This document shows positions 1-36,673 of a stretch of DNA of 36,673 nt, piece by piece. The position numbers and the translations under genes are program-made. How positions within the stretch are numbered: the first letter of the stretch is position 1; the number at the start of each line of letters is the position of its first letter. Origin of the DNA: a virus; IMG/VR virus record IMGVR_UViG_3300017960_000033, positions 1 to 36,673 of that record. One strand, given 5' to 3'. A model generated the notes under the pieces. That model did no database searches, was not told where the DNA came from, and saw nothing but the letters and a program-made list of their open reading frames with translations.

Positions 1-26
1 ATAGCCTTTTACCGGGGATCCGTCAA
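1..26 (-). promoter_or_regulatory. sigma70-type promoter, truncated by the window edge
   Basis: On the minus strand a -35 TTGACG (21-26) is followed by a 17-bp spacer and then TAT at the window edge. The spacer ends in AAAAGGC like the promoter at 5848 (AAAGGC at 2448), so the missing bases are probably ACT. It would drive genes lying left of the window. Confidence 0.75.
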
Positions 27-48
27 GAGAAATCGGCCGATCTGGATC

Positions 49-92
49 AAAAAAAGGACCGGCCCTAGAGCCCGATATCGGGCTTTAGAGCC
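49..92 (-). terminator. Hairpin plus T-tract terminator upstream of a promoter
   Basis: The minus strand forms a stem around the 16-bp palindrome AGCCCGATATCGGGCT (69-84), extended by GGCTCTA pairing with TAGGGCC. A short GC stretch and seven Ts (49-55) follow. The copy at 2501-2542 carries a change that keeps pairing through G-U, which favours an RNA-level role. It probably stops read-through into the promoter just downstream; the palindrome could also be an operator. Confidence 0.6.
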
Positions 93-194
93 GGAATCCC
101 CTCAGAGCTCCATATGAGCCCTCAGAGCGACGATCTCCCGCCGGCCTTACGAGGACCCTCGGAGCGCCCTCGGCGCCCGGGAGCGGTCGAGGAC

Positions 195-212
195 GGCGCG
201 CTCTCGCGCGCC
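195..212 (-). terminator. GC hairpin after the small membrane gene
   Basis: A perfect 7-bp stem, GGCGCGC and its complement, closes a TCTC loop 13 bases past the stop of the gene at 226-333. There is no T-tract, so termination is inferred from position and stem strength. Confidence 0.5.
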
Positions 213-225
213 CTAGCCGCCGGTC

Positions 226-333
226 TTACGGGACGACGGCGACGATCTTCGGGAGCGCGGTCACGAGCTCGCGGAGAAAGAAAGCCGCCGCGAGGAACGT
301 CGCGATCCAGAGCAGAGCGTAGAGTCGTTTCAT
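226..333 (-). CDS. Small single-pass membrane protein (35 aa)
   Basis: A 35-residue peptide starts at an ATG preceded by AAAGGGGAG, the leader type shared by its neighbours. After MKRLY it has one hydrophobic segment (about residues 6-20), then a short mixed tail ending VAVVP. It is probably an inner-membrane or secreted mini-protein. It is the last gene of the leftmost operon before a GC hairpin. No family is recognised; a role in lysis timing or superinfection exclusion would be a guess. Confidence 0.55.
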   Translation of the reverse strand: MKRLYALLWIATFLAAAFFLRELVTALPKIVAVVP

Positions 334-613
334 TTCGGGCTCCCCTTTGTGAGTCGGCGGGACGGATCCCGAGTCAGCCGTTCGCCGGCGATCGCTCGTC
401 ACGGTCCCCGGCGTCCTCGCTTCGCGACCCGCCCCTCGGCCGGCGTCGAGCTCGGAGCTCCGGACCGCCTGATCCCGACCCCGAGCTCTCCCGCCGGCCT
501 TTCCCTCGGACGTCGCCGTCGATCGTCGGCGATCTCGGCGCGAGAGAGAACTCCGCGATCCCTGAGCGTCGCGTACGACCGACGCCGATCATACTACGAC
601 GTCGTCGTCGATC
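334..613 (-). other. Mostly non-coding gap with one doubtful reading frame
   Basis: An ATG frame (374-592, 72 codons) is open on the minus strand. It is very rich in Arg, Gly and Ser, has no clear Shine-Dalgarno sequence, and only its first third has the ATC/GAC/GCG codon style of its neighbours. A TATGAT sequence overlapping its start could be a -10 box, but no good -35 is seen. I do not call a gene here. Confidence 0.3.
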
Positions 614-1069
614 CTATTCGATAGGCGAGAGGTCGACGACGGAGAATAGAACTCCGTATTGCCACTCCCCCGTCTCGAAGTCGTTCCGCGCGAAAGGTCC
701 GACGTTGACGCCGAAGTACTCGGCCCAATGGACCCCCACTCCGAACTCTTTCAGATTCCCGACGTCGTAGGTCAGAGCGACGAGCCATCCCCCGGGACCG
801 TCTTTCTCGTTCGGATTGACCTCGATCCCGACTTCGAGCGTGACGGACTCGTAGCTGATCGGCGCGAGGTTGACGTACTGCGTCCATTCCTCGCGTTCCT
901 CGTTCCACATGAAACCCGCGTGAACCGGGATCGACGCTTTCCAGTCGTCGACCGGCCCCTCGACCTCGGCGATCGAGGTCGTCTCCGGGACGGCCGGCTC
1001 CGCGTACGCGACGGAGACCGGGACGAACGCGAGCAGGATCAGGACGAGGATCACTCCGAGAGCTCTCAC
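614..1069 (-). CDS. Secreted or periplasmic protein with signal peptide
   Basis: The 151-residue protein starts at GTG behind a strong GGGGGAGAGA ribosome site. Residues 1-23 form a classical signal peptide: Arg at position 2, a leucine/valine-rich core, and cleavage probable after AYA. The mature part is acidic and beta-rich, with aromatic stretches (WTQYVNLAPISYESVTLEVG; near the end WQYGVLFSVVDLSP) that resemble beta strands of small outer-membrane barrel or lipocalin-like proteins, though this is only a resemblance. No enzyme motif is visible. It follows the gene at 1082 by 12 bases and probably shares its transcript. A phage-encoded envelope-modifying protein is a fair guess. Confidence 0.7.
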   Translation of the reverse strand: MRALGVILVLILLAFVPVSVAYAEPAVPETTSIAEVEGPVDDWKASIPVHAGFMWNEEREEWTQYVNLAPISYESVTLEVGIEVNPNEKDGPGGWLVALTYDVGNLKEFGVGVHWAEYFGVNVGPFARNDFETGEWQYGVLFSVVDLSPIE

Positions 1070-1081
1070 TCTCTCCCCCTT

Positions 1082-1336
1082 TCAGCGCCAGCCGCGAGCC
1101 CCGCGTTCCGCGTTCTCCCGGAGCTCAGTCCAGACTTTCGACGCGCGCGCTCGCGCGACGGCTACAGTCGCGGCCGCGAGCTCGCGGACGATCTTCCCGG
1201 CGATCCCGCCGGCGAGTCCGATCAGCGCGCGGACCTCGCGAGCGTCGGACCTCAATACGAAACGGCTATACACGTCGAGCCCCCCTTCCGTCAAGAGCGG
1301 ATCCGACCGCCGGATCCTCGACGGGTCCAGATGCAA
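1082..1336 (-). CDS. Hypothetical small protein (about 84-95 aa)
   Basis: The frame encodes a charged, helical protein with a hydrophobic middle (ALIGLAGGIAGKIV) and an Arg/Ala-rich C-terminus ending ERGARGWR. Its start is uncertain: TTG at 1336 is the first usual codon, but the frame stays open upstream with protein-like sequence (RGRYDRDLARDLHLDPSRIR), so translation may begin a little earlier from an unusual codon. No family is recognised. It precedes the signal-peptide gene with a 12-base gap. The upstream DNA carries short CGGAGATCC direct repeats (about 1388-1420) and then repeat core B. Confidence 0.45.
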   Translation of the reverse strand: MHLDPSRIRRSDPLLTEGGLDVYSRFVLRSDAREVRALIGLAGGIAGKIVRELAAATVAVARARASKVWTELRENAERGARGWR

Positions 1337-1455
1337 GTCGCGAGCCAGATCGCGATCGTAACGGCCTCGATAGATCCCCGGAGAGCGACGGAGATCCGAC
1401 GGAGATCCCCGGAGATCCCCGGATCGGCCCGGATCCGGCCGATCGGCTGAGATCC

Positions 1456-1488
1456 GAGCTCCATACGAGCCCTCAGAGCGACGATCTC
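1456..1488 (-). repeat. 33-bp intergenic core repeat, copy B
   Basis: One of six copies of the core that begins GAGCTCCATA and ends CAGAGCGACGATCTC on the plus strand. It lies between the hairpin after the 1586 gene and the next gene to the left. It shares extra left-flank bases (GATCGG-YGAGATCC) with the copy at 7959. No sigma70-like promoter is seen here, so the core itself may be the regulatory element. Confidence 0.8.
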
Positions 1489-1538
1489 GACCGCGGCCGA
1501 CCCCTGAGACCCGGAGATCCCCGGGTCCCGTACGCGAA

Positions 1539-1564
1539 GACGGCCGGCGTCGCCGCCGGCCGTC
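1539..1564 (-). terminator. Strong GC hairpin terminator
   Basis: A perfect 10-bp stem (GACGGCCGGC with its complement) closes a 6-base loop GTCGCC (plus strand), 22 bases past the stop of the 1586 gene. The same loop is used by the hairpin at 36165-36192. There is no T-tract. Confidence 0.55.
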
Positions 1565-1585
1565 CCCGTCCTGATCCCGCTCCGA

Positions 1586-2068
1586 CTAGCTCTCGAAGCC
1601 GGTCGTCCCCTCGACCTCTTCCCGCCGCGCGAACTTGAGCGAGTCGAAGGCGCTCTTGATCTTCGACGTATCGAGCGTGAGATCCCCGTCGAGGTTCGCG
1701 TCGATCGCTTCCTTCACTCCCTCGCCGCCGTAGAGCGCGACGAGCGCGAGCGTTTCGAGCCATTCGAGCGCCGGAAGGTCGAGCTCGACGGTGACGCGGA
1801 CCTTCGCGCAGGACTTCGAGATCGTCTCCGCGACGACCGCGGTCGTCTTCCCGTCGTTCCATTCGACGAGCGCCGAGGACCCCTTCCGATCGACGACCGT
1901 TCCGCGCGCTTCCCAGCGATCGCCGGCGAAGATATCGAGGACGTCTCCGACCTCGACCGGCGACCCGTTCCGATCCCAAACGTACCGCTTCCGGGTGATC
2001 TCTTCGACGAACTCAGCCGTCCGCTCTTCCGTCGTCTTCGCCTCGATCTCGCGTCGTCTCGCCTTCAT
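1586..2068 (-). CDS. Hypothetical protein with SH3-like beta domain
   Basis: The 160-residue protein has a charged helical N-terminus (1-28), then a compact beta-rich module (about 30-92) beginning WDRNGSPVEVGD and continuing GTVVDRKGSSALVEWNDG, which resembles KOW/SH3-type barrels. A C-terminal helical part (95-160) follows. The DRNG-x-GD-GTV-W-DDG pattern recurs in the proteins at 4511-5167 (twice) and 36215-36673. The ATG at 2068 sits 8 bases after AAAGGGGAG. It is the second gene of the operon from the promoter at 2448. No function is assigned; the family may bind nucleic acid or protein. Confidence 0.75.
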   Translation of the reverse strand: MKARRREIEAKTTEERTAEFVEEITRKRYVWDRNGSPVEVGDVLDIFAGDRWEARGTVVDRKGSSALVEWNDGKTTAVVAETISKSCAKVRVTVELDLPALEWLETLALVALYGGEGVKEAIDANLDGDLTLDTSKIKSAFDSLKFARREEVEGTTGFES

Positions 2069-2113
2069 CGTCTGCTCCCCTTTCTGGCCGGCGGCGCCGA
2101 AGCGCCGCCGGCC
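2066..2113 (-). promoter_or_regulatory. Hairpin plus Shine-Dalgarno leader cassette
   Basis: On the minus strand a perfect 12-bp stem with a UUCG tetraloop (2086-2113) ends next to AGAAAGGGGAGCAGACGATG. The same leader precedes the genes starting at 4455, 5167 and 5787. Lying between two genes of one operon, the hairpin could act as a 5' mRNA stabiliser after processing, a partial terminator, or both. Confidence 0.65.
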
Positions 2114-2122
2114 GTGAACGTG

Positions 2123-2362
2123 TTAGCTCAGGAAGACCCGCTCGGTCGTGAGCGAGCCGTCGTCGTGACGATCGTCGCGCTCGACCCAGCGCGTGATCTC
2201 GACGCCGTCGGTCAGATCGACGACGATCCCGACGGTGAGCGAAGCGATCGGCGACTCGTCGCCGTAGAAAGTCGTCGTCGTCATACCGTCGACGCGACCG
2301 TGACCGAACTCAGAGCGGACCGTCCGCTCGCCTCTCAGGAACTCGGAAGTCGTGGCGCTCAT
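2123..2362 (-). CDS. Hypothetical small protein (79 aa)
   Basis: First gene after the promoter at 2448. The ATG at 2362 is preceded by GGAAAGGGGAG and, just upstream, by a small hairpin of two GGCC arms around a GAGA (GNRA) loop at 2380-2391. The protein is polar and acidic with beta-like patches (TTTTFYGDESPIASLTVGIV). There are no cysteines, membrane segments or known motifs. The reading frame continues upstream of 2362, but that part overlaps the leader and has atypical composition, so 2362 is the natural start. Confidence 0.7.
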   Translation of the reverse strand: MSATTSEFLRGERTVRSEFGHGRVDGMTTTTFYGDESPIASLTVGIVVDLTDGVEITRWVERDDRHDDGSLTTERVFLS

Positions 2363-2447
2363 TCTCGGCTCCCCTTTCCGGCCTCTCGGCCTGACCTCGG
2401 TTTCCCCGCCGCCCGTCCCGTCCCCTCGCTCACTCGACCACAATCAA

Positions 2448-2476
2448 AGTATAGCCTTTCAACCGATCTCCGTCAA
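2448..2476 (-). promoter_or_regulatory. Sigma70-type promoter
   Basis: Minus strand: -35 TTGACG (2471-2476), 17-bp spacer, -10 TATACT (2448-2453). Transcription should start near 2441 and give an 80-base leader before the 2362 gene. The -10 region and the first transcribed bases (TATACTTTG, TGTGG) match the promoter at 5848. Confidence 0.9.
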
Positions 2477-2613
2477 GAGAAATCGACCGAAATCGACCAG
2501 AAAAAGGACCGGCCCTAGAGCCCGATATCGAGCCTTAGAGCCGGAATCCCCTCAGAGCTCCATACGAGCCCTCAGAGCGACGATCTCCCGCCGGCCTTAC
2601 GAGGACCCTCGGA
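2451..2613 (-). repeat. Interoperonic repeat, copy C
   Basis: This is the second full copy of the 163-bp unit at 1-163, with the same internal spacing. It holds the promoter, the hairpin with T-tract and the 33-bp core (2555-2587). Similarity to the 36058 copy extends right to about 2673, with the motif GGACCCCTCAG lying 89 bases from the core start in both. Confidence 0.85.
2501..2542 (-). terminator. Hairpin plus T-tract terminator
   Basis: Equivalent to the structure at 49-92: on the minus strand GGCTCTA pairs with TAGGGCC around GCTCGATATCGGGC, followed by five Ts. It lies 24 bases upstream of the -35 box, so it probably insulates the promoter from the operon to the right. Confidence 0.6.
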
Positions 2614-2664
2614 CGGACCTCGACGGCCACGAGCGCCGGCGACGGACCCCTCAGAGACGCAGAT

Positions 2665-2694
2665 CGGCCGCCGTCCCCGAAGGTCCGGCGGCCG
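2665..2694 (-). terminator. GC hairpin with UUCG loop after the 2727 gene
   Basis: Arms CGGCCGCC (2665-2672) and GGCGGCCG (2687-2694) pair. The inside can extend to a CC-UUCG-GG tip on the minus strand. It starts 33 bases past the stop of the last gene of the 5848 operon. Confidence 0.55.
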
Positions 2695-2726
2695 TCCGCG
2701 AGCTCGCGCCCGGAGCGAGCCCCGTC

Positions 2727-2975
2727 TCAGATCCTCGCGAGGATCTCTTCCTCTTCGACCTCGTCGATCTTCGCGTCCTTCCCGAGCGGCGCTCCACAGA
2801 TCGCGCAAGGGATCCGGCCGACGACCGGGACGTCGTAGTAGTCGAGCGTCTCGCGATCGCCGTCCGTCTTCCAGATCCACGACTTCGCCCACGTCCCCGA
2901 GTCGACCAGTACGGCCGCGGCGATACACTCCGGATGAGCGACCTCGCCGGTCTCTTCGTTCCGATAGAAAGCCAT
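2727..2975 (-). CDS. Zinc-ribbon-like small protein (82 aa)
   Basis: Starts at an ATG behind AGAGAGGGGAGCAG. The sequence shows HPEC (H14, C17) and later PCAIC (C57, C60), a spacing that could bind one zinc ion, plus a Trp/Tyr-rich centre and an acidic C-terminus (DEVEEEEILARI). Small zinc-ribbon proteins are common in phage accessory operons and often bind nucleic acid or host proteins; the target here is unknown. It is the last gene of the operon from the promoter at 5848. Confidence 0.75.
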   Translation of the reverse strand: MAFYRNEETGEVAHPECIAAAVLVDSGTWAKSWIWKTDGDRETLDYYDVPVVGRIPCAICGAPLGKDAKIDEVEEEEILARI

Positions 2976-3009
2976 TCTCTGCTCCCCTCTCTGGCGCCCT
3001 CGGCGCCGG

Positions 3010-3414
3010 CTAGTCGAAGAGCGTCGGCGTCCGGGCCGCCGCCGCCTCTTCGCGTTCCCGTTCCTCGCGTCTCGCGATCTCGCGCGCGAGCCGAGCGTCG
3101 TTCGCGACGAGCGTCTCGTAGTCCTCGCCGGTCGTCCACGACCGGACGAGTAGACAAGCGCGCGAGTAGATCTCATCGTTCAAGAGGCGCCACTCGAAGA
3201 GCCGCGTTCGCCGCGACGTCCCCGGGTGTCCCTCGTCCCGGACGAGCGGCCGACGGTCGATCGTCAGACCGCGCGCGCCGAGAGCGTCGTCCATTCGATT
3301 CCGGCACGAGTAGCCGTCGTATCCGAAATGCTCGACGTTCGACCAGAGCGGATAGCGCTCGACGAGGACCTTCAAGAGCCGGCCGGCCTGAGTATTCTCG
3401 CGGAGCGTTCTCAT
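3010..3414 (-). CDS. Putative winged-helix/HTH protein (134 aa)
   Basis: The N-terminal half (about residues 5-55: NTQAGRLLKVLVERYP through YSCRNRMDDALGARG) has the helix-turn-helix pattern of small DNA-binding domains. The C-terminus is a long charged helix rich in Arg and Glu (REIARREEREREEAAAA) ending TPTLFD. Its ATG overlaps the stop of the 3411 gene as ATGA, so the two are translationally coupled; the partner is ribbon-helix-helix-like. A DNA-binding regulator pair is plausible, but no family is identified. Confidence 0.7.
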   Translation of the reverse strand: MRTLRENTQAGRLLKVLVERYPLWSNVEHFGYDGYSCRNRMDDALGARGLTIDRRPLVRDEGHPGTSRRTRLFEWRLLNDEIYSRACLLVRSWTTGEDYETLVANDARLAREIARREEREREEAAAARTPTLFD

Positions 3415-3647
3415 CGTGAGCTCCCCTTTCTGGCGCCGCGGCGCCGGCTGTAGCCGGGAGCCCACTCGATCGTCTCGCCGGCGGCCAGATCAGCCTTGAG
3501 CCGGATAAGAGCCGTCCGGATCAGACGGTCCCCCGAGACGCCGCGCGCCCGAGCCTCGACCCCGATCCACGTCCGGAGCGAGGTCGGGAGCTTGAAGAGC
3601 CGGACGGCGTCGTTCGTTCGTCTGCGATTCCTCTTCGTCTTGATCAT
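3411..3647 (-). CDS. Ribbon-helix-helix-like protein (78 aa)
   Basis: After a basic N-terminus, FKLPTSLRTWIGVEARARGV followed by SGDRLIRTALIRLKADL has the strand-helix-helix pattern of Arc/CopG-type DNA-binding proteins. The last residues (about 64-78) are encoded by what elsewhere is a non-coding hairpin-leader cassette: the frame reads through a GGCGCC palindrome and the AAAGGGGAG site and stops in ATGA at the start of the next gene. This suggests loss of an earlier stop. The start at 3647 has AAAGGGGAG 8 bases upstream. Confidence 0.75.
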   Translation of the reverse strand: MIKTKRNRRRTNDAVRLFKLPTSLRTWIGVEARARGVSGDRLIRTALIRLKADLAAGETIEWAPGYSRRRGARKGSSR

Positions 3648-3664
3648 CGTTATCTCCCCTTTCT

Positions 3665-3691
3665 GGCGCCCGGGGTCGAGCCCCGGGCGCC
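3665..3691 (-). repeat. 27-bp perfect hairpin, copy 1 of 3
   Basis: An 11-bp stem GGCGCCCGGGG closes a 5-base loop, directly before the leader of the 3647 gene. Identical 27-mers occur at 4473-4499 and 5185-5211, each between two genes of the same operon and each followed by AGAAAGGGGAG on the minus strand. Confidence 0.85.
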
Positions 3692-3702
3692 GGCTAGATC
3701 TG

Positions 3703-4455
3703 CTATCGGACGTTGTCGGCGCCGAAGTCCTCGCCGCGATGCGGCGCGGCCGGCGCGCTCGGGTCGTAGCATCCGAGCGAGTCGGCGAGCTCGTCGTTCT
3801 CGGCCGGCGACGCTAGGACCGCGGCCTTGTAAGCGGCGATCACGGCGGCCTCGAAGCCGTCCGTCGTGAGCTCGCGGACCTGATCGGGAGTCCTCGCCTC
3901 GAAGAGCCTCGCCTCGACGTGACGGACCGGAATCCCCGGACCCTCGTTCCCGCCGGCGACGGCGCCGCGAAGGACCTCGGCGATCGCGTCCTGATAGTCG
4001 CCGTCGCCCTTCCACGGCGCGAGCTCGATCGGGATCCCCTCGGCCCACTCGTAGATCTCGATCAGCGTCGAGATCCGCGACTCCGGATCGAGCGAGTCCA
4101 CGTCGCCGCGATACTCGAAGACCCGTTGAGAGACCTCGCCGTACTCGAATCCCATTCCCGCCGGCGGGTCGACCCGGAACTCCGAGCTCCCGCCGTAGGG
4201 GACGTAGTCCTCTTCGATCGTGCATCCCTCGCGCCGGAGAGCGGCGCGGACGACCGCGATCGTGATCCGTCCCGGCTTCCCGGCGCGCTTCCTGAGCTCG
4301 GCCCCGAGACGCCGGATCTCGTAACGGTGAGCGACCACGACGGCCGACTCCCTCTTCCCCTGACGGAGAGCCTCGATCACTCCCCGCTCGTGGTCCCGGA
4401 CCTTCGCCCGGATCTGCTCGGTCGTCCTCGGCTTGATCTCGATTCCCTTCCTCAT
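3703..4455 (-). CDS. Hypothetical protein (250 aa)
   Basis: A clear gene with the standard leader (AAAGGGGAGCAGACG before ATG). Residues 10-60 are helical and charged (TTEQIRAKVRDHERGVIEAL). A mixed middle holds an acidic, aromatic stretch (EYGEVSQRVFEYRGDVDSLD, later IYEWAEGIPIELAPWKGDGD), and the C-terminal third is alanine-rich and helical. No catalytic motif, cysteine cluster or membrane segment is recognised. It lies between two hairpin-leader cassettes in the 5848 operon. Its function is unknown. Confidence 0.75.
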   Translation of the reverse strand: MRKGIEIKPRTTEQIRAKVRDHERGVIEALRQGKRESAVVVAHRYEIRRLGAELRKRAGKPGRITIAVVRAALRREGCTIEEDYVPYGGSSEFRVDPPAGMGFEYGEVSQRVFEYRGDVDSLDPESRISTLIEIYEWAEGIPIELAPWKGDGDYQDAIAEVLRGAVAGGNEGPGIPVRHVEARLFEARTPDQVRELTTDGFEAAVIAAYKAAVLASPAENDELADSLGCYDPSAPAAPHRGEDFGADNVR

Positions 4456-4472
4456 CGTCTGCTCCCCTTTCT

Positions 4473-4499
4473 GGCGCCCGGGGTCGAGCCCCGGGCGCC
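4473..4499 (-). repeat. 27-bp perfect hairpin, copy 2 of 3
   Basis: Identical to the hairpins at 3665 and 5185. It lies between the stop of the 4511 gene and the leader of the gene starting at 4455. Confidence 0.85.
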
Positions 4500-4510
4500 G
4501 GCTGAGTGTG

Positions 4511-5167
4511 CTAGTCCTCGTCCGTCTCGTCGACCGCTCCGAGAGCCTCGACGATCGCGCGGCCGATCGGACCCTTCCCGGTGAATCCGGCGCCCTTATT
4601 GAAGCGGATCCTCGGCCTCGCGGCGCCGACGATCGCGACGTCGAGGTAGCCGATCGACGCGTCGGCCTCGGTGACGTCGTCGTCGTCCCAATCGACCCGG
4701 ATCCAGTCGACCGTCGAGATCGTCACGGTCCCGAGCTCCCCTTCCTGCTCGACGCGGTCGCCGCCGTAGAGCTTCGTCCCGTTCCGATCGCAGACCCTCG
4801 ACTTCGCGGCCGGCATCTGAGACGGCGTCCCAGCGACGACGCCGGCGGGAGTCTCTTCCCCGTCGACCTCGACGTAGATCCGCGCGAAGTCGGAGATCTT
4901 CGCGGCGTCGAGCGTCCGATAGTAGCTCGTGTAGCCGTCGCGACCGTAGACCCGGACGCCGGCGTCGGAGATCTTCCGGACGCGGACCCGCTCGCGGCCG
5001 TTGTATCCGCGGATCGGGTCGGCGAGCGGCCCTTCGAGGATGAGCTCGTCGCCGACGTGGACCCGGACGCCCTCGGCGTCGTAGATCGCGTCGGTCGTCG
5101 TCTCGTCGAACGTGAACTCTAGTCCGCTCCGGCTCCCGCTCTCTCTGATCTCGTTCGTCGTCCTCAT
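4511..5167 (-). CDS. Two-module SH3-like hypothetical protein (218 aa)
   Basis: The protein carries two related beta-rich modules. Module 1 is about 29-103 (YDAEGVRVHVGDELI, then RVRVRKISDAGVRVYGRDG). Module 2 is about 126-180 (CDRNGTKLYGGDRV, then GTVTISTVDWIRVDWDDDD). Both fit the pattern D-x-G-x-V-x-V-GD...G-x-V...VxWxDG seen in the 1586-2068 and right-edge proteins, suggesting KOW/SH3-type barrels. A basic glycine-rich stretch and an acidic tail (DETDED) follow. The start at 5167 has the shared leader. It is the second gene of the 5848 operon. Binding of nucleic acid or a host protein is possible but unproven. Confidence 0.75.
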   Translation of the reverse strand: MRTTNEIRESGSRSGLEFTFDETTTDAIYDAEGVRVHVGDELILEGPLADPIRGYNGRERVRVRKISDAGVRVYGRDGYTSYYRTLDAAKISDFARIYVEVDGEETPAGVVAGTPSQMPAAKSRVCDRNGTKLYGGDRVEQEGELGTVTISTVDWIRVDWDDDDVTEADASIGYLDVAIVGAARPRIRFNKGAGFTGKGPIGRAIVEALGAVDETDED

Positions 5168-5184
5168 CGTCTGCTCCCCTTTCT

Positions 5185-5211
5185 GGCGCCCGGGGTCGAG
5201 CCCCGGGCGCC
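5185..5211 (-). repeat. 27-bp perfect hairpin, copy 3 of 3
   Basis: Identical to the hairpins at 3665 and 4473. It lies between the stop of the 5224 gene and the leader of the gene starting at 5167. Confidence 0.85.
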
Positions 5212-5223
5212 GGTCGAATCCTC

Positions 5224-5787
5224 TTAGAGCTCGAACCTCTCGCCGGTGATCACGTCTACGACCGTCTCGCCCGGACCGAACGCCGCGAGCATTTCGTAGC
5301 GCTCTTCGGCCTTCGCCTCTTCGCTCATCGTCGCGCGCGCCGCCTTGTAGCTCGCGATCGCTTCGTCGATCTCGCGCTCCCGCGCGAGCCTCTGCTCGCG
5401 CGTGACCTCGCGGCCGGCCGATTCGAGGACGTCGAACGGGACGACGTTCCCGCTCGCGTTCCAGCGCGTGACGCCGTCGACCGTCGTCGACTCGTGACGG
5501 AGCTTCGACTCGTAACGGATGCTCTCGACGTCGTCGGCGAACTCGCGGTAACTCGCGTAGCTCGCGGACCGAAGGACGAAGCGGATCCAGCCGTTCTCGT
5601 CGTCGATCTCGAACCAGATCGGGCGCTCGACCTGACCGCGGATCGTCTGATAGACCGGCGTCCGCTCGCGCTCGTGAGTCCGCTCGACCTTCGCGATCGC
5701 GACCTCGATATCGTTCCAGTCGTAACCGTGATCCTCGGCGATCTTCCGGGCCTCGTCCTTCCTGATCTCTCTTCCGAACTCTCTCAT
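5224..5787 (-). CDS. Hypothetical protein (187 aa), first gene of the 5848 operon
   Basis: A charged soluble protein: a helical N-terminus (REFGREIRKDEARKIAEDHG), a beta-rich centre with WFEIDDENGWIRFVLRS, and a long Arg/Glu/Ala helix (about 125-165). No cysteines or membrane segments are seen. The ATG at 5787 has the standard AAAGGGGAGCAGACG leader, with a small GGCC hairpin closed by a GCGA tetraloop (5805-5816) just upstream. It begins about 55 bases after the probable transcription start. No family is recognised; as the promoter-proximal gene it is expected to be well expressed. Confidence 0.75.
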   Translation of the reverse strand: MREFGREIRKDEARKIAEDHGYDWNDIEVAIAKVERTHERERTPVYQTIRGQVERPIWFEIDDENGWIRFVLRSASYASYREFADDVESIRYESKLRHESTTVDGVTRWNASGNVVPFDVLESAGREVTREQRLAREREIDEAIASYKAARATMSEEAKAEERYEMLAAFGPGETVVDVITGERFEL

Positions 5788-5847
5788 CGTCTGCTCCCCT
5801 TTGTGGCCTCGCGGCCGGCCGTCCTCGTTCACTCACTCCACAGACAA

Positions 5848-5876
5848 AGTATAGCCTTTTGGCTCGGGAGAGTCAA
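5848..5876 (-). promoter_or_regulatory. Sigma70-type promoter of the main accessory operon
   Basis: Minus strand: -35 TTGACT (5871-5876), 17-bp spacer, -10 TATACT (5848-5853), followed by TTTGTCTGTGG. It is near-identical in plan to the promoter at 2448. It should transcribe the genes from 5787 down to 2727. Confidence 0.9.
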
Positions 5877-5879
5877 GAG

Positions 5880-5920
5880 AAAAAGAGAGGCTTCTAAGGC
5901 GTGATATCGAGCGTTAGAGC
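5880..5920 (-). terminator. Terminator-like element upstream of the 5848 promoter
   Basis: A degenerate version of the hairpin unit at 49-92 and 2501-2542: GCTCTAACGC-TCGATATCACGC with partial pairing, then CTCTCTTTTTC on the minus strand. It follows the stop of the 5926 gene by a few bases. Stem pairing is weaker than in the other copies and the 33-bp core is absent here. Confidence 0.45.
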
Positions 5921-5925
5921 GGGAT

Positions 5926-6291
5926 CTACGGAGAGCGGGTCGGGAGCGGCGGGTCGACGAACTCGTAAGCGGTACAAGCGAGCGCCGGCTCGAAGACGAG
6001 CTCGACGAGGACGAGCGCCGGCGAGAGCTCGGTCACGGTCGCGCCGGCGTCGGAGAAGATCGTATCGGGAGAGACGAACGCGGTCCAGACGACCGTCGTC
6101 TCCGCGGTCGCGAGCGTGAAGCGCCAGAATCCCTCCGAGAGAATCGCGACGACGGAAGAGATCTCGACCGGGGAGAGAGCGCTCGGCCCGGAGTCCGAAC
6201 TCGGAGCGGCCGACGAGTGAGCGTCGCCGGCTATGCTGGGGAGCATACCGAGCAGGACCCCGAGCGCGAGCGCGCGCCCTCTCCCCCTCAT
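5926..6291 (-). CDS. Secreted/periplasmic hypothetical protein (122 aa)
   Basis: Residues 1-25 (MRGRGRALALGVLLGMLPSI then AGDAHS) form a signal peptide with a likely cleavage site near AGDA. The mature part is Ser/Ala/Val-rich and beta-like, with one Cys near the end, and no recognised domain. It begins 2 bases after the stop of the 6294 gene and is the last gene of the operon that includes the peptidase and zinc-ribbon genes; a terminator-like element follows. Confidence 0.65.
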   Translation of the reverse strand: MRGRGRALALGVLLGMLPSIAGDAHSSAAPSSDSGPSALSPVEISSVVAILSEGFWRFTLATAETTVVWTAFVSPDTIFSDAGATVTELSPALVLVELVFEPALACTAYEFVDPPLPTRSP

Positions 6292-6293
6292 GG

Positions 6294-6629
6294 TCAGAGA
6301 TCCTCGATCGCTTCGCCGGCCGCGGACGCGAGCGCGTCGGGATCGCAGTCGCAGATCCACGCGACGCGGACCTCGCCGGCTTCGGTCTGAGCGCGCCGCT
6401 TTCTGAGATCGCCGCCGCAGTCGGGACAGACGTAACGCTCGACGGCGATCGTCTCGCCGGCCGCGGCGCCGAGCGCGCCGTCGCCGACGACCGTATTCGG
6501 ACCGAACGCTTCGAGGACCGCGGAGAGCGCGGTACAGAATCCGAGCGTCTGGTCCTTCCCTCTCATCGACGGCTTGACCCTCGCCTCGATCCCGTCGATC
6601 ACTTCCCGGACGGTCTGGACGTCTGACAT
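6294..6629 (-). CDS. Zinc-ribbon hypothetical protein (111 aa)
   Basis: The N-terminal half is helical (SDVQTVREVIDGIEARVKPS). The C-terminal half has CPDCGG (C68, C71) and WICDCD (C93, C95), likely one zinc site. ATG at 6629 is preceded by GGAGGG. Its first 31 bases overlap the end of the upstream gene (6599-6937) in another frame. No family name is assigned; small zinc proteins near phage terminase genes are common but of unclear role. Confidence 0.75.
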   Translation of the reverse strand: MSDVQTVREVIDGIEARVKPSMRGKDQTLGFCTALSAVLEAFGPNTVVGDGALGAAAGETIAVERYVCPDCGGDLRKRRAQTEAGEVRVAWICDCDPDALASAAGEAIEDL

Positions 6630-6937
6630 AGATCCCTCCGTAGATTCGCCGCGATCGTCGCGGCGTCCGTTTCGCGAGAGCGCCATACTAGCAGACGGCG
6701 CGACCCGCATCGTCTACATTTCGACGTGACCGTCCGATAGTCCTCGGGCTCGAACGACCAAGCCGTCCAGCGGTGAATCCCGAGCCGGCAGAGCATCGGC
6801 CGCGGTCGGCCGACGGTCCCCCGGACCTCTTCGAGCTCCCCGAGGATCTGCTCGACCTTCCCGATCCGCGCGACGAAGCGCGCGATCGAGACGCCGATCC
6901 GGACCCTGAGCGAGCCCTCTCCCTCGTCGAGTTTCAT
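6599..6937 (-). CDS. Small zinc-binding phage protein (112 aa)
   Basis: The N-terminal part is an amphipathic helix with coiled-coil character (ARFVARIGKVEQILGELEEV, about 19-38). The C-terminal part carries C50-x4-H55 in CRLGIHRWTAW and C74-x2-C77 in KCRRCGSR, a pattern common in short phage zinc proteins. ATG at 6937 overlaps the stop of the peptidase gene as ATGA, with GGAGG upstream. The 31-base overlap with the next gene is real on both sides: both frames keep the local codon style and have good ribosome sites. Confidence 0.75.
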   Translation of the reverse strand: MKLDEGEGSLRVRIGVSIARFVARIGKVEQILGELEEVRGTVGRPRPMLCRLGIHRWTAWSFEPEDYRTVTSKCRRCGSRRLLVWRSRETDAATIAANLRRDLCQTSRPSGK

Positions 6938-7860
6938 ATGAGCCTCCGTCCGAGCTCCCCGCCGTAGCCGTCGCCGAAGACCTCGTCTCGAATCGCCGGC
7001 GAGACGTAGAGCCAGAGCCAGATCGACTCGGCCTTCCGTCTCATTTCGTCGTAAAGGTCGTCCGGGGACCCCGTTTCGAGCGGCGTCGAGAACGGGAGTC
7101 CGGCCTTTCGATAGACGTAGAGCGAGCTCCACGAGCACATCGGATACCGCTCCATCCGGCAGAGCCAGCGGAACGCGTAGACGTCGCTCCGGGCGCCGGC
7201 CAGATTCCAGATCTTCGTTAGCGCGTAGTCGAGGACGTGAGCCCCGATCTTGAGATAGCCGTACTCCCGCCCGATCAGGCTCCCGACCGCGGAGAGCATC
7301 TTCGCGCGGTGATCCCCGGTCGCGAGCTTGTGACGCGTGATCGCGATCGAGTACTTCCGCGGATCCCCGTAGCTCCCGATCAGCCGGCGATACTGAAAGC
7401 CACCCTTCCCGAGAGCCTCGGCGATCAGATAGTCGACGACCGGCCCGAAGTGAACGAAGCGCCCGTCGTCGAGGATCGACTCGGTCTCGTAGATCGGCCG
7501 GACGACCGTCGCGACGTGATTCACGACGGACGGCCGCTTGTCTCGTCGAGTGTGAGTCGCGACCCGGATCAGGAACGCGACCGCCCACTCCGAGACCGGC
7601 CCGTAGATCTCCCGCCGGACGAGGACCTGATCGCCGGCGAAGAGCGTCGGGAGATCCTCGATCGAGACCCCGTCCGGATACTGGATCGGATCGGCGTAGA
7701 CGGTCGAGACCGCGGTCGTCGTCACGGTCGACGGATCAGCGCCGACGCCGGCGCGACGCGTGATCGACCAGTACGGCGGCGCGCTCGCGACGGTCTGAGA
7801 GCTCGGAGCGAAGAGCTCCGGGACGAGTCTCGGGTCGATCTCCCTTCGATCAGCGGTCAT
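6934..7860 (-). CDS. Permuted papain-like (YiiX/YaeF-type NlpC/P60) cysteine peptidase
   Basis: A 308-residue protein. About 74-120 contain FAGDQVLVRREIYGPVSEW and a helix leading to VNHVATVV with H115; ETES (E126) follows. Much further on, YPMCSWSSLYVYRKAG supplies C242. The order GD...H...E...C is that of circularly permuted NlpC/P60 proteins, which cut peptide, amide or ester bonds and are often envelope-associated. There is no signal peptide. ATG at 7860 follows GGGAGG. It is the first gene after the terminase unit and is coupled to a zinc-ribbon gene. Candidate roles are cell-wall cleavage at entry or an intracellular hydrolase; the sequence does not decide. Confidence 0.7.
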   Translation of the reverse strand: MTADRREIDPRLVPELFAPSSQTVASAPPYWSITRRAGVGADPSTVTTTAVSTVYADPIQYPDGVSIEDLPTLFAGDQVLVRREIYGPVSEWAVAFLIRVATHTRRDKRPSVVNHVATVVRPIYETESILDDGRFVHFGPVVDYLIAEALGKGGFQYRRLIGSYGDPRKYSIAITRHKLATGDHRAKMLSAVGSLIGREYGYLKIGAHVLDYALTKIWNLAGARSDVYAFRWLCRMERYPMCSWSSLYVYRKAGLPFSTPLETGSPDDLYDEMRRKAESIWLWLYVSPAIRDEVFGDGYGGELGRRLI

Positions 7861-7958
7861 ATCGTCCTCCCTGAGCGACGATCCGGAGCCCGGATCCGGA
7901 CGGCCTCGACCCCGACGCCGGCGCCGGCCGGCCGAATCGAGCGGATCGGCCGAGATCC

Positions 7959-7991
7959 GAGCTCCATATTCGCCCTCTGAGCGACGATCTC
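7959..7991 (-). repeat. 33-bp intergenic core repeat, copy D
   Basis: Core repeat between the terminase stop and the peptidase gene, about 100 bases before the peptidase ATG. It differs from the others by TATT-C in the centre and CTCTGAG for CTCAGAG. Confidence 0.75.
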
Positions 7992-8022
7992 CCCCGGGTC
8001 CGACCTCTGAGTCGGGGAGATC
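7986..8022 (-). terminator. Inverted repeat abutting the terminase stop codon
   Basis: GATCTCCCC (7986-7994) pairs with GGGGAGATC (8014-8022). An alternative inner stem is CCGAC/GTCGG around CTCTGA. It ends on the first base of the terminase stop triplet. There is no T-tract. It overlaps the core repeat D by six bases. Confidence 0.45.
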
Positions 8023-9914
8023 TAGCGCTTCTTGTAGCCTTCGATATACGACGACCTCTTCCTCGGGACCTTCGGCGCCGTCCGCTTCCGGGTCGCCGGC
8101 GCCGCGGTCTGGTCGAGCGGCCGCGCGAGAGCCTCGGCGCGCTCCGGAAGCGAGCGGATAAACGACGGTCCGAGAATGTAGAGCGCCGCGAGCGCGTAGA
8201 CTTCGAGGTCGAGCGCCTCGTTCCTCGGCCGGACCTTGATCCACTCCCGGACGCTCCCGCGGCCCTTTTTCCATTTCCGGACGGCTTTCTCGGCCGTTAG
8301 CTGGTCGAAGTATTCCTCGTCGATCACGTCCGCGATCGGGAAGTGACAGTAGCCCGGACCCGGGCTTTTGATCTTGAGACGCGCGTAGACGGTCCCCTTC
8401 CCGGTATCGACGCAGAGCGTAAAGAGCTTGATTCGATACTGATTCTTGACCGTCGGCCGCGGGACCAGCGGCTCCCCTTGCTTCGACCCGCCGCGGATCG
8501 CGAAGACCCGCCGCTTCCGACGCGCGGCGCAATATCTGTACACTTGCTCCGTATGGTGGCCGCCGGAGTCGACCGCGACGCAAGAGATCCCGATCGTCCG
8601 GCCGGACGCGTGAGTATACTTCCGCTTCAAGACGAGGTCGAGCTCCTGCCAGACCGTAGCCGTCGCCGGATCCCCGCGGATCACGAGGTAGTCGACGAGC
8701 CAAGATTCCTCGGCGGCGCCGTAGCCCTTGACGAGAACTTCGAGCCGGTCGTCCTGAGTGTCGACGGACGCGACGAGCGCGCCGACGCCGGTCGGGACCT
8801 CGGCCTCGTACGGCTCCGTCCGCGCGGCGAGCGTCTCGGGCTCGATCGAGTCTCCCCGCTCTTCCCACGTCTGGCCGAGTACCGTATTGAGAAACGTCTT
8901 GAGCTTCGACGGATCCGCGAGCGCTTTCAGCCATTCCTCGACGGCGTCGACCCACGAGTACCAGCCATAAGGCGAGTACAGGCTCGACAGATGATAGCCG
9001 ACCCGACCCACGACCTCGGGCTTCGTCGCGCGCCACTCGCCGGCCGGGAGCATTTCGACCTTGTACCGCTCTTCGATCAGAGTCCCGCAAGCGACGCAGG
9101 CGAGCGCGACCGTCTCCGGCTTGAGCTTGTGGTCCTCGGTCTCATAGCGGATATTCTCCCAGCGGATATAGTCCATATGGCCGCAGAACGGACAAGGGAC
9201 GTAGTAGTAGCGTTGATCGGTGTTCTCGAACTCGGCCTCGATCTTCGAGATCCCCTTGATCGTCGGGGTCCCGACGAGGAACTCTTTCCGGCGCGAGTGA
9301 GTCGGGCCGGCCATCCGTTTCTCCGCGAGCGTGAGAGCGTCGCCCTGATCCTTGACGTCGCCCGGATACTCGTCGATCTCGTCGCCGAAGAGGTAGCGGA
9401 TCGGCATCGACTTTAGACCCGTCGGCGAGTTAGACCCGACGAGGAAGAGCATCCCGCCCGGGAACTCTTTCAGGAGTAGAGTATTCCCGCCCTCTCGGGA
9501 GCGCGCCGGCTTGACGAGCTTCGCGAGCGACGGCGTCGCCTCGAACATAGGATCAAGGCGCTGACGGGAGAACCTCCGAGCCTCGTCGACGGTCGGACGA
9601 AGGACGAGGATCCCGCCGGGAGAGAGCTCGATCAGATAGCCGAGCCAGTTATTCCCCGCTTCGGTCCCGCCGATCTGCGATCCCTTGATGAAGACTACGA
9701 CGTGAGTCGGGACCCGCGGCGAGAGCATATCCATAATCTCGCGGAGATACGGCGTCCGGTCCGTATCCCATTTCTCGGGACTCCGGCCGGCCTTCGTCCC
9801 GATATAGCGCGACGCGTCGGCCCACTCCGAGACCGTGATCCGCGGCTCCGGGAGCCAGCCGGCGCGATAGTTAGGATCGTGAACCTCGGCGCCCGTTTGA
9901 CTAGGACTTATCAG
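8022..9914 (-). CDS. terL: Terminase large subunit (GpA family)
   Basis: The packaging motor and nuclease: it translocates DNA into the prohead through the portal and cuts genome ends. Walker A-like KGSQIGGTEAGNNW is at about 77-90, Walker B FGDEIDE at about 177-183, and a zinc knuckle CPFC...CVAC at 241-276 is typical of GpA proteins; the nuclease half follows with conserved VDTQDDRLEVLVKGYG. The first ATG (9734) cannot be the start, because family-like sequence continues upstream (TVSEWADASRYIGTKAGRSP, then TDRTPYLREI). No ATG, GTG or TTG lies in that stretch; the best start is CTG at 9912-9914, seven bases after AAGGAG, overlapping the small-subunit gene. Length with that start is 630 residues. 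Confidence 0.9.
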   Translation of the reverse strand: MISPSQTGAEVHDPNYRAGWLPEPRITVSEWADASRYIGTKAGRSPEKWDTDRTPYLREIMDMLSPRVPTHVVVFIKGSQIGGTEAGNNWLGYLIELSPGGILVLRPTVDEARRFSRQRLDPMFEATPSLAKLVKPARSREGGNTLLLKEFPGGMLFLVGSNSPTGLKSMPIRYLFGDEIDEYPGDVKDQGDALTLAEKRMAGPTHSRRKEFLVGTPTIKGISKIEAEFENTDQRYYYVPCPFCGHMDYIRWENIRYETEDHKLKPETVALACVACGTLIEERYKVEMLPAGEWRATKPEVVGRVGYHLSSLYSPYGWYSWVDAVEEWLKALADPSKLKTFLNTVLGQTWEERGDSIEPETLAARTEPYEAEVPTGVGALVASVDTQDDRLEVLVKGYGAAEESWLVDYLVIRGDPATATVWQELDLVLKRKYTHASGRTIGISCVAVDSGGHHTEQVYRYCAARRKRRVFAIRGGSKQGEPLVPRPTVKNQYRIKLFTLCVDTGKGTVYARLKIKSPGPGYCHFPIADVIDEEYFDQLTAEKAVRKWKKGRGSVREWIKVRPRNEALDLEVYALAALYILGPSFIRSLPERAEALARPLDQTAAPATRKRTAPKVPRKRSSYIEGYKKR

Positions 9915-10443
9915 AGGATAGCTCCTTGCAGACGTTCTCGATCTCGTCCGCGAGTAGAGCCGTGATCTCTTCGACCGTCCCCGCGGCGTGAACCGCCGGC
10001 GCGATCCGGCCCGGGAGCGCGATCAGGACGTCCCGCGCGTGACGCGCGGCATTGAACGCGGCGCGCGCGACCTCGTCCGCGCGGACGAGCTCCCCGAGCC
10101 GCTCTTGAAGGTCGAGCTCCGCGATCTTCGCGCGCGCTTTCTCCCGTCGAGCCCGAGCCTCGGAGAACTCCGAGCGCGCGGATCCCCCGGAGCCGTTCCC
10201 GCCGTCGCCGTTTCCGGGCTTCGGGAGCCGCTCGGCCTTTCGTAGCGCCTCGATCTCGTCGTCGACCGAGAGCGATCCCTCGCTCCAAAGGTAGTCGGCG
10301 AGCGACGGGTCGATCTTCCCGTTGACGACGGCCTCGGCGATCCGGCCGTCGGCGATCGCTTTCTGGACCGCCGTATGAGTCGCGCCGCGGAGTCCGAGCT
10401 CTTTCCGGTGACGAGCGTACGCGCGTTGAGAGAGTAGAGCCAT
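9901..10443 (-). CDS. terS: Terminase small subunit (Nu1-like)
   Basis: The 180-residue length matches lambda Nu1. Residues 1-45 (LSQRAYARHRKELGLRGATH, then AVQKAIADGRI) form a helix-turn-helix of the Nu1/packaging type that would recognise the packaging site. A Gly/Asn-rich linker (about 76-86) leads to a long alpha-helical assembly region (EARARREKARAKIAELDLQE) and a C-terminus for contact with the large subunit. It directly precedes and overlaps terL, the usual order. Identification rests on position, length and HTH. Confidence 0.8.
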   Translation of the reverse strand: MALLSQRAYARHRKELGLRGATHTAVQKAIADGRIAEAVVNGKIDPSLADYLWSEGSLSVDDEIEALRKAERLPKPGNGDGGNGSGGSARSEFSEARARREKARAKIAELDLQERLGELVRADEVARAAFNAARHARDVLIALPGRIAPAVHAAGTVEEITALLADEIENVCKELSSDKS

Positions 10444-10445
10444 TC

Positions 10446-10706
10446 CTAGAGCCTGACCTCCGGATCCATTCCGGCTATGAGCTTCGCGCCGGCGGCCGTC
10501 GGAGCGATCCCGCCCCGCCCGTCAACCCGGACGAGCCCCTCCCGGACCAGCGCCGAGACGACTCCCCCGAGACTCCGGATCATCGTGAAATGCAACCCCT
10601 CGCGGACGGCCGCGAACGGGATCATCCTCTCCGGCCGGCTCGGATCGTAGAGCTCGCTCTCCGAGATCGCGACGAGGACGTCGACGCCATGCTCCGAGAG
10701 ACTCAT
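10446..10706 (-). CDS. Small winged-helix-like protein (86 aa)
   Basis: The centre and C-terminus (FAAVREGLHFTMIRSLGGVV, then SALVREGLVRVDGRG) have the helix-helix-wing pattern of small winged-helix domains: VREGL/VREGLVRV repeats and a beta wing ending IAPTAAG. The ATG overlaps the stop of the 10703 gene (ATGA), and the stop is 2 bases before terS. It may help regulation or packaging-site recognition; no family is known to me. Confidence 0.7.
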   Translation of the reverse strand: MSLSEHGVDVLVAISESELYDPSRPERMIPFAAVREGLHFTMIRSLGGVVSALVREGLVRVDGRGGIAPTAAGAKLIAGMDPEVRL

Positions 10707-11044
10707 CGCGCCCCCCGCTTGAACCTGATCTCGGCCGACGTCCGGACGATCTCCCCGGGGACGTAGTCGCCCGGGATCTCGTCGACGAGCGCGATCCGGC
10801 CGTCGACGACGGCGTAGACGTAGCGGATCGCGTTCGGCGAGAGCGGCCGGTCCATCTTCCGGATCTCGACGACGTCGATCCAGAGCTCCCCGTCGTTCGT
10901 GATCGTCTGAGCGAAGAGCTCGCGCTCGACGAGCTCGCGAGCGCTCGCGGCCGCGGACCCGTCCGTCACGATCCACTCAAACGCGAGGACCGCGGCGACG
11001 ATCGCGGCGATCACGAGCGCGGCCGTCCTGATTTCGCCTTTCAT
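10703..11044 (-). CDS. Membrane-anchored or secreted hypothetical protein (113 aa)
   Basis: Residues 7-25 (TAALVIAAIVAAVLAFEWI) form one hydrophobic segment, either an anchor or an uncleaved signal. The remainder is beta-rich, with WIDVVEIRKMDRPLS and AVVDGRIALVDEIPGDYVPG. It is the first gene of the terminase unit, starting 20 bases after core repeat E, with GGGGGG as ribosome site. An unrelated envelope function sitting at the head of the packaging genes is odd. Confidence 0.7.
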   Translation of the reverse strand: MKGEIRTAALVIAAIVAAVLAFEWIVTDGSAAASARELVERELFAQTITNDGELWIDVVEIRKMDRPLSPNAIRYVYAVVDGRIALVDEIPGDYVPGEIVRTSAEIRFKRGAR

Positions 11045-11063
11045 AGCTTCCCCCCTCAGAATC

Positions 11064-11096
11064 GAGCTCCATATGAGCCCTCAGAGCGACGATCTC
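11064..11096 (-). repeat. 33-bp intergenic core repeat, copy E
   Basis: The core lies only 20 bases before the 11044 start codon, so if it is a promoter the leader would be very short. Its right flank (CCCCGGCTCCGACCCCTGAG) is like that of copies B and D rather than A, C and F. Confidence 0.8.
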
Positions 11097-11400
11097 CCCC
11101 GGCTCCGACCCCTGAGTCCCCCGGATCGAGAGCGTTTCGTGGCGCCCGAGGACGGCCCTCAGACGCGCGATCCGGGCGCCGGCGGCCCCGGGATTCGGCA
11201 ACCCGAACGGCAACCCGGTTGCCGGCCCAGCGACCTCTCGAATACCGGGGTCGCCGGTAAACCCGTTAGCTTCCCGAGAAAGGACCCGCTCTAACCCCCG
11301 TAGACGGCCTCCCCGGGCCGATTTGAGCGAGGTCCCGAATCGGATCCCCTCCGTATACGGCGTCGAGAGCGGCTCTACGTCCCGATCTCGACGGCCGCGA
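11097..11400 (-). promoter_or_regulatory. Non-coding region with inverted repeats (possible packaging site or operator)
   Basis: No convincing gene is present; open frames here are Arg/Gly-rich with no ribosome site. It holds two direct copies of CGGCAACCCG (11196-11205 and 11208-11217), the second forming a near-perfect palindrome GGCAACC-C-GGTTGCC (11209-11223). There is also an inverted repeat TACCGG-N5-CCGGTA (11243-11259) and the palindrome CCGTATACGG (11351-11360). It lies upstream of the terminase unit, where cos or pac sites often occur; an operator for a repressor is the alternative. Confidence 0.45.
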
Positions 11401-11586
11401 TCAGTAGCCGCTATGCTCCCGCGCGGCGCGCGCGAGGACGAGCTCGTCCCTCAGTCGATCGACCTCGCGGCGCGCGGCGAGGTACTCTTCGAGTAACTCG
11501 CCGGCAACCTCCACGAGCTCGCGGTCTCGACGCGAGCGGCGCTTCGAGAGCGCGATCTTGATCTTCGCGATCCGTTCCTCGGTCAC
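11401..11586 (-). CDS. Small coiled-coil protein (61 aa)
   Basis: It starts at GTG (11586), overlapping the stop of the 11583 gene as GTGA, with GAGGGGGGATC upstream. The whole protein is helical and highly charged, with leucines at heptad spacing (REVDRLRDELVLARAARE), so a coiled coil is likely. It is the last gene of the operon that begins near 14916. Function unknown. Confidence 0.65.
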   Translation of the reverse strand: MTEERIAKIKIALSKRRSRRDRELVEVAGELLEEYLAARREVDRLRDELVLARAAREHSGY

Positions 11587-11720
11587 GATCCCCCCTCTCC
11601 CCCGTCCCCGTCGAGATCCCCCTCCCCCTCTTCGTCCGTCTTCCCCCAGCCGCAGATCACGGTCAGGATCTCGATCCCGAACGCGAGAACGATCGCGATC
11701 GCGATCAGTCGATAGATCAT
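11583..11720 (-). CDS. Single-pass membrane mini-protein (45 aa)
   Basis: Residues 5-23 (LIAIAIVLAFGIEILTVIC) form a membrane segment. A short GWGKTDEEGEG region and a Gly/Asp-rich acidic tail follow. The ATG at 11720 overlaps the previous stop as ATGA, its own stop overlaps the next GTG as GTGA, and GAGGGGAGC lies upstream, so it is embedded in a coupled chain and very probably translated. A phage membrane accessory; no family recognised. Confidence 0.7.
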   Translation of the reverse strand: MIYRLIAIAIVLAFGIEILTVICGWGKTDEEGEGDLDGDGGEGGS

Positions 11721-12226
11721 TCTTTGCTCCCCTCTCCCCCGGTCCCCCCTCCCCCCTCGGCCTCTTCGTCTCCGAGCCAGAACGCAATCGGTGCGAGCCG
11801 TAGCCGGCCCTCGATCCGCGTCAATCTCTGGTCGATCTGGTCGAGGATCCCCGTCGTCGCTCCCTTCCCGAAGACGATATAGCCGCCGTCCTCGATATCG
11901 TCGAGAGCGTTCACTCCGAAGAGCGCCGTCAGGATCAGCGCCAGAGCCTCACGGTCTGAGAGATCTTCCTCCGGCGTTTCGGGCGCCGTGAAGACAATCC
12001 GACGCGTCTCGTCGTCCTCGAAACCGTCGTCGACCTTCGGACACCAGTCCGGCCGCGCGATCGCGCGGTCGAAGATCTCCCGGCCGGCCGTCGCCGTTTC
12101 TCCGAGTCCGTAATGACACGCGAGACGAAAGAGCTCCCCCGCCGTCGTGCTCTCGATGCTCGATCGGGAGAATGGACAGATCACACACTCCCCCGGGAAG
12201 TCCTCGGCCCTCGGCTCTCGACTCAT
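11717..12226 (-). CDS. Hypothetical Cys-containing protein (169 aa)
   Basis: Cysteines at 14, 17, 37 and 62 (ECVICPFSRS, LACHYG, DWCPK) could bind a metal. Beyond that the protein is acidic with a helical stretch DREALALILTALFGVNALDD and a C-terminal Gly/Glu-rich tail. ATG at 12226 has AAAGGGGAGCGGGG upstream and overlaps the MazG-like gene (ATGA). No known domain is visible, and the metal site is an inference from spacing. Confidence 0.7.
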   Translation of the reverse strand: MSREPRAEDFPGECVICPFSRSSIESTTAGELFRLACHYGLGETATAGREIFDRAIARPDWCPKVDDGFEDDETRRIVFTAPETPEEDLSDREALALILTALFGVNALDDIEDGGYIVFGKGATTGILDQIDQRLTRIEGRLRLAPIAFWLGDEEAEGGGGTGGEGSKE

Positions 12227-12522
12227 TCCCCGCTCCCCTTTCTCTCGAACGCCGGCCCCGCGACGACGTCCGCGAGGACGGCGATCTGTAAACATACGGC
12301 CCCGAGGTCGAGCGCTTCCTCGCGGATCTGGACGACGCTCCCGAGCTCCCCGCCCTTAGCTTCGAGCAGAGCGCGCGCGAGCTCTCCGAGCTCTTCCCCG
12401 GCGACGATGAAGAGCGTATCGCTCGTCTGTAGCCCCCATTTGTCGAGATTCCTCGCGGCCCTCGACTTGAGCTCGTCCCCTCGATCTCTCAGAGATCGGA
12501 TCGTCCCCTGTGTAGGATTCAT
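12223..12522 (-). CDS. MazG-like protein
   Basis: This 99-residue protein has the MazG signature: GEELGELARALLEAKGG supplies E43, E44 and E47, and REEALDLGAVCLQI supplies E69 and D72, i.e. EExxE...ExxD of the all-alpha NTP pyrophosphohydrolase fold. Such proteins hydrolyse dNTPs or alarmone-like nucleotides; phage versions are thought to alter the host nucleotide pool or (p)ppGpp response. The length fits the minimal single-domain type. It is coupled by ATGA to both neighbours, within a chain of small genes of unknown role. Confidence 0.75.
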   Translation of the reverse strand: MNPTQGTIRSLRDRGDELKSRAARNLDKWGLQTSDTLFIVAGEELGELARALLEAKGGELGSVVQIREEALDLGAVCLQIAVLADVVAGPAFERKGSGE

Positions 12523-12959
12523 CCCTCGCCCCCTCCGATCTGACGCCGGATCCGACGCGCGATCCGGGCGCCCTTCCTGACGTAGTCCTCCATAGCCGCG
12601 AAACCCCCGTCGACCAGATGAGCCGCGATCCTGAGCGAGATCCCCCGCCGCCGTCGCCGCTCCCGCCGGATCAGGAAGCCGCCGCCGGCCCGGAGCCCGT
12701 CCCTTATCATAGCCTCCGGATACGGCTCGAATCCGACGAACTCGACCGCGAGCTCCGGGACGAGTAGCCGGACGAAGTCGGAGATCTCCCGGGTGCATAG
12801 CCGGCCGGCCATTTCTGCGAGCTCGGGAGAGACCCCGAGCGCGGCGAGGTCCTCGTCTCTGACGTCGAGGATCTCGACCTCTCCGAAGCGGATCCTCCGG
12901 TAGCGCTCTATGATCAGGCTCGCGATCCACTCGACCGCGGCCTCGGGAGTCGAGATCAT
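12519..12959 (-). CDS. Hypothetical protein (146 aa)
   Basis: Mostly helical: STPEAAVEWIASLIIERYRR at the N-terminus, then DLAALGVSPELAEMAGRLC, and a strongly basic C-terminal half (RRERRRRRG; later ARIARRIRRQIG) that could bind nucleic acid. The start and stop overlap neighbours as ATGA, which fixes both ends. No family recognised. Confidence 0.65.
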   Translation of the reverse strand: MISTPEAAVEWIASLIIERYRRIRFGEVEILDVRDEDLAALGVSPELAEMAGRLCTREISDFVRLLVPELAVEFVGFEPYPEAMIRDGLRAGGGFLIRRERRRRRGISLRIAAHLVDGGFAAMEDYVRKGARIARRIRRQIGGGEG

Positions 12960-13462
12960 CGTCGGCCCCCTCTCAGCGGGAGCGCCTTCGACGGGAAGAG
13001 CTCGCCGAGCCTGACGGCGGCCTGATACATACGATCCCCGATCAGCGCGAGCTCGCGCTCGCCGATCGAGCCCCTTTCGAGCGCCCTCGTCGCGCGATCT
13101 TCCTCGCGCTCGAAGACGGACCAGTAACCCGTCGAATGACCTCCGATCTCGGTCCACTCTCGGAGCGTGATCCCGAGGATGATCCGCGTCCAGCGGACCG
13201 CGCGGCCGGCGCGCCCGGGGACGAGCTCTCCGTCGAGTAGCTCTTCCCGGACGACCCTCAGATCCGGCCCCTTATTGAGCGCCGTCCTCAGAGCGTCCCG
13301 AAGGTCGTCGATCGACCGGAGCGGATCCGGGGTCCCGAGCACGGTCGCGGCGAGCTCCCGGCCGGCCCCGCGATCGGTATTGATCTTGAGTAGCTCGCCG
13401 ACGTCGTCGAGCGTGAGCCCCGCGAGCCGGCGCCTGATCGTGAAGCGCTCTCCGTCTCTCAT
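12956..13462 (-). CDS. HTH-containing hypothetical protein (168 aa)
   Basis: The C-terminal half (about 95-160) reads like an XRE-type helix-turn-helix: TRIILGITLREWTEIGGHST followed by GYWSVFEREEDRA, the usual pattern ending in a W-x-x-[FW]-E helix. The N-terminal half has another helical unit (TLDDVGELLKINTDRGAGRE). The start at 13462 is chosen over 13486 because it forms ATGA with the upstream stop and has AGAGGG before it. Probably a regulator or DNA-binding accessory protein. Confidence 0.65.
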   Translation of the reverse strand: MRDGERFTIRRRLAGLTLDDVGELLKINTDRGAGRELAATVLGTPDPLRSIDDLRDALRTALNKGPDLRVVREELLDGELVPGRAGRAVRWTRIILGITLREWTEIGGHSTGYWSVFEREEDRATRALERGSIGERELALIGDRMYQAAVRLGELFPSKALPLRGGRR

Positions 13463-13851
13463 AGCGCGCCCTCTTTCTCGCGCCATATCGTGACGACGTC
13501 GCCGGCGCGCCCGATCCTATGACTTGCCCCGGACCGGACGCGGACTACTGGCTTCTCTTCCACGTCGCCGCCGCCGTCGAAGACGACTTCGAGCGTCCCC
13601 TCGAACGGCTCCAAAACGGGAAGCGAGCTCAGAGTCTTTCGACGCCACTCCGCGAAATAGTCCGGATCGACCTTTACGACCTCGTCTTGGATCAGTTTCA
13701 CGAGCGAGAATAGAAGACGGCCGCCGTCTGCGAACGTGACGCCGGCCGACTTCGCGAACCTGATCGACATAACGGGATCTCGCCGCCCAGCGATCCCCCT
13801 CTTGACGATCACGACCTCGGCCGACGAGCGGCCTTTCTCCGTCTCGGGCAT
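13459..13851 (-). CDS. Hypothetical protein (130 aa)
   Basis: A soluble alpha/beta protein: EVVIVKRGIAGRRDPVMSIR at the N-terminus, a middle helix (SLVKLIQDEVVKVDPDYFAE), and a beta-rich C-terminus (GTLEVVFDGGGDVEEKPVVR). ATG at 13851 follows AAAGGGGGG. It opens the second half of the operon after an 80-base gap with two hairpins. No family or motif is recognised. Confidence 0.65.
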   Translation of the reverse strand: MPETEKGRSSAEVVIVKRGIAGRRDPVMSIRFAKSAGVTFADGGRLLFSLVKLIQDEVVKVDPDYFAEWRRKTLSSLPVLEPFEGTLEVVFDGGGDVEEKPVVRVRSGASHRIGRAGDVVTIWREKEGAL

Positions 13852-13883
13852 AGCGCCCCCCTTTCGCGGACCCCGGCTACGAG

Positions 13884-13931
13884 CTCGGCGTCGGGTCCAG
13901 TCGCCGAGCGCGGTCGCGCGCGGAAGCGCGC
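13884..13931 (-). terminator. Two consecutive hairpins between the 13931 and 13459 genes
   Basis: GCGCGC-TTCC-GCGCGC on the minus strand (13916-13931) touches the stop codon of the tail protein Z gene. CTCGGCG/CGCCGAG with an 11-base loop (13884-13908) follows. They may attenuate or process the transcript between the virion gene and the accessory genes. There is no T-tract. Confidence 0.45.
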
Positions 13932-14614
13932 TAGATCGACCTCCCTTTATCGTATTGAATCGCCTTGACGACCTCTCTCTCGAAGTACTCCGGGAACCAT
14001 TTCTCGGCGATCGCCTCGGCCGTCTTGAGCCAGTCGAGACGAGCGGCGAGTCGCCGGCCCCGGGTGAAGAAATAGACCGCGGACGGCTCGGACCCCGGGA
14101 CTCGCTGAAAGATCCCGACCTCCGGGATCAGGAACGTATGAGTCGACGCGACGGCCGCGCGCGGCTTCCCGCTCTTCATAGGATCGAAGTTTAGCCGCTT
14201 CATTCGGAACTCGGTCGGGACCGGATCCTTGAACGTCGGACGCGCGGGTCCTCCGACGACCGGCTCCGCGACGAAGCGCGCGCCCGGGGTCGCCGGCTTC
14301 CGCTCCGCTCCCCTCTCGAAGAGGCTCATCAGTAGCCGCGGCTTCTCGTCGACGAAGACCTCCGCGTAAGCGCGGCCCTGTTTGACAGACGCAAACGGCT
14401 TGATCTTCGCTATGATCCGTCGGATAAACTCGGGCCGCCGGACGGTGAACTCGTCCTCGACCCGCTCTCTCTGGCGGGACTGGATTCGCTTCGCGGTCTG
14501 ATTGATAGCGTTTACGGCGGCGTAGGCGAGACGTTTCTCTCCGTTGTGTAGTCGACGGATGAGAGTCGTCGAGTCGATCTTGACGTTGATCTGTAGACCG
14601 CCGGCGTCGTTCAC
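13931..14614 (-). CDS. Minor tail protein Z-like (tail completion)
   Basis: The first 70 residues (INVKIDSTTLIRRLHNGEKR, then LAYAAVNAINQTAKRIQSRQ) fit the N-terminus of prophage minor tail protein Z homologues, which help finish the tail and join it to the head. A basic middle and a C-terminus with WFPEYFEREVVKAI follow. Length 227 is in the usual range. It starts at GTG (14614), overlapping the HTH gene's stop as GTGA, with GGAGGGGAG upstream. Its place behind a regulator, away from the other tail genes, is unusual. Confidence 0.65.
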   Translation of the reverse strand: MNDAGGLQINVKIDSTTLIRRLHNGEKRLAYAAVNAINQTAKRIQSRQRERVEDEFTVRRPEFIRRIIAKIKPFASVKQGRAYAEVFVDEKPRLLMSLFERGAERKPATPGARFVAEPVVGGPARPTFKDPVPTEFRMKRLNFDPMKSGKPRAAVASTHTFLIPEVGIFQRVPGSEPSAVYFFTRGRRLAARLDWLKTAEAIAEKWFPEYFEREVVKAIQYDKGRSI

Positions 14615-14916
14615 GAGCTCGGCTCCCCTCCGTTCCCGGATTCTCTCCGGAGACGTTCGAGCTCTCTCCGGTGAGAGTAGATCGCGTCGAGGTCGAGCTT
14701 CCCCCGGGAGAGCTTGACGATCGCGCGCGCGCGATCCGGCCGCGGCGTCGTCCCTCCGGCGATCCAGTCGTAGATCGCCGTCTTCGTAACGCGGAGATCG
14801 GGATCGCTCGCGAGCGCTTTCGCGATCTGCGGGACCCCGATCTCGCGGACGACCTTCCCGAAACGAGTAGACCAGCGCGGCAAAGCGCGCCGGCAGTATC
14901 CGGATTGCGGCATCTG
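14611..14916 (-). CDS. XRE/Cro-like transcriptional regulator (101 aa)
   Basis: Residues 18-60 (FGKVVREIGVPQIAKALASD, then LRVTKTAIYDWIAGGTTPRP) form a helix-turn-helix of the Cro/YdaS kind: IAKAL-x-n-VTKTAIYDWI is the classic second-helix/recognition-helix spacing. A helical tail follows. ATG at 14916 is 8 bases from GGAGGG and is preferred to the GTG at 14979, which overlaps the presumed promoter. It heads the operon to 11401 and is coupled to a tail gene, so it probably controls its own unit, perhaps through the inverted repeats near 11200 (speculation). Confidence 0.75.
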   Translation of the reverse strand, partial: QMPQSGYCRRALPRWSTRFGKVVREIGVPQIAKALASDPDLRVTKTAIYDWIAGGTTPRPDRARAIVKLSRGKLDLDAIYSHRRELERLRRESGNGGEPSS

Positions 14917-14969
14917 GCCGGCCCTCCGACAATCGTAGCGGGATCCACGTCGCCCGAGCTCTCGGGGAC

Positions 14970-14999
14970 GGTGTATCACGGCGGCGGGATTTCTGTCAA
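14970..14999 (-). promoter_or_regulatory. Candidate promoter of the XRE operon
   Basis: A perfect -35 TTGACA (14994-14999, minus strand) is followed 16-18 bp later by a poor -10 (GATACA or TACACC). It lies between the stop of the tail-tip gene and the XRE start. The weak -10 suggests a regulated promoter. Confidence 0.45.
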
Positions 15000-15006
15000 G
15001 CGGGAA

Positions 15007-17502
15007 CTAGGTCCGGGTCATATACCAGTCGATCATCCGGAGCGAGTACTTCCCGGAACAGACCGTATAGAGCTCGACGCGAAGCGAGTTATTCAGCCGG
15101 CCGAGACCCGAGTCCGCGATCTCGTCGGCTTCGAGATAGGTATAGCTCGTCCCGGTGATCCCCGTCTCCGTTCGGATCAGCGTATCGCTCTCCCCGTAGA
15201 ACTTGAGCGTATACGTCGTCCCGTCCTCCGGCGAGCTCGTCTCTCCCGAATCGGCGTAGCCCCACTCCCCGAGCCGGTTTCGGTGACTCCAAGCGACGGT
15301 GAGCTCCCCGGAGATCGACGACGGATAGCTCGCGGTGTTGAAGAGGACTGCGGTCGGACAGTACGCGAGCCCTCGGCGCGGATTCGTGAGAGCGGAGACG
15401 CTCACGCTCGGGCAGAGGTCGAGATCATAGCCGCCGGCGTTATTGAACGGCTGAAACTTGATCGAGGTCGAGCCCGAGTCCTCGATATTGACGATCCCCG
15501 AAGCGGCGCTCGCGATCCAGATCCTCGTCCCGGACGCGAACGAGGTCGGCGCCGTATCGAGGACCCCGCGCGCGAGGTCGGAGAGTGTGAGCGTTTCGAG
15601 GACGTCGTCGTAGACCGCCGTCTTGAACGCGATAAACTCTTCGAGCGACGCCTGATCCGGGCTCGTCCCCCCTTCGAGCCAAGCGACGTTATAGCCGGCG
15701 TCGAAGTTAGCGTCGTTCACGCTCTGGACGAGATCGCAGTCCGGGCCGGCGTCGATCACGATCGAGGTCGAGCTCTCGGAGATCGCCGCGTTGAGCTCCC
15801 CGGACGGCGTCAGCCAGTCGAAGCGGGTCGAGTCGTCGTCGACCCAAGCATTGAAGCCTTTCGTAATCCCGTCTTCGTTTCGGGCCGCGACGACCATAGC
15901 TTGCTGAGACCCCTCCGGCGTCTGCGTTAGCTTGACGGCCTCGTAAGGCGCGGTCGTCGCCGCTTGATCGGTGAGCATTTCGACGGCCCCCGCGGGATCG
16001 ACCCACTCGGACCCGTCCGGCGGCGAGTACGCGGTCCAGTCGACGGCGAACTGGTCCTCGATCGCCTCGATCTCGATCTTCCCCGATATGAGCTCGCCCT
16101 TCCCGATCGTCGTCACGCGGCAGACCATCCCGGAGATCCCGAGGTCCGGCCAGTTGAGGACGAACGCGGACCCGGGCCGGAGATCCCAGCCGCTCCGGTC
16201 GCATACAAGCGAGAGATTCGCGAGCGGATACGAGAGCCCCGCGAGCGCCTTCGAGCACGCCTTCGACGCGTTCGTCTCGTGAGAGAATCCCTTGAGGGAG
16301 AGCGTGACCGTCGAGACCTCCCCGCCGGCCGACTCGATCGCGGCCTGATTCTGAGCGATAACGGTCTTCGTCTGGTAGCCCTCGCGCCGATTCGTATACT
16401 GGACGCGAACCTCGTTCTTGATCTCGTTCCACGCTCCGCGCGAGTAGCTCGTGACGGTACAGTTATCCTCGTCGAAGATCGGGAGCTCTTCCTCGACGTA
16501 GTCGAATCGAACTAGGTCGAGCGTCAAGAGCCCTGTAGCCGGCTCGACGTAGATAACGCCGTCGATATGACGAAGGATATCGAGGACGACGTCCTTAGCC
16601 GCGGCCGGCTTGTCGAGGATCATCGAGAGACCGAGCTCTTCCTCCGCGAGCGTCGTCCCGACCGCGCGAAACGAGTCGACGTCGATCTGGCCGACGGGGA
16701 TCCCGAGCCCGTTCCGTCCCGGGGACGTGACGAGCAGATCGTAGATCATGCAAGCGGGATTCGCGTCGTGACCGATCCGCTCGTATCCGAGCGGGAGCGA
16801 GAGTCCGTTAGGACAGCGCCGGATCTCGAAGCCGACGTCTTTCAAGTACGGCGACGTCCCCCAATAGAAGCCGGTCGAGGTCGAGTTTTTATTCAGCCGG
16901 AAGACCGCGTGACAGATCCCCTTCTGCGGCGGGTGCGGGTATCCGGGCATCTTGATATTGAGGTAGTCGTCCTCCGGCTGAGTCTCCGACCCGCGATATA
17001 CGAGGACGTCCCCCCACAAGCCGCCCTCTTCGTCGTCGCCGCCGTAGAGCTCGTAAGCCTCGACGTCGATCTCGTCGAAGTCCGGGTCGCTCGTATACAC
17101 GACCTGACCTTCGTCCTGCTGACCCCACGCTCCCCGGAACGGTACACACTCGCCATCTGACCAGAGCGCGAGCGCCTGATCTATCTCCCCTGAGCAGAGA
17201 ACGCAATCCATCCCGAGATAGTACTGATAGCCCTTCGTGATAGTCTCGGACGTGAAGATCCCGGTCGAGACCTCTTCCTCGATCGGGACGACTTTCAGAT
17301 TCCCGTACCAAACGACCATCGGCCCCGACACGAGGACCGTCCCCCAAACGATCGGGATCACGCGGCCGTCCCCGACGGTCGGGACCTTGAAATCAGAGAG
17401 TCCCGCCGGCTCCGGCGAGTCGATCTTCGGCTTCGGCTTGATCAGATCGTAGACGAGCGTCAGCCCGATCTGGATCAAGAGCATGACCCACCACGCGACC
17501 AT
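15007..17502 (-). CDS. Tail tip / host-specificity protein (Phage-tail_3, GTA gp15-like)
   Basis: An 831-residue baseplate or tip protein. A hydrophobic N-terminus (WWVMLLIQIGLTLVYDLIKP) is typical of this family. The middle has RIGHDANPACMIYDLLVTSP then GRNGLGIP, the hallmark of tip hub proteins with the Phage-tail_3 domain, and the C-terminal half (from about 500) is fibronectin-like and beta-rich, probably exposed for receptor contact. It follows the BR0599 protein by three bases and is the last gene of the tail unit. In gene transfer agents the homologue forms the central hub; a lambda gpJ-like role is inferred. Confidence 0.85.
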   Translation of the reverse strand: MVAWWVMLLIQIGLTLVYDLIKPKPKIDSPEPAGLSDFKVPTVGDGRVIPIVWGTVLVSGPMVVWYGNLKVVPIEEEVSTGIFTSETITKGYQYYLGMDCVLCSGEIDQALALWSDGECVPFRGAWGQQDEGQVVYTSDPDFDEIDVEAYELYGGDDEEGGLWGDVLVYRGSETQPEDDYLNIKMPGYPHPPQKGICHAVFRLNKNSTSTGFYWGTSPYLKDVGFEIRRCPNGLSLPLGYERIGHDANPACMIYDLLVTSPGRNGLGIPVGQIDVDSFRAVGTTLAEEELGLSMILDKPAAAKDVVLDILRHIDGVIYVEPATGLLTLDLVRFDYVEEELPIFDEDNCTVTSYSRGAWNEIKNEVRVQYTNRREGYQTKTVIAQNQAAIESAGGEVSTVTLSLKGFSHETNASKACSKALAGLSYPLANLSLVCDRSGWDLRPGSAFVLNWPDLGISGMVCRVTTIGKGELISGKIEIEAIEDQFAVDWTAYSPPDGSEWVDPAGAVEMLTDQAATTAPYEAVKLTQTPEGSQQAMVVAARNEDGITKGFNAWVDDDSTRFDWLTPSGELNAAISESSTSIVIDAGPDCDLVQSVNDANFDAGYNVAWLEGGTSPDQASLEEFIAFKTAVYDDVLETLTLSDLARGVLDTAPTSFASGTRIWIASAASGIVNIEDSGSTSIKFQPFNNAGGYDLDLCPSVSVSALTNPRRGLAYCPTAVLFNTASYPSSISGELTVAWSHRNRLGEWGYADSGETSSPEDGTTYTLKFYGESDTLIRTETGITGTSYTYLEADEIADSGLGRLNNSLRVELYTVCSGKYSLRMIDWYMTRT

Positions 17503-17505
17503 GAT

Positions 17506-18342
17506 CTAACCCCACAGGTGAACGTCTTTCGGCGTGTCCATCCGGGACCGGAAGGGATTCTTTCCCGGGATCCATTTCCAGCCGAGGAAGTTATCTTGAT
17601 TCGAGAACTTGTCGTTGCAGGAGTTGTATCTGTGCGAGCATCCCCAGTACGCGTAGCACTCGTCGAGCGACGCGAGCTCTCCGGTCGGGAACGGCGATAG
17701 TAGCGTGATCGTATCCCCGACGTGATCGGCGATAAACCGCATTTCGCCGGCGGCGTTCTCTAGCCGGCCGCCGTTGAACCAGCCATCGGCCCGGAGCGCG
17801 AAGTCGTTCGACGTGATCGTCCTCCCGTCGACGGTCGTTATCGTGACCGAGTCGCGGCACGAGCTCGGATTCGCCCCACATTCCGACGAGTAGAGGACGA
17901 GATTGCACGGCTCTTGCATCTGTAGAGTCGGGACGTTCCGAGCGAGCGTCCGCGCGACCGAGGTCGCCGTGAGCTTCGCCTCCGATCCCGAGAATCGCGC
18001 CTCGGTGATCTTCCCGGTGAAGACCGTTAGCGTATTCGTCTCGTCGTCCCGGTGAGCTCGGTACTGAGTGAACCAGACCGGGGACGACGGGACCTCGCCT
18101 ATGAAGAGCTCCGCGATCGGATTCGTCCGCGGGACGGTGATCTCGATCTGGTCGCCGGAGTCTTCCTTCGACTGCTTGAGCGCCGTCCGGACGAGCGGCT
18201 CGGGAGTGAAGGTCCCGATCGGGAGCGTGATCTCCCGGTCGGCCGACGTGTAGAGCCAGACCGTCTCGCCGGAGACGAAGCGGAACCCCTCGACCGGCTG
18301 ACCGCCGTATCTCGACTCTTCGCGCTCTTCGTAGGTCGCCAT
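17506..18342 (-). CDS. Tail tip protein, DUF2163/BR0599 family (GTA gp13/14-like)
   Basis: The C-terminus shows the family's signature: CGANPSSCRDS, later CYAYWGCSHRYNSCNDKFSN and NFLGWKWIPGKNPF, with cysteines at spacing that suggests metal or disulfide links. The N-terminal half (about 1-130) is the DUF2163 beta domain (VSGETVWLYTSADREITLPI). Length 278 is normal. It lies directly before the tip hub gene, as in gene transfer agents and many alphaproteobacterial phages. Confidence 0.85.
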   Translation of the reverse strand: MATYEEREESRYGGQPVEGFRFVSGETVWLYTSADREITLPIGTFTPEPLVRTALKQSKEDSGDQIEITVPRTNPIAELFIGEVPSSPVWFTQYRAHRDDETNTLTVFTGKITEARFSGSEAKLTATSVARTLARNVPTLQMQEPCNLVLYSSECGANPSSCRDSVTITTVDGRTITSNDFALRADGWFNGGRLENAAGEMRFIADHVGDTITLLSPFPTGELASLDECYAYWGCSHRYNSCNDKFSNQDNFLGWKWIPGKNPFRSRMDTPKDVHLWG

Positions 18343-18519
18343 TTCGGAGCTCTCCCGGGTCCTCGAAGGACCCGCCGGATCCCGCCGAAAACGGCCTCGA
18401 TAGAGCCGCTCTCGCGGGACTTTATAGCCGTCCGAGACTTCGGGGTCGCCGGACGTGAAAAACGTCGCTCAGAAGCGAAATCGGGCTCTAAACGCTGATA
18501 TCCGGCCTCCCGCGGCCCG
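18343..18519 (-). promoter_or_regulatory. Intergenic gap with TATAAA and a GATATC motif
   Basis: The 177-bp gap in the otherwise tight tail cluster contains TATAAA on the minus strand (a possible -10 without a good -35). It also has an inverted copy of the GATATC-AGCGTTTAGAGC motif that occurs in the terminator-promoter units at 2521 and 5902. An internal promoter for the two tail-tip genes is possible. Confidence 0.35.
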
Positions 18520-19152
18520 TTATGACGCCGTCGTCGGCGCTTCGAGCGGGAGCTCGCGGATCTGGATCTCGGCCTCCGCGTGATCGGTATCCGGATACGA
18601 GATCCGGACCTGATCCGATTCGAGCCGGCAGAACTTGAGGAACGAAATCACGGTCGCGTCCGCGTCGTAGTCCGTCGTCGCGCCCGGGGTGATCGTGAGG
18701 CTCTCGGTCGTCCCGTTCCCGGGGTCGTCGGCGTCCTCGATCAGATGATAGCTCATCCCGCCGGGGATCCCCTCGGTCCAGAGCGCGATATGACGCCGCG
18801 CGCCGGTCGTCCCGAGCATCTGCTGAGTATAGCGGACCCACTCGATCGTCGCGATCGTCGCCGACGTGAGTAGATCCTCCGCGAGCGCGAGGTCGAACTG
18901 ATACGTCGGGAGCCAGAACGGGACCGCTCGGCCCTTTCGGGCTTCGAGGAAGGTCCTCATCGTCGCGATCTCCGCGCGGCCGAACGCGGTCCAGACGAAC
19001 GTCCGCGTCCCCGCCGGCGCGACGGTGATCTCGTCCGCGAGCCGCTTCCCCGTCTCCGGGTCGAGTAGCGCGAAATCGCGATCGAGCCGGTCCTCGACCG
19101 GCCCCTTGCGATTGAAGTCGAGCTCTAGGACGTCGTATCCGAGATAGGTCAC
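18520..19152 (-). CDS. Minor tail / tip assembly protein (210 aa)
   Basis: Starts at GTG (19152), overlapping the upstream stop as GTGA. The N-terminal beta part (VTYLGYDVLELDFNRKGPVE) and FVWTAFGRAEIATMRTFLEA, then RKGRAVPFWLPTYQFDL resemble small tail proteins found before DUF2163 proteins; the RGR-x-x-F-WLP pattern is typical. The C-terminus is beta-rich (FLKFCRLESDQVRISYPDTD). By position it should form part of the distal tail ring. Exact family uncertain. Confidence 0.65.
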   Translation of the reverse strand: MTYLGYDVLELDFNRKGPVEDRLDRDFALLDPETGKRLADEITVAPAGTRTFVWTAFGRAEIATMRTFLEARKGRAVPFWLPTYQFDLALAEDLLTSATIATIEWVRYTQQMLGTTGARRHIALWTEGIPGGMSYHLIEDADDPGNGTTESLTITPGATTDYDADATVISFLKFCRLESDQVRISYPDTDHAEAEIQIRELPLEAPTTAS

Positions 19153-20219
19153 GGCGTATATCCGTCGACGGTCCAGCGGAGCGACTGCGAGATCTTCGCC
19201 AGATCTTCCCAAGCCAGAGCCTCGCTCGTCGATAGCCGGCCGACGACCATCGGGAGCGCCGCGGTCCCCGCGGCCCAAGCGAAGCGGAATCCACTCGTCA
19301 CGACCAGATGATCGGCCTCGACGGAGTCGATCGTGAGTACTTCCCAAGTGTACGGATCGGTCCAAAGCATCACGAGACCGCCCTCGACGAACGGGATCGA
19401 GGTCGGATCGAGATAGACCTCCGTATCGTCGACCGAGACGGCGGCCGTCGTCGGCGTCTGAAACTGCCAGCGCCCGACGCCGTAGGCGCGCGGCTGATTC
19501 CCGAAGAGGATCGCGGCGGCCATCTGAGCGTCGCGGCGATCTTCGAGGAAGACGGAGTAGCCGATCGCGCCGATCGGGACGGCCCTTAGCTGGACCCGTT
19601 GCTCCATTCCCGACCTCGACCGGAGAACGTCCGTCAGATAGCCGAAGTCCTCGTCGACCGCAGTCGCCATATTCGGCGGGAACGGGAACGGGATCAGCCG
19701 GAAGCCGACGATCGCGAGCCCCGTCCCCTCGGTCGCGATCCCGAGGAACTCGAAGGTAACGAGGTTGTCGATCTGCGGGTCGCCCTCCGCGGAGACCGTG
19801 ACCTCGAAGATCTGCGAGTCGCTCGCCGGGAACTCGGCCGGGACGCCTAGATGATCAGTAACGGAGATCCCCGCCGGCCCCGTGACGACGATATCGTCGA
19901 GGACCTTCGCGCGGTCGAGAAACGCGTTCCAGACCTCGACGTCGATCACTTGCTCAGAGACGACGGACCCGAGATCACGCTCGCGCGGGAAGATATGGAT
20001 CCGATCGAACCAGACCGAGCGATACAGGCGCCCGGGGATCCCGAGCATATCGAGAGCATCGGGACGAGGATCCGCGAGGTCGTCCCGGGCGCCGGCGTAG
20101 GTCAGAGTCCGGACGGCGCCGGCATCGTCGGACGGATCCGGAAGCGCGGCCCCATCGAGATCGGCGACGCCGACCTCCGGAAGCGAGAGCCACGACCCCC
20201 CCGAATAGCCCGAAGCCAC
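19149..20219 (-). CDS. Virion (tail) structural protein (356 aa)
   Basis: An acidic, beta-rich protein with GSWLSLPEVGVADLDGAAL at the N-terminus and NLVTFEFLGIATEGTGLAIV in the middle, followed by Trp-rich repeats (GRWQFQTPTT; TDPYTWEVLTI). Such sequences are typical of distal tail or baseplate proteins of phages with BR0599-type tips. It starts at GTG with AAGGGGG upstream, one base after the previous gene's stop. No enzymatic motif is visible. Confidence 0.65.
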   Translation of the reverse strand: MASGYSGGSWLSLPEVGVADLDGAALPDPSDDAGAVRTLTYAGARDDLADPRPDALDMLGIPGRLYRSVWFDRIHIFPRERDLGSVVSEQVIDVEVWNAFLDRAKVLDDIVVTGPAGISVTDHLGVPAEFPASDSQIFEVTVSAEGDPQIDNLVTFEFLGIATEGTGLAIVGFRLIPFPFPPNMATAVDEDFGYLTDVLRSRSGMEQRVQLRAVPIGAIGYSVFLEDRRDAQMAAAILFGNQPRAYGVGRWQFQTPTTAAVSVDDTEVYLDPTSIPFVEGGLVMLWTDPYTWEVLTIDSVEADHLVVTSGFRFAWAAGTAALPMVVGRLSTSEALAWEDLAKISQSLRWTVDGYTP

Positions 20220-20220
20220 G

Positions 20221-21270
20221 TCACGCCCCCTTGTAGACGGCGAAATGCGGGAAGAGCATATAGTTAGTCCCGCCGATCGCGTAGACGTCGCCGGCGGCGT
20301 AGCCGTGACCGACGGCCTCGGTCCAGTAGATCGACGGGACGTAACCGATCGGAGCCCAGCGGCCGCCGGGGTCCGTCAAGACGTAGAGCGGCATCGGGAG
20401 CAGAAGCGCGCCGGCGTAGGCGCTTTGATGAGTCCGGTCGAGGATATGGATATAGCCCGGATACTCTTCCTCGTCGAGCGTCCCGTCCGTATTCGGATTC
20501 AGGTTCAGCGCGCACCGCATAAAGCGACCAGTCCCGCCGAAGTTAGCCGTCTCGATCCTCCCGTTATGGATCCAGCGCGCCGAGTACGTCGTCGAGTCGA
20601 CCCGGACGTACGCGTTCGGCTGTACGTAGTTAGTCGTCCCGGAATATGAGCGGTGACGGTTGCCGTGCGACGTCGGCGGGAGCGCGGAGACCTCCGTCCC
20701 GTAGCCGTCCGCGTCGGGATTCGCGCCGTCGTGAGTATTGTAACTCGCGCAAGCGGACCCGAAGAAATACCAGAAATCCTCGGACTGGCCGGCCTCCGAG
20801 AGATCGGGACCGAAGCCGAAATGACAGAAGATCCCCGGGGTCCGCTCGACGACGACGACGACGTTATCGTTCCCGTCGTCGAAGAAATGGTAGGCGGCGA
20901 CGGCGCCCGAAGGAAGGTTGACCCCGCATCCGACCGAGTAGCCGTCCGGCGGGTGTATCGGAGCGCCGGCTTGCTCGTACCACTCCGCGGATCCCGAGTA
21001 GCCGGTCCCGAGATAGAGTCCGATCCCGTAGCCGCCGTCCCCGTAGTCGCGATAGAGCAGATCCGGATCGTCGTCCCGGATCCAGATCCGCTCGTTCATA
21101 GCGGCGCGGAAGTTAGCGTAGACGCTCCCCTTGTGCAAGTGAGCGCGCCATCCCGACCCGTCCGACGCTGACGAGTCGATCGTCCATCCCTGACCCGAGA
21201 GCCACGAGACGAGCGTCGTCAAGAGGTTAGTCGGGGACGAAGAGATCCCGGTCGTATAAGCCGCGGCCAT
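20221..21270 (-). CDS. Virion structural protein, paralogue 2 (349 aa)
   Basis: A 349-residue protein rich in Gly, Tyr and Ser. GSAEWYEQAGAPIHPPDGYS and YHFFDDGNDNVVVVVERTPG match, in order, segments of the upstream 532-residue protein (SSEFYQQAG; WFVVDGRRAIIVAKLNTQ), and the C-termini share a ...F-H-x-x-x-Y/F pattern, so the two are tandem paralogues. The family is found in phage virions near the tape measure and is probably a tail or tip decoration. ATG at 21270 has AGGGGGGC upstream. Confidence 0.7.
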   Translation of the reverse strand: MAAAYTTGISSSPTNLLTTLVSWLSGQGWTIDSSASDGSGWRAHLHKGSVYANFRAAMNERIWIRDDDPDLLYRDYGDGGYGIGLYLGTGYSGSAEWYEQAGAPIHPPDGYSVGCGVNLPSGAVAAYHFFDDGNDNVVVVVERTPGIFCHFGFGPDLSEAGQSEDFWYFFGSACASYNTHDGANPDADGYGTEVSALPPTSHGNRHRSYSGTTNYVQPNAYVRVDSTTYSARWIHNGRIETANFGGTGRFMRCALNLNPNTDGTLDEEEYPGYIHILDRTHQSAYAGALLLPMPLYVLTDPGGRWAPIGYVPSIYWTEAVGHGYAAGDVYAIGGTNYMLFPHFAVYKGA

Positions 21271-21281
21271 AGTCGGCCCCC

Positions 21282-22880
21282 CTAGTCGAGCGCGATCGCG
21301 AGGAAGTCGTCGCGATCCGTCCGGAAGACGTTATGAAATGCGATCCAGTCGTAGACGTAGTCGGGATCCGCGATCGTCGTCTCGGCCGTGAGCCCCTGAC
21401 CCGTAACGACCCGGACGCCGCGGAGCTCGCCGATCGTATTCGGGGTCCCCGTGTTGAGAATCGCCTCGAAGGTCGTATAGCTCCCGTCGAGGTTCGTATC
21501 GAGCAGAGAGAGACCACAGCATACCGGCCAGATGAAACGCTTGTAACTCTGCGGATAAGGCTCGGAGTCGTTCTCGCGGCCCCGGAAGCCGAGCCACGTC
21601 CCGGACCAGTCGCGCGCTCTCATCTGATGATCGTTCGGGTCGCACTCCGTTCCGACTCCCGGGTCGGCGTGAGTCAGCGCGCTATGCTCCGTCGAGCTAT
21701 TCGACCAGCGATAGCTCGTATCGTTCCACGCCGGCGGGTCCCCGAGCGCGAGCGACCCTCCGACCGCGAGCGGATACGGCCATTGATCCGGCGAGAAATA
21801 CGCGTCGAGGAAGCCGAGGTAGGCGATCTCGTATTGAGTATTGAGCTTCGCGACTATGATCGCGCGCCGGCCGTCGACGACGAACCAGTACGGGATCGTC
21901 GAATCCCAAAGCGGAATATAGAGCTCCCCGTGATAGCCGGCTTGCTGATAGAACTCCGAGCTCGCCGAGTATGAGTCGAAGCCGCAGATCTCCCAATCGT
22001 AGTAGTCCGCGTCCGCGCGCTCGAAGAGGTGAATCCCGACGGTGATCTCGGAGTCGCCGTCGTTCCCGGGCGCCTCGAAGATCGCGCCGGCGAAAGCGGC
22101 GTCGATCCCGGTCGACCTCCGGAGCCGGACGGATCCGATCCGGATATAGGACCCGGACCCCGTTTCGGTGATGTGAAGACGGTACTTCGTCGCCGAGACC
22201 GGAGAGCCGACCTCGAAGGACCGGACCTCGTTCGCGATCCAGCCGGTCTGATCGCTCTCCGTATCGAGCGTCGACCACGCCGAGCCGGTCCAGTAGTCGA
22301 ACGTCCACGCCTTCGGCTGATAGGTGAGCGTCCCGTTGTGGATCGCGGTTATCTCGTAGTCTGTGATCGTCTCGGCCTCGACGAACGTAAACTCGATATC
22401 AACCGGGAACGAGACGACCGCCGTAAAGTACTCTTTCCCGGTGTCCGCGATCTTCCCGTCGACGAGATTCTGAGCGGCCGTCGCGCCGGTATTCCCCTCC
22501 GACGCTAGAACGGTACAGCCGCGAGAGATCCGTTGAGCGGTCCATTTCGGCGCCGTCGAGATCGTGAACTCGTCCCCGGAGACGAACGCCGTCCCGCCGG
22601 CCGTGATCGTGAACTCGATCTCGTCCTCCGCGTACGGGGTCCCGACCGTCGCCGCCGGAAGAGAGCCGGTCACGCTCCCGGTAACGGTGAAGTTAGTCGC
22701 TGACGTAGCGGTGATCGTGAACGTCTCCGCGACCGAGTCGGCGCCGCCGCCGTAGTCCGTAAAGGTCCCGTCGCCGGTCCCGGAGTACTGCAAGCCGAAC
22801 GCCGACCCCTTGAGCGTGACGTAGTCGGCGAACTTGTCGAATAGGTCGTTATAGTCTGTAGCCGTTCCGCTAGTCCACAT
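21282..22880 (-). CDS. Virion structural protein with discoidin-like domain, paralogue 1 (532 aa)
   Basis: Residues about 125-265 (SEGNTGATAAQNLVDGKIAD, VDIEFTFVEAETITDYEITA, then TKYRLHITETGSGSYIRIGS) form an F5/8 type C (discoidin)-like jelly roll, a fold that commonly binds carbohydrate. The N-terminal 110 residues are Ser/Thr-rich and beta-like. The C-terminal 260 residues are paralogous to the next protein. This points to a tail protein that contacts surface sugars. It starts with ATG directly after the tape measure stop, with GGGGAT as ribosome site. Confidence 0.75.
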   Translation of the reverse strand: MWTSGTATDYNDLFDKFADYVTLKGSAFGLQYSGTGDGTFTDYGGGADSVAETFTITATSATNFTVTGSVTGSLPAATVGTPYAEDEIEFTITAGGTAFVSGDEFTISTAPKWTAQRISRGCTVLASEGNTGATAAQNLVDGKIADTGKEYFTAVVSFPVDIEFTFVEAETITDYEITAIHNGTLTYQPKAWTFDYWTGSAWSTLDTESDQTGWIANEVRSFEVGSPVSATKYRLHITETGSGSYIRIGSVRLRRSTGIDAAFAGAIFEAPGNDGDSEITVGIHLFERADADYYDWEICGFDSYSASSEFYQQAGYHGELYIPLWDSTIPYWFVVDGRRAIIVAKLNTQYEIAYLGFLDAYFSPDQWPYPLAVGGSLALGDPPAWNDTSYRWSNSSTEHSALTHADPGVGTECDPNDHQMRARDWSGTWLGFRGRENDSEPYPQSYKRFIWPVCCGLSLLDTNLDGSYTTFEAILNTGTPNTIGELRGVRVVTGQGLTAETTIADPDYVYDWIAFHNVFRTDRDDFLAIALD

Positions 22881-22882
22881 GA

Positions 22883-25456
22883 TCAGATCCCCAGCGCCGA
22901 GCGGAACGCCCGACGATTAGCCGAGACGGTCTCGATTAGGACTCTCTGACCCGCCGGCGTCGAGATCTCCCGAGCGACGAGCCCCTCTTCGAGCCCGAGC
23001 TCGACGCGTCCCTCGACCGTCGAGGTAGTAGCCGCGGCCGCGACGAGACCTCCGTCGGCGTATCGCGGCGTCGACATAGATCTAACCGGCGACGGAGCCG
23101 CGAGGACCCGGGCGCCGCGGGTATTCAGATCCCGCAAGTGATCGAGGACCCCGGGCTCCGCGACGACCTTCGCGCGCGTGACGAACTCGCCCGTCGAAAG
23201 CCGCGCGAGGATCGAGTCGGACGTCCCGGTCCCCGGACCCCGGAGCAGACCTCCGGCCGCGGCCGCCGGCGGCCCTATGAAGTCCCCGCCGACCTCGCCG
23301 CCGCCGGCGAAGGATCCGGAGATCCATTTGATCGCCTGATTCGCGAGCCACTCGGCGGCCATCCTCCGGAGCGACTGGATCACGCTCGCGGCGAGATTCC
23401 GGAACGCGTCCCCGAGTCCCTCGGCGCCCTGCATCCCGGTATCGAAGAAATCGGCGAGCGCGCTCTGAGTCGAGTCGATCGCGGTCGTCCGGAACTGCGT
23501 CCAGATGTTCGTCGAGCTCTCGATCCCGTAGGCGATCGCGTCGATCGACGCGGCGAAATCCTGCGCTTGCTGGATCTTCTCGGGATCCCCGGTAGCCTCG
23601 GCCGCGGCGAGCATAGCCTCGGCGAGAGCGTAGAGCGTCGAGAGCCGGCCCTGCTCGATCGCGAGTAGCTGAGTCTCTTTCTCGATCTGCGAGATCAGAC
23701 CGGCGCTCGCCTGAGCTTCGATCTCCGAGCGGACGTTCCCGAGATCGGTCAGCGCGTCCTCCGCGGCCTGACTCGCTTCCTCGAAGTCAATCTCGGCCGT
23801 GAGCGCCGTCCGGAGCTTCTCGATAAAGGCGAGCCGCTCTTCCTCCGAGAGCCCCCGCTTCCGCGCGAGCTCGTCGGCGACGCGGATCTCTTCCTCGATC
23901 CCGAGGCGCGCGGCCTCGTGGCGCCGGCCGGCGAGCTCTAGGACCCGGGCTTCGAGCGCGATCCACTCTTCCCCGAGGTCCCGGACGGCGTCGATCTCTT
24001 CCTGAGTGAGCGCCGCCATCGTCTCGCCGTGTTTGATCTCGGCCTGTGCTCGCTGAGTCGCGATCTTCGCGCGCTCTTTCTCCGCGGCCGTCGGATCCGT
24101 GTAGTCCGCGAGCGCGTCCTCTTTCGCCTGTAGCTTCGCGAGCTCTTCCTCGTAGGCTTCCGTCGCGATCGTCTTCCGATCGGCGTAGTACTCTGCGAGC
24201 GACTGCAAGCCGGCTTCGAGCTCGCGCTTCTCTTCCTTGACCTTCGTCGCGGCCTTCGTCTTGACGAGCGCGATCTCCCGGTCGAGTGAGGACTGTAGCG
24301 CCATAGCGCGCCGGCCGGCGAGCTCGGCCATCTGAGCGGCCTCGTCCCCGCCGCCGGCCGTCCCCCCGGAGACCTGAGTCCCCTCCGGCGCCGGCGCGAC
24401 CTGAGTCATATTCTCCCAGCGGCCGGCGATCCGCTCCGAGAGCGCCTGATTCTCGCGGTCCCACCAGCGATTGAACGTCTCAGCCTCGCGCTTGACGCCG
24501 TCGAAGTCGCCGCGGAGCGCCATTCCGAGCCGCTTCGAGTAGCTGATCAGCGTCGTGACGAGCGCGCCGAGGTTCGTCCCGACGAAGTCGAACGCGGTCG
24601 CGACGGCCCCGACGACGAACTTCAACGCGAGCCCGACGCCCTGACCGAAGTCCCGGAACGCGGTCGTCGTCTGGCCGACGTCCCCCGAGAGCGTTTGGAG
24701 CATCTGCGAGAGCTCGGGTCCAAAGCCGGCCATGAAGTTTATCCCCATAGCCTCGGACTGCATCTTGAGGATCTCGACGTCGTCCTTTATCTGCTCCGAC
24801 GCCGCGGCGAGGTCGTGGTCGATCAGAACGCCGAGCTCTTCCGCGCGCGCGATCACGTTCGCGAGCCCCTCGTCCGCGAGCGCCGCCATCGTGGGCATGA
24901 GTTGAGCGCCCGAGCGCCCGAAGAGCCCGATCGCGACGCGGTTTCTCGTTAGCTGGTCTTCGAGGTCGAAGAGGCGCTTAGATATGAGCTCGAAGGTCTC
25001 GACGGAGTCCTTCCCCTTGAAGTCGGAGAGCTCCAAGCCGAGATCTTTCAGGAATCCGACCGCCGTCGGGATTCCCGCCGCCGCGTCGCCGATGTTCTTA
25101 TTCATCCGAATAAGAGCCGAGCCGACCTGATTCAGATCGGCGTCCGACGTCCGCGCGACGAGCGAGAGCGCGGATAGATGCTCCGTAGTCGCTCCGACCT
25201 TCGCGCCTAGCTTGTTGATCTGATCGGCGGCCTCGATAGCGCCGCCGATCATACGCTTGAACGTGACGAAGCCGACGGCGATCCCGAGACCGCCGAGTAG
25301 CCCCTTCGTCGAGCCGAGAACGCTATTCAGACCTCCGAAGCCTCGCTTGCTCTTCGCCGCGGTCTTCGTGCTCTCAGACTGGATCTTCTTTAGCGCCTGT
25401 ACGACCTCGGCGACGCCTTCGGCTGAGAGTCGTACTCGTACGTCAGGCTTCGGCAT
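22883..25456 (-). CDS. Tape measure protein
   Basis: At 857 residues it is the longest gene of the tail block. It has a helical N-terminus with VRLSAEGVAEVVQALKKIQS, a hydrophobic glycine stretch (LGGLGIAVGFVTFKRMIGGA), membrane-like segments (GVGLALKFVVGAVATAFDFV), a long coiled-coil centre rich in Ala/Glu/Lys (about 400-600), and a C-terminus with GLLRGPGTGTSDSILARLST, the GGPGTGTSDSI-type motif of lambda-like tape measures. It sets tail length and is ejected during entry. It overlaps the chaperone fusion by 14 bases, the usual G/GT - H order. Confidence 0.9.
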   Translation of the reverse strand: MPKPDVRVRLSAEGVAEVVQALKKIQSESTKTAAKSKRGFGGLNSVLGSTKGLLGGLGIAVGFVTFKRMIGGAIEAADQINKLGAKVGATTEHLSALSLVARTSDADLNQVGSALIRMNKNIGDAAAGIPTAVGFLKDLGLELSDFKGKDSVETFELISKRLFDLEDQLTRNRVAIGLFGRSGAQLMPTMAALADEGLANVIARAEELGVLIDHDLAAASEQIKDDVEILKMQSEAMGINFMAGFGPELSQMLQTLSGDVGQTTTAFRDFGQGVGLALKFVVGAVATAFDFVGTNLGALVTTLISYSKRLGMALRGDFDGVKREAETFNRWWDRENQALSERIAGRWENMTQVAPAPEGTQVSGGTAGGGDEAAQMAELAGRRAMALQSSLDREIALVKTKAATKVKEEKRELEAGLQSLAEYYADRKTIATEAYEEELAKLQAKEDALADYTDPTAAEKERAKIATQRAQAEIKHGETMAALTQEEIDAVRDLGEEWIALEARVLELAGRRHEAARLGIEEEIRVADELARKRGLSEEERLAFIEKLRTALTAEIDFEEASQAAEDALTDLGNVRSEIEAQASAGLISQIEKETQLLAIEQGRLSTLYALAEAMLAAAEATGDPEKIQQAQDFAASIDAIAYGIESSTNIWTQFRTTAIDSTQSALADFFDTGMQGAEGLGDAFRNLAASVIQSLRRMAAEWLANQAIKWISGSFAGGGEVGGDFIGPPAAAAGGLLRGPGTGTSDSILARLSTGEFVTRAKVVAEPGVLDHLRDLNTRGARVLAAPSPVRSMSTPRYADGGLVAAAATTSTVEGRVELGLEEGLVAREISTPAGQRVLIETVSANRRAFRSALGI

Positions 25457-26197
25457 CGTCTACGACCCGCCCTTTCAGGATCTCCGGGAGCGGCGGCGGC
25501 CGGCCCCGTTGCGAGCGTTTCATATGCGGCGCGACGACGGAGTAGCAGAGGATCCGGTGACGGTAGTCCTCGGCGGCTTGCTCGCGCGCGATTGTCCGAT
25601 AGTGGTCGAGCATCGCGCGGACCGGCCAGTCGAGGATCGCTTCGGCTTTCTCGTGATCTCCCGGCGCGAGCTCTAGGACGATTCCGGTCCAGACCCCGTA
25701 TCGGTCGGAGACGGGGAGAGCTCTTCGTCGCTTGTGTCGTTTTCGGGGATCGGGTCGACTGAGGACGTCTCGGTAGTCCACAATGAGCCGATCCCGCTCC
25801 CGAAAAAATGGATCAAGAGCGTAAGGATCAGCGCGCGGATCTGAGCTTTGTCCTTCGGGGTCGAGAGGGACCCGAGGAACGCCGCCGTCTCGTCCGCGAC
25901 CTCCGGGGTCCATTTCGACGGAACGGTCCCGGGCTTCTGAAACGGTAGCCGGCGCGATCTGATCGCCGGCGGGACGAGTAGAAGTCCGAGGATCTTCAAG
26001 ACGGCGTCGTTCTCGACGAGAGCGCCGAGGATCCTCTCGGCGAAGTCCTCCGGGGATTCCCCGGCGCCCATCGTCAGCCCGTCCAGTCCAGCCTCGCGCG
26101 TGAGCGCGAGAAACGCGAGATCTTGCTTGACGGTCATTTCCTGCACGGTCAGGAAGCGACGACCGCCGAGCTCGTAGAAACGCTCGGCGCCTATCAA
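25443..26197 (-). CDS. Tail assembly chaperone fusion (GT) made by -1 frameshift
   Basis: The second reading frame (open to 25443) has no good start of its own. It overlaps the upstream chaperone frame, which contains TTTTTTC at 25802-25808 with zero-frame phasing T-TTT-TTC. A -1 slip there gives FF then RERDRLIVDYRDVLSRPDPR and an ending rich in Arg/Pro (RGRPPPLPEILKGRVVDDAE). The product would be 251 residues, analogous to lambda gpGT, which recruits tail tube subunits to the tape measure. The position between tail tube and tape measure fits. Confidence 0.8.
25673..26197 (-). CDS. Tail assembly chaperone (gpG-like), zero-frame product
   Basis: The 174-residue unshifted product has YELGGRRFLTVQEMTVKQDL at the N-terminus and a helical body (VENDAVLKILGLLLVPPAIR) with an acidic C-terminus. 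It starts at TTG (26197), overlapping the tail tube stop as TTGA, with AAGG four bases upstream. This start keeps the family-like N-terminus; the next Met is about 19 residues later. It should be made in excess over the fusion. Confidence 0.8.
   Translation of the reverse strand: MIGAERFYELGGRRFLTVQEMTVKQDLAFLALTREAGLDGLTMGAGESPEDFAERILGALVENDAVLKILGLLLVPPAIRSRRLPFQKPGTVPSKWTPEVADETAAFLGSLSTPKDKAQIRALILTLLIHFFGSGIGSLWTTETSSVDPIPENDTSDEELSPSPTDTGSGPESS
25802..25808 (-). promoter_or_regulatory. Programmed -1 frameshift site TTTTTTC
   Basis: The heptamer is read as CAT-TTT-TTC in frame zero; slipping back one base keeps T pairing in both sites. GC-rich sequence follows (GGGAGCGGGATCGGC). Confidence 0.8.
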
Positions 26198-26964
26198 GCG
26201 ACCTTGATCGCGCGGAAGTGAGGCTCCGTCGGATGATTCGTAGCGTCGGACTCGACCTTCCCCGTGAGAGCCCACTCCGCGTAATCGTCTCCGATGAAGC
26301 CGATCGCGCCGTCCGATCCGACGCTCGCGCGCCAGACCTCGATCGTGTACTGCGGTCCCGCGGTCGGATCCCCGACGAAGCGGATATAGCACTTGATCGA
26401 GGTCTGATTCATACCGCGGACGCGATCGAGCGCGATCGTCCCGTAGTCGTAGTCGACCTCGATATCGGTATCGTCCGCGATACCGCCGCCCTCGACGATG
26501 TAGATCCGGCCCTCCGTCGCGTCGACGATATAGTCCGTCGTGACGGTGTACGGCGTCCCGCCGCCGTCCGGCTCGACGACGACGTTCGAGACGTCCCGGT
26601 ACGTGAGCGGATAGTAGCGGCCCTGCTGGACGCTCGCGATATCCTCCGCGGCGACGGAGCTCCCGGTCTGCGAGAGCGTCGCCGTATCGCCGTAGAGCGC
26701 GCGCGCGAGGTTCTCAGGATCGAACTCGTCCCCGACGATCCGGAGATCGAGCATCGTCCGGATCACGTTCGAGGTCAGAAGCGGCGCCCCCGACGTCGCG
26801 CTCGAATACTTCTCGATCTCTTCCTTCGAGGGAGTGATCTCGAAGGCTGACACGTTCCCGACGAAGACCTCTCCGGTCCTCGCGTTCGAGGAATCGAGAC
26901 GGTCGATATAGACCTTCCCCTTCCCGAGTAGAACATTGTCAGCGTTGACGGTCGTTCCCGGCAT
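26194..26964 (-). CDS. Major tail tube protein
   Basis: A 256-residue beta-rich protein: GKGKVYIDRLDSSNARTGEV then FVGNVSAFEITPSKEEIEKY, the tube-protein pattern in which a short N-terminal strand region is followed by an E-x-x-x-Y/S loop. A middle stretch DYIVDATEGRIYIVEGGGIA recurs in phage tail tube proteins of this group. It stacks as hexamers around the tape measure. Placement between tail terminator and chaperones agrees. ATG at 26964. Confidence 0.8.
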   Translation of the reverse strand: MPGTTVNADNVLLGKGKVYIDRLDSSNARTGEVFVGNVSAFEITPSKEEIEKYSSATSGAPLLTSNVIRTMLDLRIVGDEFDPENLARALYGDTATLSQTGSSVAAEDIASVQQGRYYPLTYRDVSNVVVEPDGGGTPYTVTTDYIVDATEGRIYIVEGGGIADDTDIEVDYDYGTIALDRVRGMNQTSIKCYIRFVGDPTAGPQYTIEVWRASVGSDGAIGFIGDDYAEWALTGKVESDATNHPTEPHFRAIKVA

Positions 26965-26993
26965 AGCCTAGCCCTCTCTTTCTCGGGCGCCGA

Positions 26994-27494
26994 CTAGGTC
27001 AGCGCCTCGACGTCCCCTCTCTTCGTCTGGTAGTAGAAGCGGAACGTCAGACCCGCTCGGACGAACGAGTAAGACGCTCTCTCGTACTCGAAGATCAGCC
27101 CGACCTCGTCCGGCTCTTCCTCGGAGCAGATCCCCCGCGGATAGCTCGCGGTGACGACCCGACCGATCGCGCTCATAGCGTCCGCGATCCAGATCAGGAA
27201 CGGGTCCGCGTCCGCGTCCGGCGCCGTACTCGCGCCGGCTACGGCTTTCACGAGGACCTCGAAACGGACGTCGAGCGTCCTCCGGACGACGGGACCCCGC
27301 GACGAGCGCCCGGATCCTCCGGGGTGCATAGCCGCCGGCGTCTCGAAGACCTGATAGAACGAGATAACGGGGAGTTGACTCGCTCCCGGGGACTCGACCC
27401 GGGTCCGGACCGGGAGCGGAACGCCGGCCGGCCGGCTGTAGGTCGTGACGTGCTCTTCGACCGCGGTCATAATCTGCTCGCGGATCGACGCCAT
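26994..27494 (-). CDS. Tail terminator protein (gpU-like)
   Basis: 166 residues. An N-terminal helix (SIREQIMTAVEEHVTTYSRP), then a strand-rich core with RRTLDVRFEVLVKAVA, a helix DPFLIWIADAMSAIGRVV, and C-terminal strands (ASYSFVRAGLTFRFYYQTKR) match the alpha/beta layout of gpU-type proteins that cap the finished tail and allow joining. It is found directly before the tube gene, as in lambda-like phages. The ATG overlaps the upstream stop as TAATG. Confidence 0.75.
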   Translation of the reverse strand: MASIREQIMTAVEEHVTTYSRPAGVPLPVRTRVESPGASQLPVISFYQVFETPAAMHPGGSGRSSRGPVVRRTLDVRFEVLVKAVAGASTAPDADADPFLIWIADAMSAIGRVVTASYPRGICSEEEPDEVGLIFEYERASYSFVRAGLTFRFYYQTKRGDVEALT

Positions 27495-27826
27495 TATTCG
27501 GCCCTCGTGAGCGAGACGCGTTCCATAGCTCCGTCCCCGTATCTCAGGATCCCGCGGACCTCGTAAGAGGTCCCCGTCGTCGAGCCTGACTCCCGGATCT
27601 CGACCGTCGATCCGGATTCGAGCCCGGAGAGACTGTCCGCTTGAATGTGAACGGCCTCGCCGTCCGCGATCAGCGTCGGCGCCTCGCCGTCGAAGAACTG
27701 GACCGCCGCGCGGTCGTAGATCCCCGTCGTGACGAGCGCGCCGAATATGACCTCGACGGCGCCGCCGGCGTCGTCGAGATCCGCGAGCATAGCCGCGATA
27801 TCAGCCTCTCCGAGAAATCCGGGCAT
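27494..27826 (-). CDS. Head-tail joining protein (gpFII-like)
   Basis: 110 residues, mostly beta: a short N-terminal helix (EADIAAMLADLDDAGGAVEV) followed by IFGALVTTGIYDRAAVQFFD and later strands TVEIRESGSTTGTSYEVRGI. The size, order and position (after capsid genes, before gpU-like) match lambda gpFII-type connectors. AGGA lies just before the ATG. Confidence 0.7.
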   Translation of the reverse strand: MPGFLGEADIAAMLADLDDAGGAVEVIFGALVTTGIYDRAAVQFFDGEAPTLIADGEAVHIQADSLSGLESGSTVEIRESGSTTGTSYEVRGILRYGDGAMERVSLTRAE

Positions 27827-27830
27827 CGTC

Positions 27831-28217
27831 CTAGACCGTCTTCTTGATTCCGTAGAACGCCGCCGAGCAGGTGAAGCTGGGCGTCGTCCCCGTGACCTCC
27901 GCGGCCGCGCGGATGTACTGCGCGGCGGCGCTGACGTTGATCAGAATCGCCTGTATCGACCCGCCGGCCGTGTCGTCGATCTGAGTGAACGTCGCGCCGG
28001 AGATATCCGTATAGGTCGAGTCGTCCGTCGACTCTTCGACGTGTACGTCCAGCGTCGGATCCGTTCCGGTCCCCGCGGCCGAGTGAAGGATCACGACCGC
28101 CTCCCCCTCGTACGCGGTGACGTCGATCCCGGTCCCGTCCGTATCCTCGGTGACGGCGGCCGGATTCAGGAGCTCGACAGCCGTCCCGAATACGAGCGCG
28201 TTCTGAAGATTCGACAA
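27831..28217 (-). CDS. Capsid-proximal structural protein (128 aa)
   Basis: A beta-sandwich-like protein with VTAYEGEAVVILHSAAGTGT then DPTLDVHVEESTDDSTYTDI, a pattern widespread in a small phage protein family encoded after the major capsid gene. It may decorate or cement the head or serve as a minor connector. The start is TTG (28217), seven bases after GGAGG; no ATG is available. Confidence 0.65.
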   Translation of the reverse strand: MSNLQNALVFGTAVELLNPAAVTEDTDGTGIDVTAYEGEAVVILHSAAGTGTDPTLDVHVEESTDDSTYTDISGATFTQIDDTAGGSIQAILINVSAAAQYIRAAAEVTGTTPSFTCSAAFYGIKKTV

Positions 28218-28242
28218 GGTAGTACCTCCGTTCTCGCGCGAT

Positions 28243-28578
28243 CTACTTCGACCGCGGCTTCCCCTTCGTTGACTTCCTCTTCCTCGGCTTCCGGACCGGC
28301 TTCGGCTTCGGATCTCGGTCCTCCGCTTCCGGATCCCGGACCTCGATCTCCCCGGGAGCCGTAACCTCGGGCTCCCGGGGAGCGTCAGCCGACCCGCGAG
28401 CGCTCTCGGCCTCGGCCGGCGAGATCTCGACGATATGACCGACCGCGACTTTCGACTTCGCCTCGGCCGGCGTCAGATCTCCCGGGACCGTGAGGACGTC
28501 CCCGGGCGCCACGTCGCCGCGGCTTCCCCCGAGACAATGTCCCCTTATGACCTTGAACGCGCGAGTCTTCTCGATCAT
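28243..28578 (-). CDS. Small head-associated protein with basic tail (111 aa)
   Basis: Residues 1-50 contain RGHCLGGSRGDVAPGDVLTV then TPAEAKSKVAVGHIVEI, a pattern common in short proteins encoded after phage capsid genes. An acidic linker follows, and the C-terminal 25 residues are Lys/Arg/Pro-rich (KPKPVRKPRKRKSTKGKPRS), probably touching DNA or acidic capsid surfaces. The role is unproven. ATG at 28578 with AAGGGATC upstream. Confidence 0.65.
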   Translation of the reverse strand: MIEKTRAFKVIRGHCLGGSRGDVAPGDVLTVPGDLTPAEAKSKVAVGHIVEISPAEAESARGSADAPREPEVTAPGEIEVRDPEAEDRDPKPKPVRKPRKRKSTKGKPRSK

Positions 28579-28608
28579 CTGTAGATCCCTTCGTTCGAGC
28601 TCGGTCGA

Positions 28609-30546
28609 CTACGCGATCTTCGCGCCGGTCCCCTTGACGAACGCCTCCGGGTGACGGATCCCGACGTCGGCCATCGAGTACGACGTGATCACGATCTGGC
28701 CGTAGCCGGCGCGCGTCTTGTCGTCGAGGACGAGCTCAAGATCGTTCCCCCACACTCCGAGGACGAGCTCGTTCCAGTTGCCGAAGATCAGACCGTGCTC
28801 GTCGGAGCCGGATCCGAGGACCTTCGAGACCTGAGTCGTGGCGCCGGCGCGGTAGCCGTCGAGCTCGCCGTCCGCGATCGGACCCGACCACAGAAAGACC
28901 GGATGCCCGGAGACGACGACCGTCCTCCGGAGCTTCGCGGCCATGAGCGGGGTCGTCATCCAGCGGAGCGCGCCGTAGTCGGCGTCCGCGTCCGCGACGA
29001 GTCCGACCATCGTTCCGACGTCGTCGATATCCGGGACGCCGCCGACCGCGTGACTCTGGACGTTCGCCGCGGAGTAGATCCCGACCGGCGACTTCGCCGT
29101 CCCGGTCCCGTGAATCGCCGCGAGATCGAACGCCTTCGCGTGACCCAGCGCGAGCTCGTTCGTCAGATCGGCCTCGACGTCGATCGAGGACTGGACGACA
29201 AGCTGACGCGGATACTGGATCTGACCGATGAGCGTCTTCGGCGAGAGCGTAGTCGCGCCGTAGCTCGGCTCGCTCTGCGTGACGGAGCTCGCGGGATTCT
29301 CTTCCATCCAGTAGACCGTCGGAGCGCCGGTCTTCTTGACGAACTCGACGTTGCCGACGAGTCCCGGATAGAAGCGCGCGCCGAACTCCAGTACGCGCGT
29401 CTTCGACCTCAGAAGGTCGATCATATCGAGCTTCTGAGTATCGACGAGGACGGCGCCGCCGGCGGCCTCGCCGGTCCCGAGCGTCCTCATCCCGTCGGCC
29501 TCGGTCTGACGGATCCTCCACGGTACGAGGATCCCGCCGTTGCTCGCCTTCGCTCCGTTCGCGCGGAGCTCCGCGGCGACCTCTCCCTCGACGCCGTCGA
29601 GTCGCTCCCCGGTCGAGAGCTTCGAGATCGCGCGGGTGTAGGAGTAGCGCTCGCGGTCCTTCGCCGGCATCTCTCGGAGCAGATGCTCGCTCGCGGGAGC
29701 GGCCGGTCCCTCGGTCCTGATGTCGTCGAGGATCATCCTCCGGACCTCGTCCGGCGTCTTCCCCTCGCGGAGATACTGCGCGACGCGATCGCCGCGGCCG
29801 TGAGCCTCGCAGACCTCCGAGATCTCGACGGCCTCCGCGCGGTGATCACGCTCGGGCGCCGCCGGCGTCTCGACCTTGACCTTCCTCTCTTCTCCGTCCA
29901 TTCCTTCCTCCCTCTCGGATACGGCCGGATCGTCGTCCGCGCGGTGATCCGCGACGGTGAACTCGGCCAGATCGTCGGCGGCTACGCTTCTTATCGCTTC
30001 GATCCCCGCCGCGCGCCCGATCCCGACGGACGGATCCGCGGGAACGGGAACGAGTGAAACTTCGAGCGGCGCCCACGACGCGCGATACGTCGGGACCCCT
30101 TCCTCGTCCGTCTCGATCAGCGTCAGCCCGAGGATCCGGTAGCCGACGGAGATCGTCTTCAAGTGACCCTCGTCGACGAGCGTCTTCTGGTCCTTCGCGA
30201 GACGTATCGACGAGAATCCGAGCATCCCTCGGAGCCGGCGCGCGATCGAGTCGAGCCGGATCCCGGTCACGCTCCCGATCTGGTCGCGGCTCTGATGATT
30301 CTTGAGAGCCGGCAGACCGTCAGCGGCCCGTCCGAGGTCGACGTCCTCGGGCTCGTGACTGAGGACCTCGTAGTAGGCGCCGTCCCACGAGTAGCGCTTG
30401 ACGGGGAGCTCGGACGAGATCGAGATCGGATACAGCGACCCGACCTCTCCGTCCGCGCGCTCTTCGTCGACCCGGGCGCCGACGTCAACCTCGAACTCCC
30501 GCGTCTGCTCCCGCGGGATCCGAACCTTTCTCATCCGTTCGTCCAT
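28609..30546 (-). CDS. HK97-type prohead protease fused to major capsid protein
   Basis: One 645-residue chain. Residues 30-190 form a U35/S78-type protease: LKNHQSRDQIGSV supplies H84 and LKTISVGYRILG supplies S133. A charged scaffold-like linker (about 210-300) is followed by an HK97-fold capsid domain from about 340 (ARFYPGLVGNVEFVKKTGAP; ATTLSPKTLIGQIQYPRQLV; GWTT-type WMTTPLMAAKLRRTVVVSGH). The protein should assemble, then cut itself free. The start at 30546 (MDERM) follows AGGGAG by 8 bases; frames opening further upstream lack a site and overlap the inverted repeats of the divergent region. Confidence 0.9.
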   Translation of the reverse strand: MDERMRKVRIPREQTREFEVDVGARVDEERADGEVGSLYPISISSELPVKRYSWDGAYYEVLSHEPEDVDLGRAADGLPALKNHQSRDQIGSVTGIRLDSIARRLRGMLGFSSIRLAKDQKTLVDEGHLKTISVGYRILGLTLIETDEEGVPTYRASWAPLEVSLVPVPADPSVGIGRAAGIEAIRSVAADDLAEFTVADHRADDDPAVSEREEGMDGEERKVKVETPAAPERDHRAEAVEISEVCEAHGRGDRVAQYLREGKTPDEVRRMILDDIRTEGPAAPASEHLLREMPAKDRERYSYTRAISKLSTGERLDGVEGEVAAELRANGAKASNGGILVPWRIRQTEADGMRTLGTGEAAGGAVLVDTQKLDMIDLLRSKTRVLEFGARFYPGLVGNVEFVKKTGAPTVYWMEENPASSVTQSEPSYGATTLSPKTLIGQIQYPRQLVVQSSIDVEADLTNELALGHAKAFDLAAIHGTGTAKSPVGIYSAANVQSHAVGGVPDIDDVGTMVGLVADADADYGALRWMTTPLMAAKLRRTVVVSGHPVFLWSGPIADGELDGYRAGATTQVSKVLGSGSDEHGLIFGNWNELVLGVWGNDLELVLDDKTRAGYGQIVITSYSMADVGIRHPEAFVKGTGAKIA

Positions 30547-30632
30547 AGACTCGACTCCCTGATCGCGCCGCGTTCGGCAGTCCTCGACTGCTAGGTCGAC
30601 GTCAATATCGCCGAAAACCCGGGCTCGCGTCG

Positions 30633-30684
30633 AGTCAAGTCTAACTTGACTGGACAAGCGGCGGCTCTCCGGCGTAGCTTGTCC
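30633..30684. promoter_or_regulatory. Divergent intergenic region with two inverted repeats
   Basis: AGTCAAGT-cta-ACTTGACT (30633-30651) is a perfect inverted repeat. Next to it GGACAAGC (30652-30659) and GCTTGTCC (30677-30684) form a second one with a 17-base spacer. All four half-sites share CAAG. The region separates the capsid gene (minus) from the portal operon (plus), so it is a likely operator; TTGACT occurs on both strands, but I find no matching -10. Confidence 0.6.
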
Positions 30685-30687
30685 CGT

Positions 30688-31248
30688 ATGGATACCTCAG
30701 ATCTGACAGCGCTTCCGGAGTCGTTCTCAGCGGGGACGACCGTCACGTACTCGAAGACCTTCGCCGACTATCCCGCGAGTGAATGGACCTTGACGCTCTA
30801 TCTCGCCGGCGCGAAGGTCCTCGCGATCGAAGCGGTCGCGGACGAGGATACGTTCGACGTCACGATCCCCGCGAGCGCGACCGAGCTCTCGGCGGGATTC
30901 GCGGCCGGTGTTTATCGCTGGGAAGAGCGCGTAACGAAGGACGACGAAGTCTACGTCGTCGCGACCGGCTCCGTAACGATCAAGGACAATCTCGCCGAAG
31001 CGACCGACGGGAGCTTGCAGTCGTACCTTGAGCGCGCCGTCGTCGCCCTCCGAGCTCACGTCGAGGGCCGGCTGACCGCCGGGATGCAGTCGTACTCGAT
31101 CGCCGGCCGAGCCGTCTCGAAGATCCCGGTCTCCGAAGCCGTAGATCTGCTCGGGAAGTTTGAGGCTCGGCTCGCGCGGCTCCGGCATCCTGACCGGATA
31201 TCGCGGCCCGGAGTGATCTCGTTCGTGAAACCGGGGACGAACCAATGA
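30688..31248 (+). CDS. Ig-like domain fused to gpW-like head-tail connector
   Basis: Residues 1-100 are a beta sandwich (FSAGTTVTYSKTFADYPASE; FAAGVYRWEERVTKDDEVYV) similar to the 34470-34850 protein. Residues about 106-186 are helical then beta (QSYLERAVVALRAHVEGRLT; YSIAGRAVSKIPVSEAVDLL; GKFEARLARLR), in the manner of lambda gpW, which plugs the portal and links to gpFII. It lies immediately before the portal gene like W before B. ATG at 30688 has no evident ribosome site; a leaderless or poorly initiated start is possible. The fusion is unusual, as gpW is normally about 70 residues. Confidence 0.65.
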   Translation: MDTSDLTALPESFSAGTTVTYSKTFADYPASEWTLTLYLAGAKVLAIEAVADEDTFDVTIPASATELSAGFAAGVYRWEERVTKDDEVYVVATGSVTIKDNLAEATDGSLQSYLERAVVALRAHVEGRLTAGMQSYSIAGRAVSKIPVSEAVDLLGKFEARLARLRHPDRISRPGVISFVKPGTNQ

Positions 31249-32861
31249 CCAGAGCTCCGCTTCATCGTCGGATCGGACTAGCGTTCCGGCTCGCGGCGCG
31301 CGCCGTCCGCGGGACCGGGAAGCGAAACGCGTACTCGGGCGCCGCCGTCAATCGTCTATTGCTCGACTGGATCGCGTCCGCGCGGTCGGCCGACGAAGAG
31401 ATCCGCGGGGATCTCCGGCTACTCAGAGCTCGCGCTCGCGAGCTCGCGCGAAATAACACGTACGCGAAGCGCTATCTCCGGCTACTCGGCGCGAACGTGA
31501 TCGGCTACGCGGGAATCAAGCTACAGGCGATCGTCCGGGAGCTCGGGTCCGACGATCTCGACGTCGAGACGAACCGCGAGATCGAGCGCGCTTGGCGGGA
31601 GTGGGCCGAAGGTCCCGTCACGGTCGACGGGAAGCTATCCCTCCGGCGTTTCGAGGAAGTGATCCTCCGGACGCTCGCGGTCGACGGCGAGGCTTTCGTC
31701 CGGATCTGGCGCGGCTCCGACGTGAACCGCTTCGGGCTCGCGCTCCAAGCGATCGACGCCGACCTGATCGACGAGAGGCTCAATAGGTCACTCGCCCCGG
31801 GTGTGAACGAGATCAGGCTCGGCGTCGAGGTCGACAAGGTCGGCCGGCCGCTCGCCTATCACGTCTACGATAAACCGCTCTCAGTCGCGGCGACGACCTA
31901 CCGCGAGCGCTTCCGCGTCCCCGCCGGCGACGTGATCCATCTATACGTCCCCGATCGCGTGAACCAGACCCGCGGCGTGACGTGGCTCCACTCGGTTATG
32001 ATCCCGGTCCATATGCTCGACGGCTACGAAGAGAGCGAGGCGATCGCGTCCCGGGTCGCGTCGGCGAAGATGGGCTTTTTCGTTCGGACCCAGCCGGAGA
32101 TCGGCGGCGGCCTGAGCATGGTCGGCGACGACGACGAAGGCGAGACGAAGCCGGTCTCGCTCGAAGCCTCGCCGGGATCGTTCGAGGTCCTCGACGACGG
32201 CCTCGACTTCAAGGCTTGGGATCCCGCTCATCCGACCGGCGCTTTCGGGCCGTTCGTAAACCAGATGATCCGGAAGATCGCGAGCGGTCTCTCGGTCTTC
32301 GCGAACGTCCTCGGGAACGACGCGCGCGGCGTGAACTATTCGAGCTTCCGATCCTTCGCCCTGATCGAGCGCGACGACTGGCGCCAGATTCAAGGCGACT
32401 TCGTCGAGCTCTGGCGCCGGCCGCTCTATCGCGAATGGATCAAGATCGCGCTTCTGACGAAGGCGCTCCGGCTCCGCTCGAATCGTCCGGACGACTTCCT
32501 CGCGGTCCGGCATCGTCCGCGCGGGTGGCCGTGGATCGACCCGCAGAAAGAAGCGCAAGGCGCGATCCTCGCGATCGAGAATCAGCTATCAAGCCGGACC
32601 TCCGCTCTCGCGGAGAAAGGGATCGAGATCGAGGACGTCTTCGCCGAGATCAAGACCGAGCGCGAGCTCGCGGCGAAGTACGGGATCGAGCTCAAGACCT
32701 CGGCGCCGGCGCCGGCGCCGCCGGTCACGATCGAAGAGGTCGAAGAGGTAGTCGAGGAATCAGCCGCGGCCGGCGGGAACGGCGCCGCGGACGACGACGA
32801 GGACGGAACGAAGACGATCGAGCTCCCGGACGGCGGCTCGTACTCGGTGACGTATACGTAG
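31245..32861 (+). CDS. Portal protein (lambda gpB family)
   Basis: 538 residues, about the size of lambda gpB. RARARELARNNTYAKRYLRL and LLGANVIGYAGIKLQA are the family's N-terminal hallmark; LRTLAVDGEAFVRIW, the D-A-D-L-I region, and VKASGLSVFANVLGND-type sequence (IRKIASGLSVFANVLGND) with NYSSFRSFALIERDDWRQIQ complete it. The dodecameric ring is the DNA channel and terminase dock. The C-terminus is acidic (VEEVVEESAAAGG) with a Pro/Ala linker. ATG overlaps the upstream stop (ATGA). It is divergent from the capsid gene and over 20 kb from the terminase. Confidence 0.9.
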   Translation: MTRAPLHRRIGLAFRLAARAVRGTGKRNAYSGAAVNRLLLDWIASARSADEEIRGDLRLLRARARELARNNTYAKRYLRLLGANVIGYAGIKLQAIVRELGSDDLDVETNREIERAWREWAEGPVTVDGKLSLRRFEEVILRTLAVDGEAFVRIWRGSDVNRFGLALQAIDADLIDERLNRSLAPGVNEIRLGVEVDKVGRPLAYHVYDKPLSVAATTYRERFRVPAGDVIHLYVPDRVNQTRGVTWLHSVMIPVHMLDGYEESEAIASRVASAKMGFFVRTQPEIGGGLSMVGDDDEGETKPVSLEASPGSFEVLDDGLDFKAWDPAHPTGAFGPFVNQMIRKIASGLSVFANVLGNDARGVNYSSFRSFALIERDDWRQIQGDFVELWRRPLYREWIKIALLTKALRLRSNRPDDFLAVRHRPRGWPWIDPQKEAQGAILAIENQLSSRTSALAEKGIEIEDVFAEIKTERELAAKYGIELKTSAPAPAPPVTIEEVEEVVEESAAAGGNGAADDDEDGTKTIELPDGGSYSVTYT

Positions 32862-32876
32862 AAAGGATCCGGAACG

Positions 32877-33296
32877 ATGAGCGCTCTATCGAACTACGCG
32901 GAGCAGAATCTACTCGACCTGATCTTCAATAAGGACGCTTTCACGGGACCGTCGACCTACGTCGCGCTCTTCACGAGCGACCCCGGGGACGACGCGAGCG
33001 GGACCGAGGTCTCCGGCGGGAGCTACGCGCGGGTCCTCGTCTACGACAACGGATCCGGCTCGCCGGACTGGACCGTCGCCGCGGTCGACGGGACCGCGTA
33101 CGCGGTCGAGAACGACGACGATATCACATTCGCGACGGCGACGGCCTCGTGGGGGACCGTGACTCACGTCGCGATCTTCGACGCGATCACGTCCGGGAAT
33201 CTGCTCTATCACGGCGCGCTCGACGAGTCGAAGACGATCGGGAACGGCGACGTCTTCAAGATCTCGGCCGGGAACCTCGTCGCGAAGCTATCTTAG
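32877..33296 (+). CDS. Small virion protein, phage tail-fibre-like family (139 aa)
   Basis: ALSNYAEQNLLDLIFNKDAF then TGPSTYVALFTSDPGDDASG and GTEVSGGSYARVLV belong to a widespread phage family whose members begin in this way and are often annotated as tail fibre or structural proteins. A single beta domain ends in FKISAGNLVAKLS. ATG at 32877 follows AAAGGA. It is probably virion-associated; its exact site on the particle is unknown. Confidence 0.7.
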   Translation: MSALSNYAEQNLLDLIFNKDAFTGPSTYVALFTSDPGDDASGTEVSGGSYARVLVYDNGSGSPDWTVAAVDGTAYAVENDDDITFATATASWGTVTHVAIFDAITSGNLLYHGALDESKTIGNGDVFKISAGNLVAKLS

Positions 33297-33375
33297 CGGC
33301 GGCCCGACCGCGCGACCCGACCCTAGCCGGCGGCCGCTCTCCCCGCGGCCGCCGTTTCTCTAGGAAGACCCTCCG

Positions 33376-34473
33376 ATGATCGGTCAGAACGTATACGAGT
33401 TTGATAACGCGGCGAGCGGCTATATCTTCAAGGTCGGCTCGTACTACGGGGCCGCGACCGGCTGGGATAACTGTAACGTCGGCCAGTCCGTCACGGCGGG
33501 GATCACGTGCGGCGCGTTCTTTAGCTTCGATACCTCGAACCTTCCCGATCACGCTCAGATCGACAAAGTCGAGTTTCGGGTCCGCGGCTACCGTAACGCC
33601 CCAATCGGCAACCCGCAGTTTTACGATATCCGATTCAAGATCGGCGACATAATCGGCGGGAGCCTCGACGGGACCGCGGCAGAGTGGGCCGCCGGCGCTC
33701 ATATGATCACGCTCACGTCGCGGCCGGCTGATAAGACGACGCTCGATCTCAGCGACGACGGGAACGATCCGACTCAGTACGTCGACAAGTCCGGCGATAC
33801 GGATATCTCGATTATAGATCACGGCGTACAGGGGACCGGCGACTCGGCTTGGTGGGCCTTTTTCAACGCGTCGACGACTGAGCGCTGTAAGCTGTATGTA
33901 TGGTACTCCGTCCCGTCGGCCGAGCTCTCGGCTTCCGGGTCCCTCGAAGCCGCCGGCGAAGTGATCCGCGGCGGGACCGCGGAGCTCGCCGGCGAGGGAG
34001 AGCTCGACGCCGCGGCGATCGCGACCTACGACGGCGCCGGGACCCTCGACGGCCTCGGGGACCTCGGCGCCGCCGGCGGGATCCTTCACTCGACGGCCTC
34101 GGGAACGCTCGCCGGCGAGGGAGAGCTCGTCGCCGCGGGGATCGTCTTCCGACTCTGCGCCGCGATCCTCGCCGGCGAAGGATCTCTTACCGCTTCGCCG
34201 AACTGGATCGCGAGCGGCGACGCGACGCTCGACGGGATCGGCGATCTGACGGCGCTCGCGGCTCTGCTTCACTCGACCGCGTCCGCGACCCTTGAGGGAA
34301 TCGGAACGCTAACCGCGGCCGGCGGGATCTCCGTCCCCCCGCTCGCGTATCATCTGCTAACGATCGCGGTCTCCGCGGTCGACTCGGACTCGATCTCAGT
34401 CTCGGCCGTCGACTCGGCGACGATCGCCGTCGAGCTCGATACGCTTTCACTCGGACCCCGGAGTAACATATGA
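33376..34473 (+). CDS. Fibre-like virion protein with tandem repeats (365 aa)
   Basis: Residues 1-175 form a beta domain, probably a jelly roll (FFSFDTSNLPDHAQIDKVEF; WWAFFNASTTERCKLYVWY). From about 178 to 318, seven repeats of about 17-22 residues follow the pattern [LA]-x-G-x-G-x-L-x-A-A-G (SASGSLEAAGEV; LAGEGELDAAAI; LDGLGDLGAAGG; LAGEGELVAAGI; LAGEGSLTAS; LDGIGDLTALAA; LEGIGTLTAAGG). Such repeats suggest a beta-helical or fibrous shaft. The C-terminus has another short repeat, SAVDSDSISVSAVDSATIAV. It may be an adsorption protein. AGGAAG precedes the ATG. Confidence 0.7.
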   Translation: MIGQNVYEFDNAASGYIFKVGSYYGAATGWDNCNVGQSVTAGITCGAFFSFDTSNLPDHAQIDKVEFRVRGYRNAPIGNPQFYDIRFKIGDIIGGSLDGTAAEWAAGAHMITLTSRPADKTTLDLSDDGNDPTQYVDKSGDTDISIIDHGVQGTGDSAWWAFFNASTTERCKLYVWYSVPSAELSASGSLEAAGEVIRGGTAELAGEGELDAAAIATYDGAGTLDGLGDLGAAGGILHSTASGTLAGEGELVAAGIVFRLCAAILAGEGSLTASPNWIASGDATLDGIGDLTALAALLHSTASATLEGIGTLTAAGGISVPPLAYHLLTIAVSAVDSDSISVSAVDSATIAVELDTLSLGPRSNI

Positions 34474-34850
34474 GCACACTCAGCGGAACGATCAGCGGCT
34501 ATGTAGTCGGCGACGACCTCGAAATCCGTCGGACCGTGACCGATCTCCCCGACGCGATCGAGCTCGCTTGGCTCACGATCAAACAGCATAACCGACTAGC
34601 GGACTCGGCGGCCGTCGTGACGAAGGCGATAACCGAGAGCGACGTTCCCGGGACCGGCCAGATCGAAGTCGACGGCGGCGTCGGCTCCGACGGGACCCTC
34701 CGCTTCGATCTCACGCCGGACGATACGACGGCGCTCGGGACGCGGACGTGGTCCTACGATATCCAGATCAAACTCGATAACGGGAGCGTCTACACTCCCG
34801 AGGTCGGGACGATCACGCTAACCTCCGACGTCCGTCGCGCGACGTCCTAA
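34470..34850 (+). CDS. Ig-like / BppU N-terminal-like virion protein (126 aa)
   Basis: A single beta-sandwich domain: VVGDDLEIRRTVTDLPDAIE then LAWLTIKQHNRLADSAAVVT and TRTWSYDIQIKLDNGSVYTP. It resembles the N-terminal domain of baseplate upper proteins, and shares strand order with the N-terminal half of the 30688-31248 protein. It is coupled by ATGA to the fibre-like gene, so it may anchor that protein or a receptor-binding protein to the particle. The family assignment is tentative. Confidence 0.65.
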   Translation: MSTLSGTISGYVVGDDLEIRRTVTDLPDAIELAWLTIKQHNRLADSAAVVTKAITESDVPGTGQIEVDGGVGSDGTLRFDLTPDDTTALGTRTWSYDIQIKLDNGSVYTPEVGTITLTSDVRRATS

Positions 34851-34870
34851 CCCCCGGGAGATCCAAGCCT

Positions 34871-35179
34871 ATGAGCGAAGAGCACGTCGACCTCGGCCCG
34901 ATCGAAAGAGCGATCGGCAACCTCGAAGGAACGATATCCGGCCTCGCGAAGACGACGAGCGAGGGATTCGCCGGCGTGAACGGCCGGCTCGACGGGATCA
35001 ACGGTCGAGTCCGGACCGTCGAGAACGCGGCCGCGACTCACGTCACGACGAAGACGTGCGAGCAGATCCGGGACGCGTGCGAGGTCGCGCGCGGCGCTCC
35101 GACGCGGCTCGTCTGGATCCCGCTCGTCCTGATCGTCGTCTCCGCGGTCGTCGCCGCGGTGATCGCGCGGCTGATCTGA
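34871..35179 (+). CDS. Holin-like membrane protein (102 aa)
   Basis: An N-terminal coiled-coil-like region with repeated Gly (IERAIGNLEGTISGLAKTTS; VNGRLDGINGRVRTVENAA) leads to two cysteines (C63, C70) and one strongly hydrophobic C-terminal helix (about 80-99, LVWIPLVLIVVSAVVAAVIA). It lies 15 bases before the endolysin gene. Layout and position fit an XhlA-type holin or holin partner that lets the endolysin reach or act on the wall. A single membrane segment means another holin subunit may be needed. Confidence 0.65.
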   Translation: MSEEHVDLGPIERAIGNLEGTISGLAKTTSEGFAGVNGRLDGINGRVRTVENAAATHVTTKTCEQIRDACEVARGAPTRLVWIPLVLIVVSAVVAAVIARLI

Positions 35180-35194
35180 CGGGAGAGTCAAGCT

Positions 35195-35686
35195 ATGAGC
35201 AGTCGACAGACGTTCGATAAAGCGATCGCGGTCGTCCTCGCTCACGAAGGCGGCTACGTCGATCACGACGCCGACCCCGGCGGCCCGACGAACTACGGAA
35301 TCTCGTCCGCGGCTAACCCCGACGTCGACGTCGAGAACCTCACGCGCGAGGAAGCGATCGAGATCTACTACGAGCGATACTGGACCGGCAAAGGATACGA
35401 CCGGCTCCCGGACCGGATCGCGATAAAGGTCTTCGACCTCGCCGTCAACATGGGCCGCAATCCGGCGATCTGTTGTCTCCAGCGCGCGCTCCGAGCCGTC
35501 GGCCAGACCGTAACCGTCGACGGCGTCATAGGACCCGAGACGGCCGGCGCCGCCGGTATGCTCTGCGAGCTCGCCGTGATCGCGGCGCTCCGCTCCGAAG
35601 CCGCCGGCGAGTATCGCGTGATCCTCGTCCGGAATCCGGATCGGGCGCCCTTCGCGGCCGGCTGGATCTCTCGCGCCTATTCCTGA
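35195..35686 (+). CDS. Endolysin, glycoside hydrolase family 108
   Basis: The N-terminus has HEGGYVDHDADPGGPTNYGI with the catalytic glutamate of the EGGY motif at E18, and WTGKGYDRLP and VFDLAVNMGRNPA follow as in GH108 muramidases. The C-terminal part (about 95-163) matches the predicted peptidoglycan-binding half. Length 163 is typical. It cleaves the MurNAc-GlcNAc glycan backbone. No signal peptide is seen, so export by the upstream holin is expected. ATG follows GGGAGAG. It is the last gene of the plus operon. Confidence 0.9.
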   Translation: MSSRQTFDKAIAVVLAHEGGYVDHDADPGGPTNYGISSAANPDVDVENLTREEAIEIYYERYWTGKGYDRLPDRIAIKVFDLAVNMGRNPAICCLQRALRAVGQTVTVDGVIGPETAGAAGMLCELAVIAALRSEAAGEYRVILVRNPDRAPFAAGWISRAYS

Positions 35687-36057
35687 CCCCTCCCGCTCGC
35701 TCCCGCTCACGCTCCCGCCCCCGCGCGCCGGCGAGATTGCCCCGTCCCGCCGGCGTCCCGCCATTGTGTATAGCCGGTGTGTAGCCGGTGCATAACACGA
35801 GCTCGAAACGGTGTATAACTCGGCCGATTTTGGGGACAAGTCCGGACGGCCCTCGGTCGTCCCCACTCGTCCCCAGCTATCCACAACGCTATCCCCAGCG
35901 CTCCCGACGCGATCTAGCCCAGCGGCTAGGCGCTTTCGGACCTTATCCAGATATCCACAGGCTCTACTACTACTACGGTCTTTAGATATCTAGGTAGTAG
36001 AAGAGCAGTACGGAAGACCCCGCGCGCGAGCGCCGGTCGTAGACCCCGATCGCCGGA
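35687..36057. other. Non-coding region, candidate replication origin
   Basis: No gene is supported. It contains CTATCCACA (35877-35885), CTATCCCCA (35889-35897), TTATCCAGA (35943-35951) and ATATCCACA (35951-35959), all one or two bases from the DnaA-box consensus TTATCCACA. Left of these are opposite-strand-like TGTGTATAG (35765) and GTGTATAAC (35811). TAGCCGGTG direct repeats occur at 35772-35790. A locally AT-richer patch has the palindrome TAGATATCTA flanked by CTACTAC and GTAGTAG. It lies between convergent transcription units. Confidence 0.5.
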
Positions 36058-36180
36058 GAGCTCCATAGAGCCCCTCAGAGCGACGATCTCCCGCCGGCCT
36101 TGTGAGGACCCTCGGAGCCCCCTCGCCGGCCGAGAGCGACCTCTCTGGACCCCTCAGAAACGCAGATCGGGCGCCGTCGC
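36058..36180 (-). repeat. Interoperonic repeat, copy F (no promoter)
   Basis: The 33-bp core (36058-36090) and the same right flank as copies A and C (GCCGGCCTTGTGAGGACCCT) are present, and spacing to GGACCCCTCAG is exactly 89 bases as in copy C. The promoter and T-tract half of the unit is absent; the candidate origin lies there instead. Confidence 0.8.
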
Positions 36181-36192
36181 CGGCGCCCGATC
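36165..36192 (-). terminator. Strong GC hairpin terminator after the right-edge gene
   Basis: An 11-bp perfect stem GATCGGGCGCC and its complement encloses a GTCGCC loop, 22 bases past the stop of the 36215 gene. Loop and distance to the stop are the same as at 1539-1564. Confidence 0.6.
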
Positions 36193-36214
36193 CTGATCCT
36201 GATCTCGTCCTGAT

Positions 36215-36673
36215 CTACGCGGTCCAGATCTCCCGGAGCTCTTCCGGCCCGACGTAGCGGCTCGAATCGTCCGCGGCCCGGAGCTCGATCGAGACGACGC
36301 GGTCCCGGAGCATGATCGAGCCGGACGGCGCGAGCTCGTCGTAGCAGGTGATCCCGCGGACCCGCTCCCCGGTCGACTTGACAGTATGGCCGATCCCGAT
36401 CCAGCCGCCGCGACCGTCCTCGATCCGATTCCATTCCTTCGCCGACGGCCGGCTGATCATCGTCAGACGGGAGAGCTCGCCGTTCCGGACGACGGTCTCG
36501 CGGCCGTCGCCGTGCTGAACGAGGACGTCGCCGTTATGGATCATCACGACGCGGCCGAGCCCGAGCGTCGGGAGATCCTCTCCCTCGACCCGGACGGCGT
36601 CCTCGACGCGGAGCTCGTGACCGAAGCGATCCTCGACCGGGGAGAGCGGCTCGCCCGGAGCGAAGCCGGGAGA
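36215..36673 (-). CDS. Partial SH3-like family hypothetical protein (at least 152 aa)
   Basis: The frame is open to the window edge, with its start outside; internal ATG/GTG codons at 36544-36547 are not natural starts because protein-like sequence continues (DRFGHELRVEDAVRVEGEDL before RVVMIHNGDVLVQHGDG). The pattern D-x-x-G-x-x-L/V-x-V-x-D...G-x-V...V-x-x-x-DG agrees with the modules in the 1586 and 4511 proteins. The C-terminal half has WIGIGHTVKSTGERVRGITC and ends EELREIWTA. No function is known. A hairpin follows the stop. Confidence 0.7.
   Translation of the reverse strand, partial: SPGFAPGEPLSPVEDRFGHELRVEDAVRVEGEDLPTLGLGRVVMIHNGDVLVQHGDGRETVVRNGELSRLTMISRPSAKEWNRIEDGRGGWIGIGHTVKSTGERVRGITCYDELAPSGSIMLRDRVVSIELRAADDSSRYVGPEELREIWTA

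Follow-up and report, generated by a model that had tools for sequence, protein, structure and literature searches.

All eight accessory genes of a tailed phage are preceded by a GC hairpin whose 3' base lies exactly 17 nt from the ATG and abuts a AGAAAGGGGAG Shine-Dalgarno (SD) sequence, and at orthologous gene junctions of related phages the stems have changed in sequence with their pairing retained. The window, i.e. the whole 36,673-nt stretch of DNA that was analysed (a 36.7-kb IMG/VR virus record), encodes terminase, portal, major head protein/protease, tape measure, tail and endolysin proteins, the terminase being only ~45-47% identical to those of the nearest cultured phages. The accessory genes (1586-5787; starts at 2068, 2362, 2975, 3414, 3647, 4455, 5167 and 5787) lie on the minus strand downstream of the terminase gene and form two operons, each with its own TTGAC-17-TATACT promoter (Table 1). 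Their eight proteins gave no Pfam match above the cut-off and no PHROGs match, and were assigned no function. Rfam at the gathering score returned no match in the window or in the related phage contigs L009, L012 and L148.

Table 1. Hairpins, leaders and transcription signals in and next to the accessory region (positions in the window).
Feature	Position	Strand	Remark
Hairpin, 12 bp, C(UUCG)G loop, before gene 1586-2068	2086..2113	(-)	
Weak 4-bp hairpin with C(GAGA)G loop, before first gene of operon B (2123-2362)	2380..2391	(-)	stem no stronger than background
Hairpin, 6 bp, before gene 2727-2975	2993..3007	(-)	
Hairpin, 5 bp, before gene 3010-3414	3432..3445	(-)	within 3' end of upstream ORF 3411-3647
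Identical hairpin, copy 1, 11 bp, CUCGA loop, before gene 3411-3647	3665..3691	(-)	
Identical hairpin, copy 2, 11 bp, CUCGA loop, before gene 3703-4455	4473..4499	(-)	
Identical hairpin, copy 3, 11 bp, CUCGA loop, before gene 4511-5167	5185..5211	(-)	
Weak 4-bp hairpin with C(GCGA)G loop, before first gene of operon A (5224-5787)	5805..5816	(-)	stem no stronger than background
Further hairpin, 8 bp, 17 nt before gene 6294-6629	6647..6665	(-)	within upstream ORF; beyond the interval of the initial annotation
Shine-Dalgarno leader AGAAAGGGGAGCAGACG	2069..2085	(-)	
Other 17-nt leaders	2363-2379, 2976-2992, 3415-3431, 3648-3664, 4456-4472, 5168-5184, 5788-5804	(-)	
Sigma70-like promoter, operon A	5848..5876	(-)	TTGACT-17-TATACT
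Sigma70-like promoter, operon B	2448..2476	(-)	TTGACG-17-TATACT
Terminator-like stem with T-tract, closing operon A, immediately ahead of promoter B	2506..2523	(-)	contrasts with the T-less leader hairpins

An initial annotation of this DNA had described a hairpin and an SD before each of the eight genes, and both are indeed present at every one, at the constant spacing given above. It had also reported three identical "27-bp" hairpins: those before the genes starting at 3647, 4455 and 5167 are identical over 27 nt, but this is the length of the entire hairpin, whose stem comprises 11 bp. The UUCG, GAGA and GCGA loops that it had listed on differing stems were found at the genes starting at 2068, 2362 and 5787, respectively. 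For the strong stems, which differ in sequence, hairpin energies range between -25.5 and -29.4 kcal/mol. The first genes (2362 and 5787) have 4-bp hairpins whose strength does not exceed the background and which are set apart only by their exact position and GNRA loop.

Immediately 3' of the hairpin, the leaders at the eight starts follow the consensus (A/G)(G/C)A(A/G)AGGGGAG, with AGAAAGGGGAGC, ACGAAAGGAGCTGG and similar sequences. The SD-start pattern yielded 11 matches against 0.27 expected, a AGAAAGGGGAGC-type leader standing before the eight genes and a few others. In one Eisenbacteria genome, the 3' end of 16S rRNA reads CACCTCCTTTCT, and its tail, CCTTTCT, complements the AGAAAGG of the leader, so that SD pairing can extend to the hairpin base and the two helices could abut.

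Such hairpins are far more frequent than chance would provide. Perfect stems of at least 11 bp with a short loop occur seven times in the window, compared with 0.48 in dinucleotide shuffles, and stems of at least 10 bp occur five times in region 1501-5950, compared with 0.16. Abutting hairpins are stronger at the accessory starts than at other listed gene starts (p=0.006; comparison set of 32 other starts, two of which, 11737 and 12243, are off register). The density of sites in the window, L009, L012 and L148 is 1.4-2.3 per 10 kb, compared with 21 comparable sites in 1571 kb of other phage/genome loci (156 loci scanned in all). Six of 11 tetraloops are of the UNCG or GNRA type, against a background of 8.8% in these genomes (p=1.5e-4), a count in which two of the six cap 4-bp stems and the UCCG loops of L009 and L012 may share descent; with stems of at least 5 bp only, the count is four of eight (p=0.003).

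The same hairpin arrangement is found in L009, L012 and L148 and, in weaker form, in L149. In a search with the terminase, close relatives appeared at 63-71% identity, among them L009 and L012, both of which carry orthologs of g3010, g3411, g4511 and g614, and a g6934-family search added L148 and L149. In L009, an identical 26-nt hairpin precedes two different genes with differing SDs, and another hairpin lies ahead of a third gene; L012 carries two strong ones, plus one that falls within coding sequence. In L148, a hairpin separates the orthologs of g5224 and g4511, and a second one, of 11 bp (L148 3907-3931) and unlike the window's in sequence, precedes the g6294 ortholog; the single hairpin of L149 lies within coding sequence, at a distance of 13 nt from the start. 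Relatives are few: exact-leader DNA-pattern scans of viral contigs returned no further ones, a generic SD pattern returned many loci but none with comparable leaders in the scan, protein scans with A2 and with the single g3010 protein returned L009 and/or L012 only, and a protein scan with A5 returned L009 and/or L012 plus L148 and one contig without the accessory region. L152, a 3-kb contig closely related to L012, is part of a Candidatus Eisenbacteria genome, and the other distant g6934 matches fall mostly in Eisenbacteria and Gemmatimonadota genomes; judged by the genomes with such matches, the host is likely of the Eisenbacteria/Gemmatimonadota kind.

For comparison of stems, junctions were located via their proteins and are comparable only where both sides carry hairpins. 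Counting of base pairs began at the stem base and used a register without gaps; the MAFFT alignment A6 was dropped for covariation because it placed a loop-length gap inside the stem. At the three orthologous junctions, two-sided changes affect 13 of 34 base pairs, and one-sided changes are absent: 5 of 11 at g5224|g4511 (window and L148), 3 of 11 at g4511|f7600 and 5 of 12 at f7600|f8473 (both L009 and L012). Stem sequences thus differ between genomes, and even between leaders within one genome, with pairing retained. Whole-stem replacement and stepwise compensation are indistinguishable here; on either route, pairing is what is conserved. The initial annotation had suggested selection on RNA structure and had named stem covariation as a check; the exclusively two-sided changes, together with the UNCG/GNRA enrichment, support such selection.

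The leader follows operon position, not the gene. No hairpin precedes the orthologs of g3010 (L009 6096, L012 7097) or g3411 (L009 8747, L012 9845), nor the g4511 ortholog in L012, which is there the first gene after a promoter. The proteins behind the three identical hairpins of the window are unrelated, giving no cross-matches, and gene duplication was rejected on this ground as the origin of the identical stems. The initial annotation had taken gene and leader to be movable modules and had set beforehand, as a refuting observation, the occurrence of these genes without hairpins in relatives. Such relatives exist, which bears on the module part of that interpretation; identical hairpins stand on unrelated genes, and in L009 they are followed by differing SDs. 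The idea of gene-plus-leader cassettes is therefore unsupported.

Hairpins are tied to the downstream start much more tightly than to the upstream stop, the hairpin-to-start distance (range 13-19 nt, 17 in most) having a standard deviation of 1.2 nt and the stop-to-hairpin distance one of 21.8 nt. At ten strong junctions, the stop codon is followed by 9-15 nt, a hairpin of 26-28 nt, 16-19 nt and the start codon, 51-59 nt in total. Ahead of a terminating ribosome, the closest place for a folded stem is ~9-12 nt away; behind the P site of an initiating ribosome, it is ~15-17 nt away. Judged by these footprint limits, the hairpin seems made to fit the space that two ribosomes leave between them. 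Where genes overlap in L009, L012 and L148, hairpins are mostly absent; a few hairpins lie within the upstream coding sequence, at 3414, 6629, L012 12023 and L149 7371.

Some of the genes separated by a hairpin in one phage are fused in another. In L009 and L012, the proteins g4511 and f7600 are encoded separately with an intervening hairpin; in L152, they are fused and the hairpin is missing (residues 1-128 match g4511, residues 129-272 match f7600). Likewise, a hairpin stands between separate g4511 and g3703 genes in the window, and in L148 the two are fused and the hairpin is missing, a 290-aa protein having a g4511 match followed by a g3703 match. Because the fusion proteins are without terminal parts of the partners, deletion across the junction is a likelier event than the clean insertion of a module.

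Our preferred reading, which we hold tentatively and at somewhat less than even confidence, is that these start-associated RNA hairpins serve as cistron punctuation at translation initiation. A GC stem of 11-13 bp (4-8 bp at some genes) would fold in the polycistronic mRNA directly upstream of the SD, would lie between the footprints of the upstream terminating and the downstream initiating ribosome and could stay folded while both cistrons are translated. In this position, it may prevent coupling or run-through between cistrons, define the 5' boundary of the ribosome-binding site, perhaps while stacked on the SD/anti-SD helix, and shield the ribosome-free gap. The position lock to the start, the 51-59-nt gap, the hairpin-free fusions and the scarcity of hairpins at overlaps count for this reading, as do the retained pairing, the loop enrichment, the rarity of such sites elsewhere and the complementarity of the leader to the 16S tail; the few hairpins inside open reading frames, which translating ribosomes must open, the small number of relatives and a host that is uncultivated and only presumed count against it.

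A simple thermodynamic insulation of the SD by the hairpin is unsupported, as there was no clear effect on SD accessibility. In equilibrium folding, the unpaired probability of the SD was 0.54 for native, 0.48 for permuted and 0.52 for deleted hairpins, with no clear gain, and in random contexts, in a run that scored only the 3-nt SD core for most leaders, accessibility was 0.50 with and 0.49 without the hairpin (difference 0.01; p=0.23). In E. coli, a hairpin upstream reduces initiation if it leaves too little single-stranded platform, and coaxial stacking has been mentioned for a hairpin abutting the SD duplex (PMC3936740). As we read it, this standby-site model would predict a mild decrease in initiation, which would count against punctuation. 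Programmed ribosome bypassing of the T4 gene 60 type was set aside, given the good SD and start codon after each hairpin. The broader proposition, that these phages use an RNA element class not described before (a sequence-free, position-locked hairpin between ribosome footprints that acts as universal cistron punctuation, is homogenised per genome by hairpin-only copying and, by its gain or loss, switches neighbours between separate and fused), strikes us as unlikely to hold in full.

Ranked next after punctuation is stabilisation of mRNA, which the initial annotation had offered as an example and which is a serious though somewhat less probable rival; the hairpin, after endonuclease cleavage in the intercistronic gap, would shield the upstream 3' end and/or the downstream 5' end from exonucleases. 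GC-rich stems of 11-13 bp with stable loops, sitting 9-15 nt past the stops at strong junctions, are consistent with such a role, and a 3' protective role has been demonstrated for the galE E-hairpin of E. coli (PMC9239205). However, the hairpins are locked in position to the downstream start and not to the upstream stop, the weak hairpins of the first genes lie away from the transcript 5' end, and no conserved cleavage motif was seen by eye in the 9-15-nt gap.

Hairpins that are identical within a genome and different between genomes, whose identity in L009 stops at the hairpin, with differing SDs, and whose presence varies at the same gene among relatives could also be selfish or recombination-prone palindromes that spread within a genome in a REP/BIME-like manner and are tolerated at junctions; the fixed 17-nt spacing to the ATG and the kept pairing at orthologous junctions would be unexpected for passive insertion, and we regard this origin as quite improbable. 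The identical copies, three in the window and two in L009, might alternatively be recognised, as DNA or as RNA, by a sequence-specific regulator, a role proposed for the inverted repeats of actinobacteriophages, and the authors of the Cluster K study favour DNA-binding proteins for ESAS repeats (PMC3203893), but the stem sequence varies between and within genomes with pairing kept and UNCG/GNRA loops are of consequence only in RNA, which makes a regulator site very unlikely. The idea of transcription terminators or attenuators, to which strong GC stems between genes might point, is largely refuted and the least probable of all: at all 16 leaders the 12 nt that follow the stem contain no more than one T, so that an ordinary intrinsic terminator is excluded, and the same genomes carry terminator-like T-tract stems just before promoters.

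Start-associated repeats have been described in actinobacteriophages, namely SAS/ESAS in Cluster K mycobacteriophages (PMC3203893) and a related motif in Microbacterium Cluster EF (PMC7302621); RNA pairing was judged unsupported in Cluster K (PMC3203893). The phages described here represent the opposite case, with pairing kept, sequence changed and a geometry fixed to stop and start, and in this group gene fusion or separation tracks hairpin loss or presence. The function of such elements is testable in simple reporter operons, and the hairpin suggests a compact natural spacer part for operon building.

As in Clusters K and EF, a repeated conserved motif in SD position, the feature that characterizes SAS/ESAS, stands before many genes of different families, and the place directly upstream of it, taken by an inverted repeat in Cluster K and by a weakly conserved motif in Cluster EF, is here taken by the hairpin. 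By eye, the leaders match neither the published 13-bp consensus of Cluster K, GGGATAGGAGCCC, nor that of Cluster EF, GGGAAAGGACCCC. In Cluster K, the 17-bp imperfect inverted repeats keep their sequence, with departures that the authors find to run against RNA pairing (PMC3203893), and the ESAS follows the gene family; here, by contrast, the stems are perfect, the sequence is not conserved between genomes, pairing is kept, and the hairpin does not follow the gene, the g3010, g3411 and L012 g4511 orthologs being hairpin-free. We therefore file the phage hairpins as a form of start-associated inverted repeat and not as a member of SAS/ESAS, since the layout is similar and the conserved property differs, a placement made by comparison with the open-licence literature, with an earlier description possible.

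Other phage repeats differ in related ways. The 18-bp inverted repeats of Cluster EG have one sequence, GATCAACCNNGGTTGATC, in all genomes (PMC7302621), whereas the stems described here differ between genomes, are longer, consist of GC pairs only or nearly so and often carry RNA-type loops. The 17-bp palindromes of Cluster O mycobacteriophages (PMC4351075) are likewise repeated and partly intergenic, but they are invariant in sequence, lie inside genes in about one third of cases and are not tied to starts. The galE E-hairpin of E. coli (PMC9239205) resembles the phage hairpins in being a stable hairpin past a stop codon in an operon; it is, however, a single site with demonstrated 3' protection, whereas the phage hairpins recur ahead of many genes, their position being tied to the downstream start.

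The reading frame of the accessory gene g3411 (window 3411-3647, minus strand) extends beyond the position at which its orthologs on the related phage contigs L009 and L012 stop, traversing the leader hairpin of the next gene downstream, which starts at 3414, and overlapping the start of that gene in the sequence ATGA. A g4511-f7600 fusion, joining two accessory gene families that are separate in L009 and L012, is present on the short contig L152, whose binning offers a hint to the host of this phage group. A small HNH-like protein is located differently in the related phages L009 and L012, which suggests that genes have moved within the accessory region.

Coordinates of the features (in the window unless a contig is named)
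Feature	Location	Strand	Remarks
Direct repeat pair	1-185; 2451-2635		88% identity
34-nt dispersed repeat GGAGATCGTCGCTCTGAGGGCTCNTATGGAGCTC	105-138; 1456-1489; 2555-2588; 7959-7992; 11064-11097; 36058-36091	all minus
Contig L152	1-3028		binned in Candidatus Eisenbacteria MAG CSMAG_500; close relative of L012
Small HNH endonuclease-like protein	L009 5740-6081; L012 11467-11805		likeness by eye
GC hairpin, T-rich tail, before gene at 33376	33328-33354; L146 13366; L165 4707	minus

Within the direct repeat are the -10 region of a promoter and a stem resembling a terminator, and the left end of the window contig falls within the promoter borne by its first copy. All six copies of the 34-nt repeat lie on a single strand, where none would be expected by chance. 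Copies that look similar by eye are present on the related phage contigs L009, L012, L148 and L149, where they sit in long gaps between genes.

The hairpin before the gene at 33376 recurs in L146 (the L009 contig) and in L165 with no sequence difference in either stem or loop; in this it differs from the accessory hairpins, which change fast.
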